Assembly: GCA_947476295.1 (NCBI GenBank)
Contig: CANJQC010000004.1
Location: forward strand, 1 to 64,000
Reading direction: 5' to 3'
DNA length: 64,000 nucleotides
From: Planctomycetaceae bacterium
GTDB lineage: Bacteria; Planctomycetota; Planctomycetia; Planctomycetales; Planctomycetaceae
Shown here: positions 1 to 64,000 of the stretch, in pieces
How positions within the stretch are numbered: position 1 is the stretch's first letter
Layout of the letters: each line of letters opens with the position of its first letter
The notes under the pieces: model-generated
The model's database searches: none
What the model saw: the letters and a program-made list of their open reading frames with translations, nothing else
Told to the model about the DNA's origin: nothing
Position numbers and translations under genes: made by a program

Positions 1-999
1 CTGCGGCGTGACAAGCTCGCGTTGAATGGCCTGACAGCCCGCGATGTGAATCAGGTGATTGAAACAGCACTTAACGGTGTGGTTGTGTCCGAAGTGCTGG
101 ATGGGCAGAGAACTTTTGACCTTGTTGTTCGATTTGATAAGCAGGATCGAGAAAATCTCGACGTGCTGCGACGTCTGTCGATCGAGCTGCCGGAAGGAGG
201 TTCGATCCCATTGGAATCCGTCGCCCGCATTTACGAAGCCGGTGGCCCCAACACCATCAACCGCGAGAATGTGCGCCGTCGAATCGTGCTGCAGGCCAAC
301 GTTTCAGGCCGAGGAGTGGTCGATGTTGTCAATGATATCCAAAAGAGGCTGGCTCCGATCAGAGCCACACTGCCGCCTGGGTATGAAGTCCAATACGGCG
401 GTCAGTTTCAAAGCCAGAAAGAGGCCAGCCGGATTTTGGGCGTGCTGTTCCTTGTCTCACTGGTGGGCGTGTTCCTGACGCTGTTCGTGATGTTCCGTTC
501 TGTCAATTTAAGTCTGCAGGTCATGGCGGCATTGCCCATGGCATTCATCGGCAGCGTGGCCGCTCTGGTAATAACAGGTCAGACATTGACAATTGCCGCC
601 ATGGTCGGTTTCATTTCACTGGCTGGTATTGCGTCACGTAACGGAATTTTGCTGCTCAACCATTATCTGCATCTCGTGAAATACGAAGGCGAAACATGGT
701 CGCATGCCATGATCATCCGTGCCGGGCTTGAGCGACTTGCTCCCGTGCTGATGACAGCTTTGACCGCCGGAATCGGTCTGGTTCCGTTGGTTCTGGCCGC
801 TGGCGAACCAGGTAAGGAAATCCTGTATCCTGTCGCGACTGTGATACTGGGTGGTGTCATAAGTTCGACACTTCTGGACTTCTTCGTCCATCCGGCGTTG
901 TTCTGGTTGTTTGGTCTGAAGGCTGCTCAACGGGTAGTTACCGAAGCACATTCCGAGGTTGCACTGGTTGAACCGCATGAAGAGAAACACGATCACTGA
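1..999 (+). CDS. Heavy-metal efflux RND transporter, C-terminal part (CzcA/CusA type)
   Basis: Inner-membrane subunit of a proton-driven tripartite cation efflux pump; only the last 332 codons are in the window and the frame is open from base 1, so the true start lies to the left. The first ~130 residues are the second periplasmic porter domain. They are followed by the C-terminal bundle of membrane helices with the family run 'GQFQSQKEASR', the LFVMFRSV helix, and 'GIASRNGILLLNH', which is typical of CzcA/CusA-like rather than drug-type RND proteins. The C-terminal tail is rich in His and Glu (EPHEEKHDH), as often seen in metal pumps. The partner membrane-fusion and outer-membrane genes must be upstream, outside the window. 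The substrate metal cannot be told from this part. Confidence 0.9.
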   Translation: MRRDKLALNGLTARDVNQVIETALNGVVVSEVLDGQRTFDLVVRFDKQDRENLDVLRRLSIELPEGGSIPLESVARIYEAGGPNTINRENVRRRIVLQANVSGRGVVDVVNDIQKRLAPIRATLPPGYEVQYGGQFQSQKEASRILGVLFLVSLVGVFLTLFVMFRSVNLSLQVMAALPMAFIGSVAALVITGQTLTIAAMVGFISLAGIASRNGILLLNHYLHLVKYEGETWSHAMIIRAGLERLAPVLMTALTAGIGLVPLVLAAGEPGKEILYPVATVILGGVISSTLLDFFVHPALFWLFGLKAAQRVVTEAHSEVALVEPHEEKHDH

Positions 1000-1398
1000 A
1001 GGCATTGTCCCCATGCGGATCTCATCACACTCAACTGACGACTCCTCGGAAGATCCGGTGAGCTGCACGGATTCGTGAATCATGGACTGATTATCCGACG
1101 AACGAATCGCTCGTTGCCTGCGCGACATCACGAGTCTATCGGCAGCGGGTTGATCGATAGCACGATGCTGTGATCAGTTCGGTTTGCTGGCATTCACTCC
1201 AGCTCAAATCCCTGACTCAGAAACTTCAGCGTTCGACTGTTTTCCGTAACGGTGCGAACCACGTTCTCAGGAGTCCCTGATGGGATCTCTGTAAACCGCG
1301 GCGAGAAATCGTGGCGATTGGCGGGCGAAAAGTGCAGCGCCCTGCCTATCGGAATGACTCGCTGGAGCGTGGCTGGCAGCTCACTGCGAGGGGTCTGT
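1000..1398. other. Intergenic stretch without a recognisable gene
   Basis: About 400 bases between the RND pump and the insertion-sequence debris. Both strands were read and no frame resembles a known family; the open frames here are short and compositionally odd. Confidence 0.5.
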
Positions 1399-1715
1399 TC
1401 ATTGCTTCGACTTTGCACCGCTCCCGCTTGAGTGAGTCGTCTGTTTTCGTCGCTTCGCATCACGAAGTCGGTAGCTCTGGCCGGAGGCTTCAAGGATGTG
1501 GCAGCGGTGGGTCAGACGGTCGAGTGTCGCTCCCGTTCGTCGTTCACTGCTCATCACCTCCGTCCAGTTTTCAAAGGGCAGATTTGTCGTGACGATCAGG
1601 CTCTGACATTCGTAGGCCGAACTGATCACGTCGAACAGCAATTCAGACCCGATCTTGCTGGCTGGCACGTACCCAAGTCCATCACGATTTTCAGACACGT
1701 GATGCTGGCTCGCAG
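1399..1715 (-). pseudogene. IS21-family istB ATPase, 3' remnant
   Basis: C-terminal third of the IstB helper ATPase of an IS21-type element. The recognisable part runs from the Walker-B-like 'DGLGYVP' through 'LIVTTNLPFENW' and 'TGATLDRLTHRCHIL' to 'SYRLRDAKRR', which is the normal IstB ending. The N-terminal AAA+ half with the P-loop is missing. Just upstream the likely continuation (KIVMD before LGYVP) lies in another frame, so there is also a frameshift. It directly abuts the truncated ISAs1 transposase, so one element was probably inserted into or recombined with the other. No istA is present. It cannot be functional. Confidence 0.8.
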
Positions 1716-1723
1716 CCCAACTT

Positions 1724-2467
1724 TCATCGCGAGGTTGAATACGTCCGACGTTCGAGACGACCGTGTGACTTCTCACACGTGATCAGTCGTCGCAACCCTT
1801 CGGCGTTGAAGTCTGTTTCAGCGAACTCCACGAACTTGTCGAGCAGATACTTATACAGATTCCGCTGATTTGCTTTCACACTGAGAATGAAATCTGCTTC
1901 CGCATCAATGATGGTCTGAGCCGTCTCAGTCTGACAGTGGATCGCATCCAATGTGACAATCGCGCCAGCCAGATCCAGTAGTTTTAACAGGACCGGGACA
2001 GCAGGGATCTCGTTTGACGTGGCATCGACGGACATCTGCCTCAGCACGGTGCGTGTTCCCACCGCAAACGCCGTTATCGTATGAACGGCGGACTTGCCGG
2101 ACGCCTTGTCGAAAGAACCTCGCAGCGTCTTTCCATCGATGGCGACTCCCTTGTTGCGAAGGCTTCCAGCAAACTCGTCAGTCCATCCATGCATGGCCGA
2201 AAGAAACTTTCCCGTGTCGAGTTTCGCAAAAACTCGGCCAAACGTATCGTGACTGGGTATGCCGTTTTCCATCGGAATGTACTTTTCAAACCAGTCGTAT
2301 CTGGCATCCACAAACCGCTCCACATCTGCCCATCCATTCGGCCCCCACGTCGTGGTTAATGCCATAAAGATCATCTCATGGAGATCATGCGTCGGTCCTC
2401 GATAAACTCGAGGGGCTGTAACTTTTTCAAAGTGTTTGTAAACAATACCAGCAGGCCCCGTGTGCAT
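1724..2467 (-). pseudogene. ISAs1-family transposase, C-terminally truncated
   Basis: DDE transposase of the ISAs1 family. The start at 2467 (MHTGPAG) gives the expected N-terminus, followed by 'GIPSHDTFGRVFA', 'VAIDGKTLRGS' (first catalytic Asp), 'TLDAIHCQTETA' (second Asp) and 'SHGRLERR' (Glu). The frame then ends after 247 residues, whereas family members are usually near 370, so the C-terminal third is lost. The break lies at about 1730, where the istB remnant begins. Reading further upstream than 2467 is possible but the extra residues do not resemble the family. The catalytic triad survives, but loss of the C-terminal part makes activity unlikely. Confidence 0.85.
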
Positions 2468-2624
2468 CGCGTCGCTCCTTCGTCGAAACTCAACTGTACA
2501 AAAATCGACTATTGACGAAGTGAACTTCCTTGCAATGATTGGACCAAACACACTGGCGACATGCGATTGCCCTGACGGCCCCCCTGTACTCATACCGCTC
2601 ATCGACGGGCTACCGCTACCTCAC

Positions 2625-3383
2625 ATGAAAATTATTGATCTCAGCTTACCACTGGAAGACTCACCAAGCGAACCGCTACGGGTGACAGTCGAACATCAGT
2701 CGCATTCTGACACAGCGGCGGTGATGGCGGGTTACTTCGGGGCGACGGTGGACGACCTTCCGGAAAAGCTGGGCTGGGCCAATGAATTGATCACGGCGTG
2801 TTCACATAATGGAACGCATGTGGATGCTCCTTACCACTACTTTCCGACATGCGCGGGTAAGCCAGCACGGACGATCGACGAATTGCCCTTGGAATGGTTT
2901 TTTTCGGATGGTGTGGTCCTTGATTTTTCCAGTAAGCAAAACGGCGCATTGATTGAGCCGCAGGATATCGAGCAAGAGCTCGTGCGAATCAACTATCAAT
3001 TGAAGCCATTTGATATTGTGATGATCCGTACCGATGCGGATCGTTTTTGGGGATCTGTCGAATATTTTCACGCAGGCGCGGGTGTCAGTGCTGCGGCAAC
3101 GCGCTGGTTGATCGATGCCGGGATCAGGGTGATGGGTATTGATGCATGGGGCTGGGATCAACCGTTCTGGGCGATGAAGGAACGATTTCTGGCCACTAAA
3201 GACCCCTCTGTCATCTGGGAGGCGCATCGAGTTGGCCGAGATTTAGAGTATTGTCAGATCGAAAAGCTGGCAAAACTGTCGATGCTCCCTCGCCCGTTTG
3301 GATTCAAGGTCAGCTGTTTCCCTGTCAAGTTGAAGGGCGGCAGTGCGGGGTGGAGTCGCGTCGTGGCTCTCTTCGATACTTAA
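2625..3383 (+). CDS. Cyclase family protein (kynurenine formamidase-like hydrolase)
   Basis: A 252-residue member of the cyclase/kynurenine formamidase superfamily of metal-dependent hydrolases. The metal-binding signature HxGTHxDxPxH is visible as 'HNGTHVDAPYH' near residue 65. The downstream 'VMGIDAWGWDQP' corresponds to the conserved second metal and substrate segment. The start at 2625 (MKIIDLSLPLE) was chosen because the family begins with this strand; an upstream in-frame ATG at 2460 would run back into the insertion-sequence debris. No tryptophan-catabolism genes are nearby, so the real substrate is unknown; many planctomycete paralogues are not true formamidases. Confidence 0.85.
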   Translation: MKIIDLSLPLEDSPSEPLRVTVEHQSHSDTAAVMAGYFGATVDDLPEKLGWANELITACSHNGTHVDAPYHYFPTCAGKPARTIDELPLEWFFSDGVVLDFSSKQNGALIEPQDIEQELVRINYQLKPFDIVMIRTDADRFWGSVEYFHAGAGVSAAATRWLIDAGIRVMGIDAWGWDQPFWAMKERFLATKDPSVIWEAHRVGRDLEYCQIEKLAKLSMLPRPFGFKVSCFPVKLKGGSAGWSRVVALFDT

Positions 3384-3876
3384 CTGTGCGTGAGCCGAGA
3401 ATTACATCGCCCTGTTCGAACATTCTGGATTGCCTCGGCCATTGAAACGGCAGGACGATTGCAACACTCAACTCTGATCGCAATGAAGTTCAGGGCGATC
3501 CTGGCAGAAACTGTGGTCTTCGGGCTGGTTGGCAAATGCGCAGCCTAGCAGTCGGGGTGAGAGTGCAGTCGTTCCGAGTATTCCCAATCTCCTGTGGGCG
3601 TTTTCCAGTGGCGGCCAACTCAACGATTGCCCGAACGCAGATTGCTTTTTTGCTCTCGACAACGAGCGGTCTGGAAATGGCCCGGGCTCCCTACTCCGCC
3701 ATGCGGACTCTGGAACCGGTCCTCGCCACAAAACATCTCATGACGCTCTATCAGAACCCCCGCAATCTCGACACAAGATGAGTAGAACACTATTTCCATA
3801 GTACTTGCGTCATCAAAAAAGGCCAAACGTTTTTCGCGGTATCACGAAAAGAGTTCCTTTCGATGAGGAGCGTGGG
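3384..3876. other. Intergenic stretch without a recognisable gene
   Basis: About 490 bases between two convergently transcribed genes. Short frames exist on both strands, but none has a recognisable domain or convincing ribosome-binding site. Confidence 0.5.
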
Positions 3877-5253
3877 CTAATCTGCCGTGACAGTCCCAAA
3901 TACATTATCGTCACTAGTAGAGGCTTTGTTCCCCACGATCTTCCGAATCGTCCGCTTATCGGCGGTGACAGTCCCGGACGTGTAAACCCCGCCACCGATG
4001 CCCTGGCCATGCTGGCCACCAACCGCCCAGTTGTCGGAGATGGTTGACTCGCGAAGGTCCATCCAGCAGGACGAGGCATTGTGCAGCGCACCGCCAAGAG
4101 CGACACCCGCAATTTCACTCCCCGGACTTCCACCAGAAGCGATATTTCCCAAGAAGTGGCAGCGTCTTATCTCTACCTGTTTCACGAGGCTCGAGCCCGT
4201 GCCCGCCGCGAGGACCGCGCCACCGTATGCGCTACCTCCAATGATATCACCACTGCCACCCTCCGCTTCATTTTCAAGCAGGGTGCTCGATGCCGTGACC
4301 AGCGTCGAATTGAAGTTATAGATCGCTCCCCCGCCGGCATCCGCACCAGACTGTCCGGCTCCACCAATCGCGCCAATGGAGAGATTGGCGATGAAGAGAC
4401 AATTCTCGATCATCGTCAGGCTCCCCGAACCATCCACGGTTCCGGGTCGAGTGGCGATTGCGCCACCAAATGCCTTCTCACCGGAGTCGGTCCCACGGGC
4501 GGTATTTTCGTCAAATGTGCAGTCGATGACAGTCAACTCACTGCCTCCAAAATTGCCGATTCCGCCTCCATAACTCGTACCACCCGATATGGCCAAGTTA
4601 TCTGTAAACATACAGTCTTCAATGATCGCCACCGATTCGGTAACGTTGCCGATAGCGCCACCAAAAGCGTAACGTTTCCCGCCAAAGGCAACGTTGTCGA
4701 TGAACTGGCAGTTGATCGCGGTGAGCATTGCAAAACCCGTGTTGACGATGGCGCCGCCGCCCACAACGTCTGAGCTGACGTTATCGATCGTCACATTGTT
4801 GCACATTGTTACTCGGCAGAGATTTAGTTTTCCGCCGTCGTTCAGGATGGCACCGCCGCGTGTGACGAGTATGGAAATACTCTCCTGAACAATATTACGG
4901 CCATCAGCGATGGTGAGGTCCTTGATAGACACATCGACTTCAGGTCGAATCATAAAGATTCGGCTGGCATTGCTACCGCTCACCGTGAGCTGAGTCTCGC
5001 CGAGTCCAGCAATCGTCAGCGGGCCCGAAATCTCTAATTGACCGCTGGTAAGCTTGATTTTGCCCTTGAGATTTTCCCGGAAGCGAATCACATCTGCCCC
5101 CGATGTTTCATTGGCACTGGCCACTGCGGCCCGCAGTGAGCCGGCCCCTGCATCCCTGAGGTTCGTCACGATGATGATGCTCGCCGATGCGCTGGGTGCA
5201 AGGCATATGATGCAGATAAGAGCGGCGAGCAGGCTGGACGGATTCGTTGGCAT
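3877..5253 (-). CDS. Secreted right-handed beta-helix protein (Pmp-like repeats)
   Basis: A 458-residue exported protein. It begins with a Sec signal peptide (hydrophobic 'LLAALICIICLAPSASA'). Next comes the 'NLRDAGAGSLRAAVASAN' segment that opens many polymorphic-outer-membrane-protein-like and 'choice-of-anchor' surface proteins, then repeated rungs of the form C-x-F/L-x-x-N-x-A-x-x-G ('CQFIDNVAFGG', 'CMFTDNLAISG', 'CTFDENTARG', 'CLFIANLSIG'). These rungs predict a parallel beta-helix. No C-terminal membrane anchor or sorting motif is obvious, and the C-terminus repeats the words 'GTVTAD', so the end may be slightly altered. Likely a surface or extracellular adhesin-like protein; the ligand is unknown. 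It is monocistronic and faces the relic region. Confidence 0.8.
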   Translation of the reverse strand: MPTNPSSLLAALICIICLAPSASASIIIVTNLRDAGAGSLRAAVASANETSGADVIRFRENLKGKIKLTSGQLEISGPLTIAGLGETQLTVSGSNASRIFMIRPEVDVSIKDLTIADGRNIVQESISILVTRGGAILNDGGKLNLCRVTMCNNVTIDNVSSDVVGGGAIVNTGFAMLTAINCQFIDNVAFGGKRYAFGGAIGNVTESVAIIEDCMFTDNLAISGGTSYGGGIGNFGGSELTVIDCTFDENTARGTDSGEKAFGGAIATRPGTVDGSGSLTMIENCLFIANLSIGAIGGAGQSGADAGGGAIYNFNSTLVTASSTLLENEAEGGSGDIIGGSAYGGAVLAAGTGSSLVKQVEIRRCHFLGNIASGGSPGSEIAGVALGGALHNASSCWMDLRESTISDNWAVGGQHGQGIGGGVYTSGTVTADKRTIRKIVGNKASTSDDNVFGTVTAD

Positions 5254-5525
5254 GTTGTCTTCCTAGTACCGAAATAACGAAAAATCAAGAGTGGATGAGG
5301 ATTTTGAGAACCATGGGTGTGGCTGATCATCCACGAGTTCCCATTGGGGGTTTCTCACAATGACTGGGGAAACCTTCGAGCACGGAAGTCACTGGTGATT
5401 CACCGGTTAATGAGGCATTTGGAATCATGACTCGACCCCGGAGAGTCTGACAAGCTGACCTTCAGTTTTCGCGATAAGAAAGGCGGGCTGTCTTTGAGGA
5501 TTTGCGAAACCCTTGAAGAAGACGA

Positions 5526-5706
5526 TCACTTGCTGCCGATGGCGTAGAGCGTTTTGCTCGATCGGATAAACAGCGTGCCGTCAGCCAATGCAGGTGTTGA
5601 CCAAAATCGAACATTATCAACGGCAGGCAAAACATTTTTTGCGACCAAGTCGAGCGTTCGACTCGGTTGCAAAAGGAAAGTCTGGCCACTGGCGTGGTGA
5701 CGAAAA
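5526..5706 (-). pseudogene. PQQ-type beta-propeller protein, C-terminal remnant
   Basis: Only the last ~60 codons of a secreted PQQ-like beta-propeller repeat protein are left. The frame reads through 'GQTFLLQPS', 'LVAKNVLPAVDN', 'FWSTPALADGTLFIRSS' and ends 'KTLYAIGSK', matching the last blade of such proteins. There is no start, signal peptide or upstream blade. Bases 5254-5525 to its left hold nothing recognisable. This is a relic and cannot fold into a propeller on its own. Confidence 0.65.
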
Positions 5707-5834
5707 ATTATCAGAAATTATCATGGGGCCAGCCATATATTGGCAGCTGTTGCGGCAGTTTGTAGAATCTGGTGGCTCCAGTCAATGGTGGGACGATTAG
5801 TGTTTCATCAGTTTCGTTCTTTGGAGCTTAGACC

Positions 5835-6465
5835 ATGGCACGTACAAATCGAGGGGATGTGTTGGCGGCGGGCGAGATTCAGGTGGTGCATTGCATCAAT
5901 CGATGCGTGCGGCGGGCCTATCTCTGCGGACAAGATCCGGTCACCGGGACTGAGTTATGAACATCGGCGGGAACTCATCCGTGAGCGGCTGGAATTTCTG
6001 GCGGGAATCATGGGGATTGAAGTTCTTGGCTATTCGGTCATGAGTGACCATTTCCACTGTATTTTACGCAGTCGATATGATGTGGTGCAGACATGGTCGG
6101 ATCAGGACGTGGCTCGGAAGTGGTGGCTGTTGTGTCCGGCTCGCAAGACGAAAGAAGGCCTTCCCGCCGATCCCACGGAGTTTGAATTGAACTCGATTCG
6201 CAGCGATACAAGAGGCCTGAAGGAAAAGCGTGTCCGGCTGTCGAGCATTTCATGGTTCATGCGGTTCCTGTCAGAGCGCGTTGCAAAAGTCGCGAATAAA
6301 CAAGACCAGTGCTCCGAGCGCTTTTGGGAGGGTCGATTTCGCGGACAAATTTTGCTGGATAGTGCCGCGATTCTGGCCTGTCTGCAGTACGTAGATTTGA
6401 ATCCCGTGCGGGCGAATATCGCCACGAGTCCTGAGTCCAGTGATTTCACAAGTGCTTCAGTTTGA
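5835..6465 (+). pseudogene. REP-associated tyrosine transposase-like (Y1_Tnp) gene, frameshifted
   Basis: Homologue of the Y1 (HUH) transposase-like proteins common in planctomycetes. The first frame starts at ATG 5835 (MARTNRGDVL) and covers 'VVHCINRCVRRAYLCG', then stops near 5957. The rest continues one frame over: 'LEFLAGIMGIEVLGYSVM', the HUH motif 'SDHFHCIL', and 'CLQYVDLNPVRANI', the conserved end of the core. A single-base insertion near 5945-5955 explains the break. The second half ends early at 6465, while relatives have a longer C-terminal tail; the next 250 bases have a degenerate continuation in other frames. Probably inactive now, but it is a plausible former mover of the palindromic repeats seen elsewhere in the window. 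Confidence 0.8.
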
Positions 6466-6702
6466 GCGTCTTGGGATCTCGACAGAGATGTGGGTTCACT
6501 GCGTGATGAGTTTCCGGAAATGGTTCCGCTCGAACGTTGGTCGTCCGAAGTCGATGGAGGCCGCCGCCGAAACCCGCGGCCACAACCGAGCCATCAGCAT
6601 CAACTCCGCCCGCCGAGCATTCACCTAGACCCGTGTTCGAGCCAGCTCCCCAAAGCTGACTCCTTTACGCAGACGTAGATGTTAAGATGGATGGCCACGT
6701 GA

Positions 6703-7290
6703 CGTGCCATTGATTTGTCCGGTGAGACGCAGGCCACGCTCGACATGTACGGGCCCGAAGTTTCGAAACCCGGCACATTCGCCGCCAGTGCGCTGCTGGC
6801 GCGCCGCATGGTTGAACGCGGTGTGCGAGCCGTACAGATCCTGCATCGAGGCTGGGATCAGCATGGATCGCTGCCGAGCGAAATTCGGCATCAATGCTAC
6901 GACACAGACCAGCCCTGTGCAGCGTTGCTTCAGGACCTGAAACAGCGAGGTCTGTTGCAGGATACGCTTGTGGTCTGGGGCGGAGAATTTGGCCGCACGG
7001 TATATTCACAGGGCACTTTAATGGCCACAAATTATGGCCGCGACCACCATCCTCGCTGCTTCAGTATGTGGCTGGCCGGCGGCGGTGTGAAAGGCGGCAC
7101 AATGTACGGTGAGACTGATGATTTCAGTTACAACATCATTGACAAGCCATGTCATGTGAATGACCTGAATGCAACTCTTCTGCATTGCCTTGGCATCGAC
7201 CATGAACGTTTTTCATACCGATTTCAGGGGCTGTGTCAGCGCCTGACCGGCGTGGAACCGCAACATGTGATGCAGGAGATTCTGGCATGA
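6703..7290 (+). pseudogene. DUF1501 sulfatase-like protein, C-terminal remnant
   Basis: C-terminal ~195 codons of a DUF1501 protein, a planctomycete-typical secreted family with an alkaline-phosphatase/sulfatase-like fold. The recognisable run is '[17 protein letters not shown]', '[17 protein letters not shown]', '[10 protein letters not shown]', '[17 protein letters not shown]' and '[17 protein letters not shown]'. An in-frame TGA at 6700-6702 cuts it off from any upstream coding sequence, and the Tat signal plus the first ~280 residues are absent. In planctomycetes DUF1501 genes usually pair with DUF1549/DUF1553 genes; here the partner is not adjacent, although an intact DUF1553 gene lies at the far right of the window. 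Confidence 0.8.
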
Positions 7291-7345
7291 ATACCAGACA
7301 AGCCGCGATCAATGTGTACTCAAAAGTTGCCAAAGTTTCTCGCTG

Positions 7346-7636
7346 TCAAATTCCCATTCCGGAAAGCCCGTCGGTCAGCCGTTCCACTAGGCCACCGATG
7401 ATCGGGTGACGTACTTCGAATTCGATGATTGATTCCTTCATCCGCTGGGAAAGCGTTTCGGTCGCAGCGGCACCTGTCGAAGCGGCTGCATTCGTCTGCG
7501 CAGCCGACGCCAGAGTTTGCTGAATCTCATCCGTCAGCGACTGCAGCGACTTTCGATGATCGGGATGAATTGATTCGGCACTTGCGAGTTCCTCCTGCAA
7601 TGACTTGAGGATACTGAGCATTTCTTCCGGGTTCAT
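7346..7636 (-). CDS. DUF4404 family protein
   Basis: Small cytoplasmic helical protein of 96 residues. It fits DUF4404: an N-terminal helical stretch (MLSILKSLQEEL, then SLQSLTDEIQQTL), a short Ala/Thr-rich linker, and the family ending 'FEVRHPIIGGLVERLTDGLSGMGI', whose pattern is FE-x-x-HP...L-x-x-L-x-D-x-L-x-x-x-GI. The start at 7636 is supported by an AGGAG box about six bases upstream. A longer frame continues upstream but lies antisense to the aldo/keto reductase. Function unknown. Confidence 0.8.
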   Translation of the reverse strand: MNPEEMLSILKSLQEELASAESIHPDHRKSLQSLTDEIQQTLASAAQTNAAASTGAAATETLSQRMKESIIEFEVRHPIIGGLVERLTDGLSGMGI

Positions 7637-7764
7637 CTTGCCACTCCTTAAACCGAACGACGTCGCTGCCTCCGGACGATCAGGAGACAATGGACGATTA
7701 GCCTGATATTGTACTAGGATCTGACGAATGACGCTTGTAACTTCATGGATTTGTTGAGGCCATA

Positions 7765-8742
7765 ATGATCGCTCTGCCTGTTTCCACCGGCGCTGTGTTG
7801 CCGTCTGTGGGATTCGGATTCTGGAAAGTTGAAAAAAACAGCTCTGCTGAGGTGGCTCAACAGGCCATCGCTGCCGGATACCGTCATCTGGATTGTGCGT
7901 GCGATTACGGCAATGAAGTCGAAGTCGGAATTGGGATCGCTCGCGCGATTGACGCTGGCCTTTGCCAGCGTGACGACCTGTGGGTGACGTCGAAACTCTG
8001 GAACACCTATCACTCGGCAGAACATGTGAGAATGGCCTGTGAAAAATCTTTGAAAGATCTCGGGCTGCAGCAACTGGATCTGTACCTGATCCACTTTCCG
8101 ATCGCGCAGAAATATGTTCCGATTGATGTGCGTTATCCCCCCGGATGGTTCTTTGATCCTGCTGCGGCAATGCCCTGCATGCAGGAAGTTCGAGTACCGA
8201 TCAGCCAAACATGGGCGGCAATGGAGAAGCTTGTTGATGACGGTCTGGTGAAACACATCGGCATCTGCAATTTTGGAACCAGTTTGCTGCGTGACCTGTT
8301 GTCGTATGCTCGGATTCGCCCGACGGTATTGCAGGTCGAATCGCATCCGTTCCTGGTACAGGCAAAACTATTGCGATACTGCCAACAGGAAAACATTGCC
8401 TTCACCGCATTTTCACCACTCGGAGCAGCAAGTTACTACAGTCTTGGCATGGCAAGTCCGTCCGAATCATTACTCGATCATCCCATCGTGCAGTGCATCG
8501 CATTGGAGAAACACCGATCAGCCGCGCAGGTCTTGTTGCGATGGGGCGTTCAGCGCGGTACGTCCGTGATCCCCAAGACCTCCGACGTCGCGAGGATGAA
8601 AGAGAATCTTCAGCTTTTCGATTTTGAGCTCACGGAAGTCGAAATGCAGTCAATCGCTGGCTTGGATCGCCATCGTCGATTCAACGATCCCGGTGTCTTC
8701 TGCGAGTCTGCCTTTAACACGTTTTGTCCGATTTATGAATGA
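7765..8742 (+). CDS. Aldo/keto reductase (AKR2/xylose-reductase-like)
   Basis: NAD(P)H-dependent oxidoreductase of 325 residues with the (beta/alpha)8 AKR fold. The catalytic tetrad is visible: Asp and Tyr in 'DCACDYGNE', Lys in 'TSKLWN', and His in 'YLIHFP'. The cofactor-binding end 'SVIPKTSDVARMKEN' is present, as is 'GICNFGTSLLRDLL'. The YPPGWFFD-type insertion after the His strand resembles yeast and plant xylose/aldose-6-phosphate reductases more than the bacterial AKR5 group. It probably reduces an aldose or aldehyde; the substrate is not determined. The last 8 bases overlap the next gene, so the two are likely co-translated. Confidence 0.88.
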   Translation: MIALPVSTGAVLPSVGFGFWKVEKNSSAEVAQQAIAAGYRHLDCACDYGNEVEVGIGIARAIDAGLCQRDDLWVTSKLWNTYHSAEHVRMACEKSLKDLGLQQLDLYLIHFPIAQKYVPIDVRYPPGWFFDPAAAMPCMQEVRVPISQTWAAMEKLVDDGLVKHIGICNFGTSLLRDLLSYARIRPTVLQVESHPFLVQAKLLRYCQQENIAFTAFSPLGAASYYSLGMASPSESLLDHPIVQCIALEKHRSAAQVLLRWGVQRGTSVIPKTSDVARMKENLQLFDFELTEVEMQSIAGLDRHRRFNDPGVFCESAFNTFCPIYE

Positions 8743-9058
8743 ACCAAAACCACAACCTGAACAAAACCCCTATGAGGCAACTCAAGTTGCAGAGATGGCA
8801 ACATCTGTGACGGATCGCCAAAAACCTGGCACCGTTGCCGTGGCGTTTTCAGTCGTACTGGGGCTCGCGGTGGCGGTCATCGCATTCGGAGTAAGCTTTT
8901 TTGCCACCTGCGTAGGCCTGGATGGTATTGGAGCAGTGGATGTGGACAGTGCATCTGGAACCGCCTTCCTATTGCTCGTTGCGGGTCTTACAGCCGTCGC
9001 GGCCTTCGCTCTTACAGTTTGGGGATTGCTCAAGATCATGCGTGCGATGAAGAGTTGA
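8735..9058 (+). CDS. Small membrane protein with two helices
   Basis: A 107-residue protein not assignable to a known family. It has a polar, Pro/Glu-rich N-terminus (MNEPKPQPEQNPYEAT) and two membrane helices, 'VAVAFSVVLGLAVAVIAFGVS' territory and 'AFLLLVAGLTAVAAFALTVWG', with both ends predicted on the cytoplasmic side. The 'NPYEAT' opening is common in planctomycete small membrane proteins. The ATG at 8735 overlaps the stop of the aldo/keto reductase by 8 bases, which suggests translational coupling. Confidence 0.65.
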   Translation: MNEPKPQPEQNPYEATQVAEMATSVTDRQKPGTVAVAFSVVLGLAVAVIAFGVSFFATCVGLDGIGAVDVDSASGTAFLLLVAGLTAVAAFALTVWGLLKIMRAMKS

Positions 9059-9105
9059 CAATTCGCGAATGTTTCACAGCGCATGGTGCGCGTATCATTG
9101 TACCC

Positions 9106-9143
9106 CGACACTCTGTGGCGGGGATTCCCGCCACGGAGTGTCG
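9106..9143. repeat. REP-like palindrome (CCCGCCACGGAGTG type)
   Basis: Arms 9106-9122 and 9127-9143 are inverted repeats of 17 bases with one mismatch and a 4-base loop. The right arm plus the following ~17 bases recurs at 34137-34169, so this is a dispersed repeat and not just a terminator. It lies between two same-direction genes. Confidence 0.75.
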
Positions 9144-9202
9144 AGGCACATTGGATTGCGGGCGAAGCCTGCTTCAGGCGTTGATATTGAGGAAACCTGG
9201 AC

Positions 9203-10744
9203 ATGACAACTTACCGCGACTACACGTTTCTGGGCACAACACAAAGCCTGTGTCCGGATTGTCTGGCTCTTGTGTCGGCGAAGGTGATTTCACGGAATGG
9301 GCGAATTTATTTTCGAAAGACATGTTTGGTACATGGTGTCCGGGAGGATTTTGTTTGCAGCGATGCGAAGTGGTTTGATCGAACAGATTACAGCCTGCCC
9401 GGCAAAGTTCCACTATCGTTCGGTATTGAACCGGATCGAGGCTGTCCGTACGACTGCGGGCTCTGCACCGAACACGAACAGCATACCTGCATCGGATTGC
9501 TGGAGATTAACTCTGCCTGCAATCTGGAATGCCCGATGTGCTTTGCCGTGAGCGGCCCCGGTGGAACTCACCTGTCGCTGGAAGATTGCAAAGCTGCGAT
9601 TGACCGCCTCGTCGAAGTCGAGGGCCAGCCGGAAATCCTGCAACTTTCCGGTGGCGAACCCACGATTCATCCGGACTTCGAAGAGATTCATCGATACGCC
9701 TGCGATCAACCGATCGATATCGTGATGATCAATACGAATGGCATTCGTCTGGCTCGCGATCGAGCGTTTCTGGAAAGTGTCGCCGAACGGAAACACCGAA
9801 CCGAAATCTATCTGCAGTTCGATACGTTTGAAGATGCGGGCTACAGGACGCTGCGAGGTGCCTCGCTGCTGGAAACGAAGCTGAAGGCCATCGAACAGCT
9901 TGGTGAAGTCGGGCTGAATACGATTCTGGTGTGTACAGTGCAGCTAGGTGTCAACGATCACGAAATCGGACGGCTCGTGGAATTTGGAATTGAACGCCCC
10001 TGGATCACGGGCGTCAGTTTTCAGCCCGCGACATATTCCGGCCGCTTCGTGCTGCCGGAGACGCTGGAAAAACGTATCACGTTTCCTGATGTGATCAAAG
10101 CTGTAGTGGAGCAATCGACACAGTGGCAGGAAACCGACTTCGCTCCGCTGCCGTGTGCTCATCCGAACGGACATACGCTGTCGTATGCATATCGATCCGG
10201 CAGTCGAGTCACACCGCTGGCACGTTTTGTGGATCTCGAGAAGCATCTGGATCTGCTGTCGGGCCGGATCACGTTCAATCGCGAACGAGCACGAGAACTG
10301 ATCGGTCAGTATCTGTCTCGCCAGGCCTGTGGTGGCGGGGGCGGGGATTGTGGTTGCGGTGAAGTGTCCCAGGGAATTTCTCTGAGTCCGCGCAACGGGC
10401 AAGCGGGATCTGCATCGTCGCTTGAGGTGCTGAGCCCGACTTCGTCAGGTCTGCCATCAGATCTATCGTCGGAAGTCATGTCAGACGCAGTGCAGTTCTT
10501 CACTCGTGCTTTGACGGAAAGCCTGAATCCGCGCGACATGTTCCGCATCACGACGACGTCGTTTATGGATGCTTACAATTTCGATGTGCGACAACTGATG
10601 AAGGAATGTGTTCACTTTGTGCTGCCGAGCGGGCATCTTGTGCCATTCTCAGCGTACAACGTGCTGTATCGCAACGGCCATGTGCAACTGCCACCGTTGA
10701 TTCAAAAATCGGGGGCGAGGCAACGTGCCGTGTCTGAAATGTAG
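9203..10744 (+). CDS. Radical SAM protein of the Tes/MJ0619-like type
   Basis: A 513-residue radical SAM enzyme. The N-terminus has a zinc-knuckle-like 'LCPDCLALV...RKTCLVHG' segment. It is followed by the CxxxxCGLC box 'CPYDCGLC', the radical SAM signature 'CNLECPMC' (CxxxCxxC, binds the 4Fe-4S cluster and SAM) and the 'LQLSGGEPT' motif. A Cys/Gly-rich linker 'CGGGGGDCGCG' follows at about residue 376. The C-terminus 'MDAYNFDVRQLMKECVHF...VPFSAYNVLYR' has the YNFD...K-x-C-x-H...YN-x-x-Y-R pattern seen in the MJ0619/tetraether lipid synthase group. Members methylate pterins or couple lipid tails. The start has a GAGGAAA box nine bases upstream. The exact reaction here is not provable from sequence. 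Confidence 0.8.
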   Translation: MTTYRDYTFLGTTQSLCPDCLALVSAKVISRNGRIYFRKTCLVHGVREDFVCSDAKWFDRTDYSLPGKVPLSFGIEPDRGCPYDCGLCTEHEQHTCIGLLEINSACNLECPMCFAVSGPGGTHLSLEDCKAAIDRLVEVEGQPEILQLSGGEPTIHPDFEEIHRYACDQPIDIVMINTNGIRLARDRAFLESVAERKHRTEIYLQFDTFEDAGYRTLRGASLLETKLKAIEQLGEVGLNTILVCTVQLGVNDHEIGRLVEFGIERPWITGVSFQPATYSGRFVLPETLEKRITFPDVIKAVVEQSTQWQETDFAPLPCAHPNGHTLSYAYRSGSRVTPLARFVDLEKHLDLLSGRITFNRERARELIGQYLSRQACGGGGGDCGCGEVSQGISLSPRNGQAGSASSLEVLSPTSSGLPSDLSSEVMSDAVQFFTRALTESLNPRDMFRITTTSFMDAYNFDVRQLMKECVHFVLPSGHLVPFSAYNVLYRNGHVQLPPLIQKSGARQRAVSEM

Positions 10745-10878
10745 CCATCACGCTCCGCCGTGATGAGCCTGGGCCAATTGACGTACATCAACCAAAAAAC
10801 GTCGCTAAGATCATTCCCTTCGCAATGCGATGTCCCTACCCCAATCGTTTTTTAGTTTCACATCCGGAAAAATCACCG

Positions 10879-11199
10879 ATGGAGATTTCATGCGAAGCTG
10901 TTCATGCGAAGCGACTTCGCGGCGACTCATTTGTGCTGTTGGATTGTCGCGAGCAGGACGAATGGGACTATTGCCACATTGACGGAGCGATGCTGATTCC
11001 GATGAGCGACCTGCAATCGCGAGCGGCGGAACTGGAGTCGTTTCGAGCCTCACAAATCATCGTCTACTGCCATCACGGCGTGCGCAGTCTGCGCGTCGCA
11101 ATGTGGCTGCAACAACAGGGTTTCAACCACACAGCCAGCATGTCTGGTGGAATCGAAGAATGGTCACTGAATGTTGATTCAGACGTACCGCGATACTAA
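10879..11199 (+). CDS. Rhodanese-like sulfurtransferase domain protein
   Basis: Single-domain rhodanese of 106 residues, about the size of GlpE. The active-site loop is 'YCHHGVRS', with the catalytic Cys carrying a persulfide. The CH2A-like 'LLDCREQDEWDYCHIDGAMLIPM' region and the C-terminal 'MSGGIEEW' are typical. The start at 10879 (MEISCEAV) matches the usual domain start; an in-frame ATG at 10825 would add 18 unrelated residues. It follows the radical SAM gene in the same direction with a 134-base gap, so functional linkage is possible but not shown. Confidence 0.85.
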   Translation: MEISCEAVHAKRLRGDSFVLLDCREQDEWDYCHIDGAMLIPMSDLQSRAAELESFRASQIIVYCHHGVRSLRVAMWLQQQGFNHTASMSGGIEEWSLNVDSDVPRY

Positions 11200-11210
11200 C
11201 AACAAACGGT

Positions 11211-12215
11211 CTACACACGAGCCTTTTCAAGCTCACCAAGTTCGCGAAGTGCGGTATCTCGTTTCTGAATTGCCGAATCTGTGGCCGAAATTGAATTGTG
11301 ATCCAGCAGACGTGAACCAGCGATGGCGGTTTGAACAATCTGATCAGGCTTCCGCGATCCGACGATGGCGGATGTCAGCTCAGGGCGACGCAGTACCCAG
11401 GCGATGCTGAGTTCCGGCAGCGTCCAGCCGAGTCCAGCCGCGATGCGACCGAGTGCTTCGACGAAAGTCAGATTGATTTCCAGTTGCGGGGACTGAAATC
11501 GAGGGTCTCGACTGCGATGATCTTTTGCGGACAGTCCGGCCGCTCGAGCCGCCGAGAACGCGCCTGTGAGCAACCCTTTTCCCATTGGGCTGTAGCAGAT
11601 GACGCCAACGTTTTGTGCGCCGCAGAACGGCAGAATCTCGGCCTCCACTTCGCGCGCAATCATACTATATGGTGGCTGCAGTGATACAGTCGGATGAATC
11701 GCCTGCACACGCTGCATTTGACTCACAGAAAAATTTGACACGCCAATGTGGCGCACCTTGCCCGCCGCTTTGAGATCCACCAGTGTCTGCCAGCCTTCTT
11801 CGATTTCTTCATCGGGTTCCGGCCAGTGCAGTTGGTACAAGTCGATGCAGTCCGTCTGCAGCCGCTTCAAACTGGCATCACATTCGGCAATGACGCTGTC
11901 ACGAAGAAGGCATTTACCGATTTCCCCATTTCCCATCGCAACACGGCCGCACTTGGTGGCGATAAGAGGACGATCGGCGGCAGGAATTTGCTGCAATGCT
12001 TTGGCGACCAGAACTTCACTGCGGCCTTCGCCGTAGATCGCGGCGGTGTCGATCCAGTTAATGCCCAATTCCACTGCACGAACGATCGTGTCGATAGCTT
12101 CGTGTTCATCCTGATCGCCCCAGCCGAATTTCCAGTCACCACCACCAATGGCCCATGTACCGAGACCAATGACGCTGAGTTGCATTCCACTGGAACCGAG
12201 TGTTCGAAATTGCAT
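11211..12215 (-). CDS. Aldo/keto reductase (YajO/AKR11-12-like)
   Basis: A 334-residue aldo/keto reductase of the non-metal, NADPH-dependent superfamily, from a subgroup distinct from the AKR at 7.8 kb. Catalytic residues are visible: Asp and Tyr in 'WIDTAAIYGEGRSE', Lys in 'LIATKCGR', and His in 'LYQLHWPEPD'. The core 'IGVSNFSVSQM', 'VICYSPMGKGLLTG' and the cofactor-binding 'SAIVGSRKPDQI' are all present. Length is normal. Convergent to the rhodanese with an 11-base gap. Substrate unknown; general aldehyde detoxification or sugar reduction is the usual guess for this group. Confidence 0.9.
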   Translation of the reverse strand: MQFRTLGSSGMQLSVIGLGTWAIGGGDWKFGWGDQDEHEAIDTIVRAVELGINWIDTAAIYGEGRSEVLVAKALQQIPAADRPLIATKCGRVAMGNGEIGKCLLRDSVIAECDASLKRLQTDCIDLYQLHWPEPDEEIEEGWQTLVDLKAAGKVRHIGVSNFSVSQMQRVQAIHPTVSLQPPYSMIAREVEAEILPFCGAQNVGVICYSPMGKGLLTGAFSAARAAGLSAKDHRSRDPRFQSPQLEINLTFVEALGRIAAGLGWTLPELSIAWVLRRPELTSAIVGSRKPDQIVQTAIAGSRLLDHNSISATDSAIQKRDTALRELGELEKARV

Positions 12216-12535
12216 GAAAATTCACCTTTCAGGGGCTTGCGCAATAAGTCTCTTCTGACTCACTCGACTGTTTATACACTTCGCGCGGCCAGTATTGAAG
12301 GATTCTTCGCTAGTGTGGGGCTGTACTTTACTGCCGCTCGCCTTATAGCAGGCTAATCGAGCGGTCGTCATCCACGAAGTCAGGCTGTTCAATGTCCTCG
12401 CCTCGTGAATCTTGTACAAATCTAGACAAAGACCAGACAACAGTGGACCACTATGGCGCTCTTTTCGGAACGAACACAGCATATCGCAGCAGTTCCTCGC
12501 CTGCGGCAGTCTCCCCGAAACGATTTGATCTAAAA

Positions 12536-14416
12536 ATGAATCTCCCTCAAATCCCTGCATGGCTGGAACTGCCGCTGCTCAAGCGTGAACTCATTGAGAA
12601 CTCCCACAAGAAGCGAACGTATGTACTTCGCGTTCTGGTCGCGTTGATCTTCATGCTCGTTATGCTGATGTTCTACAGCGAACAGGTTGCCCGGCACACG
12701 AACGTGCTGCAGATCATGGGACAGGGGCGTGTACTGGCAATCATTCTACTCGTTTCAAATCTGGTGGCAGTCTACGTCTTGTTGCCGGCGATGGCGTGTT
12801 CGGCCATTTCATCGGAGCGGGAAAGGCAAACACTGTCGCTGATTCTGATCACGCGGATCACACCCGGTGGACTGATCGCGGAAAAATTTCTCTCGCGACT
12901 GGTTCCGATGATTGCTCTGATGCTGATCACCTGCCCGATGCTGAGTATGGCGTATCTGCTGGGTGGTCTGAGACTTGAATCTGTTTTCGCGGCATTACTG
13001 GGTTTGTTCACTGCCGCCGTGCAGGTCAACAGCGCAGCGATTATGTGTTCGGCTCTGTTTCGAACGGCATTGGAAGCGTTTTGGGCGACCTATCTGATAT
13101 TGGCCGTTATGGGTCTGGGACCATTGTTCATGAACGAGCTTGGACTGCTGCCGGATGTGAATTGGATTCCGACGATTGGTAACGACGCGCTCGCGGGGAC
13201 GTTTGTGCTGTTCCTGGTGATGTCGGTCGGTGCCATCGATGGATTTGCCAGTACCAGAGATGTGATGTTCACGGTCATTCCACCGCTTACGGTTGCTGCA
13301 ATCATGCTGGTGATCAGCCGCTTTGCAATCGCGCATGGCCAGCAGGACGCGCCGCTCAGCTTTCAGACGTTCGCAAAGTTCGGGCGACGATCAGCATCAT
13401 TCGTGTTTCGAGTCGTCACGTTCCCGGTGCGACGATTGTTCCGACTGATTCTCGGAACGGCATTTGAGGAGAGTCGTACTTTATCAGACGACGCGAGACC
13501 ACCTCGTGCGTTTCCAGCACTTCTGCCCGTCGCATGGCGTGAGCAGCAGATTTCCGCGCTTTCAGGTTGGCGGCTGCACACCACGCTGTTCTGCGGAGTC
13601 ATGTTATTCGAATGGGTTTGGCTGATTTCAGAGAGCCACAACCATGAAGACATCTGTGTGATCGTCGATATTGGATTATTCATTGTGAGTCTGTTGATGG
13701 TGATCGGTGTCACTTGCCGCACATTTGCATCGGAACGAGAACGTCAGACGCTGGATCTGTTACTCACAACGCCGATGACAAACCGCGAATTGCTGAATGA
13801 GAAACTTTCTGCGGCAAATCGCACGGCCATGTTTTTGCTGGTACCGATCTTCTTCACAGCCTTCACGCATCTAATGTTTGGGACGATCCGGGTGTCTGAT
13901 TTATACAGTTCTGCTGCCAACAACTATCCCCCCGGTTACCCCAATCGTGTAGTATCTATCTTCGAAATTGCCTGGTGGCATGCGGCACTTCGGTATGTCT
14001 TCGGCCTGTTCACGCACGCTGTCCTGTACATGATTCTTGTGAAATGGATCGCCGTCTATTTCAGCTTGTGTTTCAACTCACAAATGAAGGCCATGCTTGG
14101 CACAATCCTGAGCATCTTTGGGCTTTGCATTGTTCCGGCCATGTTGTTCCTTCTGCCGCTGCTTTTGCTGGGGACTGACCCTGACCGGGCAGACCTTCCC
14201 ATTTGGTATCTCACATCCCCCGCGATTATTTTTGGTTTGAATGAGTTCAATGGGTTTTACGACATGTATCGCGGCACCTGGTGGCCCAGATCCGAATACT
14301 TCACACTACTGGCCAATCTTGCGATCTACGGCGCACTGACGCTGCTGGTGCGGAACCTTGTTATTTGGAGACTGCCTGCTCTGCTGAATCGCCGGGATTC
14401 GCATGACTCAGATTGA
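12536..14416 (+). CDS. ABC-2 type multi-helix permease with duplicated module
   Basis: A 626-residue polytopic membrane protein of the ABC-2 (Gld/NosY-like) permease type. The start at 12536 (MNLPQIPAWLE) gives the short amphipathic leader and 'PLLKRELIENSHKKRTYVLR' expected before the first helix. Two internal repeats carry the coupling-helix motif: 'SERERQTLSLILITRIT' near residue 93 and 'SERERQTLDLLLTTPMT' near residue 400, each followed by 'L-x-x-EK-L-S'. So two half-permeases are fused in one chain. No ABC ATPase gene is adjacent, so the energising subunit must be encoded elsewhere. Substrate unknown; planctomycete relatives are often linked to gliding/export-type ATPases. Confidence 0.8.
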   Translation: MNLPQIPAWLELPLLKRELIENSHKKRTYVLRVLVALIFMLVMLMFYSEQVARHTNVLQIMGQGRVLAIILLVSNLVAVYVLLPAMACSAISSERERQTLSLILITRITPGGLIAEKFLSRLVPMIALMLITCPMLSMAYLLGGLRLESVFAALLGLFTAAVQVNSAAIMCSALFRTALEAFWATYLILAVMGLGPLFMNELGLLPDVNWIPTIGNDALAGTFVLFLVMSVGAIDGFASTRDVMFTVIPPLTVAAIMLVISRFAIAHGQQDAPLSFQTFAKFGRRSASFVFRVVTFPVRRLFRLILGTAFEESRTLSDDARPPRAFPALLPVAWREQQISALSGWRLHTTLFCGVMLFEWVWLISESHNHEDICVIVDIGLFIVSLLMVIGVTCRTFASERERQTLDLLLTTPMTNRELLNEKLSAANRTAMFLLVPIFFTAFTHLMFGTIRVSDLYSSAANNYPPGYPNRVVSIFEIAWWHAALRYVFGLFTHAVLYMILVKWIAVYFSLCFNSQMKAMLGTILSIFGLCIVPAMLFLLPLLLLGTDPDRADLPIWYLTSPAIIFGLNEFNGFYDMYRGTWWPRSEYFTLLANLAIYGALTLLVRNLVIWRLPALLNRRDSHDSD

Positions 14417-14417
14417 T

Positions 14418-15596
14418 TCAATCCACGTCCGTCAATCGCTTCACCAGAATCGTCGCATAGCTTCCGCGTGGGAGATCGAACGACAATATCAGTTTCCTGC
14501 GGCGGTCGTGAAGGTCGTCGTCCTCAACCGAACACACCAGACCGACTGGGCGAACGAGGACGCGACGTTGCCCCTTGGAAAAGAAGCTGTCTCGAGGATA
14601 CTTGACGCGCAGTTCCCGTAACTCAATCTTTTCTTCCAGCAATACTGCATCGAGCAGATCACCCGGCACGCCTTCCGGACGTTCACTTCTGGCACACGGA
14701 AGCTGCAGTTCCGCCGCATTGAGCGTCGCCGCTGCATCAGCGGTCAACGTCAGCGGAAATACACATCGTCCACTCAATAGGTCGAATGTTGCCAATGATG
14801 CCGAGTCGCTATGCGCTTCAATAAATCGCGTCAGCCAGCGATTCCACAACGCGGACTGATATGCCGACAGATACAACCCCCGCAGATCGACGCTGATCCG
14901 CGCCAGGGCACCTCGAAAATCCGGAACACGTCCGATTTTTACATTGTCCGACAGATACGTCACGATGCTGCCGCGAACCGAACGATCGAGACGCTGTTGA
15001 CATTCAGGCCACTGCCCCCATAAGTCTCGCAGCAGTTTTTTCTGCTGTTTTTCCGATGATGAATCGTTGAGATGCGGATCGGCCAGCGCCAGCCACAGGG
15101 CACTTTCCCAGTTGCTCAGGCACCATGCCCGTGCGATCCAGTCGCCGGAAACTCCCAGTGACCCGAAGCGCTGATCATCAAAGTAGTTAGGCAATCCCGT
15201 GTCTTGCACCTGTGACACAGCTGCCTGCGCTTTTTCCAACTCGGCATCCTGCATGTCGCGCAGGACAAGGCGAAATCTGTTGGCGTGAATCTCTGCCGGA
15301 GTAAACGGAGCATTGATTTGACCCAGATATTCCAATTCGAACGCATTCTGTCGAAGCGATTTTTGTGGACCATTGTGAATGGTCAGATACTGGATCGTCA
15401 CGGCGTGACGATCCTTCAGGCCACCGTAACTGATTCGCTTGCGCTGCACTTTCCAGCGATCGACGATCGCATTGATCGCCTCGGGAGTCCCTATTGACGT
15501 CTTGGTCAATCGATACAGGGCAAACGGGCCGGTGCCGACAACGACGTCCGTCAGTTCTTCGACCTGAAAGTCATCAGGCAGTCTTCGCAGTTTCAC
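14418..15596 (-). CDS. truD: tRNA pseudouridine synthase D
   Basis: A 392-residue enzyme that converts uridine-13 of tRNA to pseudouridine. The hallmark 'GGLKDRHAVT' carries the catalytic Asp at residue 62, and the N-terminus 'LRRLPDDFQVEE' is the standard TruD opening. The core 'GLPNYFDDQRFG' and 'LYLSAYQSALWNRWL' are conserved. Length is slightly above the E. coli enzyme, in line with planctomycete members. It is convergent with the ABC-2 permease (stop codons one base apart), so read-through antisense transcription is possible. Confidence 0.95.
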   Translation of the reverse strand: MKLRRLPDDFQVEELTDVVVGTGPFALYRLTKTSIGTPEAINAIVDRWKVQRKRISYGGLKDRHAVTIQYLTIHNGPQKSLRQNAFELEYLGQINAPFTPAEIHANRFRLVLRDMQDAELEKAQAAVSQVQDTGLPNYFDDQRFGSLGVSGDWIARAWCLSNWESALWLALADPHLNDSSSEKQQKKLLRDLWGQWPECQQRLDRSVRGSIVTYLSDNVKIGRVPDFRGALARISVDLRGLYLSAYQSALWNRWLTRFIEAHSDSASLATFDLLSGRCVFPLTLTADAAATLNAAELQLPCARSERPEGVPGDLLDAVLLEEKIELRELRVKYPRDSFFSKGQRRVLVRPVGLVCSVEDDDLHDRRRKLILSFDLPRGSYATILVKRLTDVD

Positions 15597-16099
15597 GCGT
15601 AGGGATTTCCTGTAGCTGGACGTTCATGTCCGAGTCCTCGCCAGAAAGCATCCCGCTCGCGCAAGACTCCTGAGGCGCTCAAAATTTTAGTTCATGCGGT
15701 CCCCACTGATAGTAACCCGCAGAGTCAACCCTCATCGTACCACACAAGTCGGATTCTGTTAGTCTGAAAAAATCGGCAATCAGCATGGGGCATTTGCGTG
15801 ATGCCGGATCGACAGGTGATACCAGATTACCTTCAATCGTTTACCTTACCGGGCCACTCACGATATGCTGGCGGACTTCAATCCTAGGCTGAGAGCACCC
15901 ACCGTTTCAACGAAGCCAAGTATTCCAATGGTTTTCCTCTGGCAAAATCAAAGTCAAAATACGTAACCCGGCGTCGTGGGATTCCTAGAAAGTGAAATTT
16001 GCTGCTGTTGAAGGTCAGTTAAATAATGGAGACTGGAGTCCTTGCTTGGGAATTCAGGATGAAGTGAAACGTCCAGAGCCGCAAGTGTAAGATTGTTTT
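15597..16099. other. Intergenic stretch without a recognisable gene
   Basis: About 500 bases upstream of truD. It must contain the truD promoter, but no gene, repeat or RNA motif was recognised on either strand. Confidence 0.5.
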
Positions 16100-16568
16100 G
16101 TGAGCCCTGCATTGACAATTTGGCGTGGTGATTGGTCGGAGGGATGCTCCAGGCTTCTTCGTCTTCGTCTTCGTATCGTCACAGCCGTTGTCTTTTTCTG
16201 TGGTCTCAGTGTCGCATCGCAGTCTGCTTCAGCCTCTTGCGGAGACTACCTGCTTCGGCATGGCAAATCAGTCAGCAACTATGCGGTCCCTATGATCCCG
16301 GTGACTGAATTCTGGGGATTTGAAGTCAGAAAGCCATCCACTTGAATTACCTATCCGCCATTGCAGTGGGCCGGATTGTTCGAACGGTCCGCTGCCACTG
16401 GCTCCCGTTCCTGCCACTCCTTCAAGCCTGCCGCGAGGAATCGATCCTGCGGCAATCTTGGAAAAGTTTGTCCAGTCCTGTACAACTCGGGGTGCGTTTG
16501 AAATTCCCGAGTCTGAACGAGGTGCGTGCTGCGAACCCTCGTCTATCTTCCGTCCGCCGACCGTATAG
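16100..16568 (+). pseudogene. Small secreted planctomycete protein, frameshifted
   Basis: Two adjacent frames appear to be halves of one gene. The first (from 16100) has a signal-peptide-like helix followed by 'SCGDYLLRHGK', the mature start of a small planctomycete secreted family. The second frame, one base over, continues from about 16320 with 'IRHCSGPDCSNGPLPLAPVP' and ends 'CEPSSIFRPPTV'. A single frameshift between 16293 and 16345 would join them. The family has no known function; the assignment rests on recalled patterns (CGDYL and C-x-GP-x-C-x-N) and is tentative. The next ~230 bases (16569-16800) hold nothing recognisable. Confidence 0.5.
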
Positions 16569-16800
16569 CCTTCGCTCGCGTTGCGACGGGAATGCCGCGC
16601 ATTGACTTTTCCGGGTTTGCCTTGTGATTCCGGGCTGATGACTCACTGCATGTTGCGCAGTGCTAATTCTTGCTTGCCACAAACGCTAAGCTCTTGGCAG
16701 ACGAATCACCGATTCGCGGTGGAACGAAATACAACGCACCAATCTCCATTGGGATCGTATTTCACTGCCGCTGGCGGTCGTGGGTGCTGATAAACTGGCC

Positions 16801-17734
16801 TTGCCTATACGAGTAGGATTCATTGGACTTGAATTCGTCTCACTGCACCGCATTTACTCAGATTTTGAATCATGAAGGCAACACGGGTGACCTGGCTGGT
16901 GTGAGAGTGGTGGCCGTGTTTCTGGGTGGGAATCCGGAATTTCCGCTCAGCCGGAGCCGTGTGCAGAGTTACACCGTGCAGATGCGCAATATGGGTGTGG
17001 AGATTGTAGATTCGATTGAAAATCTGGTGAAGAAAGTCGATGTCGTTGTACTCGGAAGCGTGGACGGCAGTCAGCGTCTGGCGCAGGCCGAACCCGTTTT
17101 CCGGGCGGGCAAGCCGGTGTTCATCGACAAACCGCTGGCTCACAACCTTGCGGATGCTCTGAAAATTCAGCAGCTGGGCAAGAAGTATGACGTTTCCTAG
17201 TTCTCAGCATCGGCGATGCGATATCAGGAGAAGCTCCAGGCACTGATGAAAAACTGTAACGATGTCCTGGGAGACGTAGTTGGCTGTGACAGTTTTGGCC
17301 AGTCACGGGCTGGTATCGGCCACGCAGATCTTGCGTGGTATGGAGTACACGGCATCGAAACTCTGTACACGATCATGGGACCTGGCTGCATCTCCGTCAC
17401 TCGTCTTCAAACCGACAAGAGTGAATAGGTGACGGGACTTTGGGAAAATGGTCGCATCGGAACGTATCGGGGAATCCGCGAGCATACTCATCAGACCGGT
17501 TTCGGGGCTACTGTGTTCGGCACGAAATCGATTCAGCCGATCTCACTACCAGCGGACTATGAGGGGCTGGTTGTTGAGATCGCCCGATTCTTTAAGACCC
17601 GTCAGCCACCCATCAGTGCAGATGTCACCATTGAGATCTTTGCGTTCATTGAAGCAGCCGACGAGAGCAAACGGATGGGTGGAATTCCGGTCGCGCTGGC
17701 CAGTGTGACTGAGAAGGCGAAGGGTGTTCGCTGA
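16801..17734 (+). pseudogene. Gfo/Idh/MocA oxidoreductase, frameshift plus two in-frame TAG stops
   Basis: The sequence otherwise reads as a full cytoplasmic NAD(P)-dependent oxidoreductase of ~310 residues. It opens at TTG 16801 with 'IRVGFIGL' (dinucleotide-binding strand). A one-base insertion near 16833 then moves it to the frame carrying 'SSHCTAFTQILN', 'GKPVFIDKPLAHN' (catalytic Lys region), 'FSASAMRYQ' and 'GHADLAWYGVHGIETLY'. TAG codons interrupt that frame at 17198-17200 and 17426-17428, with homologous sequence continuing directly after each one, through 'TGLWENGRIGTYRG' to 'AKGVR' at 17734. The few lesions imply recent loss. TAG is an ordinary stop for many intact genes here, so recoding is not a likely rescue. 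Confidence 0.85.
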
Positions 17735-17812
17735 CCACTGCTCAAATCCTTTGCGATAGGGCATTCCAGAAAACGCATGTTCAGACCACAGGCATCGTAC
17801 TGAGTTGGCTTT

Positions 17813-19267
17813 TCAAAGTTGATTTTGTGGTTCATCGACAAATGACCGCACAGAACGAATCAACAACGCCTGATACGCCCCGTCGGCGGGTTGTCCGGGG
17901 TGATGCTGTCTTTCGCGATCCAGACGGAAGTCCCTCAATGCCATCAGCACTGCGTCGACGACTCCCCGATTCTCTTCAGGTTCCATGCTGCATGTGGAAT
18001 ATACGACACGGCCACCGGGTCGGACGAGTTCACACGCCTGAAGCAGTAACCGTGTCTGCAGCACTACAAGTTCCTCAAGCCCATTCTGATCGAATCGCCA
18101 ACGCGCTTCTGGTCGCCGATTCAGTACGCCGCTATTCGAACATGGGACATCAACTAGGACCGCGTCAAATGGACCGGCGGGCAGATCGCGGCCATCCTTG
18201 GGGACCTCCATGGGCTGGATAGACGTCAACTGCAATCGCGCAGAGTTTTCTCGAATACGTTGCAGCCGACCGTGAGTGACGTCGCACGCAACGATGGTTG
18301 CTTTGTCACCGCTCAATTCCGCAAGGTGAGTCGTCTTTCCACCGGGTGCAGCGCAGAGATCAAGAATGGATTCGCCGGGTTGCGGCGCGAGCAACAGCGA
18401 GGCGGACATCGCCGCTTCGTCCTGCACACTCCAGAGCCCGTCGGCGTATCCGGGCAGCGTTTCAAGTCGCGGTGATTGTTCAAGCTGAATGCTGCCGAAG
18501 ATTTTTCCGGCGGAAGCTTTGCAGCCGGCATCAATGAGTGACTGCAGAACAGCGTTAGGATCAGCGCGCATAGAATTGACACGCAGTGTTGTGCCGGGCG
18601 GATCGATCGTATGAAAACAGGCCGAAGTCAGTTCCGCTTCGGACAGTCGCGAAGTCCAGCGTTGTGCAATAGTTTGCGGTAATGAAAAGGCATCAGCGTA
18701 GTACTGCATCCGCTGCGTCCGTGGATCGGGCAGAATCGCTTCGTTCAAACTCCGCCATTGTCCGTGTGATGTCGGAAGTGAAGTCACGGCAGGCCCGGTC
18801 GCCGGTGCGTCTGTCAGCAATCGACCGATGCCTCGCAACACGCCGTTGACGAATCCTGTCCAGCGAGGATGATCAAGCAGACGGCAAAGATCCACAGTGG
18901 AATCCACCGCAGCATGATCCGGAGTCCGCGAAAACAGCAACTGGTACGCACCAATCCGCAGCACGCGCCACAGGTCGGGTTCCACCTTGTGGCGTGGCCG
19001 AGTAATGCGTGACTGGATGACAACGTCCAGCGTCCGACTGCGGCGCACAACACCAACGGCAACATCCAGCGCCAGCGACCGATCCGCACTGCTAAGTGAA
19101 TGCCTTGCGTCCAAGTCCGCCATAATGTCCTGAATGAATCGATCCGACTGATCAAATTCCTGCAGCACCGCGAACGCAAAGATTCGACCATTCTCATACG
19201 GAACACGAACGCTCACAGAACCTTCAGCGGATGTCGTTCGAGCCGACTTGTTCCAGACTTCGCTCAT
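17813..19267 (-). CDS. rsmB: 16S rRNA m5C967 methyltransferase
   Basis: A 484-residue RNA (cytosine-5) methyltransferase. The N-terminal NusB-like RNA-binding domain covers about residues 28-170, with 'WRVLRIGAYQLLFSRTPDHAAVDSTVDL'-type pattern broken into the usual helices. The methyltransferase domain has the SAM loop 'DLCAAPGGKTTHLAEL', motif IV 'DVPCSNSGVL' (Cys near 373) and motif VI 'STCSMEPEEN' (catalytic Cys near 427). The start at 19267 has an AGGAGG box; extending to the upstream ATG at 19423 adds sequence with no NusB similarity. A small upstream frame ends with an ATGA overlap on this start. Confidence 0.93.
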   Translation of the reverse strand: MSEVWNKSARTTSAEGSVSVRVPYENGRIFAFAVLQEFDQSDRFIQDIMADLDARHSLSSADRSLALDVAVGVVRRSRTLDVVIQSRITRPRHKVEPDLWRVLRIGAYQLLFSRTPDHAAVDSTVDLCRLLDHPRWTGFVNGVLRGIGRLLTDAPATGPAVTSLPTSHGQWRSLNEAILPDPRTQRMQYYADAFSLPQTIAQRWTSRLSEAELTSACFHTIDPPGTTLRVNSMRADPNAVLQSLIDAGCKASAGKIFGSIQLEQSPRLETLPGYADGLWSVQDEAAMSASLLLAPQPGESILDLCAAPGGKTTHLAELSGDKATIVACDVTHGRLQRIRENSARLQLTSIQPMEVPKDGRDLPAGPFDAVLVDVPCSNSGVLNRRPEARWRFDQNGLEELVVLQTRLLLQACELVRPGGRVVYSTCSMEPEENRGVVDAVLMALRDFRLDRERQHHPGQPADGAYQALLIRSVRSFVDEPQNQL

Positions 19268-19461
19268 GACGAACCTCCTGGTCCGAGGGAACTCAATTCT
19301 TTGGCACGAAATCCAGTTTGTTGGAGTTCGCAGACGACCGCTGCGATCCCGTCCTTCTTCTTGCGACGCATGTAACCCATTTTTCGAAGTGTTGTTGGAC
19401 GTTCCGACTGTGTCCGGACCCAAGTTTCCAGAACGACGCCGCCGGATGCTAACCGAATCAT
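19264..19461 (-). CDS. Small hypothetical protein overlapping the rsmB start
   Basis: A 65-residue basic frame (MIRLASGGVV...MRRKKKDGIAAV...GPGGSS) whose TGA overlaps the rsmB ATG as ATGA. It has an AGGGAG box ten bases before its ATG at 19461. No family recognised. The coupling-like overlap is the main support, and it could still be chance. If real it would be the first gene of a two-gene unit with rsmB. Confidence 0.35.
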   Translation of the reverse strand: MIRLASGGVVLETWVRTQSERPTTLRKMGYMRRKKKDGIAAVVCELQQTGFRAKELSSLGPGGSS

Positions 19462-19731
19462 ATCCGCGAAGCTCCCTGCAACACCACCAATTTCGATCCG
19501 ACGGCAGGGTATGGAGCTTATCCGGTCGGGGAACGACGTGCCAGCAGATTCCTGTTCCCCAGCCGGACCACTACTTCCCGAATCCCAACATCCGCTTTTT
19601 ACTGCCGGATATCTGTTGTGACGGCGAAACAGCTTTCCTAGACTTCCGCATGCGTTTTCGGTGAATTGACGGAAAACACGGTCAGGCAGCGTTTCAAATT
19701 TCCTCCGATGAAAACCCGAGTACAGGCAACA

Positions 19732-20871
19732 ATGGCGAATTATTTCTTCACGAGCGAGTCAGTCAGCATGGGGCACCCGGATAAGGTGTCCGATCAGGTG
19801 TCAGACGGAATTCTGGATGCCTTGCTGGCTCAGGACCCTATGTCCCGCGTTGCGTGCGAAACACTTTGCACAACGGACCTTGTCGTACTGGCCGGCGAAA
19901 TTACGACGCAGGCAAAAGTGGACTACGTGGCGATCGCGCGAAAAGTGATTCGTGACATTGGTTACACGTCCGATGATATTGGCTTCAACGCTGACACCTG
20001 TCGGGTCTTTGTTGCCCTGCACAGTCAGTCAGGCGATATTGCTCAGGGCGTTGACCGCGACGGTGCCGGTGACCAAGGGCTCATGTTTGGTTACGCCTGC
20101 AATCAGACCGAAGAACTCATGCCGGTTCCCATCGCATACGCACATCGCCTGATTAATCGTCTGGCTGAAGTACGACTCAAAGGCGTTGTTAAATGGCTGC
20201 GTCCGGACAGCAAAAGCCAAGTCACGATTGAATATGACGGGATGAAGCCGGTTCGAGTTGAGGCGATCGTCATTTCAACGCAGCATGATGAAAGCGTGAC
20301 TCAGGAACAAATCGCCGCCTTCGTCAGGAAGGAAGTCATCGCTAACGTCATTCCGGCCAATATGCTGGACAGCAAGACAAAATACCACATCAACCCGACA
20401 GGTCGATTCGTCGTCGGTGGGCCACATGGCGACACCGGTCTGACTGGCCGTAAAATCATCGTCGATACATACGGCGGCTGGGGGCGACACGGGGGCGGAG
20501 CGTTCTCAGGCAAGGACGCAACCAAGGTGGATCGTTCAGCAGCTTACATGGGCCGATATGTTGCCAAGAATATCGTGGCGGCGGGTTTGGCTGAACAGTG
20601 CGAAGTACAATTAGCCTATGCGATCGGCGTGGCAGAACCTGTCAGCATTCGAGTGGACACGTTTGGCACAGGGACGATTCCCGAAGACCGAATTGAGAAA
20701 CTTGTGCGTGAACATTTTCCGTTGACGCCAAAAGGCATCATCGAACATTTGAAACTGCGTCGCCCGGTGTTCCTAAAGACGGCTGAAGGTGGTCACTTTG
20801 GTCGTAGCGGCGACGGTTTCACATGGGAAGCCACTGACAAGGCAGCCGCTTTGAAAAAGGCTGTCAACTAG
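19732..20871 (+). CDS. metK: S-adenosylmethionine synthase
   Basis: Methionine adenosyltransferase of 379 residues, making SAM from methionine and ATP. Conserved blocks are easy to see: '[20 protein letters not shown]' at the N-terminus, '[12 protein letters not shown]' (hexapeptide), '[17 protein letters not shown]', and the P-loop-like '[19 protein letters not shown]'. The start at 19732 (MANYFFTSE) gives the standard length; the frame is open to 19666 but those codons are not conserved. Divergent from rsmB and its upstream small frame. No SAM-type riboswitch could be recognised in the ~270-base divergent gap. Its product feeds the many SAM-dependent enzymes in this window. Confidence 0.97.
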
Positions 20872-20923
20872 GCGGGACTGAACGAACTCCAACTTCCTCT
20901 TCCCTTGGCACGGACGCACGGGT

Positions 20924-22804
20924 ATGGATACTCACGGCGAACGGCCAAACAACGAAATTGCTGATTCAGAAAATCAGATTTTGCGGCCTGAGATCCAACG
21001 CATCATTGCTCAGGGAACGACGGCTCCAGTGGCGCGCACGGGATCGACGTTGTCGTCAGCGTTGCTTGTGGCTGGCAGCATGTTACTGTTGTGGTTGTCG
21101 TTCACGCCGATGGAATGGTCGTGTCTTGCATGGATCGCATTGGTGCCGTTGAGTCAGCTTCTGCGGCTCAACTCATTGCCATCGCGATGTTACTTCGTGA
21201 GCTGGTGCGTCGCATTTGTCTGGGCGCTGCTAACGCTGCAATGGATGCGGCTGGGACATCCCGCGATGTTTCTGGCGTTGGTCGCACTGGCGTTTTACTT
21301 GGCATTGTATGTCCCTGTGTTCGTATGGCTGGGACGCCGCTGCGTCGGAAATGGCCTGCCGATCTGGCTGGCGGTTCCGATCGTCTGGACTTCGCTGGAA
21401 TATATTCGAGCGTGGCTGATCACGGGATTCGCCTGGTACTTCCTTGGTCACACGCAGTATCGCTGGTCGGCCTTGATTCAGATCTGCGATGTCACGGGGG
21501 TCTTTGGAGTCACGTTTTTTGTGGCTCTCGTTTCCGGCGCTATCGCGGTGAACGTTCCGGTAAGCTGGTTGCTTCGAATGGGGCTGAACATTGACGCGAA
21601 TGTATCACCCGCTGCAAACAAGCGCATTCAATGGTTGCCAGTGATCACAGCCGTCATCTTCGTCGTCGCGTGTCTTGGCTATGGACTGATTCGTCGCACA
21701 CCGCCCGAACTATTTCCAGCCGGCCCCGTCTTCGCATTGATTCAGGGAAATTTTACACCGATCGTGAAACATGATCCAGCAGAACACACGACGCGTTATC
21801 GAGTCCACGATTCATTGACGCGCGAGGCCGTGTTGCTGCAGCCAGACTTTATCGTCTGGCCGGAAACGATGTTTCCGACGCCCGAACGTTCCGTTGCGGA
21901 GGGTGTATCGGACAAGGATCTCCTTGAACATCTCCCTCGCGAAGTGTTGCAGGCGTACGGAAATGAAAAGGAATCTCTGGTCAAAGAATGGCGCGGCGGT
22001 GACGTTCAGAAACATCTGGAGATGCACGCACAGGCATCCGGCGCTGCACTGGTGATCGGTGTTGAAGCAGCGGTCGCAAAAAAGGATAGTCTGAAGATCT
22101 ATAACGGTGCTGCATTTGTGCGACCGGATCTGGGGTATTCAGGACGCTATGATAAAATTCACCGCGTAATTTTTGGAGAGTACATTCCTCTGAAGAGCAT
22201 TTTCCCGTGGCTGCACAACTTGACCCCATTTGGATCGAACTATGGCATCGAAGCGGGCGAAGGTGTCCGCATGTTTGAGTACGGTGGTCATCGCATTGCA
22301 CCGTTAATCTGTTTCGAGGACACGGTTCCGCAATTGGTGCGACAAATCGCAGCGCAGCGCGATGGAGCAGGCAACGACTGTGATGTGCTGGTGAATCTGA
22401 CGAATGATGCCTGGTTTCATGGTTCCAGTGAACTGGATCAGCATTTGATCACAGGAGCGTTTCGCTGTGTGGAGACTCGGATACCGATGGTGCGTTGCGT
22501 GAATGGCGGAATTTCGGCGTTCATTGACGGCAACGGTCAGATTCGTGAACCAGCGGAAATTCACATGATGGCAGAACCATTTGATGGCATGCAGGTTCAG
22601 TTGAGTCGCGTAGAAGGAATGCGGGATCCTGATACCGGCTACTGGCGAAGGCAGTTTTCCGGCATCATCTTCGGTCAGGCACCACTCGATCCACGGGAAT
22701 CCTCGTATGTGCGATTCGGTGACTGGTTCGCGCAGATGTGTCTGCTGGCGACGGTGTTGTTCGCCGTAGTTAAAGTCGCCAGACTTTGGGCTCCGTTGCC
22801 ATGA
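20924..22804 (+). CDS. lnt: Apolipoprotein N-acyltransferase
   Basis: Integral inner-membrane enzyme that N-acylates lipoproteins, 626 residues. About six to eight N-terminal helices (from residue 45) precede a nitrilase-type domain. The catalytic triad is visible: Glu314 in 'WPETMFP', Lys411 in 'YDKIHRV', and Cys463 in 'ICFEDT'. The 'LTNDAWF' and 'HLITGAFRCVETRIPMVRC' segments complete the fold. The domain has an extra stretch between the Glu and the Lys, with charged 'NEKESLVKEW', as in planctomycete members. The ~50-residue polar N-terminal extension before the first helix is unusual, and a start further in cannot be excluded. It follows metK by 52 bases and may share its transcript. Confidence 0.93.
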   Translation: MDTHGERPNNEIADSENQILRPEIQRIIAQGTTAPVARTGSTLSSALLVAGSMLLLWLSFTPMEWSCLAWIALVPLSQLLRLNSLPSRCYFVSWCVAFVWALLTLQWMRLGHPAMFLALVALAFYLALYVPVFVWLGRRCVGNGLPIWLAVPIVWTSLEYIRAWLITGFAWYFLGHTQYRWSALIQICDVTGVFGVTFFVALVSGAIAVNVPVSWLLRMGLNIDANVSPAANKRIQWLPVITAVIFVVACLGYGLIRRTPPELFPAGPVFALIQGNFTPIVKHDPAEHTTRYRVHDSLTREAVLLQPDFIVWPETMFPTPERSVAEGVSDKDLLEHLPREVLQAYGNEKESLVKEWRGGDVQKHLEMHAQASGAALVIGVEAAVAKKDSLKIYNGAAFVRPDLGYSGRYDKIHRVIFGEYIPLKSIFPWLHNLTPFGSNYGIEAGEGVRMFEYGGHRIAPLICFEDTVPQLVRQIAAQRDGAGNDCDVLVNLTNDAWFHGSSELDQHLITGAFRCVETRIPMVRCVNGGISAFIDGNGQIREPAEIHMMAEPFDGMQVQLSRVEGMRDPDTGYWRRQFSGIIFGQAPLDPRESSYVRFGDWFAQMCLLATVLFAVVKVARLWAPLP

Positions 22805-22862
22805 AGGTCAGCACTCCGGGCAGTTTGGCTACCGCATCTCCATCGAGGAATCGGCCTTTCTC

Positions 22863-22922
22863 GTTTAACCCGAGCCAACGTCGAGGTTTCTCTCGCCGCC
22901 TCGCCGTTGGCTCGGGTTAAAC
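22863..22922. repeat. 18-bp perfect inverted repeat (GGCTCGGGTTAAAC type)
   Basis: Arms 22863-22880 and 22905-22922 are perfectly complementary over 18 bases, with a 24-base spacer. It sits 59 bases after lnt and could act as a terminator, but it lacks a U-tract. A related half-element at 41506-41529 (CTCGCCATTGGCTCGAGTC) marks it as a dispersed family. The ~300 bases from here to the desaturase contain only a possible TTGACA box at 23023-23028 and no gene. Confidence 0.8.
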
Positions 22923-23223
22923 ATTCACAACAGCGAGAATTCTGACGTTATTCACGAACCGGACGGAGATTTTTCACACATAACATTGGTCGTAAGTACT
23001 TTCCTGTAAACATATTATGGCGTTGACAAATGTTTGACATTCGTATGACGGCAACGAAACACGCTGCTGTTGTTGAATGTCGATATTCCCCGTATTGTTC
23101 AGGGAACTTGCTATGGCTGCGATTGTATCGGGTGCCATGCGAGGACGCATGTCAGCTGCCTGAATCATTCAGTGGGCTGAACCTGTTGCGTTCCTTTTCT
23201 AGACAACCAAAGGGATGGATTTT

Positions 23224-24261
23224 ATGAGCGTTTCCACTGCATCGGTTTCTGCTGAGCATATACTCACTCCTGCCGAGATCAAGCGGCTGCAGGCTCAGGC
23301 GGACACGGACACTCTGGTTGCTGCATTTCATCGTGAGCAGTTGCGTTGGAGTAACGTCGATTGGGTGGTGGCGTTGTTCCTGATCGGCGTCCATGTGGGG
23401 GCTCTCGCTGCTCCATTTTTCTTTAGTTGGACGGGGCTTGCTGTCTGCCTCGTGATGCACTGGGTCACATGCAGCATCGGCATCTGTCTGGGTTATCATC
23501 GATATCTGTCACATAAATCGATGAAGCTGAAAGCTCCCGCAGAATTTGTGGCGATGGTGTGTGGTTGCCTGTCCGGTGAAGGTTCACCGATGACCTGGGC
23601 GGCAACCCATCGTCTGCATCATCACAAATCGGATCAGGAAGGTGATCCTCATTCTCCAATCAGAGAAGATGGCTGGTGGTCACATATTTTGTGGCTGTTT
23701 CCAAAGCGTTCTACCGAGTCAGGCCGCGTGCTCTATCGACGCTATGTACCGGAACTCGTCGATCGCCCGATGATGCAGTTTTTTGAAAAGACGTTCGCCC
23801 TTTGGCTTTGGGGCGGTGGACTAGCCATGCTTGCTGCTGGCTGGATTTTCGGTGGTTGGCGGATGGGCGTATCGCTTGTCGTCTGGGGTATGTGCGTGCG
23901 AATGGTTGCTGCTTACCACAGCACTTGGTTTGTAAATTCCGCAACGCATCTCTGGGGTTATCGAAACTACGACACGCGTGATCATTCACGCAACTTGTGG
24001 TGGGTTGCCGTCCTCGCCTATGGCGAAGGCTGGCACAACAACCACCATGCGCATCCCGCCGTTGCTCCTGCCGGTCACAAGTGGTGGGAAGTCGATATCA
24101 CGTGGTGGTCGATTCGACTGCTGCGAGCTTTTGGTCTGGCCTATGACGTTAAAGACCGGATTCCTAAAGGTCGCAGTGCAGATGATCACGAAGGACCAAC
24201 GGGACACGGTGAAGCCGGATATTGCGAAATTCCGTCACCTATGGCTGAAGCTGCCGCCTGA
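23224..24261 (+). CDS. Acyl-CoA/fatty-acid delta-9-type desaturase
   Basis: Membrane di-iron desaturase, about 345 residues. The three histidine boxes are present: 'HRYLSH', 'HRLHHHKSD' and 'HNNHH', the pattern of the stearoyl-CoA/acyl-CoA desaturase family (DesC-type). Four membrane helices surround them (around residues 47-70, 77-95, 190-215, 218-235). It introduces a double bond in saturated acyl chains and controls membrane fluidity. ATG 23224 is used; an in-frame ATG at 23215 adds three residues and shares the same AAGGG box. It is monocistronic, with relic sequence beginning at its stop codon. Confidence 0.92.
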   Translation: MSVSTASVSAEHILTPAEIKRLQAQADTDTLVAAFHREQLRWSNVDWVVALFLIGVHVGALAAPFFFSWTGLAVCLVMHWVTCSIGICLGYHRYLSHKSMKLKAPAEFVAMVCGCLSGEGSPMTWAATHRLHHHKSDQEGDPHSPIREDGWWSHILWLFPKRSTESGRVLYRRYVPELVDRPMMQFFEKTFALWLWGGGLAMLAAGWIFGGWRMGVSLVVWGMCVRMVAAYHSTWFVNSATHLWGYRNYDTRDHSRNLWWVAVLAYGEGWHNNHHAHPAVAPAGHKWWEVDITWWSIRLLRAFGLAYDVKDRIPKGRSADDHEGPTGHGEAGYCEIPSPMAEAAA

Positions 24262-24560
24262 TCATTCAAAGCGAACAATACGTTCGCCCTTCAGGATCTG
24301 GCCGTTCGAATTAGTGGCACGCACCTGGATAAGGTACGTGCCTTTTTTTGGTGCCACTGTCAAAGTCGCTTTCCACAAATGTGGGCACACCATTGGTTTG
24401 GTGAGTTTTCGCCACGGAAGATTGTCGGGAAGAATCGGCGTTCGTAGGTCGCATCGCTGAGTTCATCGGTTTCTGCGGCGAAGTTGATGTCGTGATTTCC
24501 AATCATGTTGTACCACGGGATGCATTCCGGCAACGTCTCGGACATGAATGTCCAAGCTAC
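24262..24560 (-). pseudogene. Calcineurin-like metallophosphoesterase, collapsed remnant
   Basis: Two pieces of one planctomycete phosphoesterase gene are joined by an internal deletion. The upstream piece reads 'CIPWYNMIGNHDINF' and 'TDELSDATYERRFFP', the GNHD metal-binding motif and following helix. The downstream piece reads 'APKKGTYLIQVRATNSNG' and 'GERIVRFE' and ends in a stop at 24262-24264, just after the desaturase stop; this is the C-terminal beta domain. The remaining catalytic motifs are gone and the frames differ. Confidence 0.7.
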
Positions 24561-24586
24561 GGGAATCGTAGGTTTGGACCGCCCCT

Positions 24587-25786
24587 TTAGACTTCGTCAG
24601 CCGTATTTGGAGCCGCTGCTTCTCCGGTTGCGCCTGAATCCGCAGCGCTGCGTTCTCGTGGTGGAGCGGGCCCCATGTATTGGTAGAACTGACATTCCAG
24701 TCGCCCATTGTACAATTTTCTGCGTCGAGGGGCTCGGCGACCAAAATGTTTTTCGAACCAAGTGTTGGACGTGATCACATAGAAGCTCCACGTTGGCAGC
24801 GAATCACAGACACGCCCCAGTTCCCGATAGACGGCTTCCACTTCTTCCGGTGCGCCCATGCGTTCTCCGTACGGAGGGTTGCAGACGACGACGCCATATT
24901 CGCGGCTGGACTTGAGTTCGCTGATTTCCTGAATGCGAAACTGAATATCTCCGCCAACACCCGCTTCGGCCGCACTTTTCTCCGACAGACGGATGGCCGC
25001 CGGATCGTGGTCGAATCCCAGAATCGGTTCGCTCATCCGAGGTTGTCGCAGATCCTTTGCTTCAGTGCGGACATCCTTCCACATTTTTCGATCTATCCAC
25101 GGCCAGTCCTCTGCAATGAACGATCGTCCGGATCCCGGTGCTATGTTGCGACCGATCAATGCCGCTTCGATGGGAAGTGTCCCACTACCACAAAACGGGT
25201 CGATAAACTGTCGATCTCGATTCCAATAACTTAACTGCAGCAAGCCAGCCGCCATTGTTTCACGCAGCGGTGCCGGACCGGCGAATTCGCGATAGCCGCG
25301 TTTGTGAAGTCCGTCGCCCGACGTATCAATCGTCAACGTCGCAACGTCCCGTAGCAAAGACACTTCGACGGCGAATTCCGCACCGGTTTCATCAAAACGA
25401 AAGCGGTTGTACTTCTTTTTCAGACTTTCAACGATCGCTTTTTTGACGCATCCCTGCACGGCAGGCACTGCGTGGAGTCTTGATTGCACGCTGCGTCCTG
25501 CGACAGGAAACGTCGCATCGACCGGCAACAGATCGCTCCACGGAAGATCAACCGTCTTATCGAACAGAGCTCCAAAATCCGGTGCATGAAACTCGCCGAC
25601 TTTGATCAGCAGTCGATCGGCAGACCGCAACCACATGTTGCAGCGCGCAATATCGCGCTCATCCCCTGCAAAATGAACCTTGCCGTCCAGTGTTCGTGTA
25701 TCCGCGTAGCCCAGCCGTTCGAGTTCCCGTGTCACGACGGACTCGAGACCGAAGGTGGTCGTTGCAATTAATTCAAAGCGAGGCAT
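24587..25786 (-). CDS. THUMP-domain class I rRNA/tRNA methyltransferase (RlmL-like)
   Basis: RNA methyltransferase of 399 residues. An N-terminal ferredoxin-like and THUMP domain (about 1-160, 'ATTTFGLESVVTREL') precedes a Rossmann methyltransferase with 'FIDPFCGSGTLPIEAALI' (motif I) and 'VVCNPPYGERM' (catalytic NPPY, N-methyltransferase of guanine). It resembles the first half of E. coli RlmL (23S rRNA m2G2445) and the stand-alone family often annotated as an N6-adenine-specific methylase. The RlmK half is absent, as is usual in this phylum. The last ~20 residues are low-complexity and Ala-rich. Exact target base not determined. Confidence 0.9.
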   Translation of the reverse strand: MPRFELIATTTFGLESVVTRELERLGYADTRTLDGKVHFAGDERDIARCNMWLRSADRLLIKVGEFHAPDFGALFDKTVDLPWSDLLPVDATFPVAGRSVQSRLHAVPAVQGCVKKAIVESLKKKYNRFRFDETGAEFAVEVSLLRDVATLTIDTSGDGLHKRGYREFAGPAPLRETMAAGLLQLSYWNRDRQFIDPFCGSGTLPIEAALIGRNIAPGSGRSFIAEDWPWIDRKMWKDVRTEAKDLRQPRMSEPILGFDHDPAAIRLSEKSAAEAGVGGDIQFRIQEISELKSSREYGVVVCNPPYGERMGAPEEVEAVYRELGRVCDSLPTWSFYVITSNTWFEKHFGRRAPRRRKLYNGRLECQFYQYMGPAPPRERSAADSGATGEAAAPNTADEV

Positions 25787-25946
25787 TTAATGACATCGTG
25801 AGTTTGGAGTGAGTCTGAGATTCTCAAAGAACGAAGCCGTCATCTACGGAAATGGCTCCGAATGACAGATTGGACGAATGCGCAGACGCAGAGTCAATCC
25901 ATGTCAGTTGCTGAAGCTGAGATTGCTGAGAATGGTGAACCGACAG

Positions 25947-26438
25947 TCAATTTCGGCGTCGAATTGTGGCGGAAAGCCAGGGTTTTGCAATTCGAATGGT
26001 CGCAAGGGTCGATTGAATCCGCGCGATGTGAGAGACGGACTCAGGGAAGCTGCGAATGATGCTGAAATCGTTAGAATCCAGTTTCTGTTCCAGAAGTTCC
26101 AGCGAGTGCATCATGGTATCGCGGAATGCCTGCAAAGCATCATCCGCTAGGTCCGTCCTGAGCAACAGCGTTTGAGTGTCGGTGCGTTCGCGTCTGAGCA
26201 TCGCCAATGTTGATTGCTGACTGCGGTAAAGCAAGCCATCGACGAACGCGCGGCGCAGGCCACCTTCGGGGTCGAACTGGTACACCGGGTCCTGTCCGAT
26301 GAAGACGCTCATCGCAGAATTGGAACGGAAACCGATTGTGATGAGCGATCCAAAGCCGCCAACAGACAATTTAACTCGATCGGGTAACGCCACGGCTTCC
26401 CGCATCAGGTCTTCGCGATCTTCTTCGTGCTGAGCCAT
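25947..26438 (-). CDS. Conserved-looking hypothetical protein
   Basis: A 163-residue soluble protein with no family recognised. An N-terminal acidic helix (EEDREDLMREA) is followed by beta-rich sequence ('VKLSVGGFGSLITIGFRSNSAMSVFIGQDPVYQFDPEGGLRRAFVDG') and then long charged helices ('LAMLRRERTDTQTLLLRTDL', 'LELLEQKL'). Codon pattern and reading-frame length support a real gene. It sits upstream of the RlmL-like gene in the same direction with a 160-base gap, which could place both on one transcript. Confidence 0.7.
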   Translation of the reverse strand: MAQHEEDREDLMREAVALPDRVKLSVGGFGSLITIGFRSNSAMSVFIGQDPVYQFDPEGGLRRAFVDGLLYRSQQSTLAMLRRERTDTQTLLLRTDLADDALQAFRDTMMHSLELLEQKLDSNDFSIIRSFPESVSHIARIQSTLATIRIAKPWLSATIRRRN

Positions 26439-26484
26439 GAATGACGAAGACCATATCTATAACTGTTAAATTCAAAGCGTTCTT

Positions 26485-26980
26485 TCAGGTGTCGCTTGAT
26501 GCATAAAAAGTCATCCGCACGACTGTACTTGACCCACGGCGTTTCGTTGCACTCGGACCCTTCACCCAAGGATAGCTAAATTCCGTCGTGGATTTCGAGG
26601 CCAAGTGGCATTGTTTTGCATAACGCAGCATCAAAGAGAACGGAATCCACCAGATCAGGTCATTGACGAAGATCAGGATCCCCATTATCCATGGAAAGCT
26701 GCCATTCATCACGGACCAGAAAAAGCCGATTGGCCCGAAAATCTTGCCGAGTAAACCAACCAGCACGATCGGCCAGTGCCTAACAGGGGCCTTTGCGGCA
26801 CACCAGTAGCCGATTCCGTAAACTCCGACGATCATGCCGATGTACTGCCAAAGTTCAGGGTAGTTTGAAAGTGGATCAACCCCCAGCATCGACAAACTGG
26901 CATTCGGAAAAAAAAATCGCGGACAAGCCCCAGCCAACGTTGTATACTGCGGCTGCTTTTGAGCTGGCTCGATTCCATTG
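26485..26980 (-). pseudogene. Small multi-helix membrane protein with homopolymer frameshift
   Basis: A ~165-residue membrane protein interrupted near its N-terminus. The downstream frame reads 'PNASLSMLGVD', 'NYPELWQYIGMIVGVYGIGYW', 'VRHWPIVLVGLLGKIFGPIGF' and 'ILIFVNDLIWWIPFSLML', three to four helices typical of a small planctomycete and proteobacterial membrane family without known function. The natural N-terminus ('AAAVYNVGWGLSAIFF') is in another frame, joined at a run of nine A (26908-26916, + strand). A one-base slip, in vivo or as a sequencing error, would restore the gene. The C-terminal ~20 residues look unlike the family. The remaining helix-coding part could still be translated from Met at 26889. 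Confidence 0.6.
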
Positions 26981-27153
26981 AGGACATGCTGTCCTGCTTG
27001 TGGAAATCGCCACGGGAAACTTCGTCCGGTCTGTAAAACTGATGAAAGCGTTTGACCGTTAAACAAACAATGCCATGATGCTCAAATTGGGAACAACCGA
27101 ATGCACCGCAATCATTGTGCCACAAGGTTCTCGTGTCTCATCAAGCTGACTCC

Positions 27154-27639
27154 ATGACCCACGAAATCACCGCCTTTCACGAAGCAGGTCATGTCTACGC
27201 CGCCTTCTACGTTGGCGCCGACGTACGTTCGGCCACTATTGATCCGGATAACGACGATGGTCCGAATCGGTCTGGGGATACAGTCGTCATGTGGGATCGT
27301 CGCCGTTTTTCACAGCAGGAGTTGATGGAAAACGGTGCATGGGTCGCGCTGGCTGGTCCGGTGGCGGAGATGATTCATTTGCAGAGACCGTTTCATCCGG
27401 CAGGAATTGCCGAATGGCGGCAGGACTGGGAAGCGGCTTTCGAATGTCTCACAGACATCAGCAATATTCAGCAGCGTTTGGCACGTCTGGAGCGAATCAC
27501 GATTGATCTGTACCAAGCGTTTTCTCAGGATCATCATTGGGCTGTCATCGGTGCTGTCGCGGACAATCTGATGGCACACGAAACTTTGGATCAGGAAATG
27601 CTGTCAGAAATTATCGCGCCATGGATGATGGATTCCTGA
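27154..27639 (+). CDS. Stand-alone HEAGH (M41-like) putative metallopeptidase
   Basis: A 161-residue soluble protein with 'EITAFHEAGHVYAAFYVGAD', the HExxH zinc motif in the context used by FtsH-type M41 peptidases. 'WVALAGPVAEMI' follows, equivalent to the FtsH 'LGGRAAEEL' segment. There is no AAA+ ATPase domain and no membrane helix. The third zinc ligand of FtsH (an Asp some 75 residues on) has a candidate in 'QDWEAAFECLTDI'. The start at 27154 (MTHEITAF) is the simplest; GTG 27133 is possible. No clear ribosome-binding site. It may be a small ATP-independent protease or a catalytically repurposed domain. Confidence 0.7.
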   Translation: MTHEITAFHEAGHVYAAFYVGADVRSATIDPDNDDGPNRSGDTVVMWDRRRFSQQELMENGAWVALAGPVAEMIHLQRPFHPAGIAEWRQDWEAAFECLTDISNIQQRLARLERITIDLYQAFSQDHHWAVIGAVADNLMAHETLDQEMLSEIIAPWMMDS

Positions 27640-27996
27640 TTCGACGACGCGGCACGGTCCAACCTGCTGCTCAACAGAGTTTGTCCTCGGGTCACAACTG
27701 TCTAGAATTTTGCAAAGTTGCCATGCCGCAGCGGTCGAAGCCAATAGATGGTGGCTCAGAAACAGGAACCCATTGACGGGGAAAATTTTTGTCGGGTTCG
27801 GCTAAGTGCGCATTTTGATGCGACATTTTGCGGGCGAAAGGCGTCTAAATGGTGTTCTGATGATGGAAACCCGCGACGGGGGATGCTTAGAATCGAAACT
27901 GGGTGCGTTGCGAACTGGCGTAAAAGAGATATTTGTTGACGCGGCAGGCACTTGGTCGCCCAACGTAGAATGTTTAAAGTATTGCCGGAGATGACG
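27640..27996. other. Intergenic stretch without a recognisable gene
   Basis: About 357 bases upstream of the tandem protease gene, presumably containing its promoter. No gene or repeat recognised on either strand. Confidence 0.5.
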
Positions 27997-30048
27997 ATGA
28001 GCAATTCTTTCTGGCGGTTCCGCTGCCTGTCCATTGCCGCTCTTTTGGCATCGATTGCGATGTCTTCCGGCGAAATTGTTGCCGCGGGTGTTCCGGATGA
28101 GTTGCAGCAGCGTCAGGTTCAGCTTTCGACCGCGTTGAAAAATGTCCGTGCAGCAGTTGTTGGTGTTTCAGACGGGATGGGTGTCGGCAGCGGAGTGATC
28201 GTCAGCGCCGACGGGATCGTGCTCACTGCATCCCATGTTGTGACGTCACCAAATCGCCGTTCTCGAAATGAACCTGCGACGATCACAATGGCAGATGGTC
28301 GCGAGTTTGCGGCAACAGTGCTGGGCAAAGACCGCGACTCAGACGCCGCGGTTCTGCGGATCAACGAATTGCCGGGCGACAAGTCAGGCTTCCCATTCGC
28401 GGAGATGGGGCGTACGTCCGAATCAAAAGTGGGCGAGTACTGCTTCGCGATGGGACATCCAGGCGGATATCGTCGCGAACGTGAAGCTCCGCTGCGCGTT
28501 GGCCGCGTTCTGTCCATCGGCAATCGCACATTGGTGTCGGACTGCGCCATTCTGCTGGGAGATTCCGGCGGTCCGTTGTTTGATATGAACGGCAAAGTGA
28601 TCGGCATTCACAGCATGATCACCAGTCTGATCATCGAAAACCGACACGTTTCGATCGACAGCTTTCATCGCGACTGGGATCGGTTGTTAGCGGGTGATCG
28701 ATGGGGTCATCTGCGATCGACAGATAACGACCTAGTGGAATCCGGATTCTTCGGAGTGCATCTGAAGTGGCAGGATTTTGTGCCTGAAGTCGCCAGTGTC
28801 CTTCCGAACACGCCAGCGGATAAAGCAGGCCTCAAGAAGGGTGATATTTTGCTCACTTTGGAACATCGCAAGATCGCTGATCGGCTGGACCTGAGTACCA
28901 CGCTGGATCTGCTGGAAGAAGAACAGACGATAGACGTGGGAATTCTGCGTGATGGTAACGAAACGACGATCGCGCTGGTGACGGGAGACGACGCTGCCGA
29001 CGTGGAAAGGATCGATGATGAGGACGCTCTGCAACGTGAAGCGCACCATGCCGAAGATCCGGATCGCGAACAGGAGATCATGGATCAGTTGAGTGAGAAC
29101 CGCAAGATCGGTTCGTTCGAGAAACGATCCGCCCATGAGATGAGTCTATTTTCGGAGGCAGTGAAACCGAATCAGAACAGCGTCGTTTCTATCCGTGACG
29201 GTGGCTTGCTGATGTGTTTGGGGACAGTAATTTCATCCGACGGTTACATTCTGACCAAGGCGAGCGAACTCCACGGAGCCATTGATCCGGAAGTGATTCT
29301 GCCAAGCGGCCGCCGCTTCAAGGCTCAGGAACTGGCAACCGACTATGCGTTTGATCTGATGTTGCTCAAAGTTCAGGCAACGGACCTTCAGCCTGTTTCT
29401 CTGGAAGTGCAACGCACCTCGGACGTCGGAGACCTTGCGGTGTTACAGGACAGCAAAGGCGCGGCACTGATGCCAACTGTCATCAGCGTGAAGGCGCATT
29501 CGATGGAAGGTGCGAAAAAGGCGTTCATGGGAATCCGCATGGAAGAAGACAGTAACGGTGTCCGGATTCTGCATGTTCTGCCTGGTGGAGCGGCACAACG
29601 AAACGGCATGAAACAAGGCGACGTGATCATGTCGCTGAACAGTCGCGCAGTCGATCATCCCACGACGCTGGCGCAAGCAATTGGTGCGTTCAAGCCGGGG
29701 GATAAAATCTCTGTCCGCTTCATGCGAGAAGACAAGATTCGCACGATTGACATTTTGCTGACTTCCAAGTTTGTGAATGAGGACACAATGCTGCCGCTGT
29801 ACCGGGACCAGCAGTTCGAGGGTCAATTCGCGAGCACTCATGCGGGCGGATTTCCAAAAGTCCTCCAGATTGATGCAGACGTATATCCTCGTCAAGTCGG
29901 CGGTCCGCTGCTGGGACTGAATGGCAAAGCGCTTGGAATCGTGATCGCGCGTGCCGACCGCTTTCCCGCCTTCGCCATCCCCGCCGATGCAGTCGCAACC
30001 GTATTTGAACAATTGAAGATCGAAGCGAAAAACAACGCGAATCCTTAG
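27997..30048 (+). CDS. Secreted tandem trypsin-like/PDZ protein, second protease degenerate
   Basis: A 683-residue exported HtrA-like protein. After the signal peptide, module 1 is an S1C protease with an intact triad: His80 in 'LTASHVV', Asp116 in 'DSDAAVL', and Ser190 in 'GDSGGPLF'. A PDZ domain follows ('FFGVHLKW...GDILLTLEHRK', ~250-335). Module 2 starts near 392: 'GTVISSDGYILTKASEL' lacks the His, 'FDLMLLKV' keeps an Asp, and the serine loop is 'YPRQVGGPLLGLNGKALG' near 628, with no Ser. A PDZ ('GVRILHVLPGGAAQRNGMKQGD') is inserted before that loop. So one active and one dead protease share a chain. The start at 27997 is supported by GGAG seven bases upstream. Likely periplasmic quality control or regulated cleavage. 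Confidence 0.88.
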   Translation: MSNSFWRFRCLSIAALLASIAMSSGEIVAAGVPDELQQRQVQLSTALKNVRAAVVGVSDGMGVGSGVIVSADGIVLTASHVVTSPNRRSRNEPATITMADGREFAATVLGKDRDSDAAVLRINELPGDKSGFPFAEMGRTSESKVGEYCFAMGHPGGYRREREAPLRVGRVLSIGNRTLVSDCAILLGDSGGPLFDMNGKVIGIHSMITSLIIENRHVSIDSFHRDWDRLLAGDRWGHLRSTDNDLVESGFFGVHLKWQDFVPEVASVLPNTPADKAGLKKGDILLTLEHRKIADRLDLSTTLDLLEEEQTIDVGILRDGNETTIALVTGDDAADVERIDDEDALQREAHHAEDPDREQEIMDQLSENRKIGSFEKRSAHEMSLFSEAVKPNQNSVVSIRDGGLLMCLGTVISSDGYILTKASELHGAIDPEVILPSGRRFKAQELATDYAFDLMLLKVQATDLQPVSLEVQRTSDVGDLAVLQDSKGAALMPTVISVKAHSMEGAKKAFMGIRMEEDSNGVRILHVLPGGAAQRNGMKQGDVIMSLNSRAVDHPTTLAQAIGAFKPGDKISVRFMREDKIRTIDILLTSKFVNEDTMLPLYRDQQFEGQFASTHAGGFPKVLQIDADVYPRQVGGPLLGLNGKALGIVIARADRFPAFAIPADAVATVFEQLKIEAKNNANP

Positions 30049-30178
30049 CTTGACTCGACGAATCGAGCGCATCGTAGATCCCTTCTGCCGGAAAGGATTT
30101 CGCGACTTATCGCGACCTGCGTCCAGACGATTTGATCATTGACAAAAATTCCACATTCTTCTTTGGCAGAGCAAACGT

Positions 30179-31285
30179 ATGAGTCTGGTTCCTCGTTTCA
30201 TCATGGTCGGTGGATTTCTGGGCGCTGGTAAGACGACGACTGTTGGACGGCTGGGGCGGCATTTTACGGATCAGGGTCTGAAAGTCGGCATTGTTACAAA
30301 TGACCAGACGACCGATCTCGTGGATACGCACAGTTTGCGTTCGCAGGGATTCGATGTCGGTGAAGTTGCGGGTTCGTGTTTCTGTTGCAACTTCAACGAA
30401 CTGACATCGACCGTTGAACGGCTCACGGAAGAAAATCTTCCGGATATTATTTTGGCGGAGCCGGTCGGAAGCTGTACAGATCTGGTTGCGACCGTCATTC
30501 GCCCGCTGGCACAAGTCTATCAGCGTCCATTTGACATTGCTCCATACGGCGTCATTCTGAAACCAAGTCACGGGGTTAGAATCCTGCGTGGCGATGCTGG
30601 TGGATTTTCTCCGAAGGCAGAGTACATTTTTCGAAAGCAACTTGAAGAAGCGGACTTCATTATTCTCAATCGCATCGATGAAATCCCGGCCGATGAAGTG
30701 GATACCATCGTGCGTTTGCTGGAGCGGGATTTTCCAGGTCGCCCGGTTGTGCGTGTCTCCGCAAAAACTGGCCTGGGATTTGAATCACTGGTTGAAGTGC
30801 TTGATCAACGAGGTGCGTTTGGTCAGCGCATGATGGACGTGGATTACGACATTTATGCGGAAGGTGAAGCGGAACTGGGATGGCTCAACAGCCAGGCGAC
30901 GCTGAAATCCCCGAGCAATTTCAGTTTGGATGATCTGCTGATGAGTCTGATTCAGCGGCTGCATCGCGATCTGATCCGGAAAAACGCCGAGACCGCGCAT
31001 TTGAAGACGATCGGATTGTGCGATGGCGGTTACGCAGTGGCGAATGCTGTCAGTAACAGCACTCCTCCTGAGCTCTCGTTGCCGTCAAACACACAAACGC
31101 GAGAAGCCAGCATGGTCGTCAATGCCCGCGTTGCAATTGATCCGGAAGAACTGGAGTCAATGGTTCGCCGTGAAATATCCGCAGCGGCTGCTGCATTTGG
31201 AGCGACGGCGACAATCACCACGCTGCAGAGTTTCCGCCCCGGTCGTCCAGTGCCGACACATCGTATTGTAGAACCGCTTGTTTGA
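30179..31285 (+). CDS. CobW/G3E-family metallochaperone GTPase
   Basis: A 368-residue P-loop GTPase of the G3E family, which inserts metals into target enzymes. Walker A is 'GGFLGAGKTTT' (residues 11-21). The metal site is 'CFCC' at about 65-68 (CxCC), and the base-recognition motif is 'LNRID' (NxxD in place of NKxD). The C-terminal ~150 residues differ from the usual CobW_C domain: no His-rich tail, and an ending with 'ESMVRREISAAAAAFG'. In planctomycetes this type is often annotated simply as a GTP-binding protein. The metal (Zn or Co) and client are unknown; no nitrile hydratase or cobalamin genes are nearby. Confidence 0.88.
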   Translation: MSLVPRFIMVGGFLGAGKTTTVGRLGRHFTDQGLKVGIVTNDQTTDLVDTHSLRSQGFDVGEVAGSCFCCNFNELTSTVERLTEENLPDIILAEPVGSCTDLVATVIRPLAQVYQRPFDIAPYGVILKPSHGVRILRGDAGGFSPKAEYIFRKQLEEADFIILNRIDEIPADEVDTIVRLLERDFPGRPVVRVSAKTGLGFESLVEVLDQRGAFGQRMMDVDYDIYAEGEAELGWLNSQATLKSPSNFSLDDLLMSLIQRLHRDLIRKNAETAHLKTIGLCDGGYAVANAVSNSTPPELSLPSNTQTREASMVVNARVAIDPEELESMVRREISAAAAAFGATATITTLQSFRPGRPVPTHRIVEPLV

Positions 31286-31329
31286 ATGTTATTGGTCGGG
31301 ATTTCGTTATCCCCGATTCTTAAACCGAA

Positions 31330-31635
31330 TCAGCCAATCTCGGCAACGACTTTGCCGTCTTCGATTCTGGCTTCGTAACGATTCTGGCTAAGCCGTTGAT
31401 TGAGGCAATGTTGTCCGGTGCTGATGTTGAACTGCCAGCCATGCCATGGGCAGGTGACGATGTTTCCGCGCAGTATACCTTTACCAAGCGGGCCTCCGGC
31501 GTGCGGACAGATGCCGTCCAGCACATGAAAGACACCGTCGATGTTGAAGACTGCAAAAATTCTGCCATCTGCCACAACTTCCGCACCGCTGCCTGGCGGG
31601 ACGGATGCGACATCTATCAAAGGGACTGCTGCCAC
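31330..31635 (-). CDS. Rieske [2Fe-2S] ferredoxin (NirD-like)
   Basis: A 101-residue single-domain Rieske protein. Cluster ligands are in 'CPHAGGPL' and 'CPWHGWQF' (CxH...CxxH). Size and sequence fit the small subunit of nitrite reductase or a biphenyl-dioxygenase-type ferredoxin ('MAAVPLIDVASVPPGSG', 'VFHVLDGICPHAG'). Cytoplasmic electron carrier. No oxygenase or nitrite reductase is adjacent, so the partner is unknown. Confidence 0.93.
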   Translation of the reverse strand: MAAVPLIDVASVPPGSGAEVVADGRIFAVFNIDGVFHVLDGICPHAGGPLGKGILRGNIVTCPWHGWQFNISTGQHCLNQRLSQNRYEARIEDGKVVAEIG

Positions 31636-31662
31636 GATTCGTGTTACTCCAGCTTAATCGAC

Positions 31663-31930
31663 TTAGAAAACGTCTTCGGCTTTGCGGAGTACCCGCATGA
31701 CATTGCCACTCAGAATCTTGTGGATCGATTCTTTGTCGTAGCCACGATTCAGTAATTCCTGCCAAGACAACTTTTGGAACAGCAGCATCTTCACCCCTGA
31801 GACCTTTGCAGTGTCAGAAAAATCCGACGACCCCGCGTTTCCCATCGTTCGGGGGATCGTACCCAATTTAATGCTAAACCCATATCCGCCGAGAATCGCA
31901 TCATATTGCGAATGGAAGTTGAAGTTAGCT
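31663..31930 (-). pseudogene. Membrane dipeptidase (M19)-like C-terminal remnant
   Basis: An open frame of ~89 codons without a natural start. Its last third ('SWQELLNRGYDKESIHKILS', 'GNVMRVLRKAEDVF') matches the C-terminal end of M19 renal-dipeptidase-like proteins (LL-x-RGY-x-x-x-x-I-x-KIL-x-GN-x-x-RV). The rest ('YDAILGGYGFSIKLGTIPRT') is not clearly from the same gene. A TGA precedes the frame, so at best this is a truncated tail. Confidence 0.5.
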
Positions 31931-32253
31931 CACCTTTGTAAAGTTTCATACCGATCACAGCAAGCTGATGAACTTTGTCAGCGTTGTTCTGCCATCGCTT
32001 CACTTCTTCGTTTCAGGCCTCTGCGGGAATCTTCCTCTCTTGACGAATGTCAAATCCATGCAATTATTCGACCGAGATCCACTCCGACACACGATATCCC
32101 TGTTAAGCTGGCGAGCCGCTGGCATTAGCCAAGCGGTATTTTATTTGAGTGAAAAGTCGATCTCCAGCGGGCGTGTTATGTGGTCCTGATTGCCATGGCA
32201 CCAGTCGGCCGCTGTACTGTAATGTTCACAAATCGGAATGGCGGAAAGTGATC
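31931..32253. other. Intergenic stretch without a recognisable gene
   Basis: About 320 bases between the M19-like remnant and the LamG protein. Only a GGAAAG ribosome-binding site at its right end could be assigned. Confidence 0.45.
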
Positions 32254-33918
32254 ATGCGGGTTTCATTTTTGGTTGTTTTCTGGATACTTCTGACGCATAT
32301 CGCGAGCGGACAATCTCGGCTCGTCGGACACTGGCCGCTGCAGGGCAATACTGACGAGCAATCCGGCAGCGGATGGAGTTCAACGAGCATTGGAATCGCG
32401 TTCGATGAATCCGGCCCGACGAAGACTCTGACGAAATCAGCGACCTTTGATGGCACAGCGTCCGTGATTGAAGTCACCGAAATTACAAAGAAGACGTTGT
32501 CAAACCAACCTTTCTCCGTTGCTGCATGGATCAATCCGTCAGACGCTTCCGATGATGTACCAGGTGACATCATCCGCCAGTATGATCCGGCTCAGAGAAC
32601 GGGATTTCACCTTGGGTTGTATTCACATTTCGGCGTCACCAATTCGCAGTCAAATTATCGACAGTTGCACTTTGGAATCGATCAGGATCGGCTGGAATCC
32701 GGCTTCACGGATCACGGACGGCTAGGTTCTGCGGTGTTTGTGTTTTCGCTGTGCGTTCACAACGATCGTCTTTATGCTTCTACTTGTCATGCAGGTGAGG
32801 GTGAAGCGGGGCATGTGTTTCGATATGAAGCTGAAGATCGCTGGACAGACCTTGGTTGTCCCGACAAAGCAAATGCTGTCTCTGCCATGACAGTCTTTGA
32901 CGGAGCGCTCTTTGTTGCATCTTCAAAGTATCGCCTTGCCGGTTCGTCGCTGTCGGAATCTCAGAATTCGAATTTCGGTGGCAAAGTCTATCGCCTTGGG
33001 CCCGACGATCAGTGGATTGCCTGCGGCACGCTGTCGCCGGACACTGAGGCGGTCTCCAGTCTGATTGGTTTTCGTGGTCAGTTGTATGCCGGTTCTCTCT
33101 ACAAGCCAGCTGGCTTCTTTCGTTACGAAGGTGGCGAACGATGGACGGCCTGTGAAACACCGGATGGAAAACGGGTCGAAGCGATGACTGTCTTCAACGG
33201 TTCAATTTACGCCACATGCTATGACGAAGGAGCCGTCTTTCGATACGACGGAACTACCTGGTACAACGTCGGCACCATACCGAATGCGACGCAGACATAC
33301 GGATTTGCAATTCACGAAGGCAGCTTATTTGTCAGCGAATGGCCGAAGGCTCATGTCTTCCGTTATCAGGGCGGCATAGACTGGGAAGATGTCGGCAAAC
33401 TGGGTAACGAACTCGAAGCGATGCCTCTACTTGTGTACAACGGGAAAATGTTCGGCGGAACATTGCCACTGGCAGAAGTCTATCGTTACGAAGGGCAGAC
33501 GTCATGGACAAGAATCGGTCGTGTCGATCATACACCCGATGTGAAGTACCGTCGTGCATGGTCGATGGCTGTGTTCAAGGGCCGATTGTTTGTTGGCACA
33601 TTGCCGTCGGGGCGAGTTCATTCGATTGAAGCAGGTCGCAATGCGACTTACGACCGACAGTTACCGCCCGGCTGGCATCATGTGGCGGCGGTCAAAGATG
33701 TTGATCGATTAAGGCTGTTCGTGGATGGTTCGCAGATTGCGGAGTCTGCCAGGTTTGAAAGTTCGGATTACGACCTGTCCGTGGATCTTCCAATGCAGAT
33801 CGGGTTCGGGGCACAGGATCATTTTCAGGGCCGAATGGCTGATGTGCGGATCTATCAGGGTGCCCTGTCCGGTTCAGAGGTACAAACACTGGCAAACGTC
33901 ACGGGTGGTCAGAATTGA
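32254..33918 (+). CDS. Secreted LamG protein interrupted by a beta-propeller
   Basis: A 554-residue exported protein with a Sec signal peptide (residues 1-19). Residues ~22-150 are the first half of a concanavalin/LamG jelly roll ('LVGHWPLQGNTDEQSG', 'QPFSVAAWINPSD'). Residues ~165-470 are repeated blades of the form 'VF-x-G-x-L-(F/Y)-x-(A/G)-(S/T)...G-x-V-(F/Y)RY-x-G...W', about seven units, predicting a propeller. The jelly roll then finishes with 'GWHHVAAVKDVDRLRLFVDG' cut over its usual strands, 'QIGFGAQDHFQGRMADVRIYQGALS'. Thus one LamG domain holds a nested propeller. Start at 32254 with GGAAAG upstream. Likely surface carbohydrate or matrix binding; unproven. Confidence 0.8.
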   Translation: MRVSFLVVFWILLTHIASGQSRLVGHWPLQGNTDEQSGSGWSSTSIGIAFDESGPTKTLTKSATFDGTASVIEVTEITKKTLSNQPFSVAAWINPSDASDDVPGDIIRQYDPAQRTGFHLGLYSHFGVTNSQSNYRQLHFGIDQDRLESGFTDHGRLGSAVFVFSLCVHNDRLYASTCHAGEGEAGHVFRYEAEDRWTDLGCPDKANAVSAMTVFDGALFVASSKYRLAGSSLSESQNSNFGGKVYRLGPDDQWIACGTLSPDTEAVSSLIGFRGQLYAGSLYKPAGFFRYEGGERWTACETPDGKRVEAMTVFNGSIYATCYDEGAVFRYDGTTWYNVGTIPNATQTYGFAIHEGSLFVSEWPKAHVFRYQGGIDWEDVGKLGNELEAMPLLVYNGKMFGGTLPLAEVYRYEGQTSWTRIGRVDHTPDVKYRRAWSMAVFKGRLFVGTLPSGRVHSIEAGRNATYDRQLPPGWHHVAAVKDVDRLRLFVDGSQIAESARFESSDYDLSVDLPMQIGFGAQDHFQGRMADVRIYQGALSGSEVQTLANVTGGQN

Positions 33919-34136
33919 AAAGCCCCCACTTTTGCTTTTCAGGGTTAGTTGGAACTCAGTGGTTCTTCTGTTTCGCACCGTTCTGCCTAAGAACCGTCAG
34001 CGCCAGAAACCGGTGGAACGACGCGACGGCGGAGAAATTGAATTCGGCTGGTTCTTTAGGTTGAGTAGACTCTTCTTCGTAATCATTCGTGCGTGTTGGA
34101 GCGTGTTTTGTTTTTGGCTACGACCTTGAGAGAAAT

Positions 34137-34169
34137 CCCGCCACGGAGTGACGGGGCACATTGAGTCGC
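34137..34169. repeat. Half-copy of the CCCGCCACGGAGTG dispersed repeat
   Basis: Matches the right arm and flank of the palindrome at 9106-9143 with few differences (34137-34169 against 9127-9160). The left arm is missing. It lies in the gap after the LamG gene, close to the end of the oxidoreductase. Confidence 0.65.
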
Positions 34170-34179
34170 CGCCAACGGG

Positions 34180-35475
34180 TTAAGTCCACGTTCGAGCTGT
34201 CCGGGTCCGCAGGCGGTTAGCTTCGTCATCGTTGATGAATGCCTCGTTGGCCGGATCGAAGGTCAGCTTGCGTTTGAGTATCCACGACAGAGCTGCAGCG
34301 TGACAGGCGATGTGAGAGCTGCGCATGACCTCGGGATTAGCAACGGTCGGTTGTCGTGACTTCACGCTGTCGAAGAAGTTTCTGGCGTGAGCCGATACAT
34401 CCAGACCATTGACTTTTGCTGCCGTAGTCTGGAGCTCGCGACGCAGCGTATCGGTTGATACCTCTGTTCGGCCGCTGTCGCCAGTTTCCAGCCAGCCTTC
34501 GTCACCGACGAATCGCACGGGGCAGGTACCAAGTTTCGTAATCCAGTTGGGGCCTCGATCACCAAATGGCGTTGGTACAAAGTCGAGAACCAGCTTCACG
34601 CCGTTCTCATACATACAAGTGATCCCAGTGTCCGTCGGTTCGAACGAGATCGGCGTTGTATTATCGGCCTGATTGGCCCATTGGCACAAATCGACCGTGT
34701 GGGCACCCCAGTCGAGCAATCTTGCACCGGAATCAAAGTCGTTGTAGCCTCGCCACCCTCCAAGCACGTACTGGTAGTTGTAAGGACGCTCCGGAGCCGG
34801 GCCAAGCCACATGTTCCAGTCACACTCAGCCATAGGCGGTGCCTGTTCGCCAGGTAACCAGCTGATATTCAGCGTCGGCATGTAGACCGAGGCATACATC
34901 GTGTGGAGCTTGCCAAGTTTTCCGCTGCGAGCCAACTCAACGGCCTGCACAAAGTTTGGCACGCTGCGGCGCTGAGTTCCCGCCTGAAAAATCCGGCCAG
35001 TGGCATTCATCGTTTCGGCCAGTTGCTGGCAGAGTTCAATCGTCAGACCGCAGGGTTTTTCGCTGTAGACGTCTTTGCCTGCCCGAGCCGCAAGCATCGA
35101 CGCATCGGCATGCCAACGATCACCAGTGGCAATCAGGACTGCATCAATATCCCTGCGATCCAGCAGTTCCCGAAAATCGCCGTACAGCTTGCAGTCAGAA
35201 GTACCGTAGTGTTTATCGACGAGCGCCTTTCCTGCATCGCGACGACTGGCCTGAACATCCGCGATAGCTACGCACTGCACATCCGCCAGACCCAGCATCG
35301 CCTGCAGGTCGTACGTGCAACGAGGCCCGATCCCGATTACTCCCAACGTGATCTTCTCACTGGGAGCCACGGCGCCGCCGCGTCCCAGAACATGTGCTGG
35401 AAGGATCATGGGCACTGCTGCTGCCAATGAAGCCCCCAGGAACTGCCGTCGTGTTCTGCCGTATTTATTTGTCAT
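34180..35475 (-). CDS. Tat-exported Gfo/Idh/MocA oxidoreductase
   Basis: A 431-residue NAD(P)-dependent oxidoreductase exported folded by the Tat system: 'TRRQFLGASLAAAV' at the N-terminus. The Rossmann motif is 'LGVIGIGPRCTYD', and the catalytic 'EKPCGLTI' replaces the usual EKPL/EKPM. The C-terminal domain has the planctomycete-type '[16 protein letters not shown]' and 'DWGAHTVDL' (Asp/His). This large secreted family probably acts on sugars from sulfated or complex polysaccharides, but individual substrates are unknown. No sulfatase or ThuA-like gene is adjacent. Confidence 0.92.
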   Translation of the reverse strand: MTNKYGRTRRQFLGASLAAAVPMILPAHVLGRGGAVAPSEKITLGVIGIGPRCTYDLQAMLGLADVQCVAIADVQASRRDAGKALVDKHYGTSDCKLYGDFRELLDRRDIDAVLIATGDRWHADASMLAARAGKDVYSEKPCGLTIELCQQLAETMNATGRIFQAGTQRRSVPNFVQAVELARSGKLGKLHTMYASVYMPTLNISWLPGEQAPPMAECDWNMWLGPAPERPYNYQYVLGGWRGYNDFDSGARLLDWGAHTVDLCQWANQADNTTPISFEPTDTGITCMYENGVKLVLDFVPTPFGDRGPNWITKLGTCPVRFVGDEGWLETGDSGRTEVSTDTLRRELQTTAAKVNGLDVSAHARNFFDSVKSRQPTVANPEVMRSSHIACHAAALSWILKRKLTFDPANEAFINDDEANRLRTRTARTWT

Positions 35476-35697
35476 GGATCCACCATATTTCTATACACAA
35501 AGTGATTAATTCGAGGCCCCGAGGCATTCCTTCTAACCTCGCAGCGTCAGAGAATCAAGCCGGTGACGGTCAGCAGGCATTTTCGGCCCGGTTATTTGGC
35601 ATTATGGGGCAGATTCCGCAACGGATCTTAATGTCGATCATCGCAAACAATATGCCGCCATATTGACATCACTCCTGGGTGACGTAAGGCTGTTGTC

Positions 35698-35913
35698 ATG
35701 AAACGAATGCAGATTCAATTGGCAGACGAAGTGTATGACCGAGCCCGAAAGCTCTGTGAGTCTCGTGAGATTTCTTTTGCGGAGCTGGTCCGACGCGGAA
35801 TCGAGTACATTCTCAGCGTATACAATGTTGCCTCTGAAGACGGGCAGAGTTGGCAACCCCCAAAGCCTCGGCGACTTGGCTGGACGGGGCTCAGTGACGC
35901 TGAAATCAAGTAG
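35698..35913 (+). CDS. Orphan VapB-like antitoxin
   Basis: A 71-residue protein with an N-terminal ribbon-helix-helix pattern ('MKRMQIQLADEVYDRARKLCESREISFAELVRRGIEYIL' in outline: beta strand, helix, turn, helix) and a C-terminal Trp/Pro-rich tail that would normally clamp a PIN toxin. No toxin gene follows: only ~50 bases separate its stop from a terminator hairpin. It could bind DNA on its own, or be left from a broken VapBC module. Confidence 0.75.
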   Translation: MKRMQIQLADEVYDRARKLCESREISFAELVRRGIEYILSVYNVASEDGQSWQPPKPRRLGWTGLSDAEIK

Positions 35914-35966
35914 GAGTCGCGGTTGACAAGTACGGAATCCCGTGTCATTCGAAAGGCGAGTAGCAA

Positions 35967-36000
35967 GAAAGGCTCCGCAGAATAGACTGCGGAGCCTTTC
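35967..36000. terminator. Bidirectional terminator between antitoxin and EF-G
   Basis: Perfect 14-base inverted arms (35967-35980 and 35987-36000) with a 6-base loop, GC-rich, with short T runs on the right-hand side. It lies between two convergent genes, as expected for a shared terminator. Confidence 0.85.
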
Positions 36001-36037
36001 AGATTTTCAGGCACGATCAGATTTGCCGCAACTTGTA

Positions 36038-38173
36038 CTACCTTGCAGCGGCCTGAGCTTCCAGTTCCTTTTTGCGGCGTTCCAGAATTTCGTCCCGCAG
36101 GCCGCGCGGAACCTGGCGGTATGCGAGGAATTCCATCGTGAACGTCCCTTTGCCCTGAGTCATTGATCGCAGTTCGTTCGCATAGTCGAACATGCTGGAC
36201 AGCGGTGCTTCGGCATTAATCACGCAGACTCCGCCGTTGACTTCCGAACCCGTGACCATACCTCGCTTACTGGAAATATGCCCGGTGATCTGGCCCTGGT
36301 ATTCGTCTGGGCACTCGATTTCCAGTTTCATGATCGGTTCCTGCAGTGCCATGTCGGCCTTTTTCAGGGTTTCACGCATACAGCCAATGCCCGCGATCTT
36401 GAACGCCATTTCGGACGAGTCGACGTCGTGATAGCCACCGTCCTGCAGTCGCATTCGGACGCCCACGACTTCGTATTCGCCTAGCGGTCCCTTGACCAGA
36501 CTGAGTTGGAACCCGGCGTCAACCGGAGCGATGAACTCACGCGGAATTCGTCCGCCACTGACCTCATCCACAAACTCATAGGCCGTCTCAAAGTTATCCG
36601 GTAACGGTTCCAAGACACCTACGATGTGAGCGTACTGACCGGAACCGCCCGACTGTTTCTTGTGCTTGTAATTGAACTCGACCGACTTTGTAGGGCATTC
36701 GCGATAGGCCACGCGAGGTTCGCCGACGATACACTCACACTTGTACTCGCGTTTAATGCGTTCGACGTAGATTTCGAGGTGCAACTGACCCATACCGGCG
36801 ATCAGCGTCTGCCCGGTTTCTTCATCAGTCAGAACCCGGAATGTCGGGTCTTCGCGGCGGAACCGTTCCAGCGCTTTGCTGAGCTTGTCCGCGTCGTCCC
36901 GTTTCTTCGGTTCAATGGACAGTCGGATCACGGCCTGAGCCACGAAAATATTCTCAAGCGACAGGTGCAGACCATCGGCAGTGAAGGTATCCCCTGAAGC
37001 ACAATCGACACCGACGATCGAGATAATGTCACCCGCTTCGGCAGAATCGATGTCTTCACGATCATTCGCATGCATTCGCACAAGGCGACCAAAGCGAACG
37101 GTACGGCCTGTTCGGGCGTTAATATACGACTGACCTTTGACAATTTTCCCCTGATAAATGCGGGTGTAGGTCAGCTGGCCGAAACTTTCGACGACGGTCT
37201 TGAAAGCCATGGCCACCATGGGAGCATCGTTGGAATCGCTCAACAGCACTCTGGGATGCTTACCATCTTCGCCGACCGGCTTGCCATAGTCGTTCGCGTA
37301 CTTATCGCGGTCCGGAGGACACGGAAGAAAACGCACGACGGCGTCCAGTGCTTCCTGCACGCCCTTATCTTTGTAGGCGGTCCCCATCAGCACCGGCACG
37401 ATCTGCTGAGCCAGCGTTGCCCGGCGGATCACCGCGCGGATCTGGTCAACACTGACTTCAGATTCTTCCAGCAGCGCGGCCATCAGGTCGTCATCATGCA
37501 GTGACAATTCCTCGAGCATGTCGCGGCGAGCTTTTTCAGCGGCGTCCTTGTACTGATCGGGGATTGGTTTACGTATTACGTCGCCGCCTTTTTCGCCTTC
37601 GAAGTAGACGGCTTCCATTTTGATCAGATCGACCACGCCCTCGAATGCGGATTCCAGGCCCATCGGGATCTGCAGTGGAACGGCATTACATCGCAGTTTG
37701 TCTTTCATCGCCGCCATCACTTTGCCCGGATTGGCTCCGATGCGGTCCATCTTATTGATGAAGGCCAGACGCGGCACACCATAGCGGCGCATCTGACGGT
37801 CCACGGTCAGCGATTGACTTTGCACGCCGCCGACTGCACACAGAACCAGAATCGCACCATCCAAGACTCGCAGGCTGCGTTCCACTTCGACGGTGAAGTC
37901 CACGTGCCCGGGAGTATCAATGATGTTAATCGGATGTTCGATCCCGGTTTCTTCGTCTTTCCACTGCACGCGTGTGGCAGCGGACGTGATCGTAATTCCG
38001 CGCTCGCGTTCAAGGTCCATATGGTCCATCGTCGCGCCGCCGTCGCCACCTTTCACTTCACGAATCTTGTGAATGCGTCCGGAGTAGTACAGAATTCGCT
38101 CGGTCAACGTGGTTTTCCCCGAGTCGATGTGGGCCGAAATGCCAATGTTGCGAAGCAGGGAAATGTCAGCCAT
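36038..38173 (-). CDS. fusA: Translation elongation factor G (spd/mitochondrial-like type)
   Basis: A 711-residue ribosomal translocase GTPase. G1 is 'AHIDSGKTT', with Ser in place of the Ala of canonical bacterial EF-G. Switch I and G2 read 'GGATMDHMDLERERGITITSA', G3 is 'DTPGHVDF', and G4 is 'NKMD'. All five domains are present, to the usual end. The AHIDSGKT variant and the KGGDGGATMD pattern are those of spdEFG/mitochondrial EF-G1-like proteins, known from planctomycetes, spirochaetes and some deltaproteobacteria. It stands alone, outside an str operon (no rpsL, rpsG or tuf nearby), also as expected for that group. A GAGGA box precedes the start. Confidence 0.95.
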   Translation of the reverse strand: MADISLLRNIGISAHIDSGKTTLTERILYYSGRIHKIREVKGGDGGATMDHMDLERERGITITSAATRVQWKDEETGIEHPINIIDTPGHVDFTVEVERSLRVLDGAILVLCAVGGVQSQSLTVDRQMRRYGVPRLAFINKMDRIGANPGKVMAAMKDKLRCNAVPLQIPMGLESAFEGVVDLIKMEAVYFEGEKGGDVIRKPIPDQYKDAAEKARRDMLEELSLHDDDLMAALLEESEVSVDQIRAVIRRATLAQQIVPVLMGTAYKDKGVQEALDAVVRFLPCPPDRDKYANDYGKPVGEDGKHPRVLLSDSNDAPMVAMAFKTVVESFGQLTYTRIYQGKIVKGQSYINARTGRTVRFGRLVRMHANDREDIDSAEAGDIISIVGVDCASGDTFTADGLHLSLENIFVAQAVIRLSIEPKKRDDADKLSKALERFRREDPTFRVLTDEETGQTLIAGMGQLHLEIYVERIKREYKCECIVGEPRVAYRECPTKSVEFNYKHKKQSGGSGQYAHIVGVLEPLPDNFETAYEFVDEVSGGRIPREFIAPVDAGFQLSLVKGPLGEYEVVGVRMRLQDGGYHDVDSSEMAFKIAGIGCMRETLKKADMALQEPIMKLEIECPDEYQGQITGHISSKRGMVTGSEVNGGVCVINAEAPLSSMFDYANELRSMTQGKGTFTMEFLAYRQVPRGLRDEILERRKKELEAQAAAR

Positions 38174-38882
38174 TGCAAAAAGATCCTCAACGTGGAAAAT
38201 TAGATACTGAAACAGTTACAGAAACCTAGGCGGTGTTCCTAGGAATCGTTGCCTTACGAAAATCCGTCGTCAGTTAAACTGACCGTCAAAAAATGCCCCT
38301 GTCAAACTGACGAAGTCCGCTGTCTGGGTACTCAGTGCTTGCATCCCGCACGAAAAAACCACGGGGATTCAACCTGTCACATTGAAAAGCGGTCCGAAGA
38401 CTTACCTTTCAACAGGCTCGCAGGACCAAAGTCGACTGCAATCAGGTCAAACATCTCGCACTGTTGCTAGCTGTTTCCAACCATGCCGCAGGATACGATC
38501 TGAGCGAATAACGACAGCAGAACTGGCGAAAATCCACCGCCATCAGCGCACATATGTACATAATCTCGGCATCCGAGACGGCAGATGGTATCGACGCGAA
38601 TTCGCTTTCGAAAGAGGAAGAGCGGCGAATTCACGGAACTGGAGTCCGTTTCCGTGGACGGGAAAACTGTGTCAGGAGCCTTCCTCCTGAACAGATATCG
38701 GTCAGGTGCAGGGTGAATATGGCGGGAAAGGAAAGCGGGCGAGTCATCGTTGCGGGTATCGATGACTCGCCAGTGGGGAACGCGGGCTGTTGCAACAGTG
38801 CGATTGTCGTCAGGAGGAAACAACTTTCGCCCGAATGCTCTGGTCAATTGACTCGGCCAAGAGCATTCTCTGCAGATGAAGT
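38174..38882. other. Long intergenic region upstream of EF-G
   Basis: About 700 bases between fusA and the secreted peptidase, both leftward. Presumably includes the fusA promoter. Frames up to ~126 codons exist but none resembles a family, and no repeat or RNA element was recognised. Confidence 0.5.
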
Positions 38883-40298
38883 TCAGAACGACTTCTTTTG
38901 CCTAGGAAATCCGGCCCACTGCGGAGTGCTGCCGGAATTTCCACATCGCTCCCTGGGAAGGAGGACACCATTCAATTCGACCGATTTTTCTGCCGATTCA
39001 ACTGCCGACAATACTGCATTTGAGACTCTCGCTGAGCCGGTGCGTTCCAATTGGCGTCGCGGTTCGACACTTTCAAGCAGGTGGTCATCCTCCGATTTGC
39101 TGAAGCGATCTGCGTCTTCTGGCGGATCGGTAGAGGAATCTCTAATCGACATGCCCGGTTTGACGCTGTATTTGTCGTACGGTATTTCCGGATCCACAAG
39201 CTTGCGCACTGTCGCGTCAGGCGAGCTTGGCACTGGTGCGGCGAACGAGGCTTCCCGATTAGTTGAGACATGTTTGGATCGAGTCTCATTGTTTTCAACG
39301 CTGGCATCTCGATCTCTGGCTTTTGCTTCGGGCCTGACCATTGGTGCTGGCACCGCGACTGGCTTCACACGCTGCAGATCAGGACTCTGAAGCCGAACCG
39401 TTGCGCCTTCGAGCGAACGACGCGGTTTTAATACGGAAGGCTGCGTTAATGGGTCTGCTACCATCTCCGGACGAGCGGTCGCCTGAGATAAAGATTCCGG
39501 TGAATCCTCATTCGCTGCCAGCATTTGATCTCGCGGCAACGTTAGTTTCGGCATGCCAGCCAATACCCAGCCCTGCCAGTTATGTTCCAGCGATTCAATG
39601 CCTTCGTGATCAAAGTTTGTGCGGATAGCATCTTCCCAGCTTCCGCGTTCGCCATCGGAAATGAATTTCAGATACGCATGACGCCCTTTCTGCTGCACCA
39701 GAAAGTCAGCGAGGGCATATCCCTGAGCATACAACGTCAGCATGGGACGTTGTCCGCGGGGATATTCTTTCATAGCCAACAGATCCCGCAATGAGATCAA
39801 TTCATGCTTATTGCGAATGATTTCGTTCAACAGAGACAACTGTTTCAGCTGTTCCGAACGGTGTTCAAACAACGTCGCCGCGCCTTCATCCGCCCAGCGA
39901 GGCAGCGGACGGCGAAAATGACAGGCGAAGATCGTATGATTAATTTCATGCGGCAGTACGGAATCCAGAATTCGTTCCAGCGATCCCTGCACCTCCATTC
40001 GCCAGTTGAGCACTTCGCCGCGCACGAATTGAAACGTCGTCTGCCCGCCCGCTCCCAGCGCACCTTCATTGACCCGAATTTTGCAGGGACGGCTCCAGTT
40101 CGGCAGCGGTTTGCCCAGCCAGAAAATTGCGAGTTGCTGGCGATAAACTTCCGCCGCCTTGCCAACCTGTTCGGCGACATCCGGCCGATCAGCGGTGACA
40201 GCAAAATTGACGGTCTGAAACGTTGCGGCTTCAGTCGTGGTGCAAGCAGCAACCAACGATAGTGCCACGGTCAGACATCGCAGTATTCGAGCGTCCAT
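38883..40298 (-). CDS. Secreted gluzincin-like metallopeptidase
   Basis: A 471-residue exported protein with an N-terminal signal peptide ('CLTVALSLVAACTTTEA'). The peptidase domain carries 'VLPHEINHTIF' (HExxH near residue 115) and, about 20 residues later, 'RWADEGAATLFE', supplying the Glu third zinc ligand of MA-clan (gluzincin) enzymes. The rest of the core ('LYAQGYALADFLV', 'GRHAYLKFI') is that of a peptidase MA-like family. The C-terminal ~220 residues are low-complexity, Ser/Pro/Arg-rich and not recognised. The start at ATG 40298 is used; GTG 40304 is an alternative. Substrate unknown. Confidence 0.85.
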   Translation of the reverse strand: MDARILRCLTVALSLVAACTTTEAATFQTVNFAVTADRPDVAEQVGKAAEVYRQQLAIFWLGKPLPNWSRPCKIRVNEGALGAGGQTTFQFVRGEVLNWRMEVQGSLERILDSVLPHEINHTIFACHFRRPLPRWADEGAATLFEHRSEQLKQLSLLNEIIRNKHELISLRDLLAMKEYPRGQRPMLTLYAQGYALADFLVQQKGRHAYLKFISDGERGSWEDAIRTNFDHEGIESLEHNWQGWVLAGMPKLTLPRDQMLAANEDSPESLSQATARPEMVADPLTQPSVLKPRRSLEGATVRLQSPDLQRVKPVAVPAPMVRPEAKARDRDASVENNETRSKHVSTNREASFAAPVPSSPDATVRKLVDPEIPYDKYSVKPGMSIRDSSTDPPEDADRFSKSEDDHLLESVEPRRQLERTGSARVSNAVLSAVESAEKSVELNGVLLPRERCGNSGSTPQWAGFPRQKKSF

Positions 40299-40557
40299 GC
40301 TCACCCTGTGCGTCGTTTAAAGAAAAATTTATCGGCAACGAATCCTTTCGTCGCTCCGTTTCGAATCAGCCGCAAATGCCGAACCGGTCTATTCTCTTGA
40401 TCACATTTTTTGCCTGCGGCAGAATCGCAATTCCTTTCTCAAAAAGTACTTGCGACATCCAGCATTTGTTTCGATGATCTGCCGAGGCAGACATTTGAAC
40501 TTCGGCAGATTCTGCAGAAGTTACATAAATTGTCGATTTTACATCCAGAGCAATCCC

Positions 40558-41397
40558 ATGAAAATTCGAAAAGCTGTCATCACGGCGGCTGGTGATCATC
40601 ACGCCCGACTGCCACTTCAGACTCTCGTCGATCGCCGCGGCGAGATTCGCACGGCGTTGCGGCTGATGCTGGATGAGGTCGTTGATTCCGGGATCGAAGA
40701 GGTCGCGATCATCGTTCGCCCCGGACAACAGGATCCATACCTTACCGCTGCAGGGCCTCATGCTTCGCGACTGGTCTTTTTTGAACAGTCCAATCCACGA
40801 GGTTACGGTGATGCGATTCTGCGAGCCCGTGATTTCGGAGCCGGTGAAGCGTTTCTGCATCTCGTCTCGGACCATCTGTACCTCAGCCGCACCGACCGCC
40901 TGTGCGCTCAGCAACTGGTCGAAGCCGCCACGAAATATGAATGCTCTGTGTCTGCGATTCAGCCAACGCGCGAAAACGAAGTCGCGTTCTTCGGTACAGT
41001 CGGCGGAACTCCCCTGGCTCAGTCGGACAACCTGTACGAAGTCAACACCGTGATCGAAAAGCCCACGCCAACGATCGCCGAGCAACGCCTGATCGTGGCC
41101 GGGCAACGCGCGGGCTACTATCTGTGCATGTTTGGAATGCATGTTCTCACACCGACGGTATTAACGCTGCTGCAAAGGTCACTCGACACTGCACCTCCCG
41201 GACAAAATATCGACCTGAGCAGTTCATTGAATCAACTTGCCCGGACCGAACGCTTTCTCGCGCTCGAAATCGACGGGTCTCGTTACAACATCAGCTACAA
41301 GTACGGCTTGCTGCTGGCTCAGCTCGCATTTTCACTCAGCGGTGATGATCGGGATCTGATCCTGACAGAATTAGTGACTCTGTTGGCGGCCAAATAA
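40558..41397 (+). CDS. GalU-like nucleotidyltransferase with degenerate active-site loop
   Basis: A 279-residue protein of the NTP-transferase (GalU/RmlA) fold. The N-terminal strand 'RKAVITAAG' is normal, but the following loop, normally GxGTR-x(5)-PK, is 'GDHHARLPLQTLVDRRG' with neither the Arg nor the Lys in place. Later landmarks remain: 'EVAIIVRPGQ', 'RGYGDAILRARDF', 'HLVSDHLYLS' where LGDD is usual, and 'VIEKPTP'. So it probably binds a sugar nucleotide but may not catalyse transfer. The next gene, 161 bases downstream and codirectional, is a kinase/UDP-sugar pyrophosphorylase fusion, which suggests a regulatory or partner role. It is divergent from the secreted peptidase. Confidence 0.75.
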   Translation: MKIRKAVITAAGDHHARLPLQTLVDRRGEIRTALRLMLDEVVDSGIEEVAIIVRPGQQDPYLTAAGPHASRLVFFEQSNPRGYGDAILRARDFGAGEAFLHLVSDHLYLSRTDRLCAQQLVEAATKYECSVSAIQPTRENEVAFFGTVGGTPLAQSDNLYEVNTVIEKPTPTIAEQRLIVAGQRAGYYLCMFGMHVLTPTVLTLLQRSLDTAPPGQNIDLSSSLNQLARTERFLALEIDGSRYNISYKYGLLLAQLAFSLSGDDRDLILTELVTLLAAK

Positions 41398-41408
41398 CAG
41401 CATCTGAA

Positions 41409-41529
41409 CGGCGAGCGGCAGTCCTCCGAGCACACGCCGGTTGGAAAGTATCGTAGCTCGGTGGGCTGAAGCCCAACCGCTCGCCGAAGACGCATCCCGG
41501 AAATTCCTCGCCATTGGCTCGAGTCAAAC
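41409..41529. repeat. Degenerate palindromic repeat cluster
   Basis: Outer arms 41409-41418 (CGGCGAGCGG) and 41477-41486 (CCGCTCGCCG) pair perfectly. An inner palindrome lies around 41462-41475 (TGGGCTGAAGCCCA). The left part resembles the arms of the 62648-62749 element. At 41506-41529 is a half-copy of the 22863-22922 element. So fragments of at least two families sit in one gap between the two sugar-nucleotide genes. Confidence 0.6.
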
Positions 41530-41558
41530 GAATCCCTGTAACTGACCAAAGTACACCC

Positions 41559-44500
41559 ATGAACCTTCTCTCCATCATCACTTCCACCGACTCTACTGTC
41601 CGCAATCGCTCGCTCGACGTTGCCTGTCTCGGCCTGTCCCTCGACGAACTCTTGCGCGAAGGTCAGCATCTCGATGAGTATCGGCGAGGCTGCGACAACC
41701 TGTACAATTGCGTTCGCTGTCTCTTCTTTCTCTACGCGATTCACCGCTTTCATCTGCCGATTCAGCTTGCTGGCCGTGAAAGCGGACGCATCCCGTACGG
41801 CGGCTATGAGCACATGCTCAATCGCCGATATCCGGAAGCCATTGATGTCTTTCTGTCGCGTCTGTTGACTGATGGCCCATCCGTTTCACTCTCCAGCGCG
41901 CTGGGCGAAGCCTATCATCGGCTGGCGTTTCAGACGCTGGCGGATCAGGTGCGCCGAAGCGTGCGGACTGTCCGAGGCAACCAATGGATGTTTCGTACCG
42001 GGCATCCGGCTGATGTACCGCTGCGTATCCGTCCCGAGCTGCTGACCATCGACGAAAGTACCAACAGCTATCCGATCCTCCGTGAACGCACGGCTGTCCG
42101 GATGGATTTTACGCACAGCGGCTGGAGCGACATCTTTTTCCTCGGCATGGATTATCCGGAAGGTGCGAAGGTAATCAATGCGTCGATTGATCTGGCCGTG
42201 CGGGGTCGCCACCAGAAACCAGAACCACCCATTGACTGCAGTCTGCGCGTCATCGACGAACCAGTGTTACGACTCATCAGTATTGACCTCGATGCGAAAG
42301 TCGAAATCCGCGAGATCAATGAAGTGTTCGACTTCGCCCGCGACTATCTCGGCCTCATTAAAGGCGCGGTGATTGCCGCTGGACTGATTCCACCGGGCAT
42401 GGAAGGCTGCGGTGGTAAAATCGCGGATGTATTTTCACGCATGATCGGGCCTGGCCTAGGCCTCGAAATCACCAGTCGAGTCAACGATATCCCAAAGGGC
42501 TCGCGACTGGCAGTGTCCACGAACCTGCTGGGATCGCTGATCTCGATGTGCATGCGGGCCACCAGTCAGGTTTCCGCGTTTACCGGACAACTTGAAGAAT
42601 CCGATCGCCGCATTGTGGCCGCGCGTGCGATTCTGGGAGAATGGATTGGCGGATCAGGCGGCGGATGGCAGGATTCCGGCGGCGTGTGGCCAGGCATCAA
42701 ATTGATTCAGGGTTGCACGGCCGGTCCCGATGATCCGGACTACGGCATCAGCCACGGTCGCTTGATGCCACAGCATCATGTGTTCACTCAGAAAGAAGTC
42801 AGTGACGAAACTCGTCGCCGGTTGCAGGACAGTCTCGTTCTCGTTCACGGCGGCATGGCGCAGAACGTCGGACCGATTCTGGAAATGGTCACCGAGAAAT
42901 ATCTGCTTCGCTGTGAACGCGAATGGGCGGCACGGCAGGATGCCATCGGCCTGCTGGAACAGATCACGGCATCACTCAAAGCGGGCGATATTCCTAGCAT
43001 CGGCCACGCGACGCATCGCAACTTTCACGAACCTCTGCAGGCTATCATTCCGTGGTGCAGCAACGCATACACAGAACGCCTGATTCAGGAATGCCAAGCG
43101 AAGTATGGCCCGCGTTTCTACGGCTTCTGGATGCTCGGCGGCATGGCCGGCGGCGGCATGGGATTCATCTTCGACCCAGCGATCCGCGAAGAAGCGCAGG
43201 GTTGGCTGCAGGCGATGATGCTTGACGTCAAACGCAGCATGGAGGCGAGCGTACCGTTTGCGATGGACCCCGTGGTTTATGACTTCGCCATCAACGACAA
43301 CGGCACGTTCGCCGAACTGCGTCACGACGGTGGTCTGCCGAAAGGCTACCACGCGCTGATGGTTCCGGACTGGCTGCGTCGAGGCCTGCAGCAGCTCACG
43401 CCGATGCTTCGCAACGAACTGGAACGTGTCGGCAATGCGTGCCGCGATTCCGTCGGTGGTGACAATCTTGCATCGCGACTGATCCAGCGGCTTCTGCCTT
43501 CCACATCGAAAGAAGCGCAGCAGGCGGCGCGTCTGGAGGATCTGTTGCGAGAAAACGGCTTCGACCCGATTGCCCACGAACATCTGCGCGAAGACTTGCG
43601 ATCAGGGCGATTGGGGATGTCTCAGAATCGGTTGCCTGCGTCTGTTACCATTGAAGATGTTTCCCACGAAGACGTCATCGAAGCCCGCCGCAATATTCCT
43701 TTGACGGCGATTGAACTTGGACGCGCGGCGATTGTAAATGGCGAAGTCGGTGTGATCTCGCTGGCTGCCGGCGTCGGCAGCCGGTGGACTCAGGGTGCCG
43801 GTGTCGTGAAAGCACTGAATCCATTCTGCAAAATGGGTGGTCATTGGCGTTCGTTTCTGGATATCCACTTCGCCAAAACGCGGCGAGTCGCAAGGGAATT
43901 TGGTATCTCACCACTACATGTCGTGTCGTCGGGTTATCTTACCGATTCTCCAATTCGCGACGCCGTGGAACGACTGAACAAACTCAGTGCTGGCGGCATT
44001 TTCCGAGTTTCCCGCGGTGCATCAGTCGGTCTTCGGATGGTTCCGACTTTGCGTGACCTCCAGTTTACATGGGAAGAAGTCGCCCAGCAGGTATTGGATC
44101 AACAGAAGGAAAAAGTCAGGATCAGTCTGCGGTCCGCATTGATGAACTGGGCTCGCACAGCCGGCGAAGCATCGGACTACACCGACAATCTTTCGTCACA
44201 GTGCATGCACCCGGTCGGCCATTGGTATGAAGTCCCCAACATGCTGCGAAACGGCACATTGCGACAGATGCTGACCGATCGACCGCATTTGAAATACCTG
44301 ATGCTGCACAATATCGATACGCTCGGAGCCAACATCGATGCCGGTTGCCTTGGCCTGCATATTCAGTCCAATGCTGACCTGTCATTCGAAGTCATCAGTC
44401 GCCGTCTGGAAGACCGAGGCGGCGGATTAGCAAGAGTGGATGGCCGAGTCCGTCTCGTGGAAGGCCTCGCTATGCCGCGCGAAGAAGATGAATTCCAGTT

Positions 44501-44867
44501 GTCGTGGTACAACTCACTGACCACGTGGATCGACATCGATCGCCTGCTGTCGGTCTTCGGCCTTGACCGAGCGGCCTTGAGCAATCCAAAACTCGTCGAT
44601 GCCGCTATCCGGGAACTCGGACGCCGCATGCCCACGTACATCACGCTCAAGGACGTCAAGAAACGCTGGGGCCACGGTCAGGAAGACGTGTTCCCGGTAT
44701 CGCAGTTCGAAAAACTCTGGGGCGATATGACAGCCCTCTCGGACGTCAATTGTTCGTTCCTCGTCGTTCCCACACTCCGTGGCCAGCAACTCAAGGACCC
44801 CGCCCAACTTGACGGCTGGTTGCGAGACGGTTCCGCCGCACATGTGGAATCGCTGTGTGCGTGGTAG
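41559..44867 (+). CDS. Fucokinase-like GHMP kinase fused to UDP-sugar pyrophosphorylase
   Basis: A 1102-residue two-enzyme protein. Residues ~1-300 are an unassigned N-terminal part. The GHMP kinase core follows: 'IPKGSRLAVSTNLLGSLI' (near 310, the ATP loop IPKGSGLGTSS of fucokinases, here with changed Gly and Ser residues) and 'GSGGGWQDSGGVWPGIKLIQ' (near 363; fucokinases have GTGGGWQDQ). From ~725 comes a UDPGP-type pyrophosphorylase: 'ISLAAGVGSRWTQGAGVVKAL' (G-loop plus Lys), 'LHNIDTLGANIDAGCLG' and 'DRGGGLARVDGRVRLVEG'. Such proteins would phosphorylate a sugar at C1 and then make UDP-sugar. Order is kinase first, opposite to bacterial FKP. Cytoplasmic. Start 41559 (MNLLSIITST). Its TAG stop overlaps a palindromic repeat. 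Confidence 0.82.
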   Translation: MNLLSIITSTDSTVRNRSLDVACLGLSLDELLREGQHLDEYRRGCDNLYNCVRCLFFLYAIHRFHLPIQLAGRESGRIPYGGYEHMLNRRYPEAIDVFLSRLLTDGPSVSLSSALGEAYHRLAFQTLADQVRRSVRTVRGNQWMFRTGHPADVPLRIRPELLTIDESTNSYPILRERTAVRMDFTHSGWSDIFFLGMDYPEGAKVINASIDLAVRGRHQKPEPPIDCSLRVIDEPVLRLISIDLDAKVEIREINEVFDFARDYLGLIKGAVIAAGLIPPGMEGCGGKIADVFSRMIGPGLGLEITSRVNDIPKGSRLAVSTNLLGSLISMCMRATSQVSAFTGQLEESDRRIVAARAILGEWIGGSGGGWQDSGGVWPGIKLIQGCTAGPDDPDYGISHGRLMPQHHVFTQKEVSDETRRRLQDSLVLVHGGMAQNVGPILEMVTEKYLLRCEREWAARQDAIGLLEQITASLKAGDIPSIGHATHRNFHEPLQAIIPWCSNAYTERLIQECQAKYGPRFYGFWMLGGMAGGGMGFIFDPAIREEAQGWLQAMMLDVKRSMEASVPFAMDPVVYDFAINDNGTFAELRHDGGLPKGYHALMVPDWLRRGLQQLTPMLRNELERVGNACRDSVGGDNLASRLIQRLLPSTSKEAQQAARLEDLLRENGFDPIAHEHLREDLRSGRLGMSQNRLPASVTIEDVSHEDVIEARRNIPLTAIELGRAAIVNGEVGVISLAAGVGSRWTQGAGVVKALNPFCKMGGHWRSFLDIHFAKTRRVAREFGISPLHVVSSGYLTDSPIRDAVERLNKLSAGGIFRVSRGASVGLRMVPTLRDLQFTWEEVAQQVLDQQKEKVRISLRSALMNWARTAGEASDYTDNLSSQCMHPVGHWYEVPNMLRNGTLRQMLTDRPHLKYLMLHNIDTLGANIDAGCLGLHIQSNADLSFEVISRRLEDRGGGLARVDGRVRLVEGLAMPREEDEFQLSWYNSLTTWIDIDRLLSVFGLDRAALSNPKLVDAAIRELGRRMPTYITLKDVKKRWGHGQEDVFPVSQFEKLWGDMTALSDVNCSFLVVPTLRGQQLKDPAQLDGWLRDGSAAHVESLCAW

Positions 44868-44960
44868 GGTGCGTGGAACGCACCGGTTTTTTCGCGTTGC
44901 GTTCCGATGCCGGATGAATCCCCATGCACTCACGGTGTGTTTCGCTGCGCACACCCTAAC
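44864..44960. repeat. TAGGGTG...CACCCTA palindromic element
   Basis: Imperfect inverted repeat that begins inside the stop codon of the fusion gene (GTAGGGTGCG at 44864) and ends ACACCCTAA near 44960. It shares its terminal GTAGGGTG/CACCCTA(C) with the hairpin at 48060-48133, although the interiors differ. The next ~370 bases, to 45334, hold nothing recognisable. Confidence 0.6.
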
Positions 44961-45334
44961 TTGCACCACGGAACTGTAAAACCGCCTCAACTGGCTTCGC
45001 ACTAATCAGAAGCATACACTTGCGGCATACCGGACCGAGTTTATTTCAGCAAGAATGGCTGCAAGACTTGGGCTCTAACAACTGAATCTGACTTTTGCTG
45101 TGACAGATCACGCCGCCCGTGACGAAGTCCTAGCGGATGAGGTGGGCCAGATGAAATCGCTTGTGCAGACGTTTTGCGCGGAAGCAGTCCAGAGCTTTTG
45201 GATGCGTGCCTGGGAATCGCCTCGCGCAGTTGAGTAGTGTATGACTTCGCCTGGGGTTGCGACCACTGAGAGTCGCCTTGTCTGAAAATGTTGAATCTCA
45301 ATTTGAGTTCACTCCCGATTTATTAGGATCAACC

Positions 45335-46579
45335 ATGGCTGGAACTCTCTTCACGGATGTCAGGATTCTCGATTGCACGGGGGCCGAACCGTTTCTCGGT
45401 GAGGTGCTGGTGGAGGCGGCACGCATCGCGGTCGTCGTTCGTGAGCCTCAACGATTGTCGCGCGAAGGCGTGGACGTGATCGATGGCCGCGGGGCGACAC
45501 TCATGCCGGGTTTAGTCGAGTCGCATGCGCATCTGAGCATCGACGATGCGGCGGAACTCGTGCAGATCGGAATGATTCCGGCGGAGGAGACGACACTCAT
45601 TGCGGTCCGGAACGCCCGGCTCTACCTTGACTGCGGCATCACCAGCTGCATCAGTGCCGCGTCGGCGAAACCCCGGACGGATGTCGTCATTCGCAACGCG
45701 ATCAACAAGGGTGAGATTCCCGGTCCGAGGTTGCTGGCGGCAAGTCCGTGGCTGACGGTCACGGGCGGTCTGGGAGACATGCGATCGCTGAATATGCCCC
45801 ACATGTCGTCGATGGCGATCATGCTCGATGGGCCGGAGGAATTTCGCCGTACCACGCGTGAACTGATCCGCGAAGGTGTGGATATCATCAAGCTTGTAAT
45901 CTCCGGCGACACGTTTGTGCCGCACGCTCCATCGCACACGACTGTGATGAGCGAAGCCGAAGTCGCCGCCGCTGCGGAGGTCGTTCACGCTCACGGCAAG
46001 CGGATGAGCGCGCATTGTCGCAGCGCCGATTCCGTCAAGCTCGCAGTGAAACACGGTGTGAAAGTGATCTACCACGCCAACTTCGCCGACGAGGAAGCGA
46101 TCGATCTGCTGGAAGCCAACAAGGGCTGGGTGTTCGTGAGTCCCAACATCGGCTTCACGGCGACGGCATCGTATGCAGGGGAGAAGTGGTTTACAGAGGC
46201 GCAAGTCCTAGAGTTCGGTTTCCGCGAGGAACTGGCAGGGGCTGCAAAAGGACTCAAAGAGTTAAAAAAACGCGGCATTCGCATTCTGGGTGGCGGCGAT
46301 TATGGTTTCTTCGTGACGCCTCACGGCGAGAACGCCCGCGACCTTGATCATCTCATCCGCTACTGCGACTTCACACCGATGGAAGCGCTGCTCACCATGA
46401 CAAAACACGGTGGAGCCGCGATGGATTTACCCAACGAGCTGGGACAGATTCAACCAGGTTTTCTCGCCGATCTGCTGCTGGTCGCAAGTAACCCGCTCGT
46501 GGATCCGAAAGTACTGCTTGACCGCAGCAACTTGCTCGCGGTCATGAAAAACGGGCAGTTTCACCGGCGACCGGCATGA
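45335..46579 (+). CDS. Amidohydrolase (imidazolonepropionase/prolidase-like)
   Basis: A 414-residue metal-dependent hydrolase with the TIM-barrel amidohydrolase fold. It has the small beta-domain opening '[12 protein letters not shown]' and first metal ligands 'VESHAHLS' (HxH near residue 63). The bridging Lys is probably in 'IIKLVISGD', with 'SAHCRS' and 'IYHANF' as further His ligands and 'GGGDYGF' as the Asp. The closing sequence '[19 protein letters not shown]' is standard for the family. The start at 45335 has an AGGAT box nine bases upstream. Related enzymes act on dipeptides, organophosphates or cyclic amides. 103 bases ahead of the next oxidoreductase; may be co-transcribed. Confidence 0.9.
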
Positions 46580-46682
46580 GGTGCACCCATTCGATTGCAT
46601 TGCACGACGTCGGGGTTCACAATCGCGGTGGTGCCTGTGTCCCGCGATTCGACTCAAGTCAGTTTCCTCAGGAGTCCCCTCA

Positions 46683-48023
46683 GTGAATCCCTTCCAGAAT
46701 TCCACGCGCCGTGCGTTCATGCAATCGACTTCCGCCATGGCCGCAGCGCTGTATGTGAGCGGCCTGCCGGCGGCTCCGTCAACACAGGAGAAACTTCGCA
46801 TCGCCGTGATTGGTTGCGGCGGGAGAGGAGGCAGTAATCTGCAATCGGTGTCGTCGGAACATATCGCGGCTCTCTGCGATGTGAACGCCAATAATCTCAA
46901 CAAAGCCGCTGAGCAGCACACGAAAGCCCGAAGAAACACAGATTTTCGCCGCGTTTTTGATCACCCTGATGAATTCGATGCGGTCGTCGTCAGCACTTGC
47001 GAACACACGCATGCCTTTGCGACTCTGCCCGCGCTGCAGCTGGGCAAACATGTGTATTGTGAAAAGCCGCTGACGCACGGAATTTATGAAGCTCGGCGAA
47101 TTCGCGAAGCGGCCGCAACCGCTGGCGTGGCGACACAGATGGGGACCCAGATTCACGCCGAAAACAATTATCGCCGCGTCGTGGAACTCATTCAGACCGG
47201 TGCGATCGGAAAAGTTTCCGAATGCCATGTGTGGGTCGGGCGGGCCTGGGGACTGCAATCTCCGGAGGAAGCCAAGGCGCACGGAGATATCGTGTCTGTG
47301 CAGGATCGCCCGGCAAACGCTGATCCGATTACGCCGGAACTGGACTGGGATCTGTGGCTTGGACCGGCTCCGGAACGACCTTACAACAACGTCTACTTTC
47401 CAGGTCCAAAGTGGTATCGCTGGTGGGACTTCGGCAACGGGACGATGTCCGATCTGGGAAGTCACTGGGTCGATCTGCCGTTTTGGGCTCTGAAATTGAA
47501 AGCCCCGAAAACCATTGAACCTTTCGGTGGTCCGGCGCACAGGGAGCTCGCTCCGGCATCCATGCATGTGCGTTATGAATACGCGGCTGAAGGGGATCAG
47601 CCGGAAGTAGCGCTCACCTGGTATCAAGGCACGCATCGTCCGGAGATTCCGGCCGCAGCCGGCATCGCCGGTTGGGATAGCGGCGTGTTATTCATCGGCG
47701 ACAAGGGAATGCTGGTGTCGGATTACGGTCGCTACAAACTGCTGCCGGAAGAGAACTTCAAAGGCTTCAAGCCGCCGGAACCGTTTATCCCGGCGTCCAG
47801 AGGTCATCATCAGGAATGGATTCACGCCTGCAAAACGGGCGAACCTACCACTTGCAACTTTGAATATTCCGGATGGCTGACGGAAGCTAATCATCTGGGA
47901 AATGTGGCGTATCGCGTCGGCAAAAAACTGGAATGGAACGCCGCCGAAATGCGCGCGACGAATGCTCCTGAAGCGGACCAGTACATTAAACGCGAGTACC
48001 GGAAAGGCTGGAGTCTGACGTAG
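46683..48023 (+). CDS. Tat-exported Gfo/Idh/MocA oxidoreductase
   Basis: A 446-residue secreted oxidoreductase. It has a twin-arginine signal ('[17 protein letters not shown]') and the Rossmann motif '[14 protein letters not shown]'. '[14 protein letters not shown]' holds the catalytic Lys, and the C-terminal domain has '[17 protein letters not shown]' and '[14 protein letters not shown]'. The GTG at 46683 is chosen because it alone keeps the Tat motif and has an AGGAG box ten bases upstream; the next ATG (46721) would lose the arginines. It belongs to the same broad family as the gene at 34.2 kb, but the N-terminal halves differ clearly. Substrate unknown. Confidence 0.92.
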
Positions 48024-48059
48024 GATTTTGTAGCTTGACTCTCCAGAGTCGAGCGCCGT

Positions 48060-48133
48060 GTAGGGTGGGACCAGCGGAGCGCAGGCCCACCATTTCTCTT
48101 TGGTGGGCCTGCGCTTCGCTGGTCCCACCCTAC
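48060..48133. repeat. 33-bp inverted repeat hairpin
   Basis: Arms 48060-48092 and 48101-48133 pair over 33 bases with a single mismatch and an 8-base loop. Ends are GTAGGGTGG/CCACCCTAC, the same terminal sequence as at 44864. It lies 37 bases after the oxidoreductase and before the DUF485 gene. It could work as a terminator, but its shape is that of a mobile REP/MITE-like palindrome. Confidence 0.85.
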
Positions 48134-48164
48134 GGTTTATGACTATCGGACGGAAAGTTCATTC

Positions 48165-48407
48165 ATGCAATCCCGGAATTCCAGGATCGGACTCATCTTG
48201 TTCACGATCTACCTGATCGTGTACGCAGGGTTCGTGTTCCTGAATGCGTTTGCTCCTGATCAAATGGAAGCCACTCCCATTGCTGGCCTGAACATCGCCG
48301 TGCTGTATGGTTTTGGGCTGATCATCGGAGCCATCCTGCTTTCCGGACTGTACGGCTTCCTGTGCCGCGAAAAATCTTCGCCAAACAATCGGGAGCCGCG
48401 AGCATGA
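48165..48407 (+). CDS. DUF485 membrane protein (YjcH-like)
   Basis: An 80-residue protein with two membrane helices ('IGLILFTIYLIVYAGFVFLNAF' and 'VLYGFGLIIGAILLSGLYGF'), the DUF485 layout. Such proteins are almost always encoded just before an acetate/solute symporter of the ActP type, as here. Its TGA overlaps the ATG of the symporter (ATGA), so the two are translationally coupled. Probably a small accessory subunit of the transporter. Confidence 0.9.
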   Translation: MQSRNSRIGLILFTIYLIVYAGFVFLNAFAPDQMEATPIAGLNIAVLYGFGLIIGAILLSGLYGFLCREKSSPNNREPRA

Positions 48408-50386
48408 TTCACGAACTCTCGTGGAAAGCTGTGATCTTCTTTTCCATCTTCGTGGGTTTCACACTTGGTCTGAGCTTCTGGCTGGGGCGTAAGGCGAAAT
48501 CATCCGAAGGCTTTTTCGCGGCCCACGGACAGATCCCGTGGTTCGTCAACGGAATTGCGTTTGCGGGAGACTATCTGTCAGCGGCATCATTCCTCGGTAT
48601 CTGCGGAATGATTGCGTTCTACGGCTATGACGGATTTCTGTATTCCATCGGTTACCTCGCCGGCTGGATCGTGGCCTTGTTCGTAATCGCCGAACCCATG
48701 AAGCGGCTGGGACGGTTTACGTTTGCGGATGCCCTGGATTCGAAGTTCAATTCACCGGGAATCAAACTGGCGGCTGGTATCAGTACGCTGGCGGTGAGCA
48801 TTTTCTATCTGATCCCGCAGATGGTCGGTGCCGGTGTGCTGGTGCAGCCACTGCTGGCATTGCCGCACTGGGCGGGCGTGGTTCTGGTCGGGACCGTTGT
48901 CATTATGATCGTCGTAACGGCCGGAATGGTGTCGACGACATGGGTCCAGTTTCTCAAAGGCACGCTGCTGGTTTTCTTCAGTGCCATTCTGACATGGATG
49001 ATTCTGCAGAAAGGGTTCAAGGTCGAACAGGGTGGCAACGATGGCTACAAATTCCGCACGCTCACAGTCACTGCTGACGACCTGACAAACGATGATGGAT
49101 CGCTCGGAGGTCTGAGTAACGTTGATGTCCTGCCGACACCGGAAGGCTGGGATAAAACCAAACAGTCCTATGTTCATTTGCTGGATCGTCAGACGAAACG
49201 CACGACGGTATTCCATGTCGTCAAGCCCGCCACGGACGGCAATCCCATGACATTGACAGAAGCGCAGACGGTCACAAAACTGGCTGACGGCGGACGCCTG
49301 ATCAACGGACTTCCCAAGGGGAACGGGCAGGGTCAGGCCGTGTTGCATCCGATTGGTTATCTGAAATCCTTGCCGGATGGAAAGACGGAAACCGGACCAG
49401 TGTCCCCGATGGAATTCTTCAGCATTCTGCAGCAAAGTGAAGTTGTGCTGTGGCGAAATGAGAAAATTCTGCTCGCTGACAAGGCCGAGACCACAGTCTA
49501 TTACCAGAAAATTACTCCGGGCTCGCAAGTGCTGCGTCCCGGCGAAAACCCGATCTTCAAGGGGATTCGCAGCGAAAAATTTTCGGACAAGATCAACTTC
49601 CTGTCGCTGATGCTGGCACTGTTCTGCGGCACGGCTTCATTGCCGCATATTCTGATTCGCTACTACACCGTCAAGGATGAAAGCAGTGCCCGGCGGAGCA
49701 CGATCGTCGGCATCGCCAGTATCGGATTCTTCTACGTCTTGACGCTGTATCTGGGGCTCGGTGCCATGACCAGCGGTGCGCTGGATCTGTCTGACGACAA
49801 CATGGCCGCTCCGCTGCTCGCCAAGAGTATGAACACATGGCTGTTCGCGGCGATTTCAGCGATTGCATTTACGACCGTGCTGGGCACCGTGAGCGGACTC
49901 ATCCTGGCCTCGGCTGGTGCAGTGGCCCACGATCTGCTGGGCAGTGCGTTCGGAGTCCAGATGAATGACGACGAGAAAGTGCGCGTCGCGAAACTGTCGT
50001 CCGTGGTTGTGGGCGCGATCGCGATTGTGCTGGGGATTCTGTTCAAGGACATGAACGTGAGTTTCCTCGTGGGCTGGGCGTTCAGCGTTGCGGCATCGGC
50101 CAATCTGCCATCGCTGGTCATGATTCTGTTCTGGCCTCGCGTGACACGTCAGGGCATCATTACCGCAATTGTGGTTGGCATGGTTTCGTCTCTTGGCTGG
50201 ATTCTGCTGAGTGCTGAAGCCTTCGAAAAGGTCTATGGTCTTGACGTGCTGAAGACCCCGGCCATCGTGCCGTTCAGCCAGCCCGGCATCGTGACAATTC
50301 CTCTCGGGTTTTTGACTCTCATTGCTGTGTCACTGATGACGCAGCGACGTGAGGAACCGAGAATGGCCGCAAATGGCCGCGAATAA
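48404..50386 (+). CDS. Sodium:solute symporter (ActP-like) with a large internal loop
   Basis: A 660-residue inner-membrane symporter of the SSS family. Conserved blocks are 'SEGFFAAHGQIPWFVNGIAFAGDYLSAASFLG' (in pieces), 'RFTFADALDSKFN', 'VSTTWVQFLKG', and 'LPHILIRYYTVKDESSAR', the usual ActP C-terminal half. Between about residues 203 and 393 there is an insertion of ~190 residues ('KFRTLTVTADDLTNDDG' onward, rich in Thr/Asp and short beta stretches). ActP of E. coli lacks it; it probably forms a soluble domain. Monocarboxylates such as acetate are the expected substrates. Start at 48404 by ATGA overlap with DUF485. Confidence 0.88.
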   Translation: MIHELSWKAVIFFSIFVGFTLGLSFWLGRKAKSSEGFFAAHGQIPWFVNGIAFAGDYLSAASFLGICGMIAFYGYDGFLYSIGYLAGWIVALFVIAEPMKRLGRFTFADALDSKFNSPGIKLAAGISTLAVSIFYLIPQMVGAGVLVQPLLALPHWAGVVLVGTVVIMIVVTAGMVSTTWVQFLKGTLLVFFSAILTWMILQKGFKVEQGGNDGYKFRTLTVTADDLTNDDGSLGGLSNVDVLPTPEGWDKTKQSYVHLLDRQTKRTTVFHVVKPATDGNPMTLTEAQTVTKLADGGRLINGLPKGNGQGQAVLHPIGYLKSLPDGKTETGPVSPMEFFSILQQSEVVLWRNEKILLADKAETTVYYQKITPGSQVLRPGENPIFKGIRSEKFSDKINFLSLMLALFCGTASLPHILIRYYTVKDESSARRSTIVGIASIGFFYVLTLYLGLGAMTSGALDLSDDNMAAPLLAKSMNTWLFAAISAIAFTTVLGTVSGLILASAGAVAHDLLGSAFGVQMNDDEKVRVAKLSSVVVGAIAIVLGILFKDMNVSFLVGWAFSVAASANLPSLVMILFWPRVTRQGIITAIVVGMVSSLGWILLSAEAFEKVYGLDVLKTPAIVPFSQPGIVTIPLGFLTLIAVSLMTQRREEPRMAANGRE

Positions 50387-50498
50387 ATTGCAGGAACATC
50401 CGCGTTCGGCAATTCATGTTCGGTTTCCCGGATGCAATCTACCCGGATATCGTGTTTAAGCGCTCGCCTGCCCAACCCACTTTATGGAGCCTGATGAT

Positions 50499-51200
50499 AT
50501 GAAAAAACTGCCAACGTTACTTGTGATCTACGCGGGGGTCGCGATGTTTTCATCTGGTGCGCAATGCTTCGCCCAGAATGCAGAACCAGACTCAAATGAG
50601 AACGAAGTGCGGTGGGTGCAGATTCGGTTGCGGACTGAGGGAACAGAAGTCGCGTCGCCGGAACTTCATGGAGGGCGATTGCCTCTGAATGAGGGACATG
50701 CACGTGTTGGTCTATCATTTGCTGAACCGCCACCTGCCGGGGCTCCAAATTTTGGGACACCCAATTCTGGCACTCCAGGGCTACGAATGGGAACTCGTTC
50801 TGAGATGCACCAAGGCCAGGGACCGCAAATTCGCCATCTGGAAGCTCACGGTCCCGAAGGACCATTCGCAGAAGATCGTAGACGAATTGCGGCGCTCACG
50901 GAATCTGCTGAACGCATTGCGCGGGCAGGTCTGCCGGATGTTGCTCGTGGACTGCGTGAGCGCGCTGGCGAAATTGAACGGGAACTTGTGGAGAAGCATG
51001 AACGGATGCAGCAGGAAGATCATCGGCGGGCACAAGCGGAAGTCCGGGAGCATCTGCAACAGCAGCGCCGCATGGAACAGCGGCGAGAGGGAATCGAACA
51101 CGGCGATCACTCCGCACAAACTCTGCGTGAACTGCACGAACAAGTAGCAATGATTCGTAATTGCGAAATTCCGTGCGGAGTCAAACCTTTTTCGCAATGA
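50499..51200 (+). CDS. Secreted coiled-coil protein of unknown function
   Basis: A 233-residue protein with a signal peptide ('LLVIYAGVAMFSSGAQCFAQ'), a Pro/Gly-rich middle, and from about residue 130 a long charged helical stretch with heptad-like spacing ('GLRERAGEIERELVEKHERMQQEDHRRAQ', in outline). That stretch suggests a coiled coil. No family recognised. GGAG nine bases before ATG 50499 supports this start. The last 20 bases overlap the tail of a leftward methyltransferase relic, so the original gene border here may have been disturbed. Confidence 0.65.
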   Translation: MKKLPTLLVIYAGVAMFSSGAQCFAQNAEPDSNENEVRWVQIRLRTEGTEVASPELHGGRLPLNEGHARVGLSFAEPPPAGAPNFGTPNSGTPGLRMGTRSEMHQGQGPQIRHLEAHGPEGPFAEDRRRIAALTESAERIARAGLPDVARGLRERAGEIERELVEKHERMQQEDHRRAQAEVREHLQQQRRMEQRREGIEHGDHSAQTLRELHEQVAMIRNCEIPCGVKPFSQ

Positions 51201-51600
51201 AACCAGCATATTTCATTGCACCCGTGTTGTAGGCGTCCAGCAGTGTTTGAAAGCGATCAATGAAGATGACCTGACTCGGATCAATCTAGGAGGCCACTCG
51301 GCGAATTCCGAAACGATTGACGCGATCACGACAGATCTCCCAGGTCCGGGAGACTCGGCTGGTCCAGTCATTCACACAAGTCACCTTCAGCCCTGCTGCA
51401 GTCAGCCAGTTAACGTAGTCCGCTTCTGATCCCAGGGACGGACAGAAGAAGCCTTCACAAACATCGTAGACCAGTTTTTTCTGCGGCTGACTCAGCGGAT
51501 CATCGCCAGCCAGCCACGCACAGATCGCCACTTTGCCTCCGGGTCGGATCCATGTCGACATTTTCTGGAAGAAGGCGGCCTTGTCGCAGCCGGGCGGCAT
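51181..51600 (-). pseudogene. Tocopherol/ubiquinone-type C-methyltransferase, 3' half with internal TAG
   Basis: C-terminal ~140 codons of a class I SAM methyltransferase of the gamma-tocopherol/MPBQ type. 'DKAAFFQKMSTWIRPGGKVAICAWLA' (in outline) and 'LTAAGLKVTCVNDWTSRVSRTW' are followed by 'FQTLLDAYNTGAMKYAGF'. The frame is interrupted by one TAG (51286-51288, + strand CTA), with homologous sequence continuing on both sides. The N-terminal half with the SAM loop is replaced, at about 51600, by a piece of another gene (the YceI relic). Inactive. Confidence 0.75.
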
Positions 51601-51960
51601 CCGTATCCGCATCAAAACTTATCATATCAAACACCAATTCACCGGCGTCCTGCTTTGCGCCAAGTTGTATCGAGCCACTTTTCAGTTGCCCTTCGATGCC
51701 GTGTTGATGCCCAAGTCCGGTCTTACCGACAAATGTGTAGATGCGACTCTTTTTCAGGCTGACCTGATTCTGCTCCAGTTGTTCATTCTTTTCCTGAGTC
51801 GATTCCGACGACGTGCTACTTGATTTCTGACCTTTCTGGTCTGGTTCGCCAGACGACGCAGATGCAGTCCAGAGACCAGTCACTCCGAGAGCAACCAACG
51901 CGGCCGCGAGAACACTGCGACGCGATGATGTTATCGATCGCGATTCGTCTATAGATCGTT
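51596..51960 (-). pseudogene. YceI-like periplasmic protein, 5' fragment
   Basis: N-terminal part of a YceI-family lipid-binding-like exported protein. A hydrophobic signal ('SRRSVLAAALVALGVTG') and a Ser/Gln/Glu-rich spacer are followed by 'LKKSRIYTFVGKTGLGHQHG', 'GELVFDMISFDADTDAAR', the first strands of YceI. At about 51600 it runs into the methyltransferase relic, so the rest of the barrel is gone. A deletion that fused two leftward genes explains this. No good start codon with ribosome-binding site was found. Confidence 0.65.
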
Positions 51961-52162
51961 GGAATCCCTCGACCGCTTCTTCAATCCTGAATACCCGACA
52001 ACATTGCAACGCCCCCCTTGACCGCACCCCACCAAACAGCGACAGTACATGGCAGTTAGATACTGCAATTATCGTAGTTTTGTCGAGACTAGGTTTCTGT
52101 GGTTCTCGAATGGTAGCACGAAACTCAGCTCGATCAGATGCAGCCCGAACATCGATCTCATA

Positions 52163-52903
52163 ATGACGATCAATCTTGGCTCTCGAAACCGTCAATCCGA
52201 ATTGATGGATGATCCGTTACTGAACGGCAATACTCACCGTCAGGCGCTCGCAAGTCTCAGACGAATTAACTGGTTGAGTCGATCAGACAGAACGGTCTGG
52301 AAAGAGATTCTCAAGCAGGCCAAAGCGAATTCATGCGAAAGACCGCTGACCATTCTGGATATTGCGGCTGGCGGTGGCGATCTTGCCATTCGACTGGCCA
52401 GTCTCGCTGAGCGGGATGGTGTTTCGGTGGCAATCGATGGTTGCGACATCAGCCCCACCGCCCTAGATTTTGCAACAGACCAGGCAACGGCGACCCATCG
52501 TGACAACGTAAGATTCTTTCAGTGCGACGCACTTCTGCAGCCATTTCCTCGGCCAGAATACGATGTCGTGATGTGCAGCTTGTTTCTGCATCATCTGAAG
52601 GAAGCAGATGCCATACTGCTCATGCAACGCATGAAAGCGGCTGCAACGCAACTGATTCTCGTTGATGATCTGAGGCGCACGAGGCTTGGTTATTGGCTGG
52701 CATGGCTGGGCTGCAGAATTCTGACGCGATGTCATGTCGTTCACGTTGACGGGCCAATGTCTGTCGAAGGCGCGTTTACTTCGAGCGAGGCTTTGGGCAT
52801 CGCCGCAAAGGCTGGACTCCCACACGCCGCTCTGCAGCATCACTGGCCGCAGCGATTTACAATGTCATGGCGTCCAAACAATCGAGACGTCAATGCAGGA
52901 TAG
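52163..52903 (+). CDS. Class I SAM methyltransferase of the type III PKS operon
   Basis: A 246-residue methyltransferase, first gene of a three-gene operon. It has motif I 'ILDIAAGGGDLAIRL', 'IDGCDISPTALDFA', and 'YDVVMCSLFLHHLKE'. The closest pattern is the UbiE/Coq5-like O/C-methyltransferases found before planctomycete type III PKS genes. The start at 52163 (MTINLGSRNRQSELMDDP) keeps the conserved leader; an internal Met at 52205 is less likely. It ends 11 bases into the FAD gene. It probably methylates the polyketide product. Confidence 0.88.
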   Translation: MTINLGSRNRQSELMDDPLLNGNTHRQALASLRRINWLSRSDRTVWKEILKQAKANSCERPLTILDIAAGGGDLAIRLASLAERDGVSVAIDGCDISPTALDFATDQATATHRDNVRFFQCDALLQPFPRPEYDVVMCSLFLHHLKEADAILLMQRMKAAATQLILVDDLRRTRLGYWLAWLGCRILTRCHVVHVDGPMSVEGAFTSSEALGIAAKAGLPHAALQHHWPQRFTMSWRPNNRDVNAG

Positions 52904-54167
52904 CCATTCCATCGACTCTCAGCATTACGACGTCGCGATCATCGGAGCCGGCATCGCCGGATCGATGGCTGCGTTACTGAGTTCTCGTGCTGGACTGCAA
53001 ACGGCGCTGCTGGAACGTCACCGCTTTCCTCGCCACAAAGTTTGTGGCTGTTGCGTGAATGGACGCGCATTCCAGATTCTAAAGCAGGCTGACCTAGAAT
53101 CCGGACTGAGACAACTTCAACCCGCGACAACGTCGTCGCTTGCCGTGCGGTATCTCGGCCGCGAACTCAATGTGCCAATGCCGACTGGTTTTGCGGTTTC
53201 ACGGCGAACGATGGATCAATGGCTTGTCGATGAAGCAATTGCTTCCGGTTGTCAATTTGTGGACGAGGTAACGGCTTCGGTTCAGCCGCTCGCATCTGAG
53301 TCTGATGGAGCGCCCCCTGAAATCACGGGCTCCAGCAAGGCGGATCACCCGCAAGAACGAACGATTCAGCTTCGATTCGCGACTCGCCACTCTCCCAATG
53401 GCACGACAGCATGCGACGATGAAAATGCAGCGTCGTCGAATGTTCAGGTCTTCGCCAAGGTTGTCCTGGTCTGTGATGGGCTCGGCCATCCAAGTCTCCA
53501 ACTCATTCCGTCTTTCAAGGCCGCGCCCGAGGCTGGTTCCAGAATCGGTCTGGGAGCCGTGTTTCCTCGTGCTGCTGCGGATGCCTGGATCCGACAAGGT
53601 GAAGTGCTGATGGCAGTTGCACCGCAGGGATATGCCGGAGTTGTGGAAATTGAGAACAACCAGCTGAATCTTGCCGCCGCGATCGATCCATCGTGCCTGA
53701 ATAAGTCGAACTCGCCGCTGGATTGCCTCGCGAATATCTTTCGTTCGGCCGGTGTTCCGATGCCGCACGAACTTCAGCATGCGACCATCAAAGGCACCGT
53801 CCCGCTGACTCGATCCGCCCGACGCATTGCCGGGCATCGCTTGTTCCTGCTCGGGGATTCCACGGGCTATGTCGAACCATTCACCGGTGAAGGCATGGCT
53901 TGGGCTCTCACGGCGGCCACGGCTGCAATTCCTTTCGTGGTCTCGGCGATTCGTAATGGCTGGTCAGATGAACTCATCAATCGCTGGCAATCGTCCTTCA
54001 ACGACATGACCTGTACGCAGCAGAAGATCTGCCGCGTGTTGTCAGCGACTCTCAAGCATCCTTGGCTGTTGCCACCGGTCATGACGACCTGTCAGTTATT
54101 CCCATCGCTGACACAGCGCCTGGTCAGCCGGATCAATCGGGTTCCAAAGGCCATGGAAATTGTCTGA
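52893..54167 (+). CDS. FAD-dependent oxidoreductase (geranylgeranyl-reductase/monooxygenase-like)
   Basis: A 424-residue flavoprotein. FAD-binding 'DVAIIGAGIAGSMAALLSSRAGL' (in outline) at the N-terminus and the second FAD motif 'LFLLGDSTGYVEPFTGEGMAWAL' near residue 315 are typical. 'FPRHKVCGCCVNGRA' contains the CG-x-x-x-x-G segment seen in geranylgeranyl-reductase-like and aromatic hydroxylase enzymes. It overlaps the upstream methyltransferase by 11 bases and the downstream PKS by one base, so the three are coupled. A hydroxylation or reduction of the polyketide is likely. Confidence 0.88.
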   Translation: MQDSHSIDSQHYDVAIIGAGIAGSMAALLSSRAGLQTALLERHRFPRHKVCGCCVNGRAFQILKQADLESGLRQLQPATTSSLAVRYLGRELNVPMPTGFAVSRRTMDQWLVDEAIASGCQFVDEVTASVQPLASESDGAPPEITGSSKADHPQERTIQLRFATRHSPNGTTACDDENAASSNVQVFAKVVLVCDGLGHPSLQLIPSFKAAPEAGSRIGLGAVFPRAAADAWIRQGEVLMAVAPQGYAGVVEIENNQLNLAAAIDPSCLNKSNSPLDCLANIFRSAGVPMPHELQHATIKGTVPLTRSARRIAGHRLFLLGDSTGYVEPFTGEGMAWALTAATAAIPFVVSAIRNGWSDELINRWQSSFNDMTCTQQKICRVLSATLKHPWLLPPVMTTCQLFPSLTQRLVSRINRVPKAMEIV

Positions 54168-55288
54168 TGAAAAGTTTCGAGATACTTGGCCTTGGCACTG
54201 CGTTGCCCGAGCATTCGATTTCACAAGCCGGTATGGCGACCTTCGCAACCACGTGTGTTGCGCCGGAACTGACTGGTTCCAAAAATCCTTCAGGACTGAT
54301 CCAGGCGTTGTATCGGCGCGCCGGCGTTCAGTCGCGTCACAGTGTGCTGCTGGAATCCTCTTCGGACGATGAAGCAACTGCCGAACGTTTCTTCGAATTC
54401 GTCAAAGGTCCCGAAGATCGCGGCCCGGGAACTGCCGAACGCATGAATCGCTTCGAAATCGAAGCTCCAAAAATCGCGATGAAAGCAACAGACAAAGCGA
54501 TCAAGGAAGCAAAGATCGATCCTGCCGAGATCACGCACCTGATCACCGTGTCCTGCAGCGGTTTCAGCGCTCCGGGAGTGGACTTGCATCTGATCGAGAC
54601 TCTCGGACTCGCGCGCAGCGTCGCGCGGACACACGTCGGCTTCATGGGCTGCCACGGTGCATTGAACGGCCTGCGAGTGGCCCATAGCTTTGCGGCGGCT
54701 GATCCGAACGCCGTGATCGCAATGTGCGCCGTAGAACTCTGCACGCTGCATCACCAGTATGGCTGGGATCCGCAGCAGATCGTGGCAAATTCCCTCTTCG
54801 CAGACGGTGCTGCAACAATCATCGGCCGAGCAACCTCTCGCAGCGACGGCCGCTCACAAAAGCTTCCTGGCCGACTTGTGGACAACTATTCATTCGTTAT
54901 TCCTGACACCAGCGAGCTGATGACATGGAAAATTGGAGACAACGGATTTGAAATGACGTTATCCCCCGAAGTGCCCGGCGTGATCACGCGCATGCTGCCG
55001 GGCGCCCTCCACGAATTTCTGGGGCGAAACGGCCTGACGCTCAGTGAAATCAAGAGCTGGGCCATTCATCCTGGCGGTCCAAGAATCCTAGCTGCCACCG
55101 CCGAAGCAGCGGGCCTTTCCGATGCACAAATTGACGCATCCATCAGTGTCTTCCAGCGATGCGGCAACATGTCATCACCAACGGTATTGTTCATTCTGGA
55201 CGAATTGCGAGCCCGCAACGCCAGCCTTCCCTGCGTAATGCTGGGATTTGGTCCCGGCCTCAATGTTGAGATCGCGCTGCTGCGATAA
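54167..55288 (+). CDS. Type III polyketide synthase
   Basis: Homodimeric chalcone-synthase-like enzyme, 373 residues, which extends an acyl-CoA starter with malonyl-CoA. The Cys-His-Asn triad is intact: Cys162 in 'GFMGCHGALNG', His301 in 'WAIHPGG', and Asn334 in 'RCGNMSS'. 'CSGFSAPGVDLHLI' and the C-terminal 'GFGPGLNVEIALL' (GFGPG loop) confirm the family. Start ATG overlaps the preceding TGA by one base. Planctomycete clusters of this layout have been linked to alkylresorcinol-type lipids, from my recollection of the field; the starter unit here cannot be read from sequence. Confidence 0.92.
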   Translation: MKSFEILGLGTALPEHSISQAGMATFATTCVAPELTGSKNPSGLIQALYRRAGVQSRHSVLLESSSDDEATAERFFEFVKGPEDRGPGTAERMNRFEIEAPKIAMKATDKAIKEAKIDPAEITHLITVSCSGFSAPGVDLHLIETLGLARSVARTHVGFMGCHGALNGLRVAHSFAAADPNAVIAMCAVELCTLHHQYGWDPQQIVANSLFADGAATIIGRATSRSDGRSQKLPGRLVDNYSFVIPDTSELMTWKIGDNGFEMTLSPEVPGVITRMLPGALHEFLGRNGLTLSEIKSWAIHPGGPRILAATAEAAGLSDAQIDASISVFQRCGNMSSPTVLFILDELRARNASLPCVMLGFGPGLNVEIALLR

Positions 55289-55373
55289 GGCAGTAACCAC
55301 CGATTTTGTCACCACGTCTGTAGAAGTTTTGAACGTGACGGCGGTGAGATGGTTGGCATGTTTCTAGGTGGAT

Positions 55374-55558
55374 TCAACTTTGGCTCCGGTGGCGATGTTG
55401 GTTTTGTTCGCCTTCCAAATCGTATGTGTACGTGGATGTGCCGTCGGCTTCCATCAGGTGCTGGCACCGGCATTGACGCCGTCGCACCGTCTCCACCGGC
55501 CCCGGGATTCCAGACAAACCACGTTCCGAAACTGAAACCGTAGTTTGTTGGATACACG
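55374..55558 (-). pseudogene. Possible RHS/YD-repeat scrap
   Basis: A short frame contains 'ADGTSTYTYDLEGEQ', which matches the YD-repeat pattern (G-x-x-x-x-Y-x-Y-D-x-x-G) of RHS proteins. Nothing else of such a protein is present. It could also be chance. It lies immediately downstream of the GT39-like gene on the same strand. Confidence 0.3.
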
Positions 55559-57274
55559 TCACTCCCTCTGGAGTTCGGGGATGTGATAGATCCACATCGA
55601 GTACCCCACGCGACTGACGGGGCGGTACTTCTGCATGTAGCGATAGCTTCCATGCCGCTCGAACAACTCGTGGACGCTGATGGCGTACCAACCCGGTTCG
55701 GGAATGAGATTCTGTTGCGGATCGGACTCAGGCGAAGACATCTTCGGAGGCCACTGGCAGTCGATGCCGATTTCTTGCGGAGACACAAAACCTGCGCAGA
55801 TACAGTACATAGGGCGAGCTTCGGGATGGTCTTTGATCCAATGCTTCAGCCGGATCAAGTCCTGACCCCAGTCTACGTTGGCATCGAGCAGGTATCGATG
55901 TCCACCCAGCGGGCCTCCCGCCAGTTCATTGAAGTACGACATGCTGTGGGGATAAATCCACAGACTGCTCAAGGTACTCCAGACGAGCAATCCCAGGAAT
56001 GATCGCGCGGCCCAGCGCGGCCACGGTTGATTCCACAGCTTGCTGATTAGCACAAACGCGGCTGGCAGAGAAGGCAAAATATAACGGATGTAGCGTCCAA
56101 AACCCGTCTGGGAGCACACCAGAACGAACACCACGATCGCGGGCACGATTAAAACCATCTCATCCCGTGTCAGCTTCAGCCCGCATCGCGGGACAACATG
56201 ACACACGACGACGATCATAAACAGCAATAGCATTCCGAGTGGCAACTTCAGGCAGGCTGCGACGGGATAGTAGTACCACCACCCTCGATCCGACCACGTC
56301 CGGAACAGGTACGATTCCAATCCCTTTTCGAAATCGACCTTCTGAAGATCGATTCCGCGGACATAATTGTACGGCAGGGGAATCGGACACTTCGCGAGAA
56401 TAGTGTCGCAAAAGCGGTTGCCCGGAGTCCCTGTGATCTGATTCCCCGTGAGAGCCTGGGAGACAAATTCATACTTCCCCAGTGAACGTCCAGTGCCCTC
56501 AAACCCATAACCGACGTTGATGACGTAGACACCGAGAATCAAAAGGAGTCCCAACTGACCGATATCGGTCTTAAAATTTACTCGCTCCACGAGGCCAGGC
56601 CGTCTCCAAACCAACCACAAAAGCGGCCAAACGACGAACAACACAATCCACGTCATCTTCGTCAGTTCACAGACTCCCAGGGTGATCCCCGCCCAGAACG
56701 CGGATTTCCAGGTTCCGTTCGCCAGCCAATTTCGAAACGTGAACGCCGCCAGCAATCCGAAACTCGCCGCCGCCGCATCCGGAGTAAATGTCGATCCCCA
56801 CCCCAGAACCACGGGAGACAGACACCATAGAACGCAAGCGACAAAACCACTTCTCGGACCATAGAGCGATCGTCCCCACAGGAAGCACATCCACCCGCCC
56901 AGGACCGTGAACGGCAGGCACAGCAACCTCCCCGCCGTGAAATACCACTCGGCCCCTGGGCGATTCGCCCGAATGAAATCCAGCCCCAGTTCGAACTCTG
57001 TTCGAACGGACGGACTATCCGACGCCTGGCTCCAGTCCACATGTGGATTTCCGAACGCTGCAGGAATCGCGGCGACGAGCTTCACCAGCGGAGGATTGAC
57101 CCGATAAATGTGGAAATTCCCGAAACGCCATTGATAAATTCCAGCAGTCAAGTGACCCACTTCGTCATTGACCGGGCTGTTCCAGTAGGCAATCCATCCG
57201 AGCATCGCCAGATGCATCAGAAGCAATCCGGCGACCGCTTTTCCGTACGTCACGCGATCTGTCCCCAACATCAA
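55559..57274 (-). CDS. GT39-like polytopic glycosyltransferase (ArnT/PMT type)
   Basis: A 571-residue integral membrane protein with about 11-12 helices. After the first helix comes 'SPVNDEVGHLTAGIYQW', where the Asp-Glu pair corresponds to the catalytic acidic motif of GT-C enzymes (dolichol/undecaprenyl-phosphate-sugar users). 'NPPLVKLVAAIPAAFG' and 'DAAAASFGLLAAFTFRNWL' fit the family. A C-terminal extracytoplasmic part contains 'ANVDWGQDLIRLKHWIKDHPEA', common in planctomycete members. It probably transfers a sugar from a polyprenyl phosphate to protein or lipid at the outer face. It stands alone and is convergent with the PKS operon. Confidence 0.85.
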   Translation of the reverse strand: MMLGTDRVTYGKAVAGLLLMHLAMLGWIAYWNSPVNDEVGHLTAGIYQWRFGNFHIYRVNPPLVKLVAAIPAAFGNPHVDWSQASDSPSVRTEFELGLDFIRANRPGAEWYFTAGRLLCLPFTVLGGWMCFLWGRSLYGPRSGFVACVLWCLSPVVLGWGSTFTPDAAAASFGLLAAFTFRNWLANGTWKSAFWAGITLGVCELTKMTWIVLFVVWPLLWLVWRRPGLVERVNFKTDIGQLGLLLILGVYVINVGYGFEGTGRSLGKYEFVSQALTGNQITGTPGNRFCDTILAKCPIPLPYNYVRGIDLQKVDFEKGLESYLFRTWSDRGWWYYYPVAACLKLPLGMLLLFMIVVVCHVVPRCGLKLTRDEMVLIVPAIVVFVLVCSQTGFGRYIRYILPSLPAAFVLISKLWNQPWPRWAARSFLGLLVWSTLSSLWIYPHSMSYFNELAGGPLGGHRYLLDANVDWGQDLIRLKHWIKDHPEARPMYCICAGFVSPQEIGIDCQWPPKMSSPESDPQQNLIPEPGWYAISVHELFERHGSYRYMQKYRPVSRVGYSMWIYHIPELQRE

Positions 57275-57577
57275 AACTCCCCCATAACGGCATCATCATT
57301 CTGCGTGCCGCACCGGAGCCACAACCCGGTGCCCATTGACTTGAATGATCAGCGCACCGAGTGATCCACCAGCAGAATATGCACCAATCCCTCATCGCGA
57401 TCACAACCAACAGTTCGACCCACCGTAAACGCAGGCCGAGCGAATTTTTGCAACACGACATTTGCCCCAAAAATCCCAAGCTTACTCGCTTGACAGTATA
57501 GGCGGGGGGGGTAAGGATAACACTTCAGTTGTACGTCGTACCACAGCCCGTGATTTTTTTGTGGGACCGGTGAAAAC
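57275..57577. other. Divergent intergenic region
   Basis: About 300 bases between the GT39-like gene and the DUF1573-like gene, which point away from each other, so both promoters should be here. A short G-rich run (GGGGGGG at about 57505) is the only notable motif. Confidence 0.45.
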
Positions 57578-58006
57578 GTGCGTCCGTGGATTTATCGTTT
57601 GCAAATCGTCCTTGCGGCTATTGTCGCACTCGTAACCGTTGTCGTTATCGGGCGGTCTTCGCTGATCCAGCACGGGCTCGCGCAGTTCGACGGGTTTGTT
57701 GTAGTCGTCGATGGGCCGCAGCGAGAGTTATCAGCAAAAACGGGTGAAACCCTACCCATCGACTTCCGACTCACCAATGTGACTTCCCAGCCGGTGGAGG
57801 TTGTGGGGATCAGGACCGGGTGTGGTTGCGCATCCGCAGAACCGGTTCCCTGCATCATCGCCGGGCATTCGACGCAGACCGTGCGTCTCATGCTCTCGGT
57901 GCGGGGTCAGTCAGCGGGCGCGACCTTCGAACTTCAGCCAGAGCTTTACCTCGACCGCCCAGCCCGCAAGGTAGGGCTGTCGATTCGCGTGAGTGTGACC
58001 CAGTGA
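57578..58006 (+). CDS. Membrane-anchored DUF1573-like protein
   Basis: A 142-residue protein starting at GTG 57578, with an N-terminal helix ('IVLAAIVALVTVVVIGRSSL') anchoring an extracytoplasmic Ig-like domain. The domain has 'FRLTNVTSQPVEVVGIRTGCGCASAE' (in outline), the F-x-N-x-(G/S)-x-x-P-(L/V)...T-x-C-G-C signature of DUF1573. First gene of a three-gene rightward cluster of exported proteins. Function unknown; such domains occur in surface protein complexes. Confidence 0.78.
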   Translation: MRPWIYRLQIVLAAIVALVTVVVIGRSSLIQHGLAQFDGFVVVVDGPQRELSAKTGETLPIDFRLTNVTSQPVEVVGIRTGCGCASAEPVPCIIAGHSTQTVRLMLSVRGQSAGATFELQPELYLDRPARKVGLSIRVSVTQ

Positions 58007-58083
58007 GATGTTCTCACTGGATGACAGACGAATGGCGGGATGGGTTGTCCTGCCGAAGTGTGAATTAACTGAGGATCTGAATC

Positions 58084-58272
58084 ATGATTCAAAAGACATT
58101 TTCATTTTTTCTCGTGATGGTGGGGGCTGCCTGCTTTGTTGCCGGAACGTGCCAGACTGCGGCAGCGAGCGATCGGGGCTGCGGCTTGAATCAAATGCCC
58201 TGCGCTGGCAACACCTGCAGCGCTGCGGGCAAGACTTGTGCCGTAGATGGTGAGGGTTGTTCCGGGTGTTGA
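58084..58272 (+). CDS. Small exported Cys-rich peptide
   Basis: A 62-residue precursor: a signal peptide ('FSFFLVMVGAACFVAGTCQTAAA') and a ~33-residue mature part with six cysteines spaced C-x7-C-x4-C-x6-C-x6-C-x2-C. A GAGGA box sits before ATG 58084. It is flanked by codirectional exported-protein genes at gaps of 77 and 29 bases. No family recognised. It could be a disulfide-rich structural peptide, a metal-binding peptide, or a substrate of the neighbouring membrane-anchored proteins. Confidence 0.7.
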   Translation: MIQKTFSFFLVMVGAACFVAGTCQTAAASDRGCGLNQMPCAGNTCSAAGKTCAVDGEGCSGC

Positions 58273-58301
58273 TGATTGGCAGCTATCAAGGTTGAAAACC
58301 A

Positions 58302-59315
58302 ATGAACTCTCGTTGCCTCAGTCTGCTAGTTGGCTGGCTGTGTTTGGTGTGTGGGCATGTCGATGCTGTGGACCGAGTGATCGATCCGTTGGTAATGGAG
58401 GAACTGCGGACACAAGCCGTGCCGGCTTGGCAGGCTGCGGAACGGGAGTTTCGATCTATCGACGTGACTTACACGGTGTCTAACAAGGAGGGGCCTCGAG
58501 ACAAGCTGAAACTCTTTTCAAAACAGACGTTTCAGTTCGCCTACGACGCCGATCGTCAGGTCAGGTTGCTGCGCACGCAGAAAGATGGAGTTTTTGGAAA
58601 GGATCATGACGCGGCGAATGCGAGATATGAGTTTGACGTGTGGGCACCGGACATAAATGCCCGGGGTACGCTAACTCGGGTTCAACTCTTATCATCTGCT
58701 GCCATGAATAATAGGCAGCCCGACGGTGAAGTTTCCAATTTGAATTTTGCACTGTGTCGTTTGCAAGCCGAGTGTCGGATGAATCGCATGCCACTCGTGA
58801 AGTTAGTGGATCCCATGCAATTCGAAACAGTAGAAGCTGTGAAGTTTGATGAATCGGGCCACAGCCTTATCCGCTACTCCGCAAAGTTCGTGGGACAGGA
58901 AGACCGGTTTCTAAAACGAGGCAGGACATATACCGCAACGTTCGATCCTGCCCAGCGATACCGTTCTGTCGCGTGGCGAATTGACATCTCCGACGACAGT
59001 TACGATGAGTTCCGAATCTCGTACCACGAACGGGACGATGTGCGTACCCCGCGCGAAATCGTCTACACCGCTGAAAATGGATCGCAGTTCTCGGAGCAAA
59101 TTTGGACCTACGAACTGCCCAAGCCCTGCACCATCCCGGACGCGGAGTTTTACCTCCCACACTACGGATTCTCCGAGTCGGTGCTAGAGACGCTAGGCCC
59201 TAACCCGTGGCGGATCCGTCTGATTCTCATTAACGTGGGTATCTTGACGATCGTTATCGGGGCGTGGCTGCTCCGCCGTCGAGCCGCCAAGGCACATGAA
59301 CGCTCGTCTCCTTGA
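58302..59315 (+). CDS. Exported protein with C-terminal membrane anchor
   Basis: A 337-residue protein with a signal peptide ('LSLLVGWLCLVCGHVDA'). A mostly beta outer domain follows ('FRSIDVTYTVSNKEGPRDKLKLFSKQTFQFAYDADRQVRLL', in outline, then 'RTYTATFDPAQRYRSVAWRIDI'), and a single helix near the end ('LILINVGILTIVIGAWLL') is followed by basic residues, the topology of a membrane-tethered periplasmic protein. No named family; the pattern recalls planctomycete outer-membrane-lipoprotein-sorting-like proteins. An AAGG box precedes ATG 58302. Last gene of the three-gene cluster. The ~260 bases after it contain a G-run and no gene. Confidence 0.7.
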   Translation: MNSRCLSLLVGWLCLVCGHVDAVDRVIDPLVMEELRTQAVPAWQAAEREFRSIDVTYTVSNKEGPRDKLKLFSKQTFQFAYDADRQVRLLRTQKDGVFGKDHDAANARYEFDVWAPDINARGTLTRVQLLSSAAMNNRQPDGEVSNLNFALCRLQAECRMNRMPLVKLVDPMQFETVEAVKFDESGHSLIRYSAKFVGQEDRFLKRGRTYTATFDPAQRYRSVAWRIDISDDSYDEFRISYHERDDVRTPREIVYTAENGSQFSEQIWTYELPKPCTIPDAEFYLPHYGFSESVLETLGPNPWRIRLILINVGILTIVIGAWLLRRRAAKAHERSSP

Positions 59316-59573
59316 GGGGTAATGGGATTGCGATGTTGGCTGAGTCGGGGGGGGGGCGGGCGTTCAAGTTTAGGTGACCGTTTACGGGTCGAACAGCATT
59401 TTTGCAACAGGTTGACCGTGTAGGGAAGATTAAACGGCTCCGGCTCAGGCGTCTTTGATTCACGATCCGCACCAATAAAGACGCCTGCCCCGTTTGATGT
59501 TTCCTGAGCGATGTCCTCAATCGCGTTCTTTATAACTACAATCAGTCGGTCTCACGCAAAGGTCAACGTTTCG

Positions 59574-60962
59574 ATGCGTCTCGAAAGACCTTTCATGGCT
59601 TTCGGTTCAATTTCAATTGATGGTAAGTCGCTCGTGATTCCTTCGAATTCATTGCGTGCTGATCGAATTGTCGTGATGACTCGTTTTCCGGAACCGGGAC
59701 GGACCAAGACGCGACTGATCCCGGCCTTGGGTGCGGATCGCGCAGCGGCGGTGCATCGGCGCTTGATCGTTTGCACGCTGAACGTCGTATCTCAATGGGC
59801 AGAAGCACATGACTGTGACATTGAAGTGCGATATACGGGCGGTGACGAATCGCAATTTCTCGCTCAGTTTGGTGTACAACCCCGTTACGCGCCGCAGTCG
59901 GAAGGATCTCTGGGTCAGCGGATGAATTCTGCGGTCGAGGCGGCATTCTCCGACGGTGCAAAACGCATCGTGATCATTGGAACCGACTGTCCCGGACTAG
60001 AGGCTTCGCATCTGACGCACGCATTTGAGCAACTTACGGACCGCGATGTTGTCATTGGACCGGCAACGGACGGCGGCTATTATCTGTTGGGAATGCGACG
60101 TCACCTGCCACGGCTTTTTGATGACATCGCCTGGGGCACAGAGACCGTTTTTCGGCAGACGCTGGAGAGAGCTGCCGAAGCCCGTAACACCGTGGGTCTA
60201 CTTCCAATGCTCTCTGACGTCGATTACGCTGAAGATCTTATTCAATGTCGGCGGAGTGAAGATCAATTCCGCGACGTGCTGCCGAGAACGATGCCTGGCC
60301 GAATCTCGGTCATCATCCCGACACTGAACGAAGCTGCCAACATCACAGCAACGCTTGAACACATCTGTAATCGACCGAACGTGGAAGTCATCGTGGCCGA
60401 CGGCGGCAGCGATGATCAAACTCCGGAACTGGTTCGGGTGGCAGGAGCAACCGTCGTACAGTGCAATAAAGGTCGCGGTAAGCAGATGAACGCCGGGGCG
60501 GCACTTGCCCGTGGCGAGATTCTGATATTCCTGCACGCAGACACCAAATTGCCGGATGATTTTGCAGATCACGTGTGTCAGACCCTTCGCGACGGGACCT
60601 CCGGAGGAGCCTTCAGACTGCGCATCGGAGCGAGTGGCTGGATGCTAAGGCTGATTGAATCCGCCGCCAATCTGCGTTCGCGCTGGTTGCAGTTGCCATA
60701 TGGAGATCAGGCAATTTTTGTGCCTGCATCCGTCTTCTTCCACATGAACGGATTTCAGCATTGGCCGCTGATGGAAGACTACGACTTCTGCTGTCGACTT
60801 AGAAAAATTGGCAGGATTGCCCTTGCATCGGCATCCGTGACGACGTCGGCTCGCCGCTGGCAGCGACTTGGTGTGTTGCGAACCACGCTGACCAACCTGG
60901 TCTGCATTGCGGCATTTCGACTGGGTGTTTCGCCGGTAACGCTGGCGCGTTGGTATCGATGA
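59574..60962 (+). CDS. Fused TIGR04282/TIGR04283-type transferases
   Basis: A ~462-residue fusion of two glycosyltransferase-like domains. The first (DUF2064/TIGR04282) runs from 'IVVMTRFPEPGRTKTRLIPALG' (in outline) through 'IIGTDCPGL' and 'VIGPATDGGYYLLGM'. The second is a GT2-type domain (TIGR04283): 'ISVIIPTLNEAANI', 'VIVADGGSDDQTPEL', 'CNKGRGKQMNAGAALA', and 'FLHADTKLP'. The two are usually separate neighbouring genes. They are associated with radical SAM/selenodomain and arsenosugar-type loci, but no such gene is adjacent here. ATG 59574 with AAAGGTC upstream is used; 59595 is also possible. Confidence 0.87.
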   Translation: MRLERPFMAFGSISIDGKSLVIPSNSLRADRIVVMTRFPEPGRTKTRLIPALGADRAAAVHRRLIVCTLNVVSQWAEAHDCDIEVRYTGGDESQFLAQFGVQPRYAPQSEGSLGQRMNSAVEAAFSDGAKRIVIIGTDCPGLEASHLTHAFEQLTDRDVVIGPATDGGYYLLGMRRHLPRLFDDIAWGTETVFRQTLERAAEARNTVGLLPMLSDVDYAEDLIQCRRSEDQFRDVLPRTMPGRISVIIPTLNEAANITATLEHICNRPNVEVIVADGGSDDQTPELVRVAGATVVQCNKGRGKQMNAGAALARGEILIFLHADTKLPDDFADHVCQTLRDGTSGGAFRLRIGASGWMLRLIESAANLRSRWLQLPYGDQAIFVPASVFFHMNGFQHWPLMEDYDFCCRLRKIGRIALASASVTTSARRWQRLGVLRTTLTNLVCIAAFRLGVSPVTLARWYR

Positions 60963-61048
60963 GGGGGGGCATATCTATGGCTATCGCGAGGCTGAAATAT
61001 CCTGTCTCTAAAACCAACACGCGATCGGTGGCAGTCTCCACTCAACAT

Positions 61049-62473
61049 TTAGCAGTCGAAATACATCGCAAATTCATAAGGATGCGGGCGGCGATTGATG
61101 GCAGTCACTTCGTCATCGCGTTTATGCTGAATCCAGCGTTCGATCACATCGGGTGTAAACACGTCGCCTCGCAGCAAAAAGTCATGATCACGTTCCAAGG
61201 CGTTTAGAGCTGCGTCCAGTGACGGCGGCGTGCAGATGAGCCCGGCACGTTCTTCCGGAGCCAAATCGTAAAGATCCTTATCCTGTGGACGGCCTGGATT
61301 GATGCGGTTCTGAATACCGTCGAGCATTGCCATCAGAATCGCCGACATGGCAAGGTACGGGTTGCAGGCGGCGTCCGGACAGCGAAATTCAAAGCGACGT
61401 CGCGATTCTTCACCGGAATTGGCCGGAATACGAATTGCCGCCGATCGATTGCGATAACTGTAGGACAGATTCACAGGCGCTTCGAATCCTGGTGTCAGTC
61501 GTTTGTAACTATTGGTGGTCGGACAGCAAAACGCCAGTAATGCCGACGCATGTTGCAGGATTCCGCCAATCGCAAACATGGCCAGTTCGCTGAGTCCCCC
61601 GTAGCCAGAACCTGCGAACAGCGGATGATTGTTCTTGCATAGCGACAGCGTCATATGCAACCCGGAACCGTTATCGTTCCAGATCGGCTTTGGCATAAAC
61701 GTGGCGGTCTTGCCGTACTGCGCGGCGACGTTCCGAACAATGTACTTCAGTCGCATCAGCTTATCGGACATGCAGACAAGTGTGTCGTTTCGCAGATCAA
61801 CTTCGCACTGTCCGCCTGATGCCACTTCGTGATGCTGGCCTTCGGTCTTGATGCCACTGTCTTCCAGCATCATCATAATATCGGTGCGAAGATTCTGCAG
61901 CGTATCGACAGGTGGCATTGGCAAGTAACCCTCTCGATGCCGAATCTGATTTCCCCCCTGCGGACGTCCTGAGGTGCCTCGATTCCATTGACCTTCGATG
62001 CTGTCGATGTAGTAGTAGCCTTCGTGTTCGCTCTGATCGAAGCGTACGCTGTCAAAGACAAAAAATTCTGCTTCCGCCCCGAACAACGCTCGATCGGCAA
62101 TGCCTGTAGACAGCATGTAGTTTTCGGCTTTGCGGGCGATGTTGCGAGGATCACGCGGATACGTCTGATGCGTCACAGGATCTTTGACGTTGCACAGCAT
62201 CGCCAATGTCGATTTCATAAACGGATCTACAAAGCACGTTTGCGATTCCGGAACAACCAGCATGTCGCTTTCGTGAATCGACTGCCAGCCTCGCATGGAC
62301 GATCCGTCAAACGAAAAGCCGTGCTCAAAACTTTCCTCGGTCAGCCGATCTGCAGGAATCGTAAAATGCCGCTGTGAACCGCAAAAATCGGTGAACCGCA
62401 GATCAATTGCTCGGATCTCACGTTGACGGCAGAGAGCGATTGCTTCACGAGGCGACAGTTGAGTTTCAGACAT
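61049..62473 (-). CDS. glnA: Glutamine synthetase, type I
   Basis: ATP-dependent ammonia assimilation enzyme, 474 residues, dodecameric in the family. The beta-grasp N-domain ('AIDLRFTDFCGSQRHFTIP') precedes the catalytic domain: 'GAEAEFFVFDS' (metal Glu), 'PIWNDNGSGLHMTLSL', and 'RFEFRCPDAACNPYLAMSAIL', the ATP and glutamate sites. 'KDLYDLAPEE' keeps the Tyr adenylylated in GSI-beta enzymes, so adenylylation control is possible. No glnB/glnK or ntr genes lie nearby. No clear ribosome-binding site is seen before the ATG. Confidence 0.96.
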   Translation of the reverse strand: MSETQLSPREAIALCRQREIRAIDLRFTDFCGSQRHFTIPADRLTEESFEHGFSFDGSSMRGWQSIHESDMLVVPESQTCFVDPFMKSTLAMLCNVKDPVTHQTYPRDPRNIARKAENYMLSTGIADRALFGAEAEFFVFDSVRFDQSEHEGYYYIDSIEGQWNRGTSGRPQGGNQIRHREGYLPMPPVDTLQNLRTDIMMMLEDSGIKTEGQHHEVASGGQCEVDLRNDTLVCMSDKLMRLKYIVRNVAAQYGKTATFMPKPIWNDNGSGLHMTLSLCKNNHPLFAGSGYGGLSELAMFAIGGILQHASALLAFCCPTTNSYKRLTPGFEAPVNLSYSYRNRSAAIRIPANSGEESRRRFEFRCPDAACNPYLAMSAILMAMLDGIQNRINPGRPQDKDLYDLAPEERAGLICTPPSLDAALNALERDHDFLLRGDVFTPDVIERWIQHKRDDEVTAINRRPHPYEFAMYFDC

Positions 62474-62647
62474 GGAGTGACAGCTTGCAGAATTGCTTGG
62501 AGTGAATTTAGTGCGGCAGCGTAGCCAAGAACAGAGCTAACCTGCAAATCACACGCCAGTCCATGTGGAAATTAGGCGGTTCGTGGACAAGACTGGTCGT
62601 GCAAAGCGACCATCTTTGGGAACAAATCGCGAATCTTCATTTGAAAA

Positions 62648-62749
62648 GCGAGCGGCAGGGCGTCAGCCCTCCGAGGAGTTTATCTGTGGAACACAGTCGA
62701 GGTGTCGGGATGCCCTCAAGACTCGGAGGGCTGACGCCCTGCCGCTCGC
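62648..62749. repeat. Perfect 28-bp inverted repeat (GCGAGCGGCAGGGCG type)
   Basis: Arms 62648-62675 and 62722-62749 are perfectly complementary over 28 bases, separated by 46 bases. The inner half of each arm is itself nearly palindromic (AGGGCGTCAGCCCT), so cruciform forms are possible. A degenerate relative lies at 41409-41486. It lies between the start of glnA and the end of the DUF1553 gene, where it may also act as a terminator for the latter. The remaining bases of this ~360-base gap hold nothing else. Confidence 0.85.
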
Positions 62750-62831
62750 CGGGGACATTCAACAGCGGCAATCCGGAACTGCCCCGACACCGGTGTTGAA
62801 TCACCATGCAGTCCTGCGCGGATTTCCATCA

Positions 62832-64000
62832 TCAGTGGTTGAACAGAAACTCACGGCTGCTGAGGATACTCCACACCAGATCTTCAAGCACGACTCGCCT
62901 TTCTTCCACTGTGGTTGAAGCCAGAAGAGGCAGCAGTTCGTCTTTCTCGCCGGTACTCGGCAAGCGAGCAACGCAGGTGAGGAAGATTTCATCCAGCAAC
63001 TCAGGATCAGACTTTGCTTCGGCCAGCCACTTTGCCAATCGATTTTCAACTGCTGCCAGTTTCTGATTGATGGTATCTCCGTTTGAGATGTGCAACACCT
63101 GCACCATACTGGGTTCATCCGACCGTTCGCATTCGCAGGTAATGCGGCGTTGATTCCGCCCAAAGGTCTGCAGGAAGTACGACTGCACCGCAGAATCGTG
63201 AAGTTGGATCGCACGAGTTCCCTTCGGGTAGTCTGTCGTATCTTTGACGTCAGATCCGAGAAAGACAATCTTGTTGAATTCCGTTGGCACATCCGTCACC
63301 TGTGAAACTGCGTCCAGCAGCACTTCCGCCATCAATCGACGCGGAAAGTAACGCGAATACTGTCGGTGGTCACCCGCGTTCTCCGACAGCGTCTCACTGC
63401 TGCGCTGGTACGTTTCGGACTGCAGAATCGTACGCATCATTGCCTTCAGGTCAAACTTCTGCTCCACCAGATAATTTGATGCAGCACTTAGCATTTCTTC
63501 ATTACTGGCCGGGTTTGAAGTCCTCATGTCATCGACTTGTTCCACTAACCCGACACCGAAGAAATTCTTCCAGATCCGATTTGTGATCGAACGCGAGAAC
63601 ATCGCATTTTCAGGAGATGTGAGCCATGCGGCCGCGTGTTCGCGACGGTCGCCGGGAGCATCGAATGGAATCGGCGTGGCATCCAGCGGCGTCGGCATTT
63701 GAGGCTTACCGGTTTTCGGCTGCACCAGTTCTCCGGAACTCACAGTGACCAGAGTTCGCTTTCCATCGCCGCTGCGAGCATCACCGCCCCAGCCTTTTGC
63801 CCGGACTCGGGAGAAAAGATTCGCGAAAGCGTAGTATTGATCGTTCGTCCATTTTTCGAGCGGATGGTTGTGGCACTTGGCACAGCCGATGGACAGACCC
63901 AGAAAAGCCTGGCTAACCGTCTCCGCCATGTCTTCCGGAGACTGATGGATCGCGTAGAAGTTTGTCGCACCGTGTTCGATGTTGGAGCCTCGGGACGCCA
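62832..64000 (-). CDS. DUF1549/DUF1553 protein, C-terminal part
   Basis: Large secreted planctomycete protein; only the last ~389 codons are visible and the start is beyond the right edge. It contains the end of DUF1549 with a haem-like or metal 'GCAKCHNHPLEKW' (CxxCH), then the DUF1553 domain ('MFSRSITNRIWKNFFGVGLVEQVDDMR', in outline; 'RYFPRRLMAEVLLDAVSQVT'; 'DEIFLTCVARLPS'). Such proteins usually pair with DUF1501 proteins and act in the periplasm, perhaps in polysaccharide or sulfate-ester breakdown. The paired gene would lie upstream, outside the window. Confidence 0.93.
   Translation of the reverse strand, partial: ASRGSNIEHGATNFYAIHQSPEDMAETVSQAFLGLSIGCAKCHNHPLEKWTNDQYYAFANLFSRVRAKGWGGDARSGDGKRTLVTVSSGELVQPKTGKPQMPTPLDATPIPFDAPGDRREHAAAWLTSPENAMFSRSITNRIWKNFFGVGLVEQVDDMRTSNPASNEEMLSAASNYLVEQKFDLKAMMRTILQSETYQRSSETLSENAGDHRQYSRYFPRRLMAEVLLDAVSQVTDVPTEFNKIVFLGSDVKDTTDYPKGTRAIQLHDSAVQSYFLQTFGRNQRRITCECERSDEPSMVQVLHISNGDTINQKLAAVENRLAKWLAEAKSDPELLDEIFLTCVARLPSTGEKDELLPLLASTTVEERRVVLEDLVWSILSSREFLFNH

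Follow-up and report, generated by a model that had tools for sequence, protein, structure and literature searches.

The 64,000-nt stretch of Planctomycetaceae DNA analysed here (the window) carries, at positions 9203–10744 of the forward strand, an ATG-initiated gene for a 513-aa Tes-fold, TrsS-like radical SAM (rSAM) protein (Pfam Radical_SAM 1.4e-21; PF04055, 77.8 bits against a gathering score of 29.5), which is expected to form a radical from SAM because it belongs to the radical SAM superfamily. Tes is the archaeal enzyme that joins lipid tails. The protein begins with a rubredoxin-like (HMPTM) zinc-ribbon site (9227–9361, aa 9–53; C17, C20, C41 and H44; PF23545 1.5e-16), followed by an N-terminal auxiliary [4Fe4S] site (9443–9484; C81, C85 and C88 plus H91/H94, aligned to C73, C77, C80 and a His of the archaeal enzyme MjTes) and by the radical SAM CX3CX2C motif (9518–9541; C106, C110, C113). 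The C-terminal half contains a Cys in a "PC.HP" context (C318, 10154–10156), a Cys/Gly-rich loop CGGGGGDCGCG (10328–10360, aa 376–386, with Cys 376, 383 and 385) and the region aligned to MjTes C438–C470 (10544–10660), all encoded on the forward strand. A sequence-only reading of this gene had pointed to an N-terminal Cys knuckle, a CPYDCGLC box, a CxxxCxxC cluster and a YNFD...AYN tail, and all of these are indeed present in the ORF, together with the HMPTM ribbon. Comparison with three close relatives yields dN/dS values of 0.05–0.07, i.e. strong purifying selection, which argues that the gene is not a chance ORF. Decay of the gene in the window lineage was also considered, and is ruled out by the same values.

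Upstream, on the same strand, lies a gene for a small, 107-aa membrane protein with two predicted TM helices (8735–9058), whose invariant Cys (C59, codon 8909–8911) is located at the end of TM1 that is predicted to face outward. Other neighbors are a rhodanese-domain gene downstream (10825–11199, forward strand; PF00581) and aldo-keto reductases. The window genome measures 5.99 Mb in 252 contigs and is 98.97% complete; its close relatives in the genome collection are labeled as Planctomycetaceae (Planctomycetota). We searched 59 genomes, among them that of the window, and 20 of these gave strong matches to the rSAM protein; 80 homologous loci were kept from the genome-contig search. Viral contigs scanned with the rSAM profile revealed distant rSAM proteins only.

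An AlphaFold model of the window protein (mean pLDDT 72.9, pTM 0.77), for which the input alignment consisted of the genome loci only, identified GDGT-MAS (MjTes, MJ0619; 7TOM/7TOL) as the best structural match, with E 1e-32, TM scores of 0.69/0.71 and about 520 aligned columns. The next structure in the fold search reached E 4e-9, and these far weaker matches include RiPP maturases (e.g. SkfB). GDGT-MAS is also the nearest solved structure by sequence (1.7e-72, or 8e-120 using the family profile). As modeled, and at moderate model quality, the window protein has the Tes fold; the kinship with the MJ0619/Tes group that had been proposed from the sequence is borne out by a fold match over the whole chain and by the metal sites discussed below. 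Among the curated NCBIfam families, TrsS is the best model (NF045646, 319.8 bits vs a cut-off of 490, aa 12–492) and scores above Tes (NF045702, 272.7 bits vs a cut-off of 450), with both values under the respective cut-offs. Three archaeal controls score above the Tes threshold; none of 294 Planctomycetota genomes does.

We compared the metal ligands with the sites of MjTes as described in PMC9433317. Three of the four MjTes sites are kept in the ligand alignment: the rubredoxin site C17-X2-C20-X20-C41-X2-H44, with spacing exactly as in MjTes (C9X2C12X20C33X2H36), the N-terminal cluster, whose residues C81, C85, C88 and H91/H94 are invariant in our alignment A3, and the radical SAM cluster. 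The FMDAYNFD motif and the C-terminal YN.L.R region are shared as well. The remaining site differs. The C-terminal [Fe4S4] cluster of MjTes bears a carbon-sulfur intermediate and has Met439 as a labile ligand (PMC9433317); when all five cysteines of the C-terminal half (C338, C438, C455, C456, C470) were compared, the window protein was found to keep only one, C456 (C469). C438, C455 and C470 are replaced by T451, E468 and S483, and C338 by G323, the latter in a local alignment that is plausible though not as certain. Since only the C456 counterpart remains, an MjTes-type C-terminal [Fe4S4] cluster cannot form from the same ligands. Met439 and Tyr459, reported as invariant among 1000 archaeal homologs, are replaced by Thr452 and Phe472; the MjTes variants M439A and Y459F/L retain activity (PMC9433317), and therefore these two residues alone do not decide Tes function. 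The suggestion of a true functional homolog of Tes, for which the sequence-only reading had taken absence of the auxiliary cluster ligands as contrary evidence, is thus not upheld: the C-terminal ligands are missing, the N-terminal auxiliary ligands are present, and the curated score falls short (273 vs 450 bits).

Deeper planctomycete relatives retain the PNC, CC and PFC motifs of this region, so these three cysteines have been lost specifically in the subclade of the window. C318, a conserved Cys that the window protein has of its own, is invariant in the bacterial group, as is C469 (alignment A2, 24 sequences). Judging from these residues, C318, C469 and a Cys of the Cys/Gly-rich loop could hold another cluster. 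The loop itself, singled out earlier as an unusual insertion near residue 376, is real and variable: near relatives have CGGGDCGC, others CGLANA, CSDCHD or CCAGGDCG, and most of it falls within the segment 377–419 modeled with pLDDT below 50. We considered it as a conserved new metal site and rejected this idea, as the number and spacing of Cys residues vary in an indel-prone, partly disordered loop; the window subclade mostly retains at least one Cys there.

The maximum-likelihood tree groups the window protein with sequences from planctomycetes, Actinomycetota and Persicobacter; MjTes and the halophile copies fall outside this bacterial branch with 97/91 support, and the window protein does not cluster with the archaeal Tes. 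The tree includes one archaeal Tes (MjTes) and has long branches, so we regard the placement as moderate evidence. As further archaeal sequences, the plasmids supplied only methyltransferase-linked halophile copies. In four loci from haloarchaeal plasmids (L158, L161, L193, L194) and in one from a plasmid of M. vanbaalenii (L156) the related rSAM gene is followed by a methyltransferase gene, and some of these loci contain peroxiredoxin/DUF547 or CcdA/disulfide oxidoreductase genes nearby. Such methyltransferase-linked loci are a second, different type of module.

Unlike GDGT-MAS, the bacterial branch is genetically bound to an integral membrane enzyme of the Lgt family that keeps the two essential arginines. 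The Lgt-like protein is recognized by PF01790 (2.9e-28; 99.3 bits vs a gathering score of 24.9), and the profile of these proteins matches E. coli Lgt (5AZB) at 1.8e-25. They retain the equivalents of R143 (the Arg of the GR motif), R239 and E243 as well as the HP.QLYE region; both arginines, which are essential in E. coli Lgt (PMC4728403), are invariant. In contrast to E. coli Lgt, they are smaller, score far under the NCBIfam Lgt cut-offs, lack the His of the HGG motif and have Cys in place of N146; because of the last two differences, their acceptor may differ from that of Lgt. The housekeeping Lgt encoded in the same genomes is a paralog of these proteins. The Lgt-like gene is found beside the rSAM gene in 62 of the 80 loci, directly downstream, always on the same strand and with a median gap of 12.5 nt; in the far clades it is usually located upstream.

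The two genes also co-occur across genomes. Among the 59 genomes, the Lgt-like gene is present in 19 of the 20 with the rSAM gene and in none of the 39 without it (Fisher 1.4e-14, shared ancestry ignored); four genomes (G003, G006, G009, G016) carry the two unlinked. Among the 294 Planctomycetota genomes, where Lgt-like proteins were called by a score gap (at least 153 bits vs about 70–120 for other Lgt matches) and a split gene in G137 was scored as absent, it is found in 28 of 39 with a Tes-like gene, being absent from the other 11, vs 1 of 255 without one (Fisher 4e-29, again ignoring shared ancestry). Both positions were compared in 27 genomes, of which 25 have the two genes side by side, and records of the plasmid collection show the pair also in Persicobacter, Nonomuraea, M. 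avium and M. branderi. Three genomes (G073, G154, G216; e.g. loci L134 and L152) contain 4–5 Tes-like rSAM paralogs each with no clear Lgt-like partner, and represent a separate expansion.

The third recurrent element is the small membrane protein. At least one small TM ORF precedes the rSAM gene in 61 of 73 near-clade loci, often as two or three in tandem and not all homologous to each other; by the criterion used, none was detected upstream in the remaining 12. Roughly half of the near-clade loci have a gene similar to that of the window upstream of the rSAM gene. The near-clade proteins diverge fast, and the sole fully invariant column of their alignment is the Cys (37 of 37). Lysine and arginine are richer on the N-terminal side of the helix in 48 of 49 informative cases, near-clade and far-clade proteins taken together, so the positive-inside rule predicts that the Cys faces outside. 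Lgt meets its acceptor Cys at the outer end of an in-to-out helix. The far clades have comparable small proteins, with a Cys and a short tail at the end of the last helix, and we found none of them on the opposite strand; in one locus (L138, G190:C30) five such proteins are encoded in tandem directly downstream of the rSAM and Lgt-like genes, in what looks like an array of substrates. For the mycobacterial small protein, matches are confined to 3 of 72,556 plasmid records, namely those with the rSAM and Lgt-like genes, and second Lgt-like copies, which in two genomes occur with no rSAM gene nearby, are again preceded by a TM-Cys protein. As a control, about 40% of small ORFs with a C-terminal TM helix in these loci, the module's own proteins included, have a late Cys; for this reason the Cys evidence is weaker outside the near clade, and more weight falls on the conservation in the near clade and on the tandem arrays. 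A short TM-Cys profile, of little power, gave three matches in the test loci, all upstream and on the same strand, and none elsewhere. In 23 near-clade loci (including L012, L013, L015, L023, L199 and L200) the small TM-Cys gene is itself preceded by a gene for a conserved membrane protein of about 220–250 aa without a Pfam match.

We tentatively propose, at somewhat less than an even chance, that the window gene supplies the radical SAM enzyme of a module, conserved in bacteria, that modifies membrane lipids or lipoproteins; a role in lipid modification is favored because the partner belongs to the Lgt family. In such a module the Lgt-like enzyme would take a diacylglyceryl group, or a related glyceryl-lipid one, from phosphatidylglycerol and attach it to the outward-facing Cys of the small protein, whose helix would stay uncleaved, and the rSAM enzyme would use a 5'-deoxyadenosyl radical on the cytosolic side to functionalize or couple lipid tails, or to modify the small protein. 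Candidate chemistries for the rSAM step include coupling, sulfur insertion, methylation or others. A bolder version, which we consider doubtful, would be a so far undescribed system for lipidation of membrane proteins in Planctomycetota, Bacteroidota and Actinomycetota, in which the Lgt-family enzyme adds a diacylglyceryl group to the Cys of the uncleaved helix and the Tes-fold rSAM enzyme then rebuilds or cross-couples the tails, so that the lipoproteins would carry unusual anchors that may span the membrane.

Three other explanations have to be weighed against the proposed module. The TrsS score, the best of any NCBIfam model and nearly full-length, together with the methyltransferase and redox genes that adjoin the distant relatives in haloarchaea and M. 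vanbaalenii, could indicate a TrsS-type enzyme, i.e. a radical SAM maturase or modifier of small molecules that works elsewhere with a methyltransferase and does not act on lipids. We find this rather unlikely, as 320 bits is far under the cut-off, the conserved neighbors include no methyltransferase (nor does the window, by a neighborhood test that we derived from the distant TrsS-like relatives and not from a published definition), and the consistent partner is the Lgt-family enzyme. A further difference from TrsS, a radical SAM (seleno)protein, is that the window gene has no in-frame stop suggestive of selenocysteine. The tandem arrangement and fast evolution of the small ORFs beside the rSAM gene, and the presence of SkfB-type RiPP maturases among the weaker fold matches, would also fit a peptide-modifying enzyme with the small TM proteins as RiPP-like substrates and the Lgt-like protein in a secondary lipidation or export step. 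Such an assignment seems quite unlikely to us: Pfam reports no SPASM or peptide-recognition domain, small proteins are found as well next to Lgt-like copies that have no rSAM gene nearby, and the closest fold by far is that of a lipid enzyme.

That same fold match over the full length, the retained radical SAM, rubredoxin and N-terminal cluster ligands, and the lipid-handling partner raise the question of a genuinely Tes-like activity, by which the tail ends of bacterial lipids would be coupled into membrane-spanning lipids of the diabolic-acid or brGDGT type, with the Lgt-like enzyme supplying or reshaping diacylglycerol. Bacterial Tes homologs have been proposed for brGDGTs, as a putative function (PMC8941075), and planctomycetes have been flagged in this respect (PMC11868695). 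Against this stand the loss of the C-terminal ligands other than the C456 counterpart, the Met439 and Tyr459 replacements, the sub-threshold scores in every Planctomycetota genome examined, and the fact that the published bacterial synthase of membrane-spanning lipids is Mss, which shares the catalytic architecture of Tes, with ether bonds made by Ger (PMC13274423). We regard Tes-like coupling as improbable.

The existence of Tes homologs in Planctomycetota is already published and not new: one was reported in 110 of 684 Black Sea planctomycete MAGs (PMC11868695). In the open-licence literature that we searched we found no paper linking Tes homologs or radical SAM proteins with an Lgt homolog or with TM-Cys proteins, and no described Tes pathway that contains an Lgt-like enzyme or small TM-Cys proteins. 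Surveys count bacterial Tes homologs as possible evidence of producers of brGDGTs or membrane-spanning lipids. A large planctomycete group of such matches lacks the ligands of the Tes C-terminal cluster, the window subclade most of all; because of these missing ligands and the association with Lgt-like and small Cys proteins, we suggest that this group be left out of counts of tetraether capacity until there is proof. The lipid- or lipoprotein-modifying module offers a candidate role for these homologs, with named genes in sequenced species, among them the isolates Rhodopirellula baltica (L077), Lacipirellula limnantheis (L016) and Botrimarina colliarenosi (L047); in the first two, which are cultured, the module is intact.

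The window itself is an exception to the pairing of genes. The rSAM gene and the small TM-Cys protein are intact, no Lgt-like match was found within the window, and the rhodanese-domain gene occupies the place that the Lgt-like gene has in relatives. Apart from the housekeeping Lgt, all that the genome as a whole retains is an Lgt-like remnant of 35 aa that contains a stop and lies on another contig; the Lgt-like gene seems to have been lost. The remnant may mark the former site of the gene or be a fragment carried by a repeat; no flanks are shared between its site and the unlinked Lgt-like sites of four relatives. Since the rSAM gene is under strong purifying selection in a genome without an intact Lgt-like gene, the enzyme can be useful without this partner; the corresponding step could be carried out by another enzyme, or not at all. 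A 90-bp stretch (6769–6859 of L103, G000:C1:132770) shares 80–87% identity with the beginning of the Lgt-like gene in relatives and is located in an unrelated context, near short repeats common to L003.

Other elements of the window include a near-perfect palindrome (GACACTCTGTGGCGGG...CCCGCCACGGAGTGTC) at 9107–9142, in the gap that separates the small TM gene from the rSAM gene; it may act as a terminator or represent a REP-like element, and a partial second copy is found at 34137–34152. Farther upstream, at 5740–6465 and 6715–7290, there is an ORF resembling a REP-associated tyrosine transposase (HFHCILRS), located just upstream of a DUF1501 ORF; the DUF1501 gene looks truncated, as its match covers only positions 208–390 of the 390 in the profile.

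What the first reader, a model, noticed from the sequence alone, without database searches (positions are those of the whole stretch)
41559..44867. Two-enzyme sugar salvage fusion: GHMP kinase then UDPGP pyrophosphorylase
One 1102-residue chain carries a fucokinase-like GHMP kinase part (IPKGS...ST, GSGGGWQD) and a UDP-sugar pyrophosphorylase part (LAAGVGSRW, HNIDTLGA, DRGGGLARVDG). This is the reverse domain order of bacterial FKP and uses a UDP-type rather than a GDP-type partner. It suggests direct conversion of a free sugar to a UDP-sugar. The N-terminal ~300 residues match nothing I recognise. The glycine-rich ATP loop of the kinase has substitutions, so the kinase half may be altered.
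Basis: partly seen in the sequence, partly recalled or inferred. Interest (0 to 1): 0.75.

Follow-up and report, generated by a model that had tools for sequence, protein, structure and literature searches.

The report
Reversed fucokinase-like salvage enzyme with partner
A large bacterial enzyme, found patchily in several phyla, seems to turn a free sugar into an activated nucleotide-sugar in two steps on one chain, in the opposite domain order to the known fucose-salvage enzyme and usually beside a small companion protein that looks catalytically dead.

Summary
The ORF is real (41559-44867, +, 1102 aa). Residues 1-590 match the fucokinase half of FKP, linker included; residues 649-1102 are a UDPGP-fold (UGPase/UAP) pyrophosphorylase. 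Order is reversed relative to FKP, and the pyrophosphorylase comes from another superfamily. In a 52-kinase tree the kinase half is sister to 17 FKP kinases (UFBoot 100). FKP's key residues are kept in 89-90 of 90 relatives, except T602 (Ile); the P-loop GSRLAVST is equally fixed. UGPase K135/H228/D258/K403 are kept as K751/H888/D920/K1079, but no conserved Gln replaces the uracil contact, so UTP is unproven. A GalU-like gene lies upstream on the same strand in 73 of 80 related loci; in 50 of 50 partners aligned the catalytic loop and lysine are deleted. Some outgroup GalU-like proteins with full-length loops sit beside (one) or are fused to (two) other GHMP kinases. Best reading: a sugar, perhaps of L-fuco configuration, is phosphorylated at C1 and then activated to an NDP-sugar, with a pseudo-GalU accessory subunit. 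Sugar and nucleotide are undetermined. Ten literature searches listed no paper on it. New variant of a known kind.

The parts
40558..41397 (+). GalU-like nucleotidyltransferase-fold partner (279 aa) without the GxGTR...PK catalytic loop; probable accessory subunit
   Evidence: TIGR01099 galU E 7.5e-23; PDB GalU-family matches to 3.1e-38 with the family profile; AF2 model pLDDT 95.9, VIA Z 32.2 (rmsd 2.3, 253 residues) to a GalU; loop deleted in 50 of 50 rows; upstream of the fusion in 73 of 80 loci
41398..41558 (+). 161-bp intergenic leader with a predicted hairpin; no function shown
   Evidence: MFE -55.3 kcal/mol, z -1.98, 7 of 200 shuffles as good: weak
41559..44867 (+). kinase-pyrophosphorylase fusion, 1102 aa, stop included
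41559..42074 (+). residues 1-172: helical region equivalent to the FKP linker
   Evidence: 9iit_A and 5yys_A align from model residue 1; helices
42075..43328 (+). residues 173-590: GHMP kinase domain, sister to FKP fucokinase
42489..42521 (+). residues 311-321 IPKGSRLAVST: variant phosphate-binding loop
   Evidence: R316, A318, S320 and T321 in 90 of 90 rows
42660..42674 (+). residues 368-372 GGWQD with the catalytic Asp (FKP D762)
   Evidence: W370, Q371 and D372 in 89 of 90, one gap
43329..43502 (+). residues 591-648: linker between the two enzyme halves
43503..44864 (+). residues 649-1102: UDPGP-fold sugar-1-phosphate nucleotidylyltransferase
43761..43811 (+). residues 735-751: nucleotide-binding loop LAAGVGSRW... 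to K751 (UGPase K135)
44046..44198 (+). residues 830-880: core of a stretch about 40 residues longer than in other UDPGP proteins (exact borders uncertain)
   Evidence: T795 to H888 spans 93-102 residues in 11 fusion proteins against 51-55 in 11 other UDPGP proteins; conserved within the main family, less so in the four most distant members (29-37% identity)
44307..44318 (+). residues 917-920 HNID with the metal Asp D920 (UGPase D258)
44793..44795 (+). K1079, equivalent of the essential UGPase K403
   Evidence: alignment; K in 89 of 90, one gap

Best explanation
A two-step sugar-salvage enzyme. The N-terminal half (1-590), a sister lineage of FKP fucokinase, phosphorylates a free sugar at C1 with ATP. 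The C-terminal half (649-1102), a UDPGP-fold pyrophosphorylase, couples the sugar-1-phosphate to an NTP and releases PPi, giving an NDP-sugar. The sugar is perhaps of L-fuco configuration (L-fucose, L-galactose, D-arabinose or a relative); the NTP is more likely UTP than GTP. The closely linked upstream gene makes a GalU-fold protein that has lost its catalytic loop and probably acts as an accessory or regulatory subunit. Shown by computation: gene, folds, kinship, conserved residues, gene linkage, loop loss. Inferred: activity of both halves, order of reaction, sugar, nucleotide, and complex formation with the partner.
For: Structure: AF2 model pLDDT 87.5, pTM 0.88. VIA Z 29.9, rmsd 3.1, 354 residues to the fucokinase part of FKP (9iip), and Z 33.3, rmsd 3.2, 347 residues to yeast Ugp1p. 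Kinship: in a 52-sequence kinase tree the 18 fusion kinases are monophyletic (UFBoot 100) and sister to 17 FKP kinases (fusion plus FKP split from 17 other GHMP kinases with UFBoot 100). All 17 FKPs (E 3e-25 to 5.5e-11) score better with the fusion-kinase profile than any of the 19 other kinases matched (best L103, 3.3e-8). Kinase residues: FKP R592, W599, D601, S719, E751, Q761, D762 are R181, W189, D191, S320, E361, Q371, D372: R, W, D and S in 90 of 90, the others in 89 of 90 with one gap. Adenine-pocket positions D243, L244, L266 and L323 are 90 of 90. Pyrophosphorylase residues K751 and H888 are 90 of 90, D920 and K1079 89 of 90 with one gap, mapped to AnUGP K135, H228, D258, K403. Partner: upstream on the same strand in 73 of 80 loci, 72 of the 73 within 300 bp; over 66 ORF pairs the median gap is 5 bp with the longest-ORF start and 17 bp with the start aligned to the window's.
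Against: No assay. FKP T602 (a C3-OH contact) is I192 in all 90; the P-loop Gly-Leu-Gly is Arg-Leu-Ala in all 90; a residue is inserted before the sugar Trp (H186 invariant). The kinase has diverged a long way (stem branch 1.57) and may use another sugar. The sugar Trp is not unique to FKP: one of the 17 other kinases, L103, also has GGWTD. No conserved uracil Gln. The UGPase glucose-site residues N256, E307 and N329 are kept (N918, E968, N985), which does not point to a fucose-1-phosphate. No GH29 fucosidase match at E <= 1e-10 in the window's own genome, and no enrichment in fusion genomes (7 of 17 against 15 of 43). No sugar transporter or glycosyltransferase stands out as a common neighbour.
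Confidence: 0.68

Rival explanations
1. It is a second, convergent FKP: the sugar is L-fucose and the pyrophosphorylase half uses GTP, giving GDP-L-fucose, although its fold is UDPGP.
For: Sugar-contacting residues of FKP mostly kept; no conserved uracil Gln: the profile-aligned position 821 holds Arg or Lys in 66 of 90 and Gln in 8; elsewhere in 812-839 Gln reaches at most 21 of 90, at 835.
Against: AnUGP of the same superfamily is UTP-specific (passages of PMC10470519). One of six fusion genomes searched, G297, also has an FKP-like gene (E 4.9e-135, 450.5 bits, below the 721-bit cut-off; its kinase falls in the FKP clade), which argues for different products. T602 is replaced by Ile in all 90. 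GH29 fucosidases are not enriched.
Confidence: 0.15
2. It is a galactose (or arabinose) salvage enzyme that makes UDP-galactose or UDP-arabinose directly, replacing the Leloir GalK/GalT route.
For: UDPGP fold; a related GalU-like protein with an intact loop lies near a galactokinase-like GHMP kinase (L159), and two others are fused to a GHMP kinase (L161, L162).
Against: The kinase is in the FKP lineage by the tree (galactokinases were not in that tree). GalT-family genes are as common with as without the fusion (9 of 17 against 18 of 43).
Confidence: 0.1
3. The kinase half no longer phosphorylates sugar and serves as a sugar or nucleotide sensor for the pyrophosphorylase half.
For: P-loop substitutions invariant in all 90.
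Against: General base, Arg, Glu, metal Ser and adenine-pocket residues are kept; in the four most distant members the kinase half is more like the window's than the pyrophosphorylase half is (49.4-51.3% against 39.5-44.1% identity; one of them, L086, is incomplete).
Confidence: 0.08
4. The kinase half uses the PPi released by the pyrophosphorylase half as its phosphate donor, so the enzyme recycles PPi.
For: An extra Arg (R316) in the phosphate loop in all 90; fusion to a PPi-producing enzyme.
Against: Adenine-pocket positions are kept; I know of no PPi-using GHMP kinase (recalled, not searched).
Confidence: 0.03

Closest known systems
FKP, bifunctional L-fucokinase/GDP-fucose pyrophosphorylase (Bacteroides fragilis; PMC11982464, PMC12732313)
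   Same: Homologous kinase half with the helical linker and mostly the same sugar, base and metal residues; a kinase and a pyrophosphorylase on one chain
   Different: Order reversed; pyrophosphorylase from the UDPGP superfamily instead of the GFPP domain (PF07959, for which the window's genome has no match at E <= 0.001); P-loop RLA instead of GLG; T602 is Ile; GalU-like partner gene
UDPGP superfamily: eukaryotic-type UGPase and UAP/AGX
   Same: Fold, phosphate-binding Lys/His/Lys and metal Asp
   Different: Fused to a kinase; seems to end without the C-terminal beta-helix of UGPase (judged from the aligned ranges); about 40 extra residues before the catalytic His; no conserved uracil Gln
Zebrafish glucuronokinase/UDP-glucuronate pyrophosphorylase GKUP (PMC3938481)
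   Same: GHMP sugar-1-kinase plus nucleotidyltransferase on one chain; free sugar to UDP-sugar
   Different: There the nucleotidyltransferase is N-terminal and resembles bacterial single-domain nucleotidyltransferases; kinase of another GHMP branch (branch recalled)
GalU (TIGR01099), for the partner
   Same: Fold, the EKP motif and the first Asp
   Different: GxGTR...PK loop deleted in 50 of 50 rows; second metal Asp lost in 28 of 50
WcbL/HddA heptose 1-kinases
   Same: GHMP fold; WcbL VIA Z 29.7, tied with FKP
   Different: Of the 17 other GHMP kinases in the tree (not individually identified as heptokinases), 10 show GGGTD where FKP and the fusion have GW[ST]D, one (L103) shows GGWTD and 6 matched no pattern; all lie outside the fusion+FKP clade

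Membership tests
FKP (bifunctional L-fucokinase/GDP-fucose pyrophosphorylase) | kinase half of the FKP/FUK lineage | tested here: met
   sister to 17 FKP kinases, UFBoot 100 against 17 other GHMP kinases; sister, not nested
FKP (bifunctional L-fucokinase/GDP-fucose pyrophosphorylase) | GFPP-type pyrophosphorylase (PF07959) | tested here: not met
   no PF07959 match at E <= 0.001 in the genome; the half is PF01704 UDPGP
FKP (bifunctional L-fucokinase/GDP-fucose pyrophosphorylase) | pyrophosphorylase N-terminal, kinase C-terminal | tested here: not met
   reverse order
FKP (bifunctional L-fucokinase/GDP-fucose pyrophosphorylase) | score over the NCBIfam cut-off NF009948 (721 bits) | tested here: not met
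   59.4 bits
FKP (bifunctional L-fucokinase/GDP-fucose pyrophosphorylase) | makes GDP-fucose from fucose | not testable with these tools
   needs an assay
UDPGP superfamily (PF01704) | score over the Pfam cut-off | tested here: met
   34.1 bits, cut-off 22
UDPGP superfamily (PF01704) | catalytic Lys, His, Asp, Lys (AnUGP K135, H228, D258, K403) | tested here: met
   K751, H888, D920, K1079; residue roles from passages of PMC10470519
UDPGP superfamily (PF01704) | uracil-contacting Gln (AnUGP Q198) | tested here: inconclusive
   no position in 812-839 holds Gln in more than 21 of 90, but the alignment there is uncertain because of the extra residues (searches place the Gln differently)
GalU (for the partner gene) | GxGTR...PK catalytic loop | tested here: not met
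   8 columns deleted in 50 of 50 rows of the main clade
GalU (for the partner gene) | score over the TIGR01099 cut-off (326.8 bits) | tested here: not met
   81.4 bits
Zebrafish-type GKUP | nucleotidyltransferase domain then glucuronokinase on one chain | tested here: not met
   kinase first, UDPGP second

The most novel reading that the evidence does not exclude
A widespread, uncharacterised NDP-sugar salvage system in which an FKP-derived kinase with a rebuilt phosphate loop and a UDPGP pyrophosphorylase with new residues near its base site act on a sugar/nucleotide pair not known from any salvage pathway (for example UDP-L-fucose or another UDP-L-fuco-sugar). It would be controlled by a GalU that was once the pyrophosphorylase of a sugar-kinase pair and became a dead regulatory subunit after the UDPGP domain took over.
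Probability: 0.25. Interest if true: 0.75.

Novelty: new variant of a known kind. Interest (0 to 1): 0.55.

Why it matters
A 2025 study favours a single fusion event for all known FKPs (PMC12732313, sections 4 and 8 read). This family is a separate joining of a sister kinase lineage to a pyrophosphorylase, from another superfamily and in the other order, and it is spread over several phyla. It gives a natural comparison for how kinase-pyrophosphorylase fusions evolve, a candidate biocatalyst for making nucleotide sugars from free sugars, and a case in which a companion enzyme appears to have become a pseudoenzyme.

Tried and rejected
Pfam on residues 1-172 and on 575-724 gave nothing up to E 10; the FKP linker match appeared only by structure.

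Gene context for the sugar: apart from the fusion itself and the GalU-like gene, no protein cluster was present in more than 10 of the 80 loci (from my ORF list and within at most 8 kb). The 42 same-strand genes within 250 bp showed no recurring sugar function in the 25 of 57 families listed (top: TP_methylase in 4 of 42; a bacterial sugar transferase in 1).

GalT and GH29 presence do not track the fusion. These counts used 60 of the 294 genomes: all 17 with the fusion and 43 that I picked from those without.

I first placed the UGPase K403 equivalent at the 'PVSQFE' segment; the multiple alignment put it at K1079.

I first took the relatives to start at the window's methionine. Checked: 11 of 78 have ATG at that column; the others carry another codon there, so their starts lie at least one residue upstream (not counted). 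The ATG at 41559 remains the likely start, but a TTG at 41514 is also in frame.

An early count of 66 GalU-like neighbours came from a greedy ORF list that missed some; tblastn gave 73 of 80. Of the 7 without it, 3 (L006, L008, L055) have about 100 bp or less upstream, and 4 (L019, L037, L043, L054) have about 1 kb or more with no match.

Loci L052 and L057 were dropped from alignments because my ORF list broke them; tblastn shows both genes there. Of the 29 loci L100-L128, six are fusion members (left out as duplicates), two (L109, L116) were left out of the kinase tree for length, and four (L119, L125, L126, L128) never entered because the fusion-kinase profile gave no match. Several FKP rows in the tree are partial (257-293 aa), and four of them lack the sugar-Trp segment.

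PMC3888555 was looked at in passages only and gave nothing used.

Literature: 10 searches. None listed a paper on this fusion. This covers open-licence PMC only; I judged from listings, and (2,897 papers; 39 papers) listed only 15 each.
Full report
What is there. The frame at 41559-44867 on the + strand is open and codes for 1102 residues. The ORF lister also gives an in-frame TTG at 41514. Relatives begin close to the window's ATG, but only 11 of 78 have ATG at exactly that column, so the start is certain only to within some residues. The window's genome is held as G000, 5.99 Mb in 252 contigs. It is probably a planctomycete, by the 92% identical best hit in a record titled Planctomycetota (inference).

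Domains. NCBIfam FKP model NF009948 matches residues 173-533 at E 1.4e-16, far below its cut-off. Pfam UDPGP matches residues 879-999 at E 1.6e-8, above its cut-off. The best PDB sequence matches are FKP for the first part and UGPases, with UAPs further down, for the second. An AlphaFold2 model built on 64 aligned sequences has pLDDT 87.5 and pTM 0.88. Structure comparison gives Z 33.3 (rmsd 3.2, 347 residues) to yeast Ugp1p for 661-1100, and Z 29.9 (rmsd 3.1, 354 residues) to the fucokinase part of FKP for 142-588. Full-length FKP aligns from model residue 1 (9iit_A, Z 27.1, rmsd 3.9, 455 residues, chain 487-949). The heptokinase WcbL ties with FKP in Z (29.7), so fold alone does not choose between them.

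Which kinase. I collected 17 FKP proteins, 17 other GHMP kinases caught by the FKP model, and 18 fusion kinases. An IQ-TREE (LG+G4, 346 columns) puts the fusions together (UFBoot 100), the FKPs together (92), and fusion plus FKP apart from the rest (100). The stem of the fusion clade is long (1.57). So the kinase is a sister of FKP kinase, not nested in it. One of the other kinases, L103, also has the GGWTD motif, so the Trp alone is no proof.

Active sites. From sections 8-10 of PMC11982464, FKP uses R592, W599, D601, T602, S719, E751, Q761 and D762. In 90 aligned fusion proteins (the window, 78 of the 80 loci, and 11 of the 16 loci), R181, W189, D191 and S320 are invariant. E361, Q371 and D372 are in 89 of 90, with one gap. 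T602 is Ile in all 90. The glycine-rich loop, GSGLGTSS in most FKPs, is GSRLAVST in all 90. Positions matching FKP's adenine pocket (D644, M645, I669, L722) are D243, L244, L266 and L323, all 90 of 90 (the pairing follows the phmmer alignment). For the pyrophosphorylase I used passages of PMC10470519: K135, H228, D258 and K403 correspond to K751, H888, D920 and K1079. Of the sugar-site residues, N256, E307 and N329 are kept (N918, E968, N985), and N331 is variable (Asn in 13 of 90). The uracil-contacting Gln198 has no conserved counterpart. The profile alignment with L151 puts it at 821, which is Arg or Lys in 66 of 90 and Gln in 8; the alignment with the UGPase L129 puts it nearer 835, Gln in 21 of 90; no position in 812-839 does better. 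Between T795 and H888 the fusions have 93-102 residues (11 proteins) against 51-55 in 11 other UDPGP proteins, so about 40 residues are added near the base site. The nucleotide cannot be read from the sequence.

Partner gene. A GalU-like gene (40558-41397) lies upstream. By tblastn it is in 73 of 80 related loci, in all 73 upstream on the same strand, and in 72 of them within 300 bp. Over the 66 pairs called as ORFs the median gap is 5 bp with the longest-ORF start (25 at 0 or overlapping) and 17 bp with the start aligned to the window's methionine (7 at 0 or overlapping); in the window it is 161 bp. Its profile hits GalU structures, and its model (pLDDT 95.9) fits a GalU at Z 32.2 (rmsd 2.3, 253 residues). 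The catalytic GxGTR...PK loop is gone by an 8-column deletion in 50 of 50 aligned rows (the window and 49 of the 66 loci with a called ORF). The second metal Asp is Asn or Pro in 28 of 50. The divergent member L087 keeps a full-length loop. Of seven outgroup proteins, all with a full-length loop and its lysine, L159 stands in a cluster with a galactokinase-like GHMP kinase and a phosphatase-like gene, and L161 and L162 are fused to a GHMP kinase but lack GTR. For L160 no sugar kinase was among the ORFs tested, and L163-L165 were not tested. The tree puts L159/L160 just outside the partner clade plus L087 (FastTree support 0.915). This suggests that the GalU-like protein once was the pyrophosphorylase of a sugar-kinase pair and lost that role; this is inference.

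Distribution. A copy on a Hymenobacter plasmid is broken into several frames. In the window's phylum 17 of 294 genomes have the fusion at E <= 1e-30, so it is patchy and not core. Strong GalU-like matches (over 250 bits) are in 13 of 294, 11 of them with the fusion; 6 of the 17 fusion genomes lack one, some of them fragmented. The fusion may therefore exist without the partner, which fits an accessory role.

Which sugar. GalT-family genes (9 of 17 against 18 of 43) and GH29 fucosidases (7 of 17 against 15 of 43) do not track the fusion, and the window's own genome has no GH29 match. No neighbour recurs. Of six genomes with the fusion searched with the FKP model, one (G297) also has an FKP-like gene at E 4.9e-135; this speaks against simple duplication of function. 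[quoted passage not shown] I therefore favour a sugar of that configuration, but with low confidence.

Compared with what is known. PMC12732313 (abstract, sections 4 and 8 read, term search) favours one fusion of GFPP and FUK as the origin of all known FKPs. Words beginning with 'UDP' or 'planctomycet' do not occur in its main text. The zebrafish GKUP (abstract and sequence section read) has a different kinase and the other domain order. The window protein works like these but fails FKP's defining tests (domain order, GFPP domain, model cut-off). I file it as a new variant of a known kind.

Noticed in passing
   Followed up: partly
L161 8099-10048 (-) and L162 around 4620-6517 (+): GHMP kinase fused N-terminally to a GalU-type nucleotidyltransferase (L161), the opposite order to the zebrafish glucuronokinase fusion.
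   Followed up: partly
L097 12001-15327 (Hymenobacter volaticus plasmid NZ_CP095065.1): Plasmid-borne copy with its GalU-like partner annotated, but the fusion itself lies in several frames and carries no gene in the PLSDB table (which is incomplete); probably a decayed copy.
   Followed up: no
   Followed up: no
window 41398-41558: The intergenic leader between the two genes folds into a long hairpin (MFE -55.3, z about -2); may be chance.
   Followed up: no
window 38883-40304 (-): The upstream divergent gene (473 aa; by eye a secreted protein with an HEINH metal-binding-like motif) has relatives in 4 of the 80 loci, each within 1.5 kb upstream of the fusion.
   Followed up: no
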